Below are positions 1 to 33,411 of a DNA stretch of 33,411 nt, piece by piece (the stretch's first letter is position 1; each line of letters starts with the position of its first letter). Under the pieces are notes generated by a model. The model was not told the DNA's origin. It saw nothing but the letters and a program-made list of their open reading frames with translations, and searched no databases. This DNA is from Prochlorococcus sp. AG-686-P16 (GTDB taxonomy: Bacteria > Cyanobacteriota > Cyanobacteriia > PCC-6307 > Cyanobiaceae), in contig QCVY01000002.1 of the NCBI GenBank assembly GCA_003208695.1, forward strand, positions 1 through 33,411. The letters are read 5' to 3'. Both the position numbers and the translations under genes were made by a program.

Positions 1-35
1 AATCGAAGGTACAAACTATAAATAACTTTTCCATT

Positions 36-84
36 AAAAAAGGAGCTAGTTGCTCCTTATTTTAGATCGACTATCAGTCACAAA
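36..84 (-). terminator. Box 2 repeat copy R1 with terminator hairpin
   Basis: On the minus strand this reads TGATAGTCGATCTAAAATA, then a perfect 7-bp stem (AAGGAGC / GCTCCTT, 40-46 with 52-58, 5-nt loop) and a T-run. It lies 13 bp after the stop of the secreted cupin gene and is a convincing rho-independent terminator for it. The sequence upstream of the stem is shared with copies near 532, 1057, 4102, 19744, 21291, 22799 and 23131, so it belongs to a dispersed repeat family. Confidence 0.8.
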
Positions 85-96
85 AGTATTGAGATT

Positions 97-525
97 TTAC
101 TTATTAACAGTTGTAGGAAGTCCAACAGCTGATGCCGCAACTACATAAAGAATTGCAGGTTCTTTTCCTATATTTTCAACAAAATGTTCATCGCCATTAT
201 TGCTCTCTATAAAAGATTGCTTTGATGAAAAGTAATTTATAACATCTCCCCTTGTATGCTTCAATTCTCCCTGGGCAAGAAGTACAACCATTGGTGCTGG
301 ATGTGTGTGAATTGGAGTCTTTGCACCAACAGGGATAATTACCTTGAAGAATCTAAGGTCGGCCTGCTTCCACCTAGGGTAAGAAATCTTTTCACCTCCC
401 AAACCCTTTGTACTCTGAATAAGAGGTATTACTTCAATCTTTTCTTGAGCTTTAGCAATTTCCAGAGGTAGAAGAACTGATGAAATTGTTATTGCTGAGA
501 TTAAAAGATTTCTAAATTTCCGCAT
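97..525 (-). CDS. Secreted cupin-domain protein
   Basis: 142 aa. Residues 1-26 form a signal peptide (basic MRKFR, hydrophobic core, cleavage after a motif near AKA), so the product is probably periplasmic. The rest is a single cupin fold. Motif 1 is seen around residues 68-85 (PVGAKTPIHTHPAPMVVLL, with the metal-ligand His pair of HTH) and motif 2 around residues 112-127 (GDEHFVENIG..PAILYV, with a further His). Small single-domain cupins bind a metal and may be sensors, isomerases or dioxygenases; no substrate can be inferred. It ends in the R1 terminator, and a degenerate R2 repeat lies only a few bases upstream of its start, so its promoter lies in or beyond R2. Confidence 0.8.
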   Translation of the reverse strand: MRKFRNLLISAITISSVLLPLEIAKAQEKIEVIPLIQSTKGLGGEKISYPRWKQADLRFFKVIIPVGAKTPIHTHPAPMVVLLAQGELKHTRGDVINYFSSKQSFIESNNGDEHFVENIGKEPAILYVVAASAVGLPTTVNK

Positions 526-531
526 AAAAAG

Positions 532-577
532 AAAAGGAGCTGATTACCCCTTATTTTATATTGATTGTCAATAATTA
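532..577 (-). repeat. Box 2 repeat copy R2 (divergent)
   Basis: The minus strand reads ATTGACAATCAATATAAAATAAGGGG, then TAATCAGCTCCTTTTC. This matches the family consensus at most positions, and the AAGGGG/GCTCCTT arms can still pair imperfectly. It lies directly upstream of the cupin gene start (525), not directly after a gene stop, unlike R1 and R3. Confidence 0.65.
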
Positions 578-657
578 CACCTTGTAATAAGGTATCGCTA
601 GTTGCAGATGGTTAAAAGGAAAAGAGCCAAAAGTTAATTAATAACTTGAAAGGTTTA

Positions 658-747
658 ATGGCAAAAGATCGGAGGGTTTTATTTCGGATAGCAGTTGCAT
701 TAAACGTGCTTATGTTACTGGTGATAATAGTTCTGGTTTTAACTTAA
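658..747 (+). CDS. Possible 29-aa single-span membrane micro-protein
   Basis: An ATG ORF encodes a basic N-terminus (MAKDRRVLFR) followed by about 18 hydrophobic residues ending in LVLT. The layout is that of a small membrane protein with its N-terminus inside. A weak purine stretch (GAAAGG) precedes the ATG. It lies alone between two minus-strand genes. The length is too short to exclude chance, but the clean charge/hydrophobic segregation matches the many other small membrane ORFs in this window. Function unknown. Confidence 0.4.
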   Translation: MAKDRRVLFRIAVALNVLMLLVIIVLVLT

Positions 748-797
748 TTGATGAAAACATGTACTTGATTACAGCATTTTTAGAAGTGGTAAGCGTT

Positions 798-1055
798 TTA
801 TTTTATGCAATTCTTATAACCTTCTATTTTTGCTAATTCCGTAATACTTAAACCAGTTTCCTTTAACAGTGTTTCTCCGATATTATCCCCCTCGAATTTA
901 TTTAAAGCAGCTTTTTCCGAGAGACTTATGCATGTGTTTTTATATTTTAATTCTTTAATCACTGGGGACACATACCAACCTAATAAGATTAAAAAGCCTC
1001 CAAGAGTCACTACTCTTCGATGGTTTTTCCACCATTGATAAAATTTATTAGTCAT
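798..1055 (-). CDS. Small single-pass membrane protein, unknown function
   Basis: 85 aa. A basic N-terminal segment (KFYQWWKNHRR) is followed by one hydrophobic helix (about residues 17-33) and then a soluble tail with two Cys (residue 42 region and near the C-terminus, NCIK). The tail could face the periplasm or thylakoid lumen, where the Cys pair could form a disulfide; this is inference. No family is recognised. The R3 terminator of the upstream DUF3303 gene lies immediately upstream, so this gene probably has its own promoter or depends on read-through. Confidence 0.65.
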   Translation of the reverse strand: MTNKFYQWWKNHRRVVTLGGFLILLGWYVSPVIKELKYKNTCISLSEKAALNKFEGDNIGETLLKETGLSITELAKIEGYKNCIK

Positions 1056-1056
1056 T

Positions 1057-1103
1057 AAAAAAAAAGAGGGTTTTATCCCTCTAATATAGATCGACTGTCA
1101 ATC
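1057..1103 (-). terminator. Box 2 repeat copy R3 with terminator hairpin
   Basis: The minus strand reads TTGATTGACAGTCGATCTATATT, then a perfect 6-bp stem AGAGGG / CCCTCT (1065-1070 with 1077-1082, 6-nt loop) and at least eight T. It lies 8 bp beyond the stop of the DUF3303 gene. The stem sequence differs completely from R1 while the preceding flank is nearly identical, so the hairpin rather than its sequence appears conserved. Confidence 0.85.
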
Positions 1104-1110
1104 AATCAAA

Positions 1111-1431
1111 TTATCCCATCGCAGCGACAGCATCCGCAACCTGCTTATTTCTTTGAATAACTTCTTCATCATTTAAAACAGCAGTGATATTCCACTCAAG
1201 GCCGAATTTTGCTCTCCATACTCCGAAATGTTCAGATATTGCCAGGTGATTATCAGCTTTGAAAGTCACAAAAACCTCCCCGGTTTCAGGAGCATGGAAT
1301 CTGGTAATTAATTCAAACCCTTCAAATTTATCCATAGGTGCACCGGAAGCAATATATTGCTCAAAAATTTTGTAACCCTCAGCCTGAGAGATTCCATCCG
1401 GTATCAATCCATGAACGTGATAGTAAGCCAT
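1111..1431 (-). CDS. DUF3303-family protein
   Basis: 106 aa with no signal peptide or membrane helix. The pattern is that of the DUF3303 family of small alpha/beta-barrel-like proteins: a start strand (YYHVHGLIPDG), a middle block (FEGFELITRFHAPETGEVFVTF), and the C-terminal LEWNITAVLNDEEV segment. No enzymatic activity is established for the family. It ends in the R3 terminator, so it is probably monocistronic or the last gene of a short unit. The start at 1431 is the only in-frame ATG that gives the full family length. Confidence 0.75.
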   Translation of the reverse strand: MAYYHVHGLIPDGISQAEGYKIFEQYIASGAPMDKFEGFELITRFHAPETGEVFVTFKADNHLAISEHFGVWRAKFGLEWNITAVLNDEEVIQRNKQVADAVAAMG

Positions 1432-1592
1432 ATAAAAAAATAATTATCTAACCATTAATTTAAAACTAATAATTCAGAAAGGCTTTATTTTGTCTCTGAA
1501 TTTATATTTTTCAGAGATTATTTCTAGAAATCAATCTTTGATTTTGTATTACATGTACCGTTTAGATATTTTTTGGTAGCTATTAATTGGAT

Positions 1593-1775
1593 ATGACTTA
1601 TTTTGCTGATCCTAATCATATTGAATATGACGAATGGTTCGATGAGAATATTGACCCTCTGGACCTATTGGATTATTCAAATGAAAATGAATTTAGTGAT
1701 TCAGTACATGAGAAGTTCTATAGGATGTCAACTTTGAATTTAACCATTGGTTCCTCTGACAATTTTCACCAATAG
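1593..1775 (+). CDS. Possible small acidic protein, unknown function
   Basis: From the ATG at 1593 this gives 60 aa. The first 40 residues are very acidic (MTYFADPNHIEYDEWFDEN and onward). No domain is recognised and no clear Shine-Dalgarno is present. An opposing ORF from a TTG at 1896 to 1693 overlaps its 3' end and contains a hydrophobic stretch (AFAFITTIESLG). Only one of the two is likely real and neither is certain; the acidic ORF is preferred because it has an ATG. Confidence 0.4.
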   Translation: MTYFADPNHIEYDEWFDENIDPLDLLDYSNENEFSDSVHEKFYRMSTLNLTIGSSDNFHQ

Positions 1776-1982
1776 AATAATTAAATAATGCTCTGCCTAA
1801 AGATTCAATAGTTGTAATAAATGCGAAGGCATAGATGAGAATTTTAGGGCTTGAAGAATTGAGAATGAGATAGAGAGCGGGAGCATTAACACGCAATTAG
1901 TCAGAATTTGTCATCTCAACTATAACTTGAATCATAAACTGTATAAGACTCCACGAAGCCGCATACTTTTACCTAAGTAAGA

Positions 1983-2201
1983 TTATATTTCTAATGTCAA
2001 AATATAACTTAACTTTTCCCAAAAAAGATAAAGATTTGAAAACTGATTGTTATTATCAACTATTCCTGTACTCGTTGAAATTAATTTCCAACCTGCCGAA
2101 TTACGTTTTTTAATAATAACTTCAATTTCACTTTCTTGTCTTTGAGTATTAGTATTACCAACTTCGTAATAGATATCAAAATCATTTTCTACATATGCCA
2201 T
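1983..2201 (-). CDS. Small protein, weakly DUF4177-like
   Basis: 72 aa, soluble. The segment around residues 25-45 (SEIEVIIKKRNSAGWKLIS) has the strand-helix-'GW-L' pattern seen in DUF4177-type small proteins, followed by another strand and aromatic residues (LYLFWEKLSYI). The similarity is weak and the function is unknown. The start is the ATG at 2201, preceded by purines (TTGAAAGATAAAA). Confidence 0.55.
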   Translation of the reverse strand: MAYVENDFDIYYEVGNTNTQRQESEIEVIIKKRNSAGWKLISTSTGIVDNNNQFSNLYLFWEKLSYILTLEI

Positions 2202-2422
2202 TTTTATCTTTCAAGGTTTACTCAAGATTTATATTAAGCAATATTCCATCGATACCTGAATGTTTTAAATAGTTTTTTTTTAAACAAATGATTTATAATA
2301 TTATCTTCATCTTAAATAGCGATTGGATTATTTTTAATAAATATAGGAATAGATATGACTTTTGATATTAAATTTACCCTTTGAAAGATAAAAAGTGATG
2401 TAAATAACTTTTTTGAAGGTAA

Positions 2423-3187
2423 TTAGTTTAAAACTAATCCACCATCAACAATTAAATTTTGACCAGTTACTGCTCTCGACCAAGGGGATGCAAAAAATAA
2501 TACCGCATCTGAAAAATCCTCTATTGTTGTAACTTTCCTTAAAGGTGTGATACTAGAAATATATTCAAAAACACTTTCCGGAGTTCCCTTGCTGGCATCG
2601 GTTATTTTCAATAATCCTCCTGAAACCATATTTACTGTTATGTTAAATTGGCCTAGATCTATTGCTGCTGTTCTTGTAAGTGATAACAATCCGCCTTTAG
2701 CCGCTGTGTAATCATGGTAGGGAATTACTGGGTTTTGAAATAAATTAGTTCCAATAGTTACTACCCTTCCAAAAGAGTTATTTTTCATATTTGGAGTGAA
2801 GATATTGAGCAAGTTTAAAAATCCTTTTTGAGTAGTTTCGATTTGATTTTGAAAATCTTGCCATTCTATAGTATCTATTTTTTTTCTTTGATCACCATTA
2901 AAAATAAAGTCATTTATTGCATTATGGATTATTGAATCCACTGTAATATTATGACTTTCCAATTCCTTTTGCATTTTAGAAACTTGATCTTTTTCTCTAA
3001 TATCACCTTTTATTAAAATTACATTTTCTCCCAGTGAATCCGATAATTTTTTAGCGCTTTCAAATGATTTTCGATAATTGATAACTACTTTTGCTCCTTC
3101 TCGATGAAATGATTTTGCTATTTCGGAACCCAATCCTCGTCCTGCACCTGTTATTAGAACAGTTTGTTTTTCAATTGGTAAATTCAT
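2423..3187 (-). CDS. SDR-family oxidoreductase (FabG-like)
   Basis: 254 aa from the ATG at 3187. The reading frame stays open to 3259, but the family start is just before NLPIEKQTVLITG. It is a classical short-chain dehydrogenase with a Rossmann NAD(P) site TGAGRGLG near residues 13-20, an Asp-bearing second strand (IKGDIR), the asparagine region (HNAINDF), the active-site YTAAK with Tyr and Lys, and a C-terminal GQNLIVDGG motif typical of FabG-like members. The position 13 residues before the active-site Tyr, usually Ser, is Thr here (IGTNLF). The substrate is unknown. The gene stands alone. A bidirectional terminator lies about 170 bp upstream. Confidence 0.85.
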   Translation of the reverse strand: MNLPIEKQTVLITGAGRGLGSEIAKSFHREGAKVVINYRKSFESAKKLSDSLGENVILIKGDIREKDQVSKMQKELESHNITVDSIIHNAINDFIFNGDQRKKIDTIEWQDFQNQIETTQKGFLNLLNIFTPNMKNNSFGRVVTIGTNLFQNPVIPYHDYTAAKGGLLSLTRTAAIDLGQFNITVNMVSGGLLKITDASKGTPESVFEYISSITPLRKVTTIEDFSDAVLFFASPWSRAVTGQNLIVDGGLVLN

Positions 3188-3360
3188 AAATTTCATGTTC
3201 AGAGCAAAAACTGCTCTAATTTTTAATTTGACTTTAAAGTAAGAAGATCCATATATCAAATTTCATAATTCATATTTCATATTTTTCGATTAAAAGATTT
3301 ATTATTTTAATTTCAATTACCTTTAGGATAATCAATTATTCACTCAATTTTGAAGCATAG

Positions 3361-3388
3361 AAAAAGACCTCTAATAGAGGTCTTTTTT
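3361..3388. terminator. Bidirectional rho-independent terminator
   Basis: AAAAGACCTCT, a 3-nt loop, then AGAGGTCTTTTTT forms an 11-bp stem with A- and T-tracts on both sides. It lies between the SDR gene and the 3.4-3.6 kb region; no intact gene ends right before it on either strand. Confidence 0.75.
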
Positions 3389-3413
3389 AGTTTCAACTAA
3401 ATCAAGTGTTTCC

Positions 3414-3551
3414 TTGTTTCCACTTTTCAAGAAAAACATCTCTTACACAAATTCAAAACATGCCATAAATTTTGCTACACCTGAAGGGTATGAAGTATGT
3501 AATTTAATTGTCGCAGATACCCGTTATGACTTTCAGTTTTTATGTCAATAA
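3414..3551 (+). pseudogene. Possible gene remnant (45 codons, TTG start)
   Basis: An open frame from TTG encodes 45 residues with a protein-like C-terminal half (TPEGYEVCNLIVADTRYDF then FLCQ-stop). No family is recognised. It starts right after a terminator and overlaps the 3' end of the Yfr1-like RNA on the other strand, so it is more likely a decayed 3' fragment than a working gene. Confidence 0.25.
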
Positions 3552-3619
3552 AAAACACCCTAATTTAGAGAAAAGGGTGCTTAATTATCAGAAATTAGTG
3601 TGTGAGGAGTTTCTGATAA
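3546..3619 (-). ncRNA. yfr1: Yfr1-like small RNA
   Basis: On the minus strand a perfect 10-bp stem (TTATCAGAAA / TTTCTGATAA) encloses CTCCTCACACACTAA. A short spacer and a terminator hairpin (CACCC / GGGTG, 3555-3579) with a run of six T follow. ACTCCTCACACA is, as established knowledge, the ultraconserved single-stranded motif of the cyanobacterial sRNA Yfr1, which pairs with outer-membrane porin mRNAs in Prochlorococcus. The size (about 65-75 nt) and the hairpin-motif-terminator order fit. A possible -10 (CATAAT) lies at 3626-3621; if used, transcription would start within the first stem. Yfr1 is usually described next to guaB or trxA, which are not seen here, so this may be an extra or relocated copy. 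Confidence 0.7.
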
Positions 3620-3850
3620 AATTATGTTACTGGGGAATGGAATCAAATATCTAGAGTATTAATTACTAAAAATAATTTTATTAATAGTTTCTGGTCTAGA
3701 TAATCTGTAGATAAAATCTTATCTGCGAAAAGGAAATCACCGATTGTTGGGATTGGGCTATAAATTAATTAGTCCTTCAGAAATTTTAAGCCTTTAAGGG
3801 CTTGCGTATCTATAGCGATTTGGTTCTATATAAATAGGTTTCTTTTTATT

Positions 3851-3979
3851 ATGCAAATTTCAATTTTTGCAAAGGTAGTTTTCTTTTTAACTCTTTATGC
3901 AATTTCTGACCTTTCTATAAAAAATCATATTTTAAAGAAAACAATACGCAGAGCTAATAGAGCTAAATCAATTTTTTAA
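3851..3979 (+). CDS. Small membrane protein, 42 aa
   Basis: The ATG ORF has one hydrophobic helix at residues 4-20 (IFAKVVFFLTLYAISDL) and a strongly basic tail (KKTIRRANRAK). No SD is obvious. A second small hydrophobic frame begins overlapping its stop codon (TAATT). It fits the small-membrane-protein class common in this genome; the function is unknown. Confidence 0.55.
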   Translation: MQISIFAKVVFFLTLYAISDLSIKNHILKKTIRRANRAKSIF

Positions 3980-4071
3980 TTCAGAACATTGCAATTAGTT
4001 ATTCTGTCGTAAGTATTGCATTACTAGGTAGTTTTATATATCTAACTTTTAACATAGCAAAAAGTGAATGA
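3979..4071 (+). CDS. Possible 30-aa membrane protein with ATT start
   Basis: The frame is open from 3967 to the TGA at 4069-4071 but has no ATG, GTG or TTG. If it starts at the ATT that overlaps the stop of the upstream ORF, it encodes one hydrophobic helix (SYSVVSIALLGSFIYLTF) and a short NIAKSE tail. A box 2 terminator copy begins 30 bp later, which argues that something transcribed ends here. Translation could be coupled to the upstream gene. The alternative is a remnant that lost its start. Confidence 0.35.
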   Translation: MQNIAISYSVVSIALLGSFIYLTFNIAKSE

Positions 4072-4101
4072 ATTTTTATCCATAATTGATCCGTTTTAAA
4101 A

Positions 4102-4145
4102 TTGACATCCGATCTATATTGGAGTCATAAAACTCTATTTTTTTG
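4102..4145 (+). terminator. Box 2 repeat copy R4 with terminator hairpin
   Basis: TTGACATCCGATCTATATTGG leads into a stem GAGT / ACTC (with AGAGT-like extensions) and a run of seven T. The flank matches the family (TTGACANNCGATCTA), while the stem sequence is again different. It lies 30 bp after the small hydrophobic ORF ending at 4071 and 9 bp before the next ATG. Confidence 0.65.
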
Positions 4146-4153
4146 CTAAATAA

Positions 4154-4267
4154 ATGGAACTATTGCATCAAATTTTTCCAACATGGCATATCTACTTAGA
4201 TGTATTTTTACTTGGGATAGGAACTTATCTATACTTAAGAATTACTAAAAAAATAAATACTAAATAA
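4154..4267 (+). CDS. Small membrane protein, 37 aa
   Basis: The ATG ORF is preceded by the R4 terminator. It has a short amphipathic start (MELLHQIFPTWHIY), a hydrophobic helix (LDVFLLGIGTYLYL) and a basic tail (RITKKINTK). The arrangement is that of a single-span protein with its C-terminus inside. No family name can be given. Confidence 0.6.
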   Translation: MELLHQIFPTWHIYLDVFLLGIGTYLYLRITKKINTK

Positions 4268-4350
4268 AAAATTACCTTTACTACATGAAACGCTTGTAAT
4301 ATTAAAATTTTAGAAAATTACAATTATTGCCATAAAAATCATAAGGATGC

Positions 4351-4536
4351 ATGATTAATAGAAATGGCAATAAAGTATTACTTATGGAACTTTCAGAATT
4401 TACTAAAGAAACAAGGGCAAAATTAAATGATCTTCTTAAATATTGGAAGAAATGGGAACATGTTAAAGATGATGATGTTCTTCAACTCTTAGATTCAATA
4501 GCTACAAGCTATGGAGGGAAAGTTGTAGATAGATAG
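4351..4536 (+). CDS. Small soluble protein, 61 aa
   Basis: The start at 4351 is supported by an AAGGA motif 5 bases upstream; an internal ATG (4384, before ELSEFTKE) would give 50 aa. It is a helical, charged protein with no membrane segment (KETRAKLNDLLKYWKKWEH, then VLQLLDSIA). No family recognised. The 284 bases after it (4537-4820) hold no ORF, hairpin or repeat that can be supported. Confidence 0.55.
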   Translation: MINRNGNKVLLMELSEFTKETRAKLNDLLKYWKKWEHVKDDDVLQLLDSIATSYGGKVVDR

Positions 4537-4820
4537 ACTAGTAATTGATATAATTAAGAAAATATAAATTCTATAAAAGATAGTAAAAAATTAATTAATT
4601 AATGTAATTATTTTTTGTTAAAGCCAATAAAAGATATCTCAAACAATACTTTTTTTAATATTTCATATAGCTCAAACTAAATATTATGTATTCTTATTTT
4701 ACTTTGAGTTCACAATTATAACTGGATAGTTTTTAGTGGATATAAAATACTTTAAAATAGAGAGAGAGAATTTATTATCTAAGAATTTAAGACCCTTTAA
4801 TTTATTTCAGATAGGTAACT

Positions 4821-5054
4821 TTAAATATAAGTTTTCTTCCAATTCTCTTCTAATAATTTCTTATATTCTTTTCTTGCCTCCTCAATATTTTCTACACTGA
4901 TCCCTTTCATAACTGGTTTATTAGATCTCTTATAAACACATTCATAACTTATCTCTATTGCTTCTATACACGGAGAAGAATTACTTATATGTTTAAATAG
5001 TTTAAATACTTTTGTTCTTATCCTATCTTTATTAATGAGAGTATATTCTTCCAT
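4821..5054 (-). CDS. Unknown 77-aa protein, coupled to upstream membrane protein
   Basis: 77 aa, soluble, with charged helices at the C-terminus (ENIEEARKEYKKLLEENWKK). Its ATG overlaps the stop of the upstream 84-aa gene by one base (TAATG), which indicates translational coupling. Two Cys are present (residues near 29 and 39). No family recognised; the pair probably act together. Confidence 0.6.
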   Translation of the reverse strand: MEEYTLINKDRIRTKVFKLFKHISNSSPCIEAIEISYECVYKRSNKPVMKGISVENIEEARKEYKKLLEENWKKTYI

Positions 5055-5308
5055 TATTTCCCTTTCGATAAGAGATAATTCAAAAAAATACCACCAAAAA
5101 CTAATAAACCTCCTACTGCAACAAAAGAAAGTAAATCTAATATTGATTTATCTGTATTTACTTTTAAAAATGTAAAACAAAAAGCAACTAAAGGGAATAA
5201 TAATATCGCCTTAGGAATAAGTGATTGATGCCATTTCTTTAAAAAAGTATCTTCTTCTTCATTTAATTGTTGATATATCTTTTCTAACTTTTCTCTATCA
5301 TCTTCCAT
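5054..5308 (-). CDS. Small two-span membrane protein
   Basis: 84 aa. An acidic/charged N-terminal helix (about residues 1-26, rich in E, D and K) is followed by two hydrophobic helices (about residues 31-48 and 57-77) joined by a short loop, ending in SKGK. It is first in a two-gene unit with the 77-aa gene. A 15-codon upstream ORF with a good SD overlaps its start codon in another frame. Unknown function. Confidence 0.65.
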   Translation of the reverse strand: MEDDREKLEKIYQQLNEEEDTFLKKWHQSLIPKAILLFPLVAFCFTFLKVNTDKSILDLLSFVAVGGLLVFGGIFLNYLLSKGK

Positions 5309-5345
5309 TACTTTTTTGTTGGTGGTAATGAATTAATGTATCCAT
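5298..5345 (-). CDS. Possible 15-aa leader ORF overlapping the next gene start
   Basis: On the minus strand AAGGAG precedes an ATG by 9 bases. The ORF encodes MDTLIHYHQQKSNGR and stops 11 bases inside the following 84-aa gene in a different frame. The 84-aa gene itself has no comparable SD. This is the arrangement of a translational-coupling leader, but such short ORFs also arise by chance. Confidence 0.3.
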   Translation of the reverse strand: MDTLIHYHQQKSNGR

Positions 5346-5384
5346 CAATTCTAACTCCTTAAAAAGTATATGGAGTGCCAGCCA

Positions 5385-5414
5385 GGTTATTTTTCTCTTA
5401 GGAGAGGGATAACC
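5385..5414 (-). other. Strong stem-loop upstream of a two-gene unit
   Basis: GGTTAT...ATAACC with an inner CTC/GAG-type pairing forms a hairpin of about 30 nt with no following T-run on either strand. It lies between the MarR gene and the leader ORF of the membrane-protein pair. It could be an operator, an mRNA-stability element or part of a small RNA. Confidence 0.4.
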
Positions 5415-5492
5415 TATCGTTTGAATTTTCGAGTCAGTATATATTTTTTTAAAGTTTCCCAATAGCTATGGGCTTAATAGTGTTGCAAGTAT

Positions 5493-5894
5493 TCATTCTT
5501 CAAATTCAGCTTCAAAACTTTTCATATCCTCATAGAGAGTATTAAAAGACTTTTCAATTAGATCTTTACCTTTCCTTGTAAGTTTCAAAAGTGTTCTTCT
5601 TTTATCTTTTGGATCTTGTTCTTTAGAAACCAACCCTAATCCTGCCTTACCCAGCCTATGATATCTGCTTATGTAATCTGTCATCCTTGAAGCACTAGCT
5701 TTACTCATATCAAAGTATTTTTCAATATCCTTCTTAGTACAATTTTGATAGGTTGCCACGTACCAAAATACTGCCATTGCCTGAAGTGGAACGTCTTGAG
5801 AATTATCTAACTTCATGAACATTGTGAGGACTCGCAAAAGGTTATATGATTCATTATCTATCTTTAATAAACCCTCTAATTTTGCTTGGGTCAT
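5493..5894 (-). CDS. MarR-family transcriptional regulator
   Basis: 133 aa, winged helix-turn-helix. The helices around residues 55-80 contain the recognition region (KKDIEKYFDMSKASASRMTDYIS), followed by the wing with the family signature (LVSKEQDPKDKRRTLLKLT and RKGKDL). The N- and C-terminal helices (residues 15-40 and 112-133) form the usual dimer interface. MarR proteins commonly repress nearby genes and respond to small ligands. The closest candidates are the downstream two-gene membrane unit and its own promoter; the hairpin at 5385 could be the site, but this is inference. Confidence 0.85.
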   Translation of the reverse strand: MTQAKLEGLLKIDNESYNLLRVLTMFMKLDNSQDVPLQAMAVFWYVATYQNCTKKDIEKYFDMSKASASRMTDYISRYHRLGKAGLGLVSKEQDPKDKRRTLLKLTRKGKDLIEKSFNTLYEDMKSFEAEFEE

Positions 5895-6049
5895 ATCTAT
5901 TTCATACCTATATATATTTGATTAATTCTAATATTAAGCAAGACTACTTGTAAATATAGATCCATAAGTGGAATGATTTGATTACATGACCAATTTAAAA
6001 ATATTAATTTAGGAATAACAAAATAAGAAATATAACTCAGTCTTAATCT

Positions 6050-6346
6050 TTAAAGAGAATTAATATAGGGGGCAAGATTATTTTTCATAAATGTCGCCAC
6101 CAAAACAAATAATGAAAATATAAATAGCTGAACCATAAGCCAGGTAAATAATTTATAGTTTGGATTTTTGGTAAAAAGAGAAATATTTTTTGTAATAAGG
6201 GAATTAAGATGAAAAACTTCTGGAGTTTTTTCTTTAAATTTATTTTTTTGTTCAAATGAATCTTTATTTGAAGCTTTATCTAAAGACTCTACAAATTCTT
6301 TTTGTTTTTGAGAGAAATCATCATCAAGATTATCCATAGTCTTCAT
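6050..6346 (-). CDS. Single-pass membrane protein, unknown function
   Basis: 98 aa. A charged, Lys/Glu-rich cytoplasmic part (residues 1-45) is followed by one long hydrophobic helix (about residues 68-86, MVQLFIFSLFVLVATF) and a short tail. ATG codons at 6346 and 6337 are both possible. It is the last of three minus-strand genes with small gaps (7287 to 6050), suggesting one transcript. Confidence 0.6.
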   Translation of the reverse strand: MKTMDNLDDDFSQKQKEFVESLDKASNKDSFEQKNKFKEKTPEVFHLNSLITKNISLFTKNPNYKLFTWLMVQLFIFSLFVLVATFMKNNLAPYINSL

Positions 6347-6410
6347 TTAGTCGATGAACTAATAGCTTAGTTTCATTTATTCATCTTAGAAAGGTTAATT
6401 TTTAACAACT

Positions 6411-6788
6411 CTAGGCTGAATATGTACCATCACTTTCTCTTCTGGCTTCAGCTAATAAAATCTCATGAAAAACCTTTTCGATCATATAAGCACTTTTTAT
6501 CCCATAGCATTTTTTATTTGAACTTTTCTCTAAGTCTCTTTGACTTATGTAATTGTATTCACAACAATTACATTTAATATCAATTTTCTTACGTTTATAA
6601 ATATCCATAGCCCTCTCAAAAATCCATTGCTGAACTCGTATATTTTTCCAACTGTCAAAATCAGACCATTCCGAAATATCCTTATCAAGAGTATCAATTA
6701 ATCCTTCAACATCTCTCACCTCGTAAAGAAGGGCTTCTTCTCTTGCCGACTGCTTTATGCCGATCGTATTAATAAGATTATGGTTCAT
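6411..6788 (-). CDS. Unknown protein with Cys cluster
   Basis: 125 aa, soluble, helical. Residues 73-95 contain CNCC followed about 18 residues later by another Cys (KKCYG), a possible metal-binding or redox site. The rest is charged, with a C-terminal AEARRESDGTYSA. It lies 31 bp downstream of the DUF985 cupin gene, probably in the same transcript. No family recognised. Confidence 0.6.
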   Translation of the reverse strand: MNHNLINTIGIKQSAREEALLYEVRDVEGLIDTLDKDISEWSDFDSWKNIRVQQWIFERAMDIYKRKKIDIKCNCCEYNYISQRDLEKSSNKKCYGIKSAYMIEKVFHEILLAEARRESDGTYSA

Positions 6789-6819
6789 TTCAATGAGATC
6801 ATAAGATGATTTTAAAAAA

Positions 6820-7287
6820 TTAAATAAGTTCCTTAATAGCCTTAGATGGTCTTAGATAAGGATCTATATTTCTTGGCATTTCAAAATCCTTGAATTCAAA
6901 ACCTGGGCCAACACAACAACTTGTTATTTTAAATTCTCCAGTACTTCTAGCAGCCTGCCAATTTCCAGAAGGAATTATTTTAATAGGATTATTTGAATCT
7001 AATCTTATATTTCTCAATTCTTTATTATTGTCATCTAAAAAATATAAAGTAAGGGGTGCCCCTTGAAGATAAATCCATATCTCATCGGAAGAATTTACTC
7101 GATGCCATTTACTTCTTTTATTCTCACAAAGTAGATAATAAATGCTAGTTATATTATTTCTTTTTTGACCATCATTTCTATTCACAAGATTTTCACTCCG
7201 TATGATTTCCCTAAACCATACTCCTTCAGGATGAAGAGATAATTTAAATTGATTTATAATTTCAGAAATACTTTTACATAATTTCAC
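6820..7287 (-). CDS. DUF985 cupin-fold protein
   Basis: 155 aa, the normal length for this family (Cupin_5). Seen in order: the N-terminal HPEGVWFREI block (residues 18-27), SIYYLLCEN, WHRV with a conserved His, the DEIWIYLQGAPLTL segment, IPSGNWQAAR, and the C-terminal VGPGFEFKDFEM motif. Cupin motifs 1 and 2 are all present, so the protein is probably intact. The family includes epimerase-like proteins, but no substrate is established. First gene of a likely three-gene minus-strand unit. Confidence 0.85.
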   Translation of the reverse strand: MKLCKSISEIINQFKLSLHPEGVWFREIIRSENLVNRNDGQKRNNITSIYYLLCENKRSKWHRVNSSDEIWIYLQGAPLTLYFLDDNNKELRNIRLDSNNPIKIIPSGNWQAARSTGEFKITSCCVGPGFEFKDFEMPRNIDPYLRPSKAIKELI

Positions 7288-7299
7288 TTTGAGAATCTT

Positions 7300-7683
7300 T
7301 TAAAAGTAGTTTAATATTTTGATTTAAAGATTGACTATTAAGAAGAATATGAAAAAAAGAGATAGCTTAATTAGCAAGAATTAAATAATATTTAAAGCTT
7401 TCAATAGAAAAAGTTTTACCGATTTTTGCTCCAAGATATAAAGCTATAAAGAAAAGAAATAGTTTATTCATTTTTTGAAGCTTTAACTAATTTCTTATAA
7501 TTTCCTCTAAGATGGGCCGTATAGGTGAAAAATTTCTTTTATTAAATTAATTATTTAAAATATATTTACTGTCACCAGATATACCGAAAAAAAGTCATAA
7601 CCATATGCCTTTAAAATAACTTAAATAAGTTTCTCTAATACGAAAAATGCCTTATATAAGCGATTGACTTTCAATAATTTAAT
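7300..7683. other. Intergenic stretch with a frameshifted mini-ORF and a degenerate repeat
   Basis: On the minus strand an ATG at 7472 begins MNKLFLFFIAF, which stops after 18 codons. Shifting frame at a run of A (7440-7443) would extend it to a 34-aa membrane protein ending LILAN at 7367. This suggests a decayed gene or a homopolymer error. At 7640-7682 the minus strand reads ATTGAAAGTCAATCGCTTAT then ATAAGGCA, resembling box 2 and lying right after the stop of the next gene. Confidence 0.3.
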
Positions 7684-7827
7684 TTATGCACACATAACTG
7701 AGAGATCCACAAAATTCTTACTTTCATCTGCAAGTTCAGTCATTATCCTATCAAGCCACTCAGAAGTGCTCTCACAATAACCGACATTAACAACTGTTTT
7801 TGAGGTTGTTTTTTCTTGGTTTTTCAT
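7684..7827 (-). CDS. Small soluble protein, 47 aa
   Basis: The frame is open further upstream, but the start chosen is the ATG at 7827 (MKNQEKTTSKTVVN), because the upstream part reads as non-coding AT-rich sequence. The C-terminal half (STSEWLDRIMTELADESKN) forms an amphipathic helix, and there are two Cys. A degenerate box 2 element follows the stop. Unknown function. Confidence 0.5.
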   Translation of the reverse strand: MKNQEKTTSKTVVNVGYCESTSEWLDRIMTELADESKNFVDLSVMCA

Positions 7828-8014
7828 AAAAAATTTCTGATTTATTTTATAAAATACCTTGAAATTCAATCTATGAGAATAAGTCTTAATTACTATGACT
7901 GCAAAATAGTTGCATTTAATACAAATTACATATTTAAAAATATAAAAAAGACTAATTTCATTGACATTGACAATCAATCAAGTCTATTTAGAAAAAAAAT
8001 TATCTGTTTTAATT

Positions 8015-8158
8015 GTGAATAACATCAAAATTGAAGAGTTAATAAAAGTAAGATTTGATGGAATTGCAAATAGACTAGGTCATTTAACAAAAGGAGAAGG
8101 CGAATCATTATTGCTAGAACATCTTGAGTGGATAGAAGGTGGGTGGGAAACAGAATAA
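8015..8158 (+). CDS. Small soluble protein, 47 aa (GTG start)
   Basis: A GTG at 8015 gives (M)NNIKIEELIKVRFDG followed by HLTKGEGESLLLEHLEWIE and a WETE end. A longer version from a TTG at 7961 is possible but adds a poorly composed segment. It is charged and helical with no membrane segment. No family recognised. Confidence 0.55.
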   Translation: MNNIKIEELIKVRFDGIANRLGHLTKGEGESLLLEHLEWIEGGWETE

Positions 8159-8264
8159 ATTTTATTTTTAAAAAATAAAAATAGAAAATGGTGGCTTTAA
8201 TAAGATTAAAAAATAAGTTAGTTAATATTTATTCTTATTTTTTAATTTTTTATAATAAACCCTT

Positions 8265-9053
8265 TCAAAGTGATTGGTAATGTCCCAGCGGGCCTGGTCC
8301 TAATCCAATTTTATAAGATTTTATCAAGGATCTTTCAATAAATAATTTTGATTTTTGAATTGAATCTATAAGGTCAAACCCTAATGCTTGATATCCACAA
8401 ATTGCAGCACTTAAAGTACATCCACTACCATGCGTATTTTGAGTATTAATAAATTTATTTATAAACCACTTTTTCACTCCATTGACATCAAGATAAAAGT
8501 CCTTCCCTTTCATATCTTTCAATCCACCGCCTTTGATTAAAACTGCTTTAGCACCAAGTTTAATAATATTTTTTGCAGAGTTCTCTATATCTTCCTCATT
8601 CTTAATATCCAAATTTGATAAAAGATTTGCTTCAAAAATATTTGGAGTTACTAAATCGGCAATTGGTAAAAGTAATTTTTTGTAAGCATTAATTGCAGAA
8701 TCCTCAAGTAATTTAGAACCAGTTCTACTTACCATTACTGGGTCAATAACCTTTGGAATAGAAAAAGATTTCAGTTTTAAAGCTGTTTCATTAATAATAC
8801 TATCGTTTAGCAACATTCCAGTTTTTAAAGATTTGATATCAAAATCTGAAAATAAAGTATCAATCTGGCTTGTCAAAGTATCCTTATTTACAGCTTCTAC
8901 ACATTTTACTTCTACACTATTTTGAGCAGTAATACATGTAATCACAGAACATCCATGGACTTTAAGTGCCATAAAAGTTCTTAAATCGGCTTGAATACCT
9001 GCCCCTCCTCCTGAGTCACTACCACCTATTGAAAGAGCAATATTAGAATACAT
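8265..9053 (-). CDS. thiD: Hydroxymethylpyrimidine / phosphomethylpyrimidine kinase
   Basis: 262 aa, full length for ThiD. The ribokinase-like fold is marked by GSDSGGGAG (residues 11-19) with the substrate-binding region, DPVMVSRTGSKLL (residues 104-116), IKGGG (residues 173-177) and the anion-hole/catalytic HGSGCTLSAAI with Cys at about 212. ThiD phosphorylates HMP and HMP-P with ATP in thiamin pyrophosphate synthesis. It lies 35 bp downstream of tenA on the same strand, so the two form a pyrimidine-salvage operon. No TPP riboswitch was recognised upstream. Confidence 0.95.
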   Translation of the reverse strand: MYSNIALSIGGSDSGGGAGIQADLRTFMALKVHGCSVITCITAQNSVEVKCVEAVNKDTLTSQIDTLFSDFDIKSLKTGMLLNDSIINETALKLKSFSIPKVIDPVMVSRTGSKLLEDSAINAYKKLLLPIADLVTPNIFEANLLSNLDIKNEEDIENSAKNIIKLGAKAVLIKGGGLKDMKGKDFYLDVNGVKKWFINKFINTQNTHGSGCTLSAAICGYQALGFDLIDSIQKSKLFIERSLIKSYKIGLGPGPLGHYQSL

Positions 9054-9088
9054 AATTTTTGTAAAATTAAAAAACTTTCTTAGATTTA

Positions 9089-9712
9089 TTAGAAATTTGA
9101 ATAAGCATTAAAAAAATCTAATTCCAGTTCCATAGCTTTTTTATATAAATTATTTGCCTGATTAATGTCAAATGGTTCTTGGTAATTATCAATTATTTTT
9201 TCAAGAGATTTTGCTAGATTATCAAAACTTTCATTAGAGTAAGTAAGAATCCATTCTTTATAAGGATTATTTAAAATCATATCCGATAAATTCTTTCCTA
9301 TCCAAGAATATAAACGCATGCAAGGAGTCATTGCAAACATTATTTCAACTGAACTTAGTTTTATGGAGACATCATAAAGGAAATCCGTGTAGTTCTTCGT
9401 CGCAGGTTTTATATAGTTAGTAGACAAATCAATCTCCCATTCTTTTGAATACGACTCATGAAGTATTAATTCATCAGACACACCAACTAAGAGTTGGCTT
9501 AAAGACTTAATTTCACTTTTATCTTTTGATTTAGAAATAGCTAATCCATATGCCTTAGCAAAGCTCTCTAAAAAAAAATAATCTTGAGCTATATAATCTT
9601 TAAAAATATTTCTTGGTAAATTTCCATTTCTTATCCCTTGAACAAATTTAGTGTTCAAGCTAAGCAAAGCTAGTTCAGAGTTATTTTCCCACAATTTTTT
9701 TGTGATTAACAT
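9089..9712 (-). CDS. tenA: TenA-family aminopyrimidine aminohydrolase (thiaminase II)
   Basis: 207 aa, all-helical, normal family length. Seen: LWENN at the N-terminus, the QDYFFLESFAKAYGLA helix (residues 43-58), and AMTPCMRLYSWIGK with the catalytic-type Cys at about residue 131. TenA proteins with this Cys hydrolyse degraded thiamin pyrimidines to HMP, which the next gene product (ThiD) phosphorylates. The short 35-bp spacing supports a shared transcript. In Prochlorococcus this would salvage thiamin breakdown products from seawater (inference). Confidence 0.9.
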   Translation of the reverse strand: MLITKKLWENNSELALLSLNTKFVQGIRNGNLPRNIFKDYIAQDYFFLESFAKAYGLAISKSKDKSEIKSLSQLLVGVSDELILHESYSKEWEIDLSTNYIKPATKNYTDFLYDVSIKLSSVEIMFAMTPCMRLYSWIGKNLSDMILNNPYKEWILTYSNESFDNLAKSLEKIIDNYQEPFDINQANNLYKKAMELELDFFNAYSNF

Positions 9713-9788
9713 TATTTTTTTATTTTAATTTAACTAAGAGTAGATTTTATTTTTCTAAAAAGTAAATTAGAATTTTCTATAAATTTAA

Positions 9789-9935
9789 TTATTTAGAAGA
9801 AATATCCATTTCACTCTTAATCAGTAGCTCTTCTGCATCAGAAAATATTTCTTCTGTTATTAATCCCCTTTTTTTTAATAAAGAAAGACGTTTAATACCT
9901 ATTTCTATTGGCATTTCCTTACTCTTTTCTGCCAT
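9789..9935 (-). CDS. Small charged protein, 48 aa
   Basis: The ATG ORF has a clear helical, charged composition (MAEKSKEMPIEIGIKRLSLL, then a Lys-rich turn and an acidic C-terminal helix). The IEIGIKRLSLLKKRGLITEEI pattern resembles a short SHOCT-like helical motif (a segment followed by 'G.ITEEEF'), seen in many small bacterial proteins; this is suggestive only. It starts 6 bp after the upstream 36-aa membrane ORF, so the two are probably co-transcribed. Confidence 0.5.
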   Translation of the reverse strand: MAEKSKEMPIEIGIKRLSLLKKRGLITEEIFSDAEELLIKSEMDISSK

Positions 9936-9941
9936 TTATTA

Positions 9942-10052
9942 TTAGTCTTGAGAAGTTCTTTGCTGATTAAATAATAATTTCTTTAGACCAAAGAAATAAA
10001 TAAATACCCCTAAAACAGCAAGCATAATATCAATTAAATAAATCTGGGTCAT
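9942..10052 (-). CDS. Small membrane protein, 36 aa
   Basis: The ATG ORF has one hydrophobic helix (residues 4-22, IYLIDIMLAVLGVFIYFFG) and a basic then polar tail (LKKLLFNQQRTSQD). It lies 6 bp upstream of the 48-aa ORF in the same direction. Unknown function; the composition is typical of the many small single-span proteins in this genome. Confidence 0.55.
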   Translation of the reverse strand: MTQIYLIDIMLAVLGVFIYFFGLKKLLFNQQRTSQD

Positions 10053-10272
10053 AAATAATTATTGTTCATAACTCATTTATAGCTGATAGGCATAATTTAA
10101 GATGTGAGTAATTCGACTTAAATGTAGATAATTTAAAACAAATAAACAAATAATAGGAACATTATTATGTATATTTTGGATTTTTATTATTAAAAAAGAC
10201 TAATTATTAGAATGATTTTATACATCAATTATTATTCAATATTAGCTATAAATATACTAAAAAGGTAAAGCT

Positions 10273-10632
10273 ATGTGGTCAAAAATTAGACTTACAATTT
10301 ATGGAGCGACTTCACTAGCAGGATTAATTTGGCCATTTTATTTTATTCTTCAATTTATTAACCTAGTCAGGAATGGGAATATTCAAGGTTCTGTAATAGA
10401 TATAGGAACCGCATTTTTTGATGACGCATGGATAACTCCTACTTCTGGATTTATATCAGCTGATACAGCAGTTCTTCTCATATCAATATTTGTATTTTAT
10501 GTTGCAGAGGGGAAAAGATTAAAATTAAAATTATGGGGTTTTTATTTTCCTCTAACTTTTTTAATCTCACTTGCTTTTTCATTTGGTGCATTTATGTTTA
10601 TGCGAGAACTAGAAATTAAAAAGGAAGATTAA
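10273..10632 (+). CDS. DUF2834-family membrane protein
   Basis: 119 aa with three to four hydrophobic helices (about residues 8-27, 61-78 and 87-110). Family marks are WPFYFILQF near residues 20-28, the SGFISADTAVL segment (residues 58-68), an aromatic helix ending in EGKRLKLKLWGFY, and a C-terminal FMFMRE. No function is known for DUF2834. A purine-rich AAAAGG precedes the ATG. A frame with no standard start follows 5 bp later. Confidence 0.8.
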   Translation: MWSKIRLTIYGATSLAGLIWPFYFILQFINLVRNGNIQGSVIDIGTAFFDDAWITPTSGFISADTAVLLISIFVFYVAEGKRLKLKLWGFYFPLTFLISLAFSFGAFMFMRELEIKKED

Positions 10633-10636
10633 TTGA

Positions 10637-10861
10637 ATTAAACTAATCGAAGATTATACTGATAGATTTCATAATTACACGCTCCCTTCACCTGAAAAAT
10701 GTTTTAGATTAGAAGATGGAGATGAAATTTATATAAAAAGATGGATAACTAACGGCAAAATAAACGGGAAGCTTAAAGATGTTTTTGAGTGGATCGAAAA
10801 AAAATATTTAAGTAATAAAGAGGAACTAGAAAAAACTGACAAAAAAAATATGAAGAGATAG
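10637..10861 (+). CDS. Unknown 74-aa ORF with no standard start codon (ATT?)
   Basis: The frame opens right after a TGA at 10634-10636 with ATT AAA CTA ATC and continues to TAG. It encodes (I)KLIEDYTDRFHNYTLPS, an EKCFRLEDGDEIYIKRW middle and a Lys-rich end. The composition is that of a real soluble protein. There is no in-frame ATG, GTG or TTG near the beginning. The closeness to the DUF2834 stop (10632) suggests coupling from that gene, ATT initiation, or a pseudogene that lost its 5' end. Confidence 0.45.
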   Translation: MKLIEDYTDRFHNYTLPSPEKCFRLEDGDEIYIKRWITNGKINGKLKDVFEWIEKKYLSNKEELEKTDKKNMKR

Positions 10862-10902
10862 TTAGGAGATTTTATATAAAAAATTGGCGTATAATTCTTT
10901 TA

Positions 10903-11019
10903 ATGAGTGAGTATCAAATTAAATATAGATACTATACAAAAGTAATTGAATCTATAAAGGAAAAAAAGTTTTTCAGGAAGGATAATAAAGAATTTGTAAA
11001 ATTATTCCAAAAAGAATAA
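10903..11019 (+). CDS. Small basic protein, 38 aa
   Basis: The ATG ORF is tyrosine- and lysine-rich (MSEYQIKYRYYTKVIESIK and a KKFFRKDNKEF tail) and soluble. No family. It lies 60 bp upstream of the photolyase gene on the same strand. Confidence 0.4.
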   Translation: MSEYQIKYRYYTKVIESIKEKKFFRKDNKEFVKLFQKE

Positions 11020-11078
11020 ATTTTTTATTTGGTAACTAATCAAAATTTATTTTTTTATAATACAAATAAATTTTATAG

Positions 11079-12578
11079 ATGAAAGATATAAATATACTAT
11101 GGTTTAAAAGAGATTTAAGAGTAAAAGATAATGAGGCTCTAATTGAATCTTTAAAAGATAGAGATATATTACCTATTTATATAGTTGAAAAAGAACTATG
11201 GAGACAAAAAACTTATTCAGATAGACAGTGGCAATTTTGCAAGGAAAGCATTTTAGATTTAAGAAATTCACTTAAAAATATTGGTCAACCTTTAATAATT
11301 AGAACAGGTAAAGTTATTGAAATTTTTGATGAAATATCAAATATATTTAATGTGAAGGGTATATATAGTCATCAAGAAACTGGTGACTATTTTACATATA
11401 AAAGAGATCAAGAAGTTAGAAAATGGGCTTCAATGAAAAAAATAGTTTGGAATGAATATTTACAATTTTCTGTATTTAGAGGAAATCTAGATAGAAATAA
11501 TTGGTCAAAAAAATGGAAGAAAAATATGGAGAAAAAATTATTATTAGAACCCTCAAATATTAATCCTATAGAAATTGATACTGGAGAAATACCACCAGAT
11601 AATTTCTTTTGCTTTAAGGATGATTTATGTGAAGGAAGATTAAAGGGTGGGAGGGAGAATGGTCTAAAAAGAATGGATTATTTTTTTAGTAAAAAATTAA
11701 ATTCTTACTCAAAAGACATTTCAAGCCCGGAGAAATCATTGAATAGCTGTTCACGACTATCTCCTTATATAAGTTGGGGATGTATTTCTTTGAAAGAGAT
11801 TTTTTATAAAGCAAATTTAATTAAAAATACTAATTCTAAAATGTTAAAAAGTAGATTAACTTGGCATTGTCACTTTATTCAAAAACTTGAAAGTGAACCA
11901 GAATTAGAATTTAAAGAATTTCATCCATATTTTCAAAAAATCAGAAAAATAGATAATGATTTACTCCAATTATGGAGTGAAGGGAAAACAGGTTTTCCTT
12001 TCTTAGATGCTTGCATGAGATCTTTAAATTTTAATGGCTGGCTTAATTTCAGAATGCGTGCAATGTTAATGTCTTTTGCAAGTTATAACTTATGGATACC
12101 ATGGCAAGATTCTGGTTCATTATTGGCAAGCAAATTTATTGACTATGAACCTGGAATTCATTGGAATCAATGCCAAATGCAATCAGGTACAACCTCTATA
12201 AATATAAATAGAATTTATAACCCTATAAAGCAAGGTAAAGATCATGATCCAAAAGGTACTTTTATTAGAAAATGGGTGCCGGAGATAAAACATTATCCTG
12301 ATCACTTTATACATGAACCTTGGTTGATGGAAAAATTCAATTCAAGCGAATATTCAAATTCTCAATATGCAAAACCAATAATCGACCTCTCAAAAACCAC
12401 TAAAATTGCCCGAAAAAAGATTCAAGAAATAACTCAAAAAGATGGTTATTGGGATATTTCAAAAAAAGTATATTTAAAACACGGATCTAGAAGAACGCCA
12501 TTAATTAAGAGAAAAAATGATCCTAAAAAAATTAATATAAAACCAAAAAATGATCTTCAATATGAATTAAAAATTTAA
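11079..12578 (+). CDS. phrB: Deoxyribodipyrimidine photolyase / cryptochrome family
   Basis: 499 aa, the usual length. The N-terminal antenna domain begins ILWFKRDLRVKDNEAL (residues 5-20). The linker has HQETGDYFTYKRDQEVRKW (about residues 98-116). The C-terminal FAD domain shows SRLSPYISWGCIS (about residues 226-238), a WHCHFIQKLE helix, GFPFLDACMRSL with NFRMRAMLMSF, and WNQCQMQSGTTS with an Asn, then DPKGTFIRKWVPEI. These match class-I-like CPD photolyases or related cryptochromes. It repairs UV-induced pyrimidine dimers with blue light, relevant to a high-light surface organism. The exact subclass and antenna chromophore cannot be read from motifs. Confidence 0.9.
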   Translation: MKDINILWFKRDLRVKDNEALIESLKDRDILPIYIVEKELWRQKTYSDRQWQFCKESILDLRNSLKNIGQPLIIRTGKVIEIFDEISNIFNVKGIYSHQETGDYFTYKRDQEVRKWASMKKIVWNEYLQFSVFRGNLDRNNWSKKWKKNMEKKLLLEPSNINPIEIDTGEIPPDNFFCFKDDLCEGRLKGGRENGLKRMDYFFSKKLNSYSKDISSPEKSLNSCSRLSPYISWGCISLKEIFYKANLIKNTNSKMLKSRLTWHCHFIQKLESEPELEFKEFHPYFQKIRKIDNDLLQLWSEGKTGFPFLDACMRSLNFNGWLNFRMRAMLMSFASYNLWIPWQDSGSLLASKFIDYEPGIHWNQCQMQSGTTSININRIYNPIKQGKDHDPKGTFIRKWVPEIKHYPDHFIHEPWLMEKFNSSEYSNSQYAKPIIDLSKTTKIARKKIQEITQKDGYWDISKKVYLKHGSRRTPLIKRKNDPKKINIKPKNDLQYELKI

Positions 12579-12715
12579 TTTTTTTAAGAAAATTAAAACC
12601 TTGAAAGCTATTCAAAAATTTATTTTTAAAAAGGATTTAAGTTAAAAAAGTTACACCTTGGAATCCACGATCATCAGTATCAAGCTTTAATGTATTATGG
12701 TTAATTATTATAAAT

Positions 12716-12949
12716 ATGAAGAAACCTACTATCGAGCTTAAATCGACAGAATTTACTGAAGTTATAGAAATCGAAAGAACAGTTACTCCAGACGAAGAGA
12801 AAAGAGTTGACCACGTTTTTGTTAGAAGAAGAAAAATTTGTAAGCGCCATCCTGAAGGGTTTGCAACCGAAGAGTATGCGAGATTTGATATTGAGTGGCC
12901 AGAAGAAATAAAAGAAGATATTAAAGAAGAAATAAAAGTTAATTCTTAG
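12716..12949 (+). CDS. Small conserved-looking soluble protein, 77 aa
   Basis: A charged protein with alternating-strand character (IELKSTEFTEVIEIERTV), a KRVDHVFVRRRKICKRHPEG basic middle and an acidic repeat-like tail (EEIKEDIKEEIK). One Cys. An antisense ORF covering the same region is low-complexity Phe-rich and is a shadow. The next gene starts 5 bp after its stop, indicating an operon. Confidence 0.6.
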   Translation: MKKPTIELKSTEFTEVIEIERTVTPDEEKRVDHVFVRRRKICKRHPEGFATEEYARFDIEWPEEIKEDIKEEIKVNS

Positions 12950-12954
12950 AAGTA

Positions 12955-13128
12955 ATGTCCGATAGATTTGAATGGGACGATACAAATAGTTCAGGAATTT
13001 GGTGGAGTACTAATGTAAGCATTAGAGATGAATGCATTTTGCTTAAAGAGGATACAGAATGTGATGACTCTGATATCGTTGAGTTACTAAGAAGTATTGC
13101 TAAAAATATTGAAGATAATGGCCTATGA
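12955..13128 (+). CDS. Small acidic protein, 57 aa
   Basis: The ATG ORF begins MSDRFEWDDTNSSGIWW and ends with a helix (DIVELLRSIAKNIEDNG). It has two Cys, is acidic and has no membrane segment. Only 5 bp separate it from the preceding 77-aa gene, so the two are co-transcribed. It is convergent with the proline iminopeptidase gene. Function unknown. Confidence 0.55.
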   Translation: MSDRFEWDDTNSSGIWWSTNVSIRDECILLKEDTECDDSDIVELLRSIAKNIEDNGL

Positions 13129-13160
13129 CTATTGATAAATTTATTCTTAATAAGATTTGC

Positions 13161-14111
13161 CTAAAAACTTCCTAATTTTTCAACTGAATCTAATAATTTT
13201 AATGTGATGCCTTTTTCACTCATTGAATGACCTGCATCATCTACTATGATTAATTCTGAGTTTGTTAATTTTCTGCTAAGGTCCCAAGCACTCCTGACAG
13301 GACAGACTACGTCATATCTACCTTGAATTATTTTAGTTGGTATGTTTTCTATAATATTTATATTGTTCAAAATAAAATCTTCTTCCAAGAAGATCTTATT
13401 TATAAAATAATGACACTCTATTCTAGCAAAAGCATCTGAAAAGGAATTAGTTTTACTTTTTCCAACATCAATATCTCTTTTTATAAGATGACTTGTACAA
13501 AGTTCCCAATTTGTCCAGGCAGCCGCGGCTTTGGATCTAAGTTCAATATCTGGGGAAGTTAGATATTTATAAAAAGAAGCTATCAAATCAACCCTTTCAT
13601 CCTTCGGAATTACTGCAATATACTTTTCAAACTCTTCAGGAAATATCTCACTTGCGCCATATTGATAAAACCATAAGAGTTCAAATTTTCTACATAAAAA
13701 TATTCCTCTTAAGGTCATACTTAAAACTCTTGATGGATTTTTTATTGCATAAATCAAAGCTAGAGTAGATCCCCATGAACCCCCAAACAAATGCCAAGAA
13801 TCTATTTTCAAATCAACTCTTAATTTTTCAATATCATTTACTAGGTCGCCTGTTGTATTTTCTCTTAATTCTGAAAAAGGTCTTGAAGAGCCGCAACCTC
13901 TTTGATCAAATTGAATAATATCAAATTTTTGGGGATTAAAATATCGCCTATATCTTGGCTGACTTCCTCCTCCAGGACCACCATGAATTACTAATACCTT
14001 TTTACCTTTTGGATTTCCAGATCTTTCCCAATAGATAGAATGAATTTTACTTACCTGTAAAAAACCCTTTTCTCTTGGTTCGATGGAGGGGAATAAATTT
14101 TTCTCTTTCAT
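13161..14111 (-). CDS. pip: Proline iminopeptidase (alpha/beta hydrolase, S33)
   Basis: 316 aa, full length. Oxyanion region HGGPGGGS (residues 43-50), FDQRGCGSSRP (residues 68-78), nucleophile elbow GGSWGSTLAL with Ser at 112, a cap domain in the middle, the acid residue in GRYDVVCP, and the catalytic His in DDAGHS near residue 296. It releases N-terminal proline from peptides in the cytoplasm. The start at 14111 gives the typical EPREKGFLQVS N-terminus. An unlinked bidirectional terminator lies about 80 bp upstream. Confidence 0.92.
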   Translation of the reverse strand: MKEKNLFPSIEPREKGFLQVSKIHSIYWERSGNPKGKKVLVIHGGPGGGSQPRYRRYFNPQKFDIIQFDQRGCGSSRPFSELRENTTGDLVNDIEKLRVDLKIDSWHLFGGSWGSTLALIYAIKNPSRVLSMTLRGIFLCRKFELLWFYQYGASEIFPEEFEKYIAVIPKDERVDLIASFYKYLTSPDIELRSKAAAAWTNWELCTSHLIKRDIDVGKSKTNSFSDAFARIECHYFINKIFLEEDFILNNINIIENIPTKIIQGRYDVVCPVRSAWDLSRKLTNSELIIVDDAGHSMSEKGITLKLLDSVEKLGSF

Positions 14112-14189
14112 TTTATAAATATAATTTATTTGAAATTGAAAATTAATATTAACTAATAATAAACATTTATAATTATATAAATTAATAAA

Positions 14190-14222
14190 AAAAAAGAGGC
14201 CTGTGATAACAGTCCTCTTTTA
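14190..14222. terminator. Bidirectional rho-independent terminator
   Basis: AAAGAGG-C-CTGT-GATA-ACAG-T-CCTCTTT forms a long stem with one internal mismatch, with an A-tract before it and T's after it. It lies upstream of pip on the minus strand and well before the glycosyltransferase, so the transcript it ends is not obvious. Confidence 0.7.
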
Positions 14223-14666
14223 GATTTCTTATTTCCTACTTTCAGGATTTATAATACATAATATAAAGTCCATTTATTCATGAGCTTTAAATACGTGGAT
14301 AAGGGGATACATCTCGATAATTTTAGTCCTTTTTTGTCACTGGTAATTATAAAGCGAAGTCTTATCAGACTAATTGATTGAACTTTATTTATCGAGTAAT
14401 CCCATTGTCAGGAATACGCTTCCTATATTTGTAAATTTGCTAAATTTCAGGCGGACTATCAATCATTTAGATTGCCTCCTAACTCAACATTTATAAATTA
14501 CTACTATCTTGATTTCAAGTAAATCCGTAAATATGCTGATTTACTTTTTTATCGATTTGTACGAGAATTTTGATGCCTTGTTCGTTTTATGATATTTATC
14601 TAAATTGTAAATCTATACTTTTAATATTAAAGAAGTTTCTAGAAACCATAATTTAAGAGGCAGGAA
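14223..14666. other. Long intergenic region with an orphan terminator
   Basis: No ORF of useful length lies here. At 14517-14550 AAGTAAATC ... GATTTACTT is followed by a T-run, a plus-strand terminator with no gene before it. It is consistent with an unannotated small RNA between about 14230 and 14550. On the minus strand an AGGAGG motif precedes an 8-codon ORF (ATG at 14476 region), which could be chance. The 3' end holds the leader of the glycosyltransferase. Confidence 0.4.
14517..14550 (+). terminator. Orphan plus-strand terminator
   Basis: A 9-bp stem (AAGTAAATC / GATTTACTT) with a 12-nt loop and six T. It sits 115 bp upstream of the glycosyltransferase start and at least 400 bp after any plus-strand gene. 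Confidence 0.6.
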
Positions 14667-15878
14667 ATGATTTTAAATACAAATAGTATTCTCTTGTATT
14701 TAGGTTTTTTATCTTTTGTTCTAATATTATTTTCATTCTTTTATGAAATATATATTTTTAATAAGGCACCTTTTTTAAAAGATTCTCTTTATTCAAAGCC
14801 AATTAATGAGAGCCTATCAATTTTAATACCGGCTTATAATGAGGAAATAAATATAGTCAACTGTCTAAAAGCATTAAGTGAAATAAAAAAACCGTGCCAA
14901 ACTTTTAAAATTTTAGTTGTTGATGACTCAAGTACTGATAATACTTATAATGAAGCTATAAAATGTAAAGATAAATATTTTCAAAAAAATGATGATATAG
15001 AAATTATTTCTTCTGGGGATAGACCAATTAACAAAAATTGGGTTGGCAAAAATTGGGCTTGCTATAAAGGATCAAAACAATTAAGCACTGATTGGATTTT
15101 ATTTATAGATGCAGATGTCATAATTGGTAAAAATTGTATTTTCAATGCATTATTAAAATCTTGTGCAGAAGACATTGATTTATTATCTTTGGCTCCAAAA
15201 ATAAATTGTAATTGCTTAGCAGAATGGATGGTCCAACCAATAATGACTAGTCTTCTTATGCTAGGTTTCCCAATTTCTAAAACTAATGATTCATCAAATA
15301 AAGATTCTTTTGCCGCAGGTCCTTTTATGCTATTTAAAAAAAAATCCTATGATCTAATTGGCGGACATCTTGAAACATATAATGAAGTCGTTGAAGATTT
15401 AGCATTAGCCGAAAAAATAAAATCAAATAATTTAAAATTAAATTTTTCTATAGCAATTAATGATATCTCTCTTAATATGTACAGTAACTTAAATTCATTG
15501 ATTGAAGGTTGGAGTAAAAACTGGTTCTTAGGTCTTGAGAAAAACATTTTAAAATCACTATCGGCATCAATATTTGTATTTTTCTTGTATTCATTTCCTT
15601 TAATTTTATTTCTGATATCACTAATACAAATTAATTTTACAGATATTACAAAAATATACTTTCTAACTTTTCTAATTTCTTTTATATCTATTATTAGTTA
15701 TGGAATAAAAAGGCTAATATTTAAGAATAAATTTAATATCCCTAACAATTACTGGTACCTCAATAGCATAGGAGGATTTATTGTAATTTATATTAGTTTT
15801 TTGTCTATTTATCGAACAGTTACGGGCAATGGATGGACTTGGAAGGGTAGAAAATTACATAAGAAATTCGATTTATAA
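14667..15878 (+). CDS. Membrane-bound family 2 glycosyltransferase
   Basis: 403 aa. An N-terminal hydrophobic helix (residues 8-27) is followed by a GT-A catalytic domain: SILIPAYNEE (residues 51-60), VVDDSSTDNT (residues 84-93), the metal-binding DAD (residues 148-150, in ILFIDADV), FAAGPFMLF, and the acceptor-region VVEDLALAEKI. Several C-terminal helices (about residues 290-385) end in TGNGWTWKGRKL. This domain plan resembles GT2 enzymes acting on lipid acceptors, such as carotenoid or hopanoid-type glycosyltransferases; the acceptor cannot be named. A good SD (GAGGCAGGAA) precedes the ATG. The 3' end is only 5 bp from the convergent next gene. Confidence 0.85.
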   Translation: MILNTNSILLYLGFLSFVLILFSFFYEIYIFNKAPFLKDSLYSKPINESLSILIPAYNEEINIVNCLKALSEIKKPCQTFKILVVDDSSTDNTYNEAIKCKDKYFQKNDDIEIISSGDRPINKNWVGKNWACYKGSKQLSTDWILFIDADVIIGKNCIFNALLKSCAEDIDLLSLAPKINCNCLAEWMVQPIMTSLLMLGFPISKTNDSSNKDSFAAGPFMLFKKKSYDLIGGHLETYNEVVEDLALAEKIKSNNLKLNFSIAINDISLNMYSNLNSLIEGWSKNWFLGLEKNILKSLSASIFVFFLYSFPLILFLISLIQINFTDITKIYFLTFLISFISIISYGIKRLIFKNKFNIPNNYWYLNSIGGFIVIYISFLSIYRTVTGNGWTWKGRKLHKKFDL

Positions 15879-15883
15879 AAGTT

Positions 15884-16072
15884 TTAACTTTCTTCAGTTT
15901 CATAAAGTAAAATACTTTCAATTATCATCCGATCACCATCTGTTAATTTATAATTTTCTATTTTCCATTTTGTAAACTTTATACAATCCTCAAGAGATGG
16001 ATTTTCATTTCTACATTTTCGCCACTCTCTAATCCAATCTGCTAAAGCATATGTAATTTTTGTTGTAAGCAT
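15884..16072 (-). CDS. Small helical protein, 62 aa, at the island edge
   Basis: Soluble, with Trp-rich helices (DWIREWRKCRNENPS then LEDCIKFTKWKI) and an acidic C-terminus. Two Cys. No family recognised. It lies between the glycosyltransferase and the serine recombinase. The 97-bp gap to the recombinase (16073-16169) is the likely position of one attachment site of the element. Confidence 0.6.
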   Translation of the reverse strand: MLTTKITYALADWIREWRKCRNENPSLEDCIKFTKWKIENYKLTDGDRMIIESILLYETEES

Positions 16073-16169
16073 TTTTTACCAATCTGGATAAATTATATCT
16101 TGCTCTAATTAACCCCTTTTGTCATAAGTAGAAACCCGTGCCATACTGCTTTCAAAGCAATAGATAAAA
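16073..16169 (+). promoter_or_regulatory. Recombinase leader and candidate attachment-site region
   Basis: Large serine integrases nearly always have an attachment site next to their gene, so one half-site is expected here. The stretch contains a short hairpin (TGCTTTCAAAGCA) just before the start codon. No clear matching copy was found near 25.4-25.7 kb by eye; serine-integrase att halves may share only a few bases, so this is not decisive. Confidence 0.3.
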
Positions 16170-18080
16170 ATGGCTGAAGCAACTCAAAAAGCTTCTATTA
16201 CAAAGGGTAAAGAGTCAGAGATAACTACTAAATATTCTATCTCATATATTCGTGTGAGTACGAAAAAACAAACCAAAGCCGAAGCATCAGGTATAGAAAG
16301 ACAGGAGGAAGAATATCAAAGATGGCTATATGAGCATCCAGAATATAAAAATTTAGATGGAGTTGAATTTATAGATTTAGGAGTTTCTGGTAGAGGTAAA
16401 AATAGCGAAAAAGGTGCATTGAGTGTTTTTATTAAAGAAGCTGAAAAGGGTAATTTACCTCCTCATACTTGTTTGGTTTGTAGTGATATGAGCAGACTTA
16501 CAAGAGAGCAGCCATATGAAGGTTTTACACTCTTAAAAAAAATATGGGATTTAGGGCATACATTTGCTTTCACTGAAGGTAGATGGAGAGGGGATGTTAT
16601 TACAGGAAGAGAAAGAGGAATGTTTGGTCTAGTTGAAATAGCTATAGATACAGCTTCTACGGAATGGGAAAGAAAAAGAGATAGGGCTAATGGCTACCAA
16701 AATAAAATTGCAAAGATGTTGGAGAAGAGAGATTTATCTTTTTTTAAATCTAGAGTAGAAGGAACAAAAATATCTATGTATCCTTTTTGGCTTGGATTTG
16801 ATGAAAAAATTAATGAATTTTATGTAATTGAAAAATGGGGGAAATTAGTTAAAAGAATATGTGATATGGCTCTTAATATGGGATCTAAAAAAATTGCATG
16901 GATATTAAAGCAAGAAGGGATTAAAAATGTACGTGGTAGATTTTTCGCGCCAAATACAATTAGACAAACAATATTGGATCATAGAGGTTTATTAGGAGAA
17001 AAAATTCATAACGGTATTACTTATAAAGGAATATATCCCCCAATAATTACCCCTGAGCTATTTGATTTAATACACTCTGCTAAAGAGAGTAGAAAACTAG
17101 ATTATAAAAATGGCCCTAAAAGTAAAATGGTAAACCTTTTTCAAGGATTAATATTTTGTGCTGAATGTGGAGGTTTAATGCAAGTTGCTAAAAAAACAAC
17201 ATTTAAATGTAAAAAAGCTAATGAAAAGAATGGAGAAAAAATAGAGATTGAATATGAAAATATTTATTGCGATAGAGCCAAAACCAAAAAAACTTGTAAG
17301 GCAACTAACTCAGCTCCTTATATTCAAAAACATAGAGATATTGATAATGAATTATTAATTCTTGAAAAAATATCAAAATTTAGATGGGAAGAATTTTTTA
17401 CAGATGAAAAGCACGATAGTGAATTAAATGCAAAAGTAGAGAAAAGGCAAAGATTATTGCATGACAGAAATAAAGTAGAAAAGATATTAGATAATCTTAA
17501 AAGATCAAATATTGAATATTTAAAACAAGGAAGAGTGGTGCCTATTGACCTTGATAAGTTACAGATAGAAGAACAGGAAAAGTATGATGAATTAAATAAA
17601 AAATACAATAAAGCAAAGCTAGATATTCAAAATTTAAAAAGGAAAAAAACAGGGAAAGAATTTAAAAAAGATATTCAAGAAAGAGTTCAGAATTTTATTA
17701 AAAAAGAAAGATTTATTCCTAAGAAAAGAGAAGAGTTTAATATTTGGCTTAAAGAAATAGGATTAGTAGTTACAGCAGATATTGAGATTACTGGAAGAAA
17801 TCCAAGAAAGAGTGCTAACAAGAATTATTACTTTGATACTGGTGTTGGAATGTTTGATTTCTTTACTAGAGAATTTAAAGGATTAAATCAAGTTGAGGAC
17901 GCTGCTAATGCTTTTGGAATGGATATTAAACAAGTTAGAAAAGAAGAAGCTATAAGAGAACAAATTTATAAAGAGCAAAGTTTAAAAGCTGGAAGAGATT
18001 TAAGATTTCATAAGCCTAAAAAAGAATTCAAAAAAATAACTGAAGAAGAATTTAGTAAACGAATTGAGGCAAAATTATGA
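16170..18080 (+). CDS. Large serine recombinase (putative integrase)
   Basis: 636 aa, typical length. The resolvase domain (about residues 22-185) carries the catalytic Ser30 in YIRVSTKKQ, SDMSRLTRE with active-site Arg (about residues 109-112), and the E helix. The recombinase domain (about residues 200-310) includes YPFWLGFDE, ARG-like GRFFAPNTIRQTILD and a GIYPPIITPELFD motif. A zinc ribbon follows with CAEC at 330-333, then Cys at 347, 367 and 376. A long Lys/Glu-rich coiled coil lies at about 400-500, then a second small domain. The enzyme catalyses site-specific insertion of an element and, with a directionality factor, its excision. Its stop overlaps the start of the ligase gene (ATGA), so the two are translationally coupled. 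Confidence 0.93.
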   Translation: MAEATQKASITKGKESEITTKYSISYIRVSTKKQTKAEASGIERQEEEYQRWLYEHPEYKNLDGVEFIDLGVSGRGKNSEKGALSVFIKEAEKGNLPPHTCLVCSDMSRLTREQPYEGFTLLKKIWDLGHTFAFTEGRWRGDVITGRERGMFGLVEIAIDTASTEWERKRDRANGYQNKIAKMLEKRDLSFFKSRVEGTKISMYPFWLGFDEKINEFYVIEKWGKLVKRICDMALNMGSKKIAWILKQEGIKNVRGRFFAPNTIRQTILDHRGLLGEKIHNGITYKGIYPPIITPELFDLIHSAKESRKLDYKNGPKSKMVNLFQGLIFCAECGGLMQVAKKTTFKCKKANEKNGEKIEIEYENIYCDRAKTKKTCKATNSAPYIQKHRDIDNELLILEKISKFRWEEFFTDEKHDSELNAKVEKRQRLLHDRNKVEKILDNLKRSNIEYLKQGRVVPIDLDKLQIEEQEKYDELNKKYNKAKLDIQNLKRKKTGKEFKKDIQERVQNFIKKERFIPKKREEFNIWLKEIGLVVTADIEITGRNPRKSANKNYYFDTGVGMFDFFTREFKGLNQVEDAANAFGMDIKQVRKEEAIREQIYKEQSLKAGRDLRFHKPKKEFKKITEEEFSKRIEAKL

Positions 18081-18829
18081 GCACTTACCTAGAAGAACGA
18101 ATTAAATACTATGACGAGGAATATCGTGCGGGGAGGGCTTTGATTTCTGATAAACAGTTCGACCAATTAGAAAAGAATCTTCTAAGGATTGCCCCTAAAT
18201 GCGATTACTTTAATAAGCAAAATAATTTAATTTTACCTTCATAAGCTAAAGACAATATCCAAGAATTTTTAGACGGCATTTTATCTGATACTCGATTATT
18301 AATAGAACCTAAGATCGATGGAGTTGCTATTGCGATCAAATATATAGATGGCAAATTGGAAAAAGCTATAAGTAGGAAGGGACATGATGTCACAGAAAAA
18401 ATCAAAACAATTAAAAGTATCCCCAGAGAAATCAGTATTAGATCAAATTTTGTGGTTCGTGGAGAATTATTTGCCAAAGAAGAAGAGCCCGCAACTAGCC
18501 AAAGAATCGCAAGTGGGTATCTCAGGAGCAAAAGCTACGAACCTAACCAAAAAATCACGTTCGCAGCCTTCCAGATCATCAACGGCAACTGCAACCAATA
18601 CGAAAGTCTCAATTACCTTAGGAAATTGGGCTTCTCCGTACTTGAAAGTTATCAAGCAAATCGGACTTCTCAAATAGAAACTTATAGGCAAGCATGGAGG
18701 TCTAAAAAACTCTTTGCTGATATTCCTACTGATGGAATAGTTATAAAAATAAATTCTAGAAAATTACAATTATTAAGAGAAAAATCTTATAGTTGCTATC
18801 CTTTTTGGCAGATGGCTATAAAGTATTAG
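18077..18829 (+). pseudogene. NAD-dependent DNA ligase adenylation domain with in-frame stop
   Basis: The frame from the ATG at 18077 encodes the NMN-binding Ia domain (YYDEEYRAGRALISDKQFD) and then the adenylation core: Lys motif EPKIDG (Lys codon 18311-18313), SRKGHDVTEKI with the IKTIKSIP segment, VVRGELF, SQRIASGYLRSK, FAAFQI, IPTDGIVIKIN and YPFWQMAIK. The OB, zinc, HhH and BRCT domains are absent, as in compact phage-type ligases. Codon 56 (18242-18244) is TAA where Leu would fit (LPS-stop-AKDNI), explained by one T-to-A change in TTA. Restart codons lie after the catalytic Lys, so without read-through or error the gene is inactive. Confidence 0.8.
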
Positions 18830-18849
18830 AAAATAAATTATTTAGAGTT

Positions 18850-19332
18850 ATGGCGGAAGAAACAAAGAAAGACGAAAAGATAAAAGACACCAGAATGTTT
18901 TATAAAAAGAAAAGGTATATTATCCCAGTTGTTTTAACTGCTTTAGCTGCACTAGGTTCGATATGGACTCACAATAATATTTATCAACTTGTAGATGAAT
19001 GTAATGATGGTTCGATGAAAGCATGTAAGGAGATAGAAAATGATTATGACTATACTCTTGATGATGAGGACGTACAATCTCGATTAACCAATCCATACTT
19101 AGTAGATAAAATAAACAAATTGAATGAAAAGCTAAACGAAGAGAATAGGAGGTATTCAGCTATGGGACGTTGCAAAAGGTATCTAAAAGCAAATATGAAA
19201 GATCCAGATAGTTTTAAATTAATTAATAGTGCAAGTGCTCAATTCAATACTGGAATTATTCAATACTCTGCTACTAATAGTTTTGGTGGCAGAGTACAAG
19301 ATTCATATAAATGTTTTGAGCCAAAGTATTAG
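18850..19332 (+). CDS. Cargo membrane-anchored protein with Cys pairs
   Basis: 160 aa from the ATG at 18850. The frame is open to 18793, but that part overlaps the ligase remnant. A charged N-terminus (MAEETKKDEKIK) precedes one hydrophobic helix (about residues 24-42, PVVLTALAALGSIW) and an exported-type tail with CNDGSMKAC, a later GRCKRYLKANMKDPDSFKL and a C-terminal Cys. The 'LKDPDSFK' type segment recurs in small exported bacterial proteins of unknown role. It is followed 3 bp later by another membrane-protein gene. Confidence 0.7.
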   Translation: MAEETKKDEKIKDTRMFYKKKRYIIPVVLTALAALGSIWTHNNIYQLVDECNDGSMKACKEIENDYDYTLDDEDVQSRLTNPYLVDKINKLNEKLNEENRRYSAMGRCKRYLKANMKDPDSFKLINSASAQFNTGIIQYSATNSFGGRVQDSYKCFEPKY

Positions 19333-19335
19333 TGG

Positions 19336-19710
19336 ATGAATAACGATCTTAAAAAAGGTTTTTTTAATGGCGTAGGCGGTTTCTTAGGCGTAATTATTAT
19401 TCCTTTAATTGGTTTAGGGATATGGAAAGTCTCTCCTTTAGCAAAGTCTTTATTTATAGGAATATTTGACCCTGAATTAAAAGAGTTTAGGCAATGTGAG
19501 AATAAAGCTTATAAAGATTGGTTGGTAACTCTTATAAGTTCAGATTATAAAAAATTTGAAAGAATACAAAAAATTCTGAAAGAAAATCCCAAAAGTGATA
19601 AAGCAAAATTAGAGAAACTTTTTAAAGATATGTACTTCGTTATATACAGACAGGGAATATGTGGAATGAATAGAACTGAAAAGAAAAGTTATGGTGTACA
19701 AGGTTATTAA
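19336..19710 (+). CDS. Cargo membrane protein, 124 aa
   Basis: The N-terminal helix is Gly- and Ile-rich (about residues 11-31, GVGGFLGVIIIPLIGLGIW). A second weaker hydrophobic segment and a charged tail with three Cys follow (QCENKAYKDW at about 54, GICGMNR near the end). It shares the anchor-plus-Cys plan of its upstream neighbour and starts 3 bp after it, so the two are co-transcribed. Box 1 begins just after the stop. Unknown function. Confidence 0.65.
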   Translation: MNNDLKKGFFNGVGGFLGVIIIPLIGLGIWKVSPLAKSLFIGIFDPELKEFRQCENKAYKDWLVTLISSDYKKFERIQKILKENPKSDKAKLEKLFKDMYFVIYRQGICGMNRTEKKSYGVQGY

Positions 19711-19713
19711 ATG

Positions 19714-19781
19714 AAACGCTTAATACTTGCACCGTTAAAAGTTAGTAATTGACAGTCGATCTAAAATAAGGGGCAATTAGC
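19714..19781 (+). repeat. Box 1 + box 2 repeat (copy A)
   Basis: Immediately after the previous stop is AAACGCTTAATACTTGCACC (box 1), then AGTAATTGACAGTCGATCTA and AAATAAGGGGCAATTAGC (box 2). The right arm of the box 2 hairpin is missing, so transcription may continue into the next gene, which starts 11 bp later. The box 2 core is near-identical to copies D, E and F. Confidence 0.85.
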
Positions 19782-19791
19782 AAATTAATAA

Positions 19792-20367
19792 ATGGAATAT
19801 ACAAAAGAACAAATTATTTATATACAGGAAAATAAACCAGAATTTGTATTAAAAGAAGTCCCTTCACTTGATTTTGTCGTAGTTGAATTTCTTAAAAAAT
19901 ATGAGGTTTTTGTAAAGCCTATGACTTCAGGTTCAAGAAATGTTGGAGAAGATGTTGCCTCTGGAGTATTAACTGGATTAGCTGGCCCAGATGTTGGATT
20001 AGATGCTTACGGAGTGAGTGGTCAAAAGAAACAAACTGCAGTTCAAGAATGGACACAATGGAAACAATGGACATTAAATCATAAAGATTTTGAAGATTTT
20101 AGAGCAAAGAAAATAGATGAACCCAAGGCTTTAAATATGAAGGTTTTAGAGAAATTAAAAGATCCAATGGTGCAAAAAGAGTTAGAGCCATTAATGGAAG
20201 CCTTTGGTAAAAAAGATAAAGCAGCAAAGAAAGGAATTATTATTGGTTTAATATTATTTTTTGGAATTTTTGGTGGTTTAAATATCTACTTCTTATTAGA
20301 AGATAATCAAATTTTTAAAAATAATAATAGGTCTAGTTATGTCCCTAGAAACTTAGATATTAAATAA
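19792..20367 (+). CDS. Cargo tail-anchored membrane protein, 191 aa
   Basis: Mostly soluble N-terminal part (about residues 1-145) with a Gly-rich patch (SGVLTGLAGPDVGLDAYG, about 63-80), a Trp-rich segment (EWTQWKQWTLNHKDF) and charged helices. One hydrophobic helix near the C-terminus (about residues 149-170, IIIGLILFFGIFGGLNIYF) is followed by a short polar tail. It is built like a tail-anchored or bitopic protein. No family recognised. Box 1 starts at its stop codon. Confidence 0.7.
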   Translation: MEYTKEQIIYIQENKPEFVLKEVPSLDFVVVEFLKKYEVFVKPMTSGSRNVGEDVASGVLTGLAGPDVGLDAYGVSGQKKQTAVQEWTQWKQWTLNHKDFEDFRAKKIDEPKALNMKVLEKLKDPMVQKELEPLMEAFGKKDKAAKKGIIIGLILFFGIFGGLNIYFLLEDNQIFKNNNRSSYVPRNLDIK

Positions 20368-20412
20368 AACGCTTACTACTTGCACAGCTTGTTGATAGCT
20401 GCTCTAAATAAG
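20367..20412 (+). repeat. Box 1 with degenerate box 2 (copy B)
   Basis: AAACGCTTACTACTTGCACAG overlaps the last base of the stop codon, then GTTGATAGCTGCTCTAAATAAG, an eroded box 2 core without hairpin. The next gene starts 19 bp later. Confidence 0.75.
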
Positions 20413-20430
20413 AAATAAATAAATTAGCTT

Positions 20431-20802
20431 ATGTCAATACAATTTATTGAAGAGTTTGATAATGCATCAAAAAAAACCGCCCCTGGTTCAAAAGGAATAG
20501 CCATTTTAAATATTTTGATTGTTATTAGTTCCATAATTGCCATACCTTTCACTTGGGGATTTAGCCTTTTTAGTTTATTCGCAGTTCCTATTTATTCAGC
20601 ATTACAATCAATTGCTAATGAAACATATAGAACAAGATTATTTACTGAAATTCAAACTCAGATTATTGCTGAAAAAGAAGGATTATTTAAAAAACCTCGT
20701 ATGAGGAGAATAGCTCGCTCAGCTCCAATTTATGAAGAAGAACTGATAGACGAAACTGACGATATTGATGAAGAAAATTTAGATGATGATATTGATAAAT
20801 AA
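20431..20802 (+). CDS. Cargo two-helix membrane protein with acidic tail
   Basis: 123 aa. Two hydrophobic helices (about residues 24-40 and 44-62, ILIVISSIIAIPF and SLFSLFAVPIYSAL), then a basic linker (KKPRMRRIARS) and a very acidic C-terminus (DETDDIDEENLDDDIDK). The frame and the ATG at 20431 are clear, although the SD is weak. Box 1 (copy C) follows the stop. Unknown function; the acidic tail is the most distinctive feature. Confidence 0.7.
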   Translation: MSIQFIEEFDNASKKTAPGSKGIAILNILIVISSIIAIPFTWGFSLFSLFAVPIYSALQSIANETYRTRLFTEIQTQIIAEKEGLFKKPRMRRIARSAPIYEEELIDETDDIDEENLDDDIDK

Positions 20803-20849
20803 AACCCTTACTAATTGCACAGCTTTATTATTGTCAGATCGCTATTAAG
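20802..20849 (+). repeat. Box 1 with degenerate box 2 (copy C)
   Basis: AAACCCTTACTAATTGCACAG starts at the last base of the stop codon, then ATTGTCAGATCGCTATTAAG, a decayed box 2 core. Another small gene begins at 20855. Confidence 0.7.
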
Positions 20850-20854
20850 TATTA

Positions 20855-21004
20855 ATGGAACTTGAGAAAGGAGAAATAATTGAAATTCCAGTAGAAAATC
20901 CTACTAATTTCACAAATCCAAATCAACCAGACATTGAGATTATTGTTTTAAGTTTTACTGTAGTTTTATTAATATTGGCTATCTATATTAAAAATCGGCA
21001 TTAA
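20855..21004 (+). CDS. Cargo tail-anchored small membrane protein, 49 aa
   Basis: The ATG ORF starts MELEKGEIIEIPVENPTNF, has an Asn/Pro-rich middle, one hydrophobic helix (IIVLSFTVVLLILAIYI) and a basic end (KNRH). The acidic N-terminal part and C-terminal anchor fit a tail-anchored protein. It is flanked by repeat copy C and a strong terminator 70 bp downstream. Confidence 0.55.
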   Translation: MELEKGEIIEIPVENPTNFTNPNQPDIEIIVLSFTVVLLILAIYIKNRH

Positions 21005-21073
21005 TACCGATATACAGAAAAAAATAATCATAGTAATTTCATCTTGATCTAACGGATCTAAGCTAAAAATTCT

Positions 21074-21116
21074 GAGATTGTTTCCATTTAAAGGCTGGAT
21101 TACAATCTCTTTTTTA
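21074..21116 (+). terminator. Rho-independent terminator after the first cargo block
   Basis: GAGATTGT...ACAATCTC with an inner TCCA/TGGA pairing, followed by six T. It is the strongest terminator in the island and ends the plus-strand run that begins with the recombinase. From here to 21350 there is no gene; further palindromes are ACTGTTTGCATGACAGT (21132-21148) and GTCTTAGGTTAAGAC (21199-21213). Confidence 0.75.
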
Positions 21117-21290
21117 ATGTAGAGAGCTAGGACTGTTTGCATGACAGTACACCTATTAATTAATGAGACTAGCCAACCTATTTACCGTACTTTTCACGTC
21201 TTAGGTTAAGACTAGATTTTCAAAAACAACCAATATTTTGTCCAATATTTTCTAACATTATGTCCAAGACGTATGAGACCCGCTAATAGT

Positions 21291-21340
21291 TAGTAATTGA
21301 CAGTCGATCTACAATAAGGGGCAATTAGCTCCCTTTTTTT
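21291..21340 (+). terminator. Box 2 repeat copy D with terminator hairpin
   Basis: TAGTAATTGACAGTCGATCT, then ACAATAAGGGGCAATTAGCT and CCCTTTTTTT. The stem GGGGC / GCTCC has one G-U pair and is followed by seven T. A shortened box 1-like CCGCTAATAG precedes it. It lies 11 bp upstream of the DUF481 gene, so it is upstream of that gene rather than after one, and must isolate it from upstream transcription. Confidence 0.85.
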
Positions 21341-21350
21341 ATCTTGCTAT

Positions 21351-22379
21351 ATGTATGAGTATTTTTTAAAAATCATAATTATATTTTCTGTTATTTCTCC
21401 TCTTAAAATTTATGCTTCAACCGATGATAAGAAAGTAGTTATTACCCTCACAAATGGGGATATATTGAATGGAACTTTAATTGAAAGTAAAAGTAACAAT
21501 GATGTAAAAACATTAGATCATCCACAATTAGGAGAGCTTACTATTAGTGAATCAATAATCGAAAGTTTTAAGTTAGATGGAAAAGCTACTGAAGATAAAA
21601 CTAATAGCATCGCTGATACAAATACTGCCACTTTTTCAATTTCTAAAAATAATATTTCAGAAGTAAAAATTAATGATGAAATTTCGAAATGGAGTGGATC
21701 AATAAGTATCGGTTTAGATAAGGATATTGAATATGAAGATTTTTTTAAAAGAACATTAGGTTTAGATTTAAGTATTGATTTAACTAATGAAAAAAGTATC
21801 TATACAAATACCATTTCATTTGATTGGACAAAAGATGAATCTCAATATGAAATTGGAGGATCATACTACGTGAGTGATTCTCTTGAAATTGATCAAAAAA
21901 CAAGTATGGATACAAGTAACAGAAATATGGAAATATATTTTTCTAATAATTATGACTATAACTCGGATGCGTCCTATGGTAAAAATTCATTAATTTCATC
22001 TATTGGTTTAACCAAAGGATTTTTTGCCTCAGATGATACTTCTTTATCAATCTCTGCTGGACCTGCTATACATTTTGTTTATGGAGGTAATGAATGCGAT
22101 ATAACTACTGACTGTGGTGAAACTTATCTATCAAGTGTTTTTAGCATTAATTTTTCAAATAAACTAAGTAAAAAATTTGAATTAGAAATCAATAATATTT
22201 TTACTTCAAGTTACGCAAGTACTGCTATTTATGGAAATGAATTATCAACTACCTTAACTTTTAGACCAAGTGATAGTTCTGGTTTTAATACTTCTTTTGA
22301 ATATCAAAATGATTATAAAGAGTTTAGTAACCCAAAATTTGAAGATAAATATTCTTTAAATGTAGGTTATGATTTTTGA
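21351..22379 (+). CDS. DUF481-like outer-membrane beta-barrel protein
   Basis: 342 aa. A signal peptide at residues 1-22 (hydrophobic IIIIFSVISPLKIYA) is followed by a short domain (residues 28-75, VVITLTNGDILNGTL then LTISESIIESFKL) typical of the N-terminal part of DUF481/YdiY-like proteins. A long region of alternating strands with many Ser, Thr, Tyr and Asn (about residues 108-342) ends in the aromatic C-terminus NVGYDF, as expected of an outer-membrane barrel. Such proteins have no settled function; related ones respond to salt or membrane stress. As cargo it would change the cell surface, perhaps affecting phage or grazer contact (inference). Confidence 0.75.
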   Translation: MYEYFLKIIIIFSVISPLKIYASTDDKKVVITLTNGDILNGTLIESKSNNDVKTLDHPQLGELTISESIIESFKLDGKATEDKTNSIADTNTATFSISKNNISEVKINDEISKWSGSISIGLDKDIEYEDFFKRTLGLDLSIDLTNEKSIYTNTISFDWTKDESQYEIGGSYYVSDSLEIDQKTSMDTSNRNMEIYFSNNYDYNSDASYGKNSLISSIGLTKGFFASDDTSLSISAGPAIHFVYGGNECDITTDCGETYLSSVFSINFSNKLSKKFELEINNIFTSSYASTAIYGNELSTTLTFRPSDSSGFNTSFEYQNDYKEFSNPKFEDKYSLNVGYDF

Positions 22380-22402
22380 TTATTTTGATTCCTTATAATA
22401 TT

Positions 22403-22440
22403 AAGCTTACTAATTCCACCGATTTAGTTAGTTTTTAATT
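22403..22440 (+). repeat. Degenerate box 1-like element
   Basis: AAGCTTACTAATTCCACCGA then TTTAGTTAGT resembles box 1 (CGCTTACTACTTGCACAG) and lies 23 bp after the DUF481 stop and upstream of the next cargo gene. Similarity is partial. Confidence 0.4.
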
Positions 22441-22473
22441 ATTTTGCTATATCTATATAAATTATACATTTAA

Positions 22474-22770
22474 ATGAAAATATTATTATTGCTTCCTTTG
22501 TTATTAGGTTTCTCAGTTCCAGTTCTTGCACATAACGAAGCTAATGGAGGTCTAGTACCTCTGCCAGGAATGGGTGGAATGCCAGGAATAGGTGGAACGC
22601 CTAAAAAGGACTGTCCAAGTGGTCCTACATTTAATAATCAGGGGAAAAATCCTCTAACTAAACAAATTGTTGATTATAAAGGAAGAAGATGTTCTTCAGC
22701 TACATGCATAACTGTTCGAAATGGAGATAATTGGAAAGGAGTTTGGAGTTGTTCAGGTAGACCAGAATAA
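22474..22770 (+). CDS. Small secreted Cys-rich protein
   Basis: 98 aa. A signal peptide (residues 1-19, hydrophobic LLLLPLLLGFSVPVLA, cleavage before HNEANGG) is followed by a Gly/Met/Pro-rich linker (PLPGMGGMPGIGG) and a compact domain with four Cys (CPSGP, RRCSSATC, WSCSG). Two disulfides are likely in the periplasm. It ends in the box 2 copy E terminator. No family recognised. Confidence 0.75.
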   Translation: MKILLLLPLLLGFSVPVLAHNEANGGLVPLPGMGGMPGIGGTPKKDCPSGPTFNNQGKNPLTKQIVDYKGRRCSSATCITVRNGDNWKGVWSCSGRPE

Positions 22771-22798
22771 TTATCAAAAATTGATTTAGTTGTAGTAG

Positions 22799-22838
22799 GT
22801 TGTCGATCTACAATAAGGGGCAATTAGCTCCTTTTTTT
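22799..22838 (+). terminator. Box 2 repeat copy E with terminator hairpin
   Basis: TTGTCGATCTACAATAAGG, then a 7-bp stem AAGGGGC / GCTCCTT (one G-U) with loop AATTA and seven T. It ends the secreted Cys-protein gene. It is convergent with the DUF3721 lipoprotein gene, whose stop lies inside the T-run region. Confidence 0.9.
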
Positions 22839-23049
22839 AATGGTTATGTTTGTGCATATAGCATGGCATCCACTTATCACCCATTTGATGAGCTCCTTTA
22901 CATTTAAATTTATAAGCTTCTTTTACAGCCTGTTCTTTTGTATCAAATAACATTGGCATTTTCATTTCTTTTTCAACGGTTTTATTTGAACAACTTAACG
23001 AAAAAATTGACATAAAAAAAAAGGGAAGAAAAGAAATAAAGTGTTTCAA
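22837..23049 (-). CDS. DUF3721 lipoprotein-like protein
   Basis: 70 aa. An N-terminal hydrophobic stretch ends in FSLSC, a fair lipobox with Cys at about residue 20. The mature part has the DUF3721 signature: a helix (KEQAVKEAYKFKC) followed by KGAHQMGDKWMPC and a His-rich end (HKHNH). The Cys and His residues suggest metal binding, but this is not established for the family. DUF3721 proteins are common in marine Synechococcus and Prochlorococcus. Box 2 copy F lies upstream of its start. Confidence 0.8.
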   Translation of the reverse strand: MKHFISFLPFFFMSIFSLSCSNKTVEKEMKMPMLFDTKEQAVKEAYKFKCKGAHQMGDKWMPCYMHKHNH

Positions 23050-23130
23050 AATTAATTTATAAAATCAAGGCAGCTTAGTATTAAATATCTTTCGAAATAT
23101 TTTAAAAATTGATTTCTTTACAAATATATT

Positions 23131-23163
23131 GATTGACAGTCGATTTACAATAAGGGGCAATTT
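23131..23163 (+). repeat. Box 2 repeat copy F, hairpin lost
   Basis: GATTGACAGTCGATTTACAA then TAAGGGGCAATT matches the core, but the hairpin is cut off and the sequence runs directly into a coding remnant. The junction falls at the same place in the repeat as in copy A, which lacks the same arm. Confidence 0.8.
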
Positions 23164-23302
23164 TCTGAAGCCTCGAATGAAAAGTTTGATAAATTCCCTT
23201 TATCAGATGGTTATGTAATACGTAATACCAAAATATGATGGTTTAGCACTTGATTTATTAAAAATTGAAGCTTGTAAGAAATATGCAAAATTTGAAGATT
23301 AA
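23164..23302 (+). pseudogene. 3' gene remnant broken by a 7-bp duplication
   Basis: The sequence encodes EASNEKFDKFPLSDGYVI, then shifts frame, then PKYDGLALDLLKIEACKKYA and KFED-stop. GTAATAC occurs twice in tandem (23215-23221 and 23222-23228). Removing one copy restores one uninterrupted frame (DGYVIPKYDG). The 5' end is fused to box 2 copy F, and the stop is followed by a box 1 (23306-23320). It is therefore a truncated gene copy later disrupted by slippage. Confidence 0.6.
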
Positions 23303-23305
23303 ATA

Positions 23306-23320
23306 AAACTCTTACTACTT
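23306..23320 (+). repeat. Box 1 repeat (copy G)
   Basis: AAACTCTTACTACTT follows the stop of the broken remnant by 3 bp, in the same position relative to a stop codon as copies A-C. It overlaps the 3' end of the opposite-strand HTH gene, so the repeat forms part of that gene's last codons. Confidence 0.6.
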
Positions 23321-23560
23321 TGACTGCCTAATAATATTATTTCTTCTAACTTGAATATTCGCTTTTATCTTTTCTGCAAGAGTTGGAAGATTTGGTGGTT
23401 CTAATATTAAAAAAACTCTTCCTGATTTTTCTAAATGAATATAGTCTTCTAATACATCTCTATTAAGTAATCTATATAAAGTTTTGGTGCTTTTGTAGCC
23501 TAACTTTTTAGCTGTTTGGCTGATTGTATATGCCTCAAAATGGAAAGATATTGGTTTCAT
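23315..23560 (-). CDS. Excisionase-like helix-turn-helix protein
   Basis: 81 aa. Residues 10-35 form a likely HTH (YTISQTAKKLGYKSTKTLYRLL), followed by a strand hairpin (YIHLEKSGRVFLIL) as in Xis/MerR-type winged DNA-binding proteins, and a basic C-terminal helix (KIKANIQVRRNNIIRQ). Within an element that carries a serine integrase, a small DNA-binding protein of this type is a candidate recombination directionality factor or repressor. It is last on the minus-strand module; the last codons overlap box 1 copy G. Confidence 0.7.
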   Translation of the reverse strand: MKPISFHFEAYTISQTAKKLGYKSTKTLYRLLNRDVLEDYIHLEKSGRVFLILEPPNLPTLAEKIKANIQVRRNNIIRQSK

Positions 23561-23585
23561 CTTACATTATTTACATTAGGTGAGA

Positions 23586-23717
23586 TCAATTGCCATAAAA
23601 TGATTCTAGCCCATTCGCCTTATCAGGAAGTTGTAAAAGCATGTCTATATACAGCGGGTAGTGCCTAGGGAGATTTTGCCGTACGAAATCACTCACAGCC
23701 TGAACACCACAAAGAAC
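23586..23717 (-). other. Unexplained coding-like frame (possible 36-aa ORF or remnant)
   Basis: On the minus strand the frame is open over 44 codons. From a GTG at 23696 it encodes VSDFVRQNLPRHYPLYIDML then LQLPDKANGLESFYGN and stops. It is noticeably more GC-rich than its surroundings and protein-like in composition. There is no ATG before residue 19 and no good SD, so it may be the 3' end of a lost gene. No family recognised. Confidence 0.35.
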
Positions 23718-23736
23718 CTATTTTCAAAATTACTAT

Positions 23737-23830
23737 TGTCTTATGTCTTACATCTTTCCTAATAACTTCTAGAAATTATTAATACAAAGATAATTGTTTT
23801 TAGGAAGAATAGATAAGACATAAGGCAACC
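23737..23830. repeat. Large inverted repeat with CTTATGTCTTA / TAAGACATAAG arms
   Basis: The left arm (TTGTCTTATGTCTTACATCT then TTCCTAA) and the right arm (TTAGGAAGAATAGATAAGAC then ATAAGGCAA) pair over about 25 positions with small bulges, around a 35-bp AT-rich centre. A third copy of the 11-mer with one inserted base (TAAGACACATAAG) is at 23886-23898, next to the VapE gene end. The layout suggests binding sites for an initiator or regulator, possibly the element's replication origin. There is no T-run typical of a terminator. Confidence 0.55.
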
Positions 23831-23901
23831 TCTGAAATCCAAATCGCATCATTTCTTTTGGTGTCATAGAGAAAAATTATTCTGCTAAGACACATAAGTC
23901 A

Positions 23902-25185
23902 CTAAACCTCTTGATTTCCTTTATCAGGCAACTGTGTAATTCTTGGTTTCATTTCTATTTGTTCAATAGTCCATTCTGGATGAAACCAATAATAAGTCTT
24001 TTTTCCATAAAATCTATATTGCTTCTTATCATGTCCTAACTTTCTCAAGCAATCTGCGACCTCTTTTACATCTTTATCTCTTACTTGCTCATCATTTCTA
24101 CAACCGCTATTAACCAAAGCTTGAACAGTCGTAAATCTATATTTATTATGCTCTTTATTAGTCCATTCTTCTATTCGTGAAAAGAAGGGATGCTCTGCTT
24201 CAAAATTTAAATTTCTGATATTTATTTCCTTTTTAAATTCATCCTTTAAATCTAATATCATGCCTTCTTTATAAGCCAAAAGAGCAGCTTTCCAAATTCG
24301 ATCTCTATCTTTTAAAACCTTATTATTATTAATTAAATTACCTTCTAGATTGATTACCCAAAACCTTCTAGAGCCAGTTGGATCATTTAGAAAATCGTTC
24401 CTATTACAACTTGAAACCATTATTAAAGGTCTTGGATAAGCCCCAATACTCCTTCCATAAGGTCTTCTAAATGTATCAACAGGACTTGATAAAAGAGCTT
24501 TTAATGATGCCGCTTTTTCAGAATTTGGTGAGATCCTATCAAGTTCAGCAATTTCAAAAATCCAACATCTTTGAAGAGTCATTGCTAGGTCTTGATACTT
24601 TGGTTGCCATGTATCAGCAAAGAAATCGTCAGAAGCTAAATATCTCCAAAAAGTAGATTTTCCGGTTCCTTGCTTACCAACTAATACACAACAATTATCA
24701 AATTTAACACCACGATTTTTGACCCTTGCAACTGCTGAAATAAGAGTCATTTTTAGCATCTGGTTGAATAACTTAGATTCAGTTCCTAAGTAGTCGCTTG
24801 CAATTGTTTCTATGTCAATTGGTTTAATTGATTTATCTGATGTAATTCTTTCTAGATATGCATTGACTGGATGATATGTATTTTGACGAGCAGCTGTTAA
24901 TAAACCATCAAAAGCTGCGTCTTTTCTAATGTTATAACCATACATATTTAGATAAGTTGAAAAATCCTCAATCATATCTAAAGGAATAGGCAATTTATCA
25001 AATTCAGGTTCTAAAGTTAAAAGATTATAGGTCAATCTAGAAGAACAATAAGTAACTAAAAGTTCTACAAGATCACCAGAATCAATCTTCTTTTTTCTAT
25101 TCCCTTCAAAGCCTTTTGGGAGTTTTATCTTATTAAGAAAACCAGTATTAAATCTTATTTTCTTTGGAATAGGTTCATTAGTCAT
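23902..25185 (-). CDS. VapE-type (VirE/SF3-like) helicase
   Basis: 427 aa. Walker A GKQGTGKS (residues 170-177), Walker B with acidic pair (CWIFEIAELD, about 207-216), the RPYGRSIGAYPRPLIMVSSC segment with SSCNRNDFLNDPTGSRRFW (sensor and Arg finger, about 257-278), and a C-terminal winged-helix-like part (FTTVQALVNSG, then DVKEVADCLRKLGH). These are the hallmarks of VapE proteins, which replicate phage satellites and other integrative elements. There is no N-terminal primase domain; residues 1-160 are helical. It is downstream of the RHH gene with 30 bp spacing. Confidence 0.9.
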   Translation of the reverse strand: MTNEPIPKKIRFNTGFLNKIKLPKGFEGNRKKKIDSGDLVELLVTYCSSRLTYNLLTLEPEFDKLPIPLDMIEDFSTYLNMYGYNIRKDAAFDGLLTAARQNTYHPVNAYLERITSDKSIKPIDIETIASDYLGTESKLFNQMLKMTLISAVARVKNRGVKFDNCCVLVGKQGTGKSTFWRYLASDDFFADTWQPKYQDLAMTLQRCWIFEIAELDRISPNSEKAASLKALLSSPVDTFRRPYGRSIGAYPRPLIMVSSCNRNDFLNDPTGSRRFWVINLEGNLINNNKVLKDRDRIWKAALLAYKEGMILDLKDEFKKEINIRNLNFEAEHPFFSRIEEWTNKEHNKYRFTTVQALVNSGCRNDEQVRDKDVKEVADCLRKLGHDKKQYRFYGKKTYYWFHPEWTIEQIEMKPRITQLPDKGNQEV

Positions 25186-25215
25186 ATAGCAACCAAATCT
25201 TTTTTTTATAAATCA

Positions 25216-25398
25216 TTAGAGAACCTCTTTATGCCTTTTCAGACAGTCTTTGATTAATGCCCTCATTAGCTCTGCCTTTGTACACTTGTAATGCTCAGAT
25301 AATTGACCAAACTTTTCAAAAGTAAAATCATTTACTCTGCATTGAAGTGTTGGCGTCGCATCCACTTTTTGTGTTCTCTCCTTAACATCAAGCAACAT
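25216..25398 (-). CDS. Ribbon-helix-helix-like DNA-binding protein
   Basis: 60 aa. A short strand (TLQCRVNDFTFEKF) is followed by two helices (GQLSEHYKCTKAELMRALIK then DCLKRHKEVL), the order and length of a CopG/Arc-type RHH protein. It binds DNA as a dimer and in mobile elements often regulates the adjacent replication gene, here VapE 30 bp downstream. The start at 25398 has no strong SD. A second in-frame ATG is not available. Confidence 0.65.
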   Translation of the reverse strand: MLLDVKERTQKVDATPTLQCRVNDFTFEKFGQLSEHYKCTKAELMRALIKDCLKRHKEVL

Positions 25399-25474
25399 AA
25401 AATTAAATTAAATTTACTACGAACTTATTATTGTTTCACTTCAAATACATTGCAAGAACTAGTTTTTCAGAAAA

Positions 25475-25624
25475 CTACCAGTCTGGATAAATGTGGCCAA
25501 ATGGGTCTTCTCCAATTGGTTCCTCATGAAATTCTCCCTTTTTTAAACCTTTTTCGTATTGATCAATAATTTTCTGATAGGAGTGTATAGAGGGTATTAA
25601 ATCTCCCACGTAGTTAGGTTCCAT
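25475..25624 (-). CDS. Small protein, 49 aa, first gene of the replication module
   Basis: The ATG ORF starts MEPNYVGDLIPSIHSYQKI and ends with the Pro/Gly/acidic segment EEPIGEDPFGHIYPDW. It is soluble. It lies upstream of the RHH gene on the same strand and downstream of the DUF1330 gene, so it may mark the right edge of the element. No family recognised. Confidence 0.5.
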   Translation of the reverse strand: MEPNYVGDLIPSIHSYQKIIDQYEKGLKKGEFHEEPIGEDPFGHIYPDW

Positions 25625-25691
25625 AAATATATTATAAAAATTATCTTATTAATCACTATATATAGATATCACATAAATCATGAATTACAAA

Positions 25692-26033
25692 TTATTTACC
25701 CATCGCTCTTCTTAATTTTGCAGCTTCATCTAAACCCTCCATTATTGTAAATGTAGAATTCTCAGTTGCTTTTTTTCTCAACTTTGAAAGTTCTCTATAT
25801 TCTTCAGATTCAAAAGCTTCAACTGCTGCTCTCATGGAAGGAAATTCACAAATAACGGCTAAATTAGAATCCTCAGTTCGTTCCTTACCTAACGGTTCTG
25901 TATCTTTTGCAAATACTTCCCCACTAACTTCTTTTAGCCATGGTCCAACTTTATTTACATACTCATCAAATAATTCCTGGTTAATTATTCTTGCTGTTGA
26001 TATCCAGTAGCCTTTTGCTCCTTTTTTATCCAT
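25692..26033 (-). CDS. DUF1330-family protein
   Basis: 113 aa. The dimeric ferredoxin-like barrel pattern of DUF1330: GYWISTARIINQELFDEYV at the N-terminus, a GEVFAKDTEPLGKERTE middle, NLAVICEFPSMRAAVEAFES, and EYRELSKLRKKA near the C-terminus. Close relatives are small proteins with no proven activity. The gene is probably chromosomal backbone next to the element. Confidence 0.8.
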   Translation of the reverse strand: MDKKGAKGYWISTARIINQELFDEYVNKVGPWLKEVSGEVFAKDTEPLGKERTEDSNLAVICEFPSMRAAVEAFESEEYRELSKLRKKATENSTFTIMEGLDEAAKLRRAMGK

Positions 26034-26202
26034 AAAATAAAAATAATATTTAAACTCAATTTAAATATAATTTACTTTTTAGGAAGGATCTTTATAAAAA
26101 TTTTTATTAATGTAATATATTTTTTTTGAAAATAATAATTGAATATAAAACAAGATAGACTTAACTTCTATAAATAGCACTAGTTATTAATCTATATCTA
26201 AT

Positions 26203-26298
26203 ATGGATTTCATCAATAAGAACAAGATCCTTACAGTTATGGCTGTTATAGCAATTTTATCCTTTGTTCTAGAAAAAACAGGGATTATTCACCCCTAA
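26203..26298 (+). CDS. Small membrane protein, 31 aa
   Basis: The ATG ORF MDFINKNKILTVMAVIAI has a basic N-terminus, a single hydrophobic helix to about residue 23 and a short tail (EKTGIIHP). No SD is obvious. Unknown function. Confidence 0.5.
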   Translation: MDFINKNKILTVMAVIAILSFVLEKTGIIHP

Positions 26299-26339
26299 AA
26301 ATTATTTAAACCAAATATTTCTATATAAAAGAATTTTAA

Positions 26340-26429
26340 TTAATGAAATAAATAAACCACAAGAATTGCTGCAACAATTAGTATTGGAGATAATGCTGTA
26401 AACATTAAAGTCTTGAAATTAAGTCCCAT
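26340..26429 (-). CDS. Small membrane protein, 29 aa
   Basis: The ATG ORF MGLNFKTLMFTALSPILIV continues as one hydrophobic helix ending VVYLFH. It is convergent with the 31-aa plus-strand ORF. Too short for family assignment, but of the same type as the other micro-proteins here. Confidence 0.5.
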   Translation of the reverse strand: MGLNFKTLMFTALSPILIVAAILVVYLFH

Positions 26430-26518
26430 TACATTTAAATAAATATACAAACTAAGTAAATAATACTTTTAAGTATTGGCAATAAGTAGAATTTACATTA
26501 TTTAGATATGCAAAAAAA

Positions 26519-26755
26519 ATGAATAAAAAAAGATACCAAGAAGAGTATGAAGAAGGTTCTAATTTACTTTGGCCTAGCGAAGAAGAAGATAAAATTACCA
26601 GAAAATTTTATAGAGATTTATCACACCTATCTAAAAAAATAATTCATAATGAAAATAAAAATAAAAAGTTAAATTTATTAAAACAAATTTTTAGAGTTTT
26701 TACTGGAAAGGGAGGTTCGTCAAAAAATATAGATCAATCGTTAAGAAATTTTTAG
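26519..26755 (+). CDS. Small basic/acidic soluble protein, 78 aa
   Basis: Highly charged: NKKRYQEEYEEG at the start, WPSEEEDKITRKFYRDLSHL, then a Lys/Asn-rich run and a C-terminal GKGGSSKNIDQS. It is helical by composition with no membrane segment. It lies 27 bp upstream of the CPBP protease gene on the same strand, so the two may be co-transcribed. Unknown function. Confidence 0.55.
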   Translation: MNKKRYQEEYEEGSNLLWPSEEEDKITRKFYRDLSHLSKKIIHNENKNKKLNLLKQIFRVFTGKGGSSKNIDQSLRNF

Positions 26756-26782
26756 CTTGATTAATTTATTAAATAAAAGATT

Positions 26783-27652
26783 ATGTCTAATCCAAACAAG
26801 AAGAGTAAAAAAAAAATAAACAGTATTTTTATTTTTAAAACTAAAATTTTTGTAACCATAGTTTTCATCCCATTACTTTACTTATTAGGTTGGATATTTT
26901 CACAATCATTTTTATTCTTAAGTTTAAGCAAAGAAGCTTTATCCTTAATAGGAACAATATTTACATTCTTATTATTTATTTTCTTAATGCCTGCATGGTT
27001 TAATTTTCGTTGGGAAATAAAAAATAGCTGGTCAACACTTGGTATAAATAATAAAACTTTAATGAATAATATTTTATCTTTTTCTCAAGGAATTATTTTT
27101 GCTTTAATATTATTAATTTTAATTTTGGTACCGTTACTTACAAATAACTATATTGCTTTATCAGGAGTATTGTCCTCTGACATAATATTAAATGGGATTT
27201 TACTTACTTTTGGCATTGGGTTTGCTGAGGAAATAATTTTTAGGGGATGGCTTTTAGAAGACTTAAAACTTCAATTCGGAATAAAAGTTGCCTTAATAAG
27301 TCAATCTATAGTTTTTAGCCTTGTTCATATTGGATTCAAGATGCCATTTTGGAATACATTAGGAACTCTTATAGGTTTATTCACCTTAGGAATTCTTTGT
27401 TCAATAATAAGATTAAAAGATGAAGGATCATTGTGGGGAGCTATTGGTCTTCATGGTGGACTTGTCGGTATTTGGTTTATTTTAAATAATGGTTTAATAA
27501 ATGTATCTAAAGAAGCACCTGGGTGGTTGGTTGGTTATGGTACTCCTAACACAAATCCATTAGGTGGTTTCTATGGGATTTCATTATTGCTGATTTCTTG
27601 CATTTTTTACTTTTTTAAATTTAAGAATCAAATATTCAAATTTATAAAGTAA
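26783..27652 (+). CDS. CPBP-family intramembrane metalloprotease
   Basis: 289 aa, about eight hydrophobic helices. The family motif EExxxR is present as AEEIIFRGW with Glu149, Glu150 and Arg154. The second motif is FSLVHIGF with His182 and the third is IGLHGGLVG with His224, so all active-site residues are present. CPBP (CAAX-like/Abi) proteases are glutamic membrane peptidases; substrates in cyanobacteria are mostly unknown. It is chromosomal and convergent with the next gene. Confidence 0.88.
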   Translation: MSNPNKKSKKKINSIFIFKTKIFVTIVFIPLLYLLGWIFSQSFLFLSLSKEALSLIGTIFTFLLFIFLMPAWFNFRWEIKNSWSTLGINNKTLMNNILSFSQGIIFALILLILILVPLLTNNYIALSGVLSSDIILNGILLTFGIGFAEEIIFRGWLLEDLKLQFGIKVALISQSIVFSLVHIGFKMPFWNTLGTLIGLFTLGILCSIIRLKDEGSLWGAIGLHGGLVGIWFILNNGLINVSKEAPGWLVGYGTPNTNPLGGFYGISLLLISCIFYFFKFKNQIFKFIK

Positions 27653-27671
27653 ATAGGAATGTTTTTTAAAT

Positions 27672-27932
27672 TTATATTAATTTCGCTAAAGTCAATAATG
27701 CGTTGAGACTTTCTAATCTTTTTTGAGCTTGAATTATCATTCTTTTGGAATCCGGAACACAATCAGCCTGTAATGATAATGCATAATAATATTCATCATT
27801 AGTACAAGCTATGCATTTTTCAATCTTTGATTTTGAATCAGAATTAATCATATCAAGACTATCTATTAATTTTTTACCCACAATTTGCAAAAGGAGTTGA
27901 TTAAAAGCTTGTTCTGATGAATAATTAGCCAA
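27672..27932 (-). CDS. Small helical protein, 86 aa
   Basis: All-helical and soluble, with three Cys (KCIACTN and ADCVP). It starts MANYSSEQAFNQLLLQIVG and ends KRLESLNALLTLAKLI. No family recognised. It is convergent with the CPBP gene (20 bp between stops). Confidence 0.6.
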   Translation of the reverse strand: MANYSSEQAFNQLLLQIVGKKLIDSLDMINSDSKSKIEKCIACTNDEYYYALSLQADCVPDSKRMIIQAQKRLESLNALLTLAKLI

Positions 27933-28122
27933 ATTGAATTTTTTTTAATGCTAAGCATTGTACAAAAAATTGCTATATAAAATAATAAATTAACTTATAT
28001 ATTCGTATGTAATATATCGTTTGATTTTATAGAGATGTTAAGTTTTCTTTTAAATAGATATAAATACCGATGTCTTTTATTTGAGCAATTGTCAGATTAA
28101 AGTAAAGTTTAAATATTAAATT

Positions 28123-28290
28123 ATGAACTTAGAGGCAGGATTTAGATTCATTATTTTGTTGTTGTTGTTTGGATCTACTAATTATTTGATGATGCTAAAA
28201 AGATATGAAAATGACCTCAATAAAAGACTAGTTATGCAAAAGAAAAGAATTGCCGAATTATATCCTAAAGGAACTTTTATAAGCGTATAA
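28123..28290 (+). CDS. Small membrane protein, 55 aa
   Basis: The ATG ORF has one hydrophobic helix at residues 8-24 (RFIILLLLFGSTNYLMM) and a basic amphipathic tail (RYENDLNKRLVMQKKRIAEL). It is bitopic with the C-terminus inside, by the positive-inside rule. Unknown function. Confidence 0.6.
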   Translation: MNLEAGFRFIILLLLFGSTNYLMMLKRYENDLNKRLVMQKKRIAELYPKGTFISV

Positions 28291-28431
28291 AATTATAAAT
28301 AAAATATATTCATAATTTAGTTTTTAAATTTTCAAATGATATTGGAAAACCTTTTTAAAATTATAAAATTATTTTTTTGAGAAGTAAATTTATTTTTCAA
28401 AATTTAAAATTATTTTCAAAGCAAAGTTTAT

Positions 28432-28680
28432 TTACCATTTTGGATTAGTTTTTTGCCATCCTTTATTTATTAAATTTTTCCAAAATAATCTTGCATCTTC
28501 TATCTTCATTTCTCTTCTTGTTTTCATTAAAGGGGGATTTTCACCATGACTACCCATGACAATGCCCTCTTCAATAAACATAGATTTGATCAAATCCTCT
28601 TTATTTTCCTTTTCTTTATAAAAACGAATTACTCCAACAGAGTTAGAATCAATTAACCAAAAATCATTTTCTTTTTTCAT
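28432..28680 (-). CDS. DUF1651 protein
   Basis: 82 aa. Pattern FWLIDSNSVGVIRFYKE at the N-terminus, PLMKTRREMKIEDARLFW in the middle and INKGWQKTNPKW at the end, which matches DUF1651, a family largely confined to marine picocyanobacteria. Function unknown. The ATG at 28680 is preceded by purines. Confidence 0.82.
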   Translation of the reverse strand: MKKENDFWLIDSNSVGVIRFYKEKENKEDLIKSMFIEEGIVMGSHGENPPLMKTRREMKIEDARLFWKNLINKGWQKTNPKW

Positions 28681-28778
28681 TTATTTTGAAGTTTAATGAA
28701 AAGAAATCACATCAAAGACATATATAAAATAATCTAATTAAGACATTGAAAGAAAAAATATATTTAAATCAAAATTAA

Positions 28779-29195
28779 TTAATATTTACTCTGTCGATTC
28801 TTCTTTAATTCGCCCCGTTTTTTTTTGGAATCAAGCCTTCTATTCTGAGAAGCTTTAGATGGTTTAGTAGCTTTTCTAACTTTGGTAAAATTTTTTAATG
28901 AATTTCTAATTAATGAGCTAATTCTTGCTATAGCTATTTGTCTATTAAGTAATTGATTTCTTTCTTCCTGGACGGCTATACATATACAATTATTGACTAA
29001 TTTAGTTTTCAATTTTTTCGTTATAACTTTCTTTTGATAATCATTTAAGACTTTTGATTCTTCGATATTAAAAATAATTTCTACTCTTGTATTAGTTTTA
29101 TTTACTTTTTGACCTCCTGGGCCAGATGATCTAGAAAAACGCCATTTTAATTCTCTTGAAGGAATTACTAATCTGGTAGTAATAATTAAATCCAT
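28779..29195 (-). CDS. arfB: ArfB-type peptidyl-tRNA hydrolase (class I RF-like)
   Basis: 138 aa. The catalytic GGQ is at residues 27-29 within RSSGPGGQKVNKTNTRVEI, and the protein ends in a very basic tail (SQNRRLDSKKKRGELKKNRQ), which in ArfB inserts in the empty mRNA channel of stalled ribosomes. There are no codon-recognition domains, so it is a ribosome-rescue factor rather than a release factor. Length matches the family. Confidence 0.9.
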   Translation of the reverse strand: MDLIITTRLVIPSRELKWRFSRSSGPGGQKVNKTNTRVEIIFNIEESKVLNDYQKKVITKKLKTKLVNNCICIAVQEERNQLLNRQIAIARISSLIRNSLKNFTKVRKATKPSKASQNRRLDSKKKRGELKKNRQSKY

Positions 29196-29266
29196 TTTTA
29201 TCTCTAAAACATCCTCAGCTCATATCCAAATATACTTTTAGATTATAATACCAATTAAAAACAGAT

Positions 29267-29367
29267 CGGTAAATACTGGCCGGTTTAGTTAGGTAAACCG
29301 AAATTCGGTGTATTTGCCGTATAATTTTCTTCGGTTTGTATCCTTACAACATTCAAATATTTGTAAG
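29267..29367 (+). promoter_or_regulatory. Structured leader with nested stem-loops
   Basis: CGGTAAATAC (29267-29276) pairs with GTATTTGCCG (29310-29319), and within it CGGTTTA (29281-29287) pairs with TAAACCG (29294-29300). Next, CTTACAA (29343-29349) pairs with TTGTAAG (29361-29367). Three consecutive or nested hairpins lie within 130 bases before the ATG at 29400. This may be a folded 5' UTR or a small RNA. A minus-strand ORF over it is probably a shadow. Confidence 0.5.
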
Positions 29368-29399
29368 ATATTTGATTTGTACTTAATTCAAAGGTCACT

Positions 29400-29639
29400 A
29401 TGTATTCAATGTTTGATCTTCTTTTTGAAACTCCTTCATATCGTCCAGTATATGTTATTTCTGATACCGAGATGAAAGAACTCAAGAAAAACCATCATCA
29501 AGAAGAACTTGATGAAATCACAACACAAAGAAAAAGACTTGAAGATGCTTTTAAATCACAATTAAAACATCTTGAAGAAAGGGAAAAAGAAGTCAAGAAT
29601 GAGCTTAAAATAATTTCCGGAACTAAAGGAAAAGGATAG
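29400..29639 (+). CDS. Coiled-coil small protein, 79 aa
   Basis: The N-terminal MYSMFDLLFETPSYRPVYVI is aromatic and hydrophobic, followed by a long charged coiled coil (about residues 25-72, rich in E, K and Q) and a Gly/Lys end. It has no signal peptide. No family name can be given with confidence. A terminator follows at 29664, so it is monocistronic, with a structured leader. Confidence 0.7.
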   Translation: MYSMFDLLFETPSYRPVYVISDTEMKELKKNHHQEELDEITTQRKRLEDAFKSQLKHLEEREKEVKNELKIISGTKGKG

Positions 29640-29663
29640 TTTTTTTTCAAAAAAATTATTACT

Positions 29664-29695
29664 AAAAAGACGGTTATTTTTAATCGTCTTTTTTC
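29664..29695 (+). terminator. Rho-independent terminator
   Basis: AAAAAGACG-GTTA-TTTT-TAAT-CGTCTTTTTT forms a strong stem with A- and T-tracts, 25 bp after the coiled-coil gene. Confidence 0.85.
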
Positions 29696-29756
29696 TTAAT
29701 TAATTTATAAATTTTTTTTAACCACGAATTCATAAAATATTATCCATAATAAATAA

Positions 29757-29861
29757 ATGAATAATAAGAAAGAGCAGATAAGAATGTTTCTACCTTTCAG
29801 TTGGGTAATTTGTGCTGTTATTTCTTTCGCATATATAAATTCTCATTTAATTAACACTTAG
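29757..29861 (+). CDS. Small membrane protein, 34 aa
   Basis: The ATG ORF MNNKKEQIRMFLPFSWVICA has one hydrophobic helix (residues 11-27) and a short polar tail (NSHLINT). Its stop is 5 bp before the next gene, so the two are co-transcribed and could interact. Confidence 0.55.
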   Translation: MNNKKEQIRMFLPFSWVICAVISFAYINSHLINT

Positions 29862-29866
29862 GTTAA

Positions 29867-30211
29867 ATGGATAAATTATCAAAAGAACAAGTATTAGCTT
29901 CTTCAAGCGGATGGGTTGCATCTCTATTAAATTTCTTACCTGGAGTTGGGACTGGTTATCTATATCAGAGAAGGTGGTTACCATATTTCATTACTACTGG
30001 AGCCGTAACAGCATGGTTTGTTCTCGGAATAATTTTGCAAGGTGATAAAGAGCCAAGTCAAACAGAACAATTAATAGGTATCTCAGGCTTATTTCTCATA
30101 TCAATAATAACAGTAGTGGAAGCTAACTTAGCTTCTAAGAAAGCTGTAAAAATAGCTTCTATTAAAAAAGAAGAAGTAAAAACTCCTGTAAAAAAAGGAT
30201 GGTTTAAATAA
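29867..30211 (+). CDS. Small multi-span membrane protein, 114 aa
   Basis: Three hydrophobic segments: residues 14-31 (SGWVASLLNFLPGVGTGYLY, with a TM2-domain-like LPGxGtGYLYqrrW pattern), 38-57 and 69-86. A basic Lys-rich tail (KKEEVKTPVKKGWFK) follows. Function unknown. It is second gene of the pair with the 34-aa ORF. The stop is 7 bp from the convergent next gene. Confidence 0.65.
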   Translation: MDKLSKEQVLASSSGWVASLLNFLPGVGTGYLYQRRWLPYFITTGAVTAWFVLGIILQGDKEPSQTEQLIGISGLFLISIITVVEANLASKKAVKIASIKKEEVKTPVKKGWFK

Positions 30212-30217
30212 ATCCTA

Positions 30218-30490
30218 CTAATTGTAGAAAAATAAAATTTCTTTTTCTTTTAGGCCTTCCCAACCAGAATCAATTAATAATTGATCTAGGGTACCTTTAT
30301 CAAAATGCTTAGAACCTGTTTTAACGCATCTATTCCTCATTGATTTTTTAACTCCGCTTCTTTCTCTTTTGTTTTCTTCAATCATAATCCTGTTATAAAG
30401 CTCAAGCATTTTAGGTGGTATTGGAGTCCCATCTAGGTCAATACCGTTTTCAATTGCTTCATCAACTGCTTGCATCCCTATTTTTTTCAT
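30218..30490 (-). CDS. Conserved-looking soluble protein, 90 aa
   Basis: Charged and helical. It has distinctive segments MQAVDEAIENGIDLDGTPIP, KKSMRNRCVKTGSKHFD and LLIDSGWEGLKEKEILFFYN. The order of turns and the strong sequence complexity suggest a conserved family, but none is recognised. Confidence 0.65.
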   Translation of the reverse strand: MKKIGMQAVDEAIENGIDLDGTPIPPKMLELYNRIMIEENKRERSGVKKSMRNRCVKTGSKHFDKGTLDQLLIDSGWEGLKEKEILFFYN

Positions 30491-30561
30491 AAAGTTTGAT
30501 TTATTTATAGAGAATATCCTATAAGAAAAGATATTGATTTCTAAGGATTTGAATAATTAAT

Positions 30562-31011
30562 TTACTGATTTTGAATTTCCTTTAAGACTCTTATTGCCTC
30601 TTTAATGTGTTCTGGGCCATTCAACAAATCTCGAAAGATATGTTTAACAAATCCATTTCTATCAATCACATAGGTAACTCTTCCATCTAATAGCCCTAGT
30701 ACTTTGGGTACTTTGAAAGCTTTTCTTAATGAATCATTTTCATCACATAGCAAAGGATATTGTAATTTATTCTTATTAGCAAATGCCAAGTGACTTGAAG
30801 AACTACCATTACTCACTCCCCAGACTTGCGCACCAAGGACTTTAAAAAGGTCATACTTATCTCTAAATCCGCAAACCTCTATCGTGCATCCTGGGGTATC
30901 ATCCTTTGGATAAAAGAATAAAACTAAAGGAGTTTTTAATCCATTATTTGTCCTTTTAGTCCCATTCTGATCTAGTAAAGAAAATTGTGGTACTTTATCT
31001 CCAATCTGCAA
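30562..31011 (-). CDS. bcp: Thioredoxin-dependent peroxiredoxin (Bcp/PrxQ type)
   Basis: 149 aa. AhpC/TSA fold with PLVLFFYPKDDTPGCTIEVC: peroxidatic Cys42 and resolving Cys47 five residues later, as in atypical 2-Cys Bcp/PrxQ. Further marks are GVSNGSSSSHLAFA, YPLLCDEND, KVLGLLDGRVTYVIDRNG and a C-terminal helix. It reduces peroxides and is important for a catalase-poor phototroph. It lies alone. Confidence 0.93.
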   Translation of the reverse strand: MQIGDKVPQFSLLDQNGTKRTNNGLKTPLVLFFYPKDDTPGCTIEVCGFRDKYDLFKVLGAQVWGVSNGSSSSHLAFANKNKLQYPLLCDENDSLRKAFKVPKVLGLLDGRVTYVIDRNGFVKHIFRDLLNGPEHIKEAIRVLKEIQNQ

Positions 31012-31170
31012 AATAGTTTATGTAAATCTCCATCTTAGAAGCAACTAATATTTTTCTGTGACCAAAAACAACAAAGTTTTGGATAATTTTTCTAAAATTG
31101 TTCTAAAAGAGACTAAAAGAGACTAAAAGATTCTTCTAATTAACTAATGTTATTGAATATATCTATTCTC

Positions 31171-31278
31171 ATGGAATTTGCCATAAGTAGTTTTTTATTT
31201 CTCATTCTCTTTGTCGGAATACTTTTTAATTTAAAAATAACTAACAATAAGAGAGTTAATGAAATAAAAGAAAAATAA
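31171..31278 (+). CDS. Small membrane protein, 35 aa
   Basis: The ATG ORF MEFAISSFLFLILFVGILF is one hydrophobic helix followed by a basic tail (KITNNKRVNEIKEK). Upstream are three imperfect 10-bp repeats (GACTAAAAGA, 31101-31130). Unknown function. Confidence 0.55.
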   Translation: MEFAISSFLFLILFVGILFNLKITNNKRVNEIKEK

Positions 31279-31329
31279 AAAAATAATAATAATTGGAATA
31301 AATAAATTTAAGATCTCTAAAAATGATTT

Positions 31330-31569
31330 TTAGAATTTTATATTTTCATTTGGGGTAAATACAGAACAATAATTACTTACAATATTTTGTAAATCAATTT
31401 CGGAAGAACTCTTAGATTCTAATTTTAATTTATCTATGGCTTCTCTTGAATCAATCTCCCTAAGACGATATCTAGCACATGTATCGAGTACTTTAAACAT
31501 TTTTGTAGTAACTGCCATTGATGAGGGTATAAAGGCTAATAAGAAAAAAGATGATAATAAAATTTTCAT
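31330..31569 (-). CDS. Small secreted protein, 79 aa
   Basis: A signal peptide at residues 1-19 (KILLSSFFLLAFIPSSMA, cleavage AxA-like) is followed by a helical mature part with two Cys (LDTCARYRLREID and NYCSVFT), able to form a disulfide in the periplasm. No family recognised. Confidence 0.65.
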   Translation of the reverse strand: MKILLSSFFLLAFIPSSMAVTTKMFKVLDTCARYRLREIDSREAIDKLKLESKSSSEIDLQNIVSNYCSVFTPNENIKF

Positions 31570-31777
31570 TATATTTTAAAAAGTAAATTACAGTTTTGAA
31601 ATTTAGTTAGGTTTAAACAAAGCTTATTTTTAAAGAATAAGGAAGCCAAAAATAATTGGGATAAAATGTGGTTAATTATTAAAAAATTTTAACTTGCTGT
31701 TAACCAAAAATTTTTTATTTATCATTTTCATCCCATACAGTTTTGATATAAAGTTAGTTTTATCTGATAAATAGATT

Positions 31778-31924
31778 TTGAAACTAATCAAACAAATTAT
31801 TAAAAGACATAAAATACTTATTAAGTGGTACCAAGAAAAATTAAAATTAAGTGATTATCAACTCCTTTGGTTAGTTTTTTTTAAGGGCGTAATAATTACG
31901 ATTATTTTTTATAAACTTCTTTGA
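31778..31924 (+). CDS. Possible small membrane protein, 48 aa (TTG start)
   Basis: A TTG start gives (M)KLIKQIIKRHKILIKWYQE, a very basic amphipathic helix, then a hydrophobic helix (LLWLVFFKGVIITIIFY). There is no ATG in frame and no SD. Composition is that of a true small membrane protein. Confidence 0.4.
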   Translation: MKLIKQIIKRHKILIKWYQEKLKLSDYQLLWLVFFKGVIITIIFYKLL

Positions 31925-32015
31925 AGAGTAACAAAGCGAGTTTATAAAAAGATATTTTCAAATCATTAGATTATATTAATAATAGATTTAACAATGAATT
32001 AAATAGACTTCTATC

Positions 32016-32306
32016 ATGAATATCTTTGGGGTCGGTTTACCAGAAGTAACAGTAATTTTAATTCTAGCTCTATTAATTTTTGGTCCTAAGAAATTACCAG
32101 AATTAGGAAAACAACTTGGCAAAACATTAAAAAGCTTAAAGAAAGCATCGAATGAATTTCAAAATGAGATAGATCAAGTAATTAATGAGCCAGAAAAAGA
32201 AAATTTACCAAATTCTCCTCAAAAAAAATTCATAAATGATCTCGATCAAGTTACTAAAGAATCAGAGGAAAAGGATTTCTTAGAATCAGATAATAATGAT
32301 AAATGA
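32016..32306 (+). CDS. tatA: Twin-arginine translocase subunit TatA
   Basis: 96 aa. The N-terminal helix begins MNIFGVGLPEVTVILILALL (residues 1-20), followed by the hinge and amphipathic helix with the signature FGPKKLPELGKQLGKTL (residues 22-38). The acidic/basic C-terminal tail (DQVINEPEKENLPN and a second DQVTKE-like stretch) is variable. It forms the translocation pore that exports folded proteins. The following gene overlaps its end by 11 bp. Confidence 0.93.
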   Translation: MNIFGVGLPEVTVILILALLIFGPKKLPELGKQLGKTLKSLKKASNEFQNEIDQVINEPEKENLPNSPQKKFINDLDQVTKESEEKDFLESDNNDK

Positions 32307-32703
32307 GATAATTCAGAGGCCAATTACGCCTATAGAAGAATTTGAAATCGCCTTAAATAAAGCAAAACTTTCAGATGAAGATTATGAATTGATTGACTAC
32401 ATCAGATACACTAGTGTTTTTACCCAACCAAGTCTTGTTAAAGATTTAAAAAGGCCATCCAAACCACCTCTACTTACGAATCTTTGCCAAATATGCAGGA
32501 AAATTGGATCAGAGATGCCTGAGCACTTTAAAAAAGTAATTGATTGGTCAATCCAAATGAGTGAACATAATACAAGATGGGATGGCCATCTAATTTGTGC
32601 AGAGGCATTAAACGTAGATAATATCCCAATAAGTCCTTCACATGGAACATCTTTATTTGATGTTCTTGTAGTACACAAAGAATTATTTCTCGGATTTGAT
32701 TAG
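32296..32703 (+). CDS. Unknown conserved-looking protein, 135 aa, coupled to tatA
   Basis: The start ATG at 32296 lies inside the last codons of tatA, so expression is coupled. Soluble, all-helical, with segments KLSDEDYELIDYIRYTSVFT, KPPLLTNLCQICRKIG (CxxC), TRWDGHLICAEALNVD and SPSHGTSLFDVLVVH. The CxxC may bind metal or be redox active. No family recognised with confidence. Its role with the Tat system is only inferred from the overlap. Confidence 0.7.
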   Translation: MINEIIQRPITPIEEFEIALNKAKLSDEDYELIDYIRYTSVFTQPSLVKDLKRPSKPPLLTNLCQICRKIGSEMPEHFKKVIDWSIQMSEHNTRWDGHLICAEALNVDNIPISPSHGTSLFDVLVVHKELFLGFD

Positions 32704-32712
32704 CTAAAGATG

Positions 32713-33033
32713 TTAATCATCTAGCGGAATTGAATCGGTATCAATTACGTCTTTGGAATCTTCATATTTACTTCTCTTAGTATCAATCCAGTTATTAATA
32801 GATGCCACAACTGGAAGGGAACCTCTATAAATAAAAATTGAAGTTGGCAAAGCACTCAATAATCCAACCAAAGGATTTTTGAAAAGTAATCTTCCTGCTT
32901 TGATATTAAATAAAATTATAAGAATTGATGGAACCAAAACTTTAATTACTGTTTTTGAAGCCTCAATCCAACCGACACGATATATCCACCATATCAACAC
33001 TATTCCAACTACATATAAAAATAGGTAAGTCAT
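32713..33033 (-). CDS. Small membrane protein, 106 aa
   Basis: Two to three hydrophobic segments (residues 2-19, 31-44 and 58-70) and a charged C-terminus (DTKRSKYEDSKDVIDTDS) placed inside by charge. No signal peptide or known motif. It is convergent with the tatA-linked gene (10 bp). Confidence 0.6.
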   Translation of the reverse strand: MTYLFLYVVGIVLIWWIYRVGWIEASKTVIKVLVPSILIILFNIKAGRLLFKNPLVGLLSALPTSIFIYRGSLPVVASINNWIDTKRSKYEDSKDVIDTDSIPLDD

Positions 33034-33128
33034 ATATTTAATATAGTATTTATTATATTTATTTGGTCTTTACAAAAAACAATTTAATTTTTTCTAAGGC
33101 TTTAATAAAATTACTCGTAAACGTTAAA

Positions 33129-33344
33129 ATGAGTTTCTCTGAAATAAGAAAATTTTTAAAACAAATGCAGTCAGAAGATAATTTAAGAAAGGAGGTTACT
33201 TCTTCTGCAACCGCCGATGATGTAGCACTTATTGCTCAAAAACTTGGATATGGTTTCTCTGGTGATGATCTTTTAAGATTTAATGGCCAAAAAGTAGATA
33301 AAGTCACCGTCAGAAAAGTTGATCACCCCGGTGAATATCACTGA
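33129..33344 (+). CDS. Nif11-domain protein
   Basis: 71 aa from the ATG at 33129. The frame is open to 33063, but the upstream part does not resemble the family. Nif11 pattern: FSEIRKFLKQMQSEDNLRKE then VTSSATADDVALIAQKLGYG and FSGDDLL. These domains serve as leaders of ribosomal peptides such as prochlorosins, or occur alone. Here there is no double-Gly or GA cleavage site followed by Cys-rich core; the C-terminus is KVTVRKVDHPGEYH, so it is probably a stand-alone Nif11 protein. Confidence 0.75.
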   Translation: MSFSEIRKFLKQMQSEDNLRKEVTSSATADDVALIAQKLGYGFSGDDLLRFNGQKVDKVTVRKVDHPGEYH

Positions 33345-33348
33345 ATGT

Positions 33349-33411
33349 TCAAGACTTAATCCAAATTGCGAGTCCTCCGCCTCTTCCTCTTGCACACATC
33401 CAATTTTTTTC
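33349..33411 (-). CDS. 3' end of a gene running off the right edge
   Basis: On the minus strand the last 20 codons read EKNWMCARGRGGGLAIWIKS then TGA, so a gene on the complementary strand ends here. The Gly-rich GRGGGLAIWI end looks specific, but the family is not recognised from this fragment. It is convergent with the Nif11 gene (4 bp between stops). Confidence 0.55.
   Translation of the reverse strand, partial: EKNWMCARGRGGGLAIWIKS

Follow-up and report, generated by a model that had tools for sequence, protein, structure and literature searches.

Two small RNAs with a common motif are among the closest described systems. The defining features of Yfr1 are a motif that stays unpaired, with a stem-loop on either side, and a guaB/trxA context (PMC2190773), whereas Yfr10 of high-light (HL) Prochlorococcus carries the motif in the loop atop a stem and precedes a Yfr2 homologue (PMC6778093). 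Strain MED4 carries Yfr10, Yfr12 and Yfr18, and the published table of this strain places Yfr8 to Yfr11 together with Yfr2 in genomic island 1; its Yfr10 was verified by Northern blot and 5'RACE, with species of 78 nt and 270 nt, the longer of which is annotated as a Yfr10-Yfr2 precursor (PMC2518516). In MED4, Yfr10 binds mRNAs via a UCCU core, as shown by footprint for ppa, and atpA, atpC, csoS1 and csoS2 were specific targets in pull-down experiments. Yfr10 is bound more strongly by Yfr2, in whose presence the interaction with the ppa mRNA is lost, and Yfr10 is up in darkness and down in high light and in long nitrogen starvation (PMC6778093).

The window analysed here is a stretch of 33,411 nucleotides from Prochlorococcus sp. 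AG-686-P16. Three RNA families were found in it by cmscan at the gathering threshold, namely Yfr8, Yfr10 and Cyano-1. The Yfr10 match (RF02362) at 3617-3540 on the minus strand covers the whole model (1-78 of 78) with 102 bits, gathering threshold 43, and E = 9e-16. The first-pass annotation had recognized a minus-strand small regulatory RNA carrying the Yfr1 motif at this place, which the 102-bit Yfr10 match bears out, and had called it Yfr1; the RNA was thus rightly spotted and wrongly named. Judged by its sequence, the locus is a canonical yfr10 and an ordinary member of a known family. Its parts are:

3540..3617, minus strand: Yfr10 small RNA (RF02362), orthologue of MED4 yfr10, from cmscan, fold and tree
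3585..3619, minus strand: 10-bp stem closing the motif loop (3619-3610 with 3594-3585), from the fold
3609-3595, minus strand: motif loop of 15 nt, from the fold
3600..3610, minus strand: Yfr1/Yfr10 11-mer motif ACUCCUCACAC (= ACTCCTCACAC), exposed in the 15-nt loop, exact match
3547..3582, minus strand: terminator-like 9-bp hairpin and U run of Yfr10, from the fold

The minus strand from 3620 to 3546 folds with -18.8 kcal/mol (z = -5.6), and none of 200 shuffles was equally good, which confirms the architecture described earlier, a loop with ACUCCUCACACA on a 10-bp stem followed by a terminator. The first A of ACTCCTCACAC (3610-3600, minus strand) is the final base of the stem. The boundaries of the RNA are better set at 3617-3540 on the minus strand, as in the Rfam match and as indicated by the gene mapped in MED4. 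The terminator is absent from the list of the consensus terminator scan though visible in the fold, probably because its 12-nt loop exceeds the limit of the scan. Among 48 distinct stem-loops, conservation is higher in the loop than in the stem; all eight inner pairs are present in 21 of them, and compensatory changes are few (one C-G to G-C and three C-G to T-A, at pair 3). An ORF of 42 amino acids antisense to Yfr10 (3526-3654, plus strand) looks conserved between genomes because the RNA and its upstream region are conserved.

The protein comparison revealed that the window is collinear, in reversed direction, with MED4 336000-355000, and yfr10 lies at the same site as in MED4. The neighbourhood had been described as accessory-looking, and this island-like setting is right, as the region corresponds to MED4 genomic island 1. 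The following features define the comparison:

13161-14111, 9089-9712, 8265-9053, 6411-6788, 6050-6346, 5493-5894, 5054-5308 and 3851-3979: window ORFs in MED4 order before Yfr10-Yfr2
1593-1775 and 1111-1431: window ORFs after Yfr10-Yfr2 in MED4-collinear order
14262-14488, plus strand: Yfr8/9 RNA (RF02360, 237 bits, cmscan), a second island-1 RNA
2423..3196, minus strand: short-chain dehydrogenase (SDR) gene (Pfam adh_short_C2, 1.3e-46), outside the RNA

The orientation of Yfr8 relative to Yfr10 is the same as in MED4, mirrored along with the region. A tree calculated from 129 records of Yfr10-Yfr2 pairs places the window pair in a 12-row clade with MED4 Yfr10 (99% SH-aLRT). Compared to MED4, a block consisting of the SDR gene and a small ORF (1983-2201) is inserted between Yfr2 and the ORF 1593-1775. 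The single-cell genomes AG-686-O05, AG-676-P15-1 and AG-686-M10 share this insertion, the contig of AG-686-M10 being permuted, and AG-679-M10 contains Yfr10-Yfr2-SDR without the small ORF. Since the surroundings of the inserted block are collinear, it is the neighbours that moved and not the RNA.

Some further observations concern the SDR gene. Its relatives in SAR86 and in another pseudomonadotal genome are 54-56% identical, which suggests a transfer between marine lineages. The permuted contig 63 of AG-686-M10 (5400 bp, Yfr10-Yfr2-SDR) has both ends within the SDR gene; a circle, a tandem duplication or an amplification chimera would each give this pattern. The SDR gene was considered as a cis target and rejected, as by eye no AGGAG stretch was found between Yfr2 and its start. 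Carriage by phages or viruses was likewise rejected; the window pair had no match in the phage collection, and a 24-nt segment of Yfr10 had no exact match in viral contigs.

About 90 nt downstream of Yfr10 and on the same strand starts a Yfr2 homologue, which had not been recorded in the first-pass annotation:

3385..3452, minus strand: Yfr2-family RNA (Rfam Cyano-1, RF01701), the tandem partner, cmscan 52.4 bits, gathering 41
3361..3384, minus strand: Yfr2 terminator (hairpin plus U run), from fold and sequence
3440..3450, minus strand: 5' anti-Yfr10 site of Yfr2, UUGUGUAAGAG in place of GUGUGUAGGAG, from pairing energy

The Cyano-1 model has four matches in MED4, which adjoin the published Yfr10, Yfr12 and Yfr18 or lie at Yfr3, and RF01701 is therefore the Yfr2 family. 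The partner at 3452-3385 resembles this family by its model score and differs from it in the 5' site UUGUGUAAGAG, where the complementarity to the Yfr1/Yfr10 motif, a functional feature, is damaged. Pairing of the window Yfr10 with its own Yfr2 reaches -8.5 kcal/mol, which is background as 19% of shuffles are equally good, whereas the other five Yfr2 copies of the genome reach -15.6 to -19.6 kcal/mol with the loop of this Yfr10. Over all pair records the Yfr10 loop and the Yfr2 5' region pair strongly, with a mean of -16.5 kcal/mol, and the window pair is the second weakest of the 129 records with -7.6 kcal/mol (the value of -8.5 stems from a slightly longer stretch). The pairing is weak because AAGAG replaces AGGAG at 3444-3440. 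In the main this is a single G-to-A change, seen in a single incomplete assembly, and it may be an amplification or sequencing error; the site is intact in relatives. That the window Yfr2 evolves faster was rejected, since its private substitutions, which are not in excess of those at other loci, give no sign of relaxed selection and no general acceleration was found. Covariation of motif and anti-motif within pairs was rejected as well, as there is little variation and the 6x6 pairing matrix shows no advantage of cognate partners. The spacer between both RNAs contains a conserved block (3503-3528, minus strand) that reads ACTGGCACATGTGACAATTAA in relatives, is altered in the window and is probably the promoter region of Yfr2. 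This block could be the published CGRE1 site.

The 52%-complete source genome encodes six Yfr10 and six Yfr2-type matches, which are arranged one-to-one on the same strand with Yfr10 first. They are located on the contigs C2 (the window), C9, C23 and C38, and two pairs on C5 face each other. Where they can be aligned the copies are about 72-92% alike and thus not assembly duplicates. According to the tree, four are of the Yfr12 type (C9, C23, C5a, C5b), one is of the Yfr18 type (C38) and the window copy is of the Yfr10 type. The assembly contains five exact copies of the 11-mer, each in a Yfr10 loop, and none of a reversed control pattern. The pairs Yfr12-Yfr4 and Yfr18-Yfr5 of MED4 have the same tandem architecture, and the source genome has both types, the window copy differing from them by its place in the Yfr10 clade. 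The motif of MED4 Yfr12 is CAUAUAC, while the Yfr12-type copies of the source genome keep an intact motif in three of four cases.

A Yfr2 anchor accompanies 58 of the 59 Yfr10 loci examined. Of 266 genomes searched in the genus, 259 had three or fewer Yfr10 matches and the remaining seven had four or more (six each in the source genome, G000, and in G162, five in G136, and four each in G153, G170, G210 and G284); these counts are lower bounds due to stricter filters, and most of the genomes are incomplete. The maximum of Yfr2-type matches outside the source genome is four among 101 genomes. Multiplicity of the pairs is already known, and six or more extends the known range. The window locus resembles Yfr10 of MED4 in its full-model sequence, the apical-loop motif, the terminator, the island 1 synteny and the tandem Yfr2 downstream. 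It differs by the SDR gene and small ORF inserted downstream and by the damaged anti-motif of the neighbouring Yfr2, and its genome has at least six pairs versus three in MED4.

Several arrangements of the additional pairs were observed. C5 and C9 share a duplicated segment of 563 bp that includes the RNA pair, at 87% identity (L045:8090-8652, L046:7775-8336); both copies lie near genes for PD-(D/E)XK nucleases and near short ORFs whose C-termini have a similar motif, YWxKECxDxPTxxxC. The two facing pairs on C5 are about 1.2 kb apart (L045:8131-9854). G284 contains two pairs on opposite strands of its C12 at a distance of 2.4 kb, and G136 two pairs in tandem (1096687, 1097536).

That the RNA is a second copy of Yfr1, or a Yfr1 which has moved from guaB/trxA into the island, as the first-pass annotation had offered, is very improbable. 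Both RNAs indeed have the 11-nt motif ACUCCUCACAC and probably part of the target set in common, and Yfr1 was not found elsewhere: the covariance-model check named in that annotation gave no match to Yfr1 (RF01116) in the assembly or at the locus, where even a permissive scan of 3340-3760 at E<=5 gave none. The absence from the 832-kb assembly says nothing in favour of a relocation, as guaB is missing as well from these 52% of a genome, and Yfr1 may be undetected only because this usual neighbour is missing. A single Yfr1 is present in 32 of 41 searched genomes of the genus, in many of these alongside Yfr10. The fold differs, too. The motif lies in an apical loop and not unpaired between two hairpins, and the neighbours are island-1 genes instead of the guaB-yfr1-trxA arrangement. 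What was found is the full Yfr10 model score, the apical-loop motif, a downstream Yfr2 homologue on the same strand and the position orthologous to MED4. As to its identity, the synteny with MED4 yfr10, the tree and the lack of a Yfr1 match at the locus refute both a second copy and a relocation, and the SDR gene, which the first-pass annotation had named with micro-ORFs as a neighbour, belongs to the inserted block. It is practically negligible that a chance stem-loop containing the motif is mistaken for a gene, as this has only the AT-richness of the genome in its favour and is opposed by the E-value of 9e-16, the conservation in 12 loci and the verified MED4 orthologue (PMC2518516).

Another possibility refines the assignment to yfr10 and does not replace it. 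The window Yfr2 may have lost its anti-Yfr10 site owing to the redundant Yfr2 copies, so that sponging of this Yfr10 would come only in trans. The second-weakest pairing of all pair records, its agreement with the shuffle background and the presence of six pairs in the genome speak for such a decoupled variant. Only one or two bases are changed, private changes are not in excess, a sequencing error is possible, and broken pairs occur elsewhere in the genus in either direction, some of them on the Yfr10 side. We regard this variant as rather unlikely. From the sequences compared, the window pair would be one case of an occasional decoupling and may also reflect a sequencing error.

The reading which we prefer, with a probability of about 0.93, is that of a yfr10 in its usual island-1 place with a tandem Yfr2, which would pair with mRNAs in trans, be set by light and be titrated in trans. 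For this reading the identity, the synteny, the tandem arrangement, the copy number and the conserved upstream element described below come from the present data, as does the prediction that the neighbouring partner has lost its pairing. The targets, the sponging and the light response are transferred from MED4 by orthology. With ACUCCUCACAC exposed in a closed loop, Yfr10 most likely uses this motif to pair with trans-encoded mRNAs, as in MED4. Light probably sets its level via its own promoter, and Yfr2 RNAs would titrate it. The neighbouring Yfr2 is predicted to be barely able to bind and hence to be a poor sponge, so that any titration should be provided in trans by the other Yfr10-Yfr2 pairs, of which there are at least five; which Yfr2 copies titrate we only infer. 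It is more speculative, and in our view quite doubtful, that the cassette has multiplied in some high-light Prochlorococcus lineages (at least six pairs per half genome) while single pairs decouple. If true, the ratio of sRNA to sponge would be set across loci and not within each cassette. Genomes with up to six tandem pairs, some with one partner broken, provide a test bed for the dosage of sRNA and sponge.

The regulator of yfr10 was reported as unknown in 2019 (PMC6778093). Two features upstream of the RNA are relevant here:

3642..3668, minus strand: conserved upstream element TAGTAATTAATACTCTAGATATTTGAT, candidate operator, from conservation; one match in the window and 0 in 100 shuffles
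3624..3629, minus strand: putative -10-like hexamer TAACAT (TANNNT) at -12 to -7, read from orthologue alignments

Inside the upstream element lies an imperfect dyad, AGTAATTAATACT, with its centre at -44 from the RNA start (3661). The conservation from -60 to -31 is 0.96-1.0 in yfr10-type loci, exceeds that of the Yfr10-Yfr2 spacer and extends to two loci with differing sequence further upstream. The C5a copy, a Yfr12-type RNA, is preceded by the same element. This region could be a binding site of the yfr10 regulator, for which it provides a concrete candidate, and its position would suit an activator that binds immediately upstream of a promoter lacking a -35 box. A wider regulon was rejected for the upstream 14-mer, as only two exact copies exist in the genome, both before Yfr10-family RNAs, and the number of matches with one mismatch is about that of the control if a tandem repeat on C44 is disregarded. 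This repeat (C44:4996-5126) has a period of 39 bp and contains TTAGTAATTAATTC. A MarR-like regulator is encoded near Yfr10 (5493-5894, minus strand); it is 98-100% identical in related islands and is a possible candidate for the yfr10 regulator.
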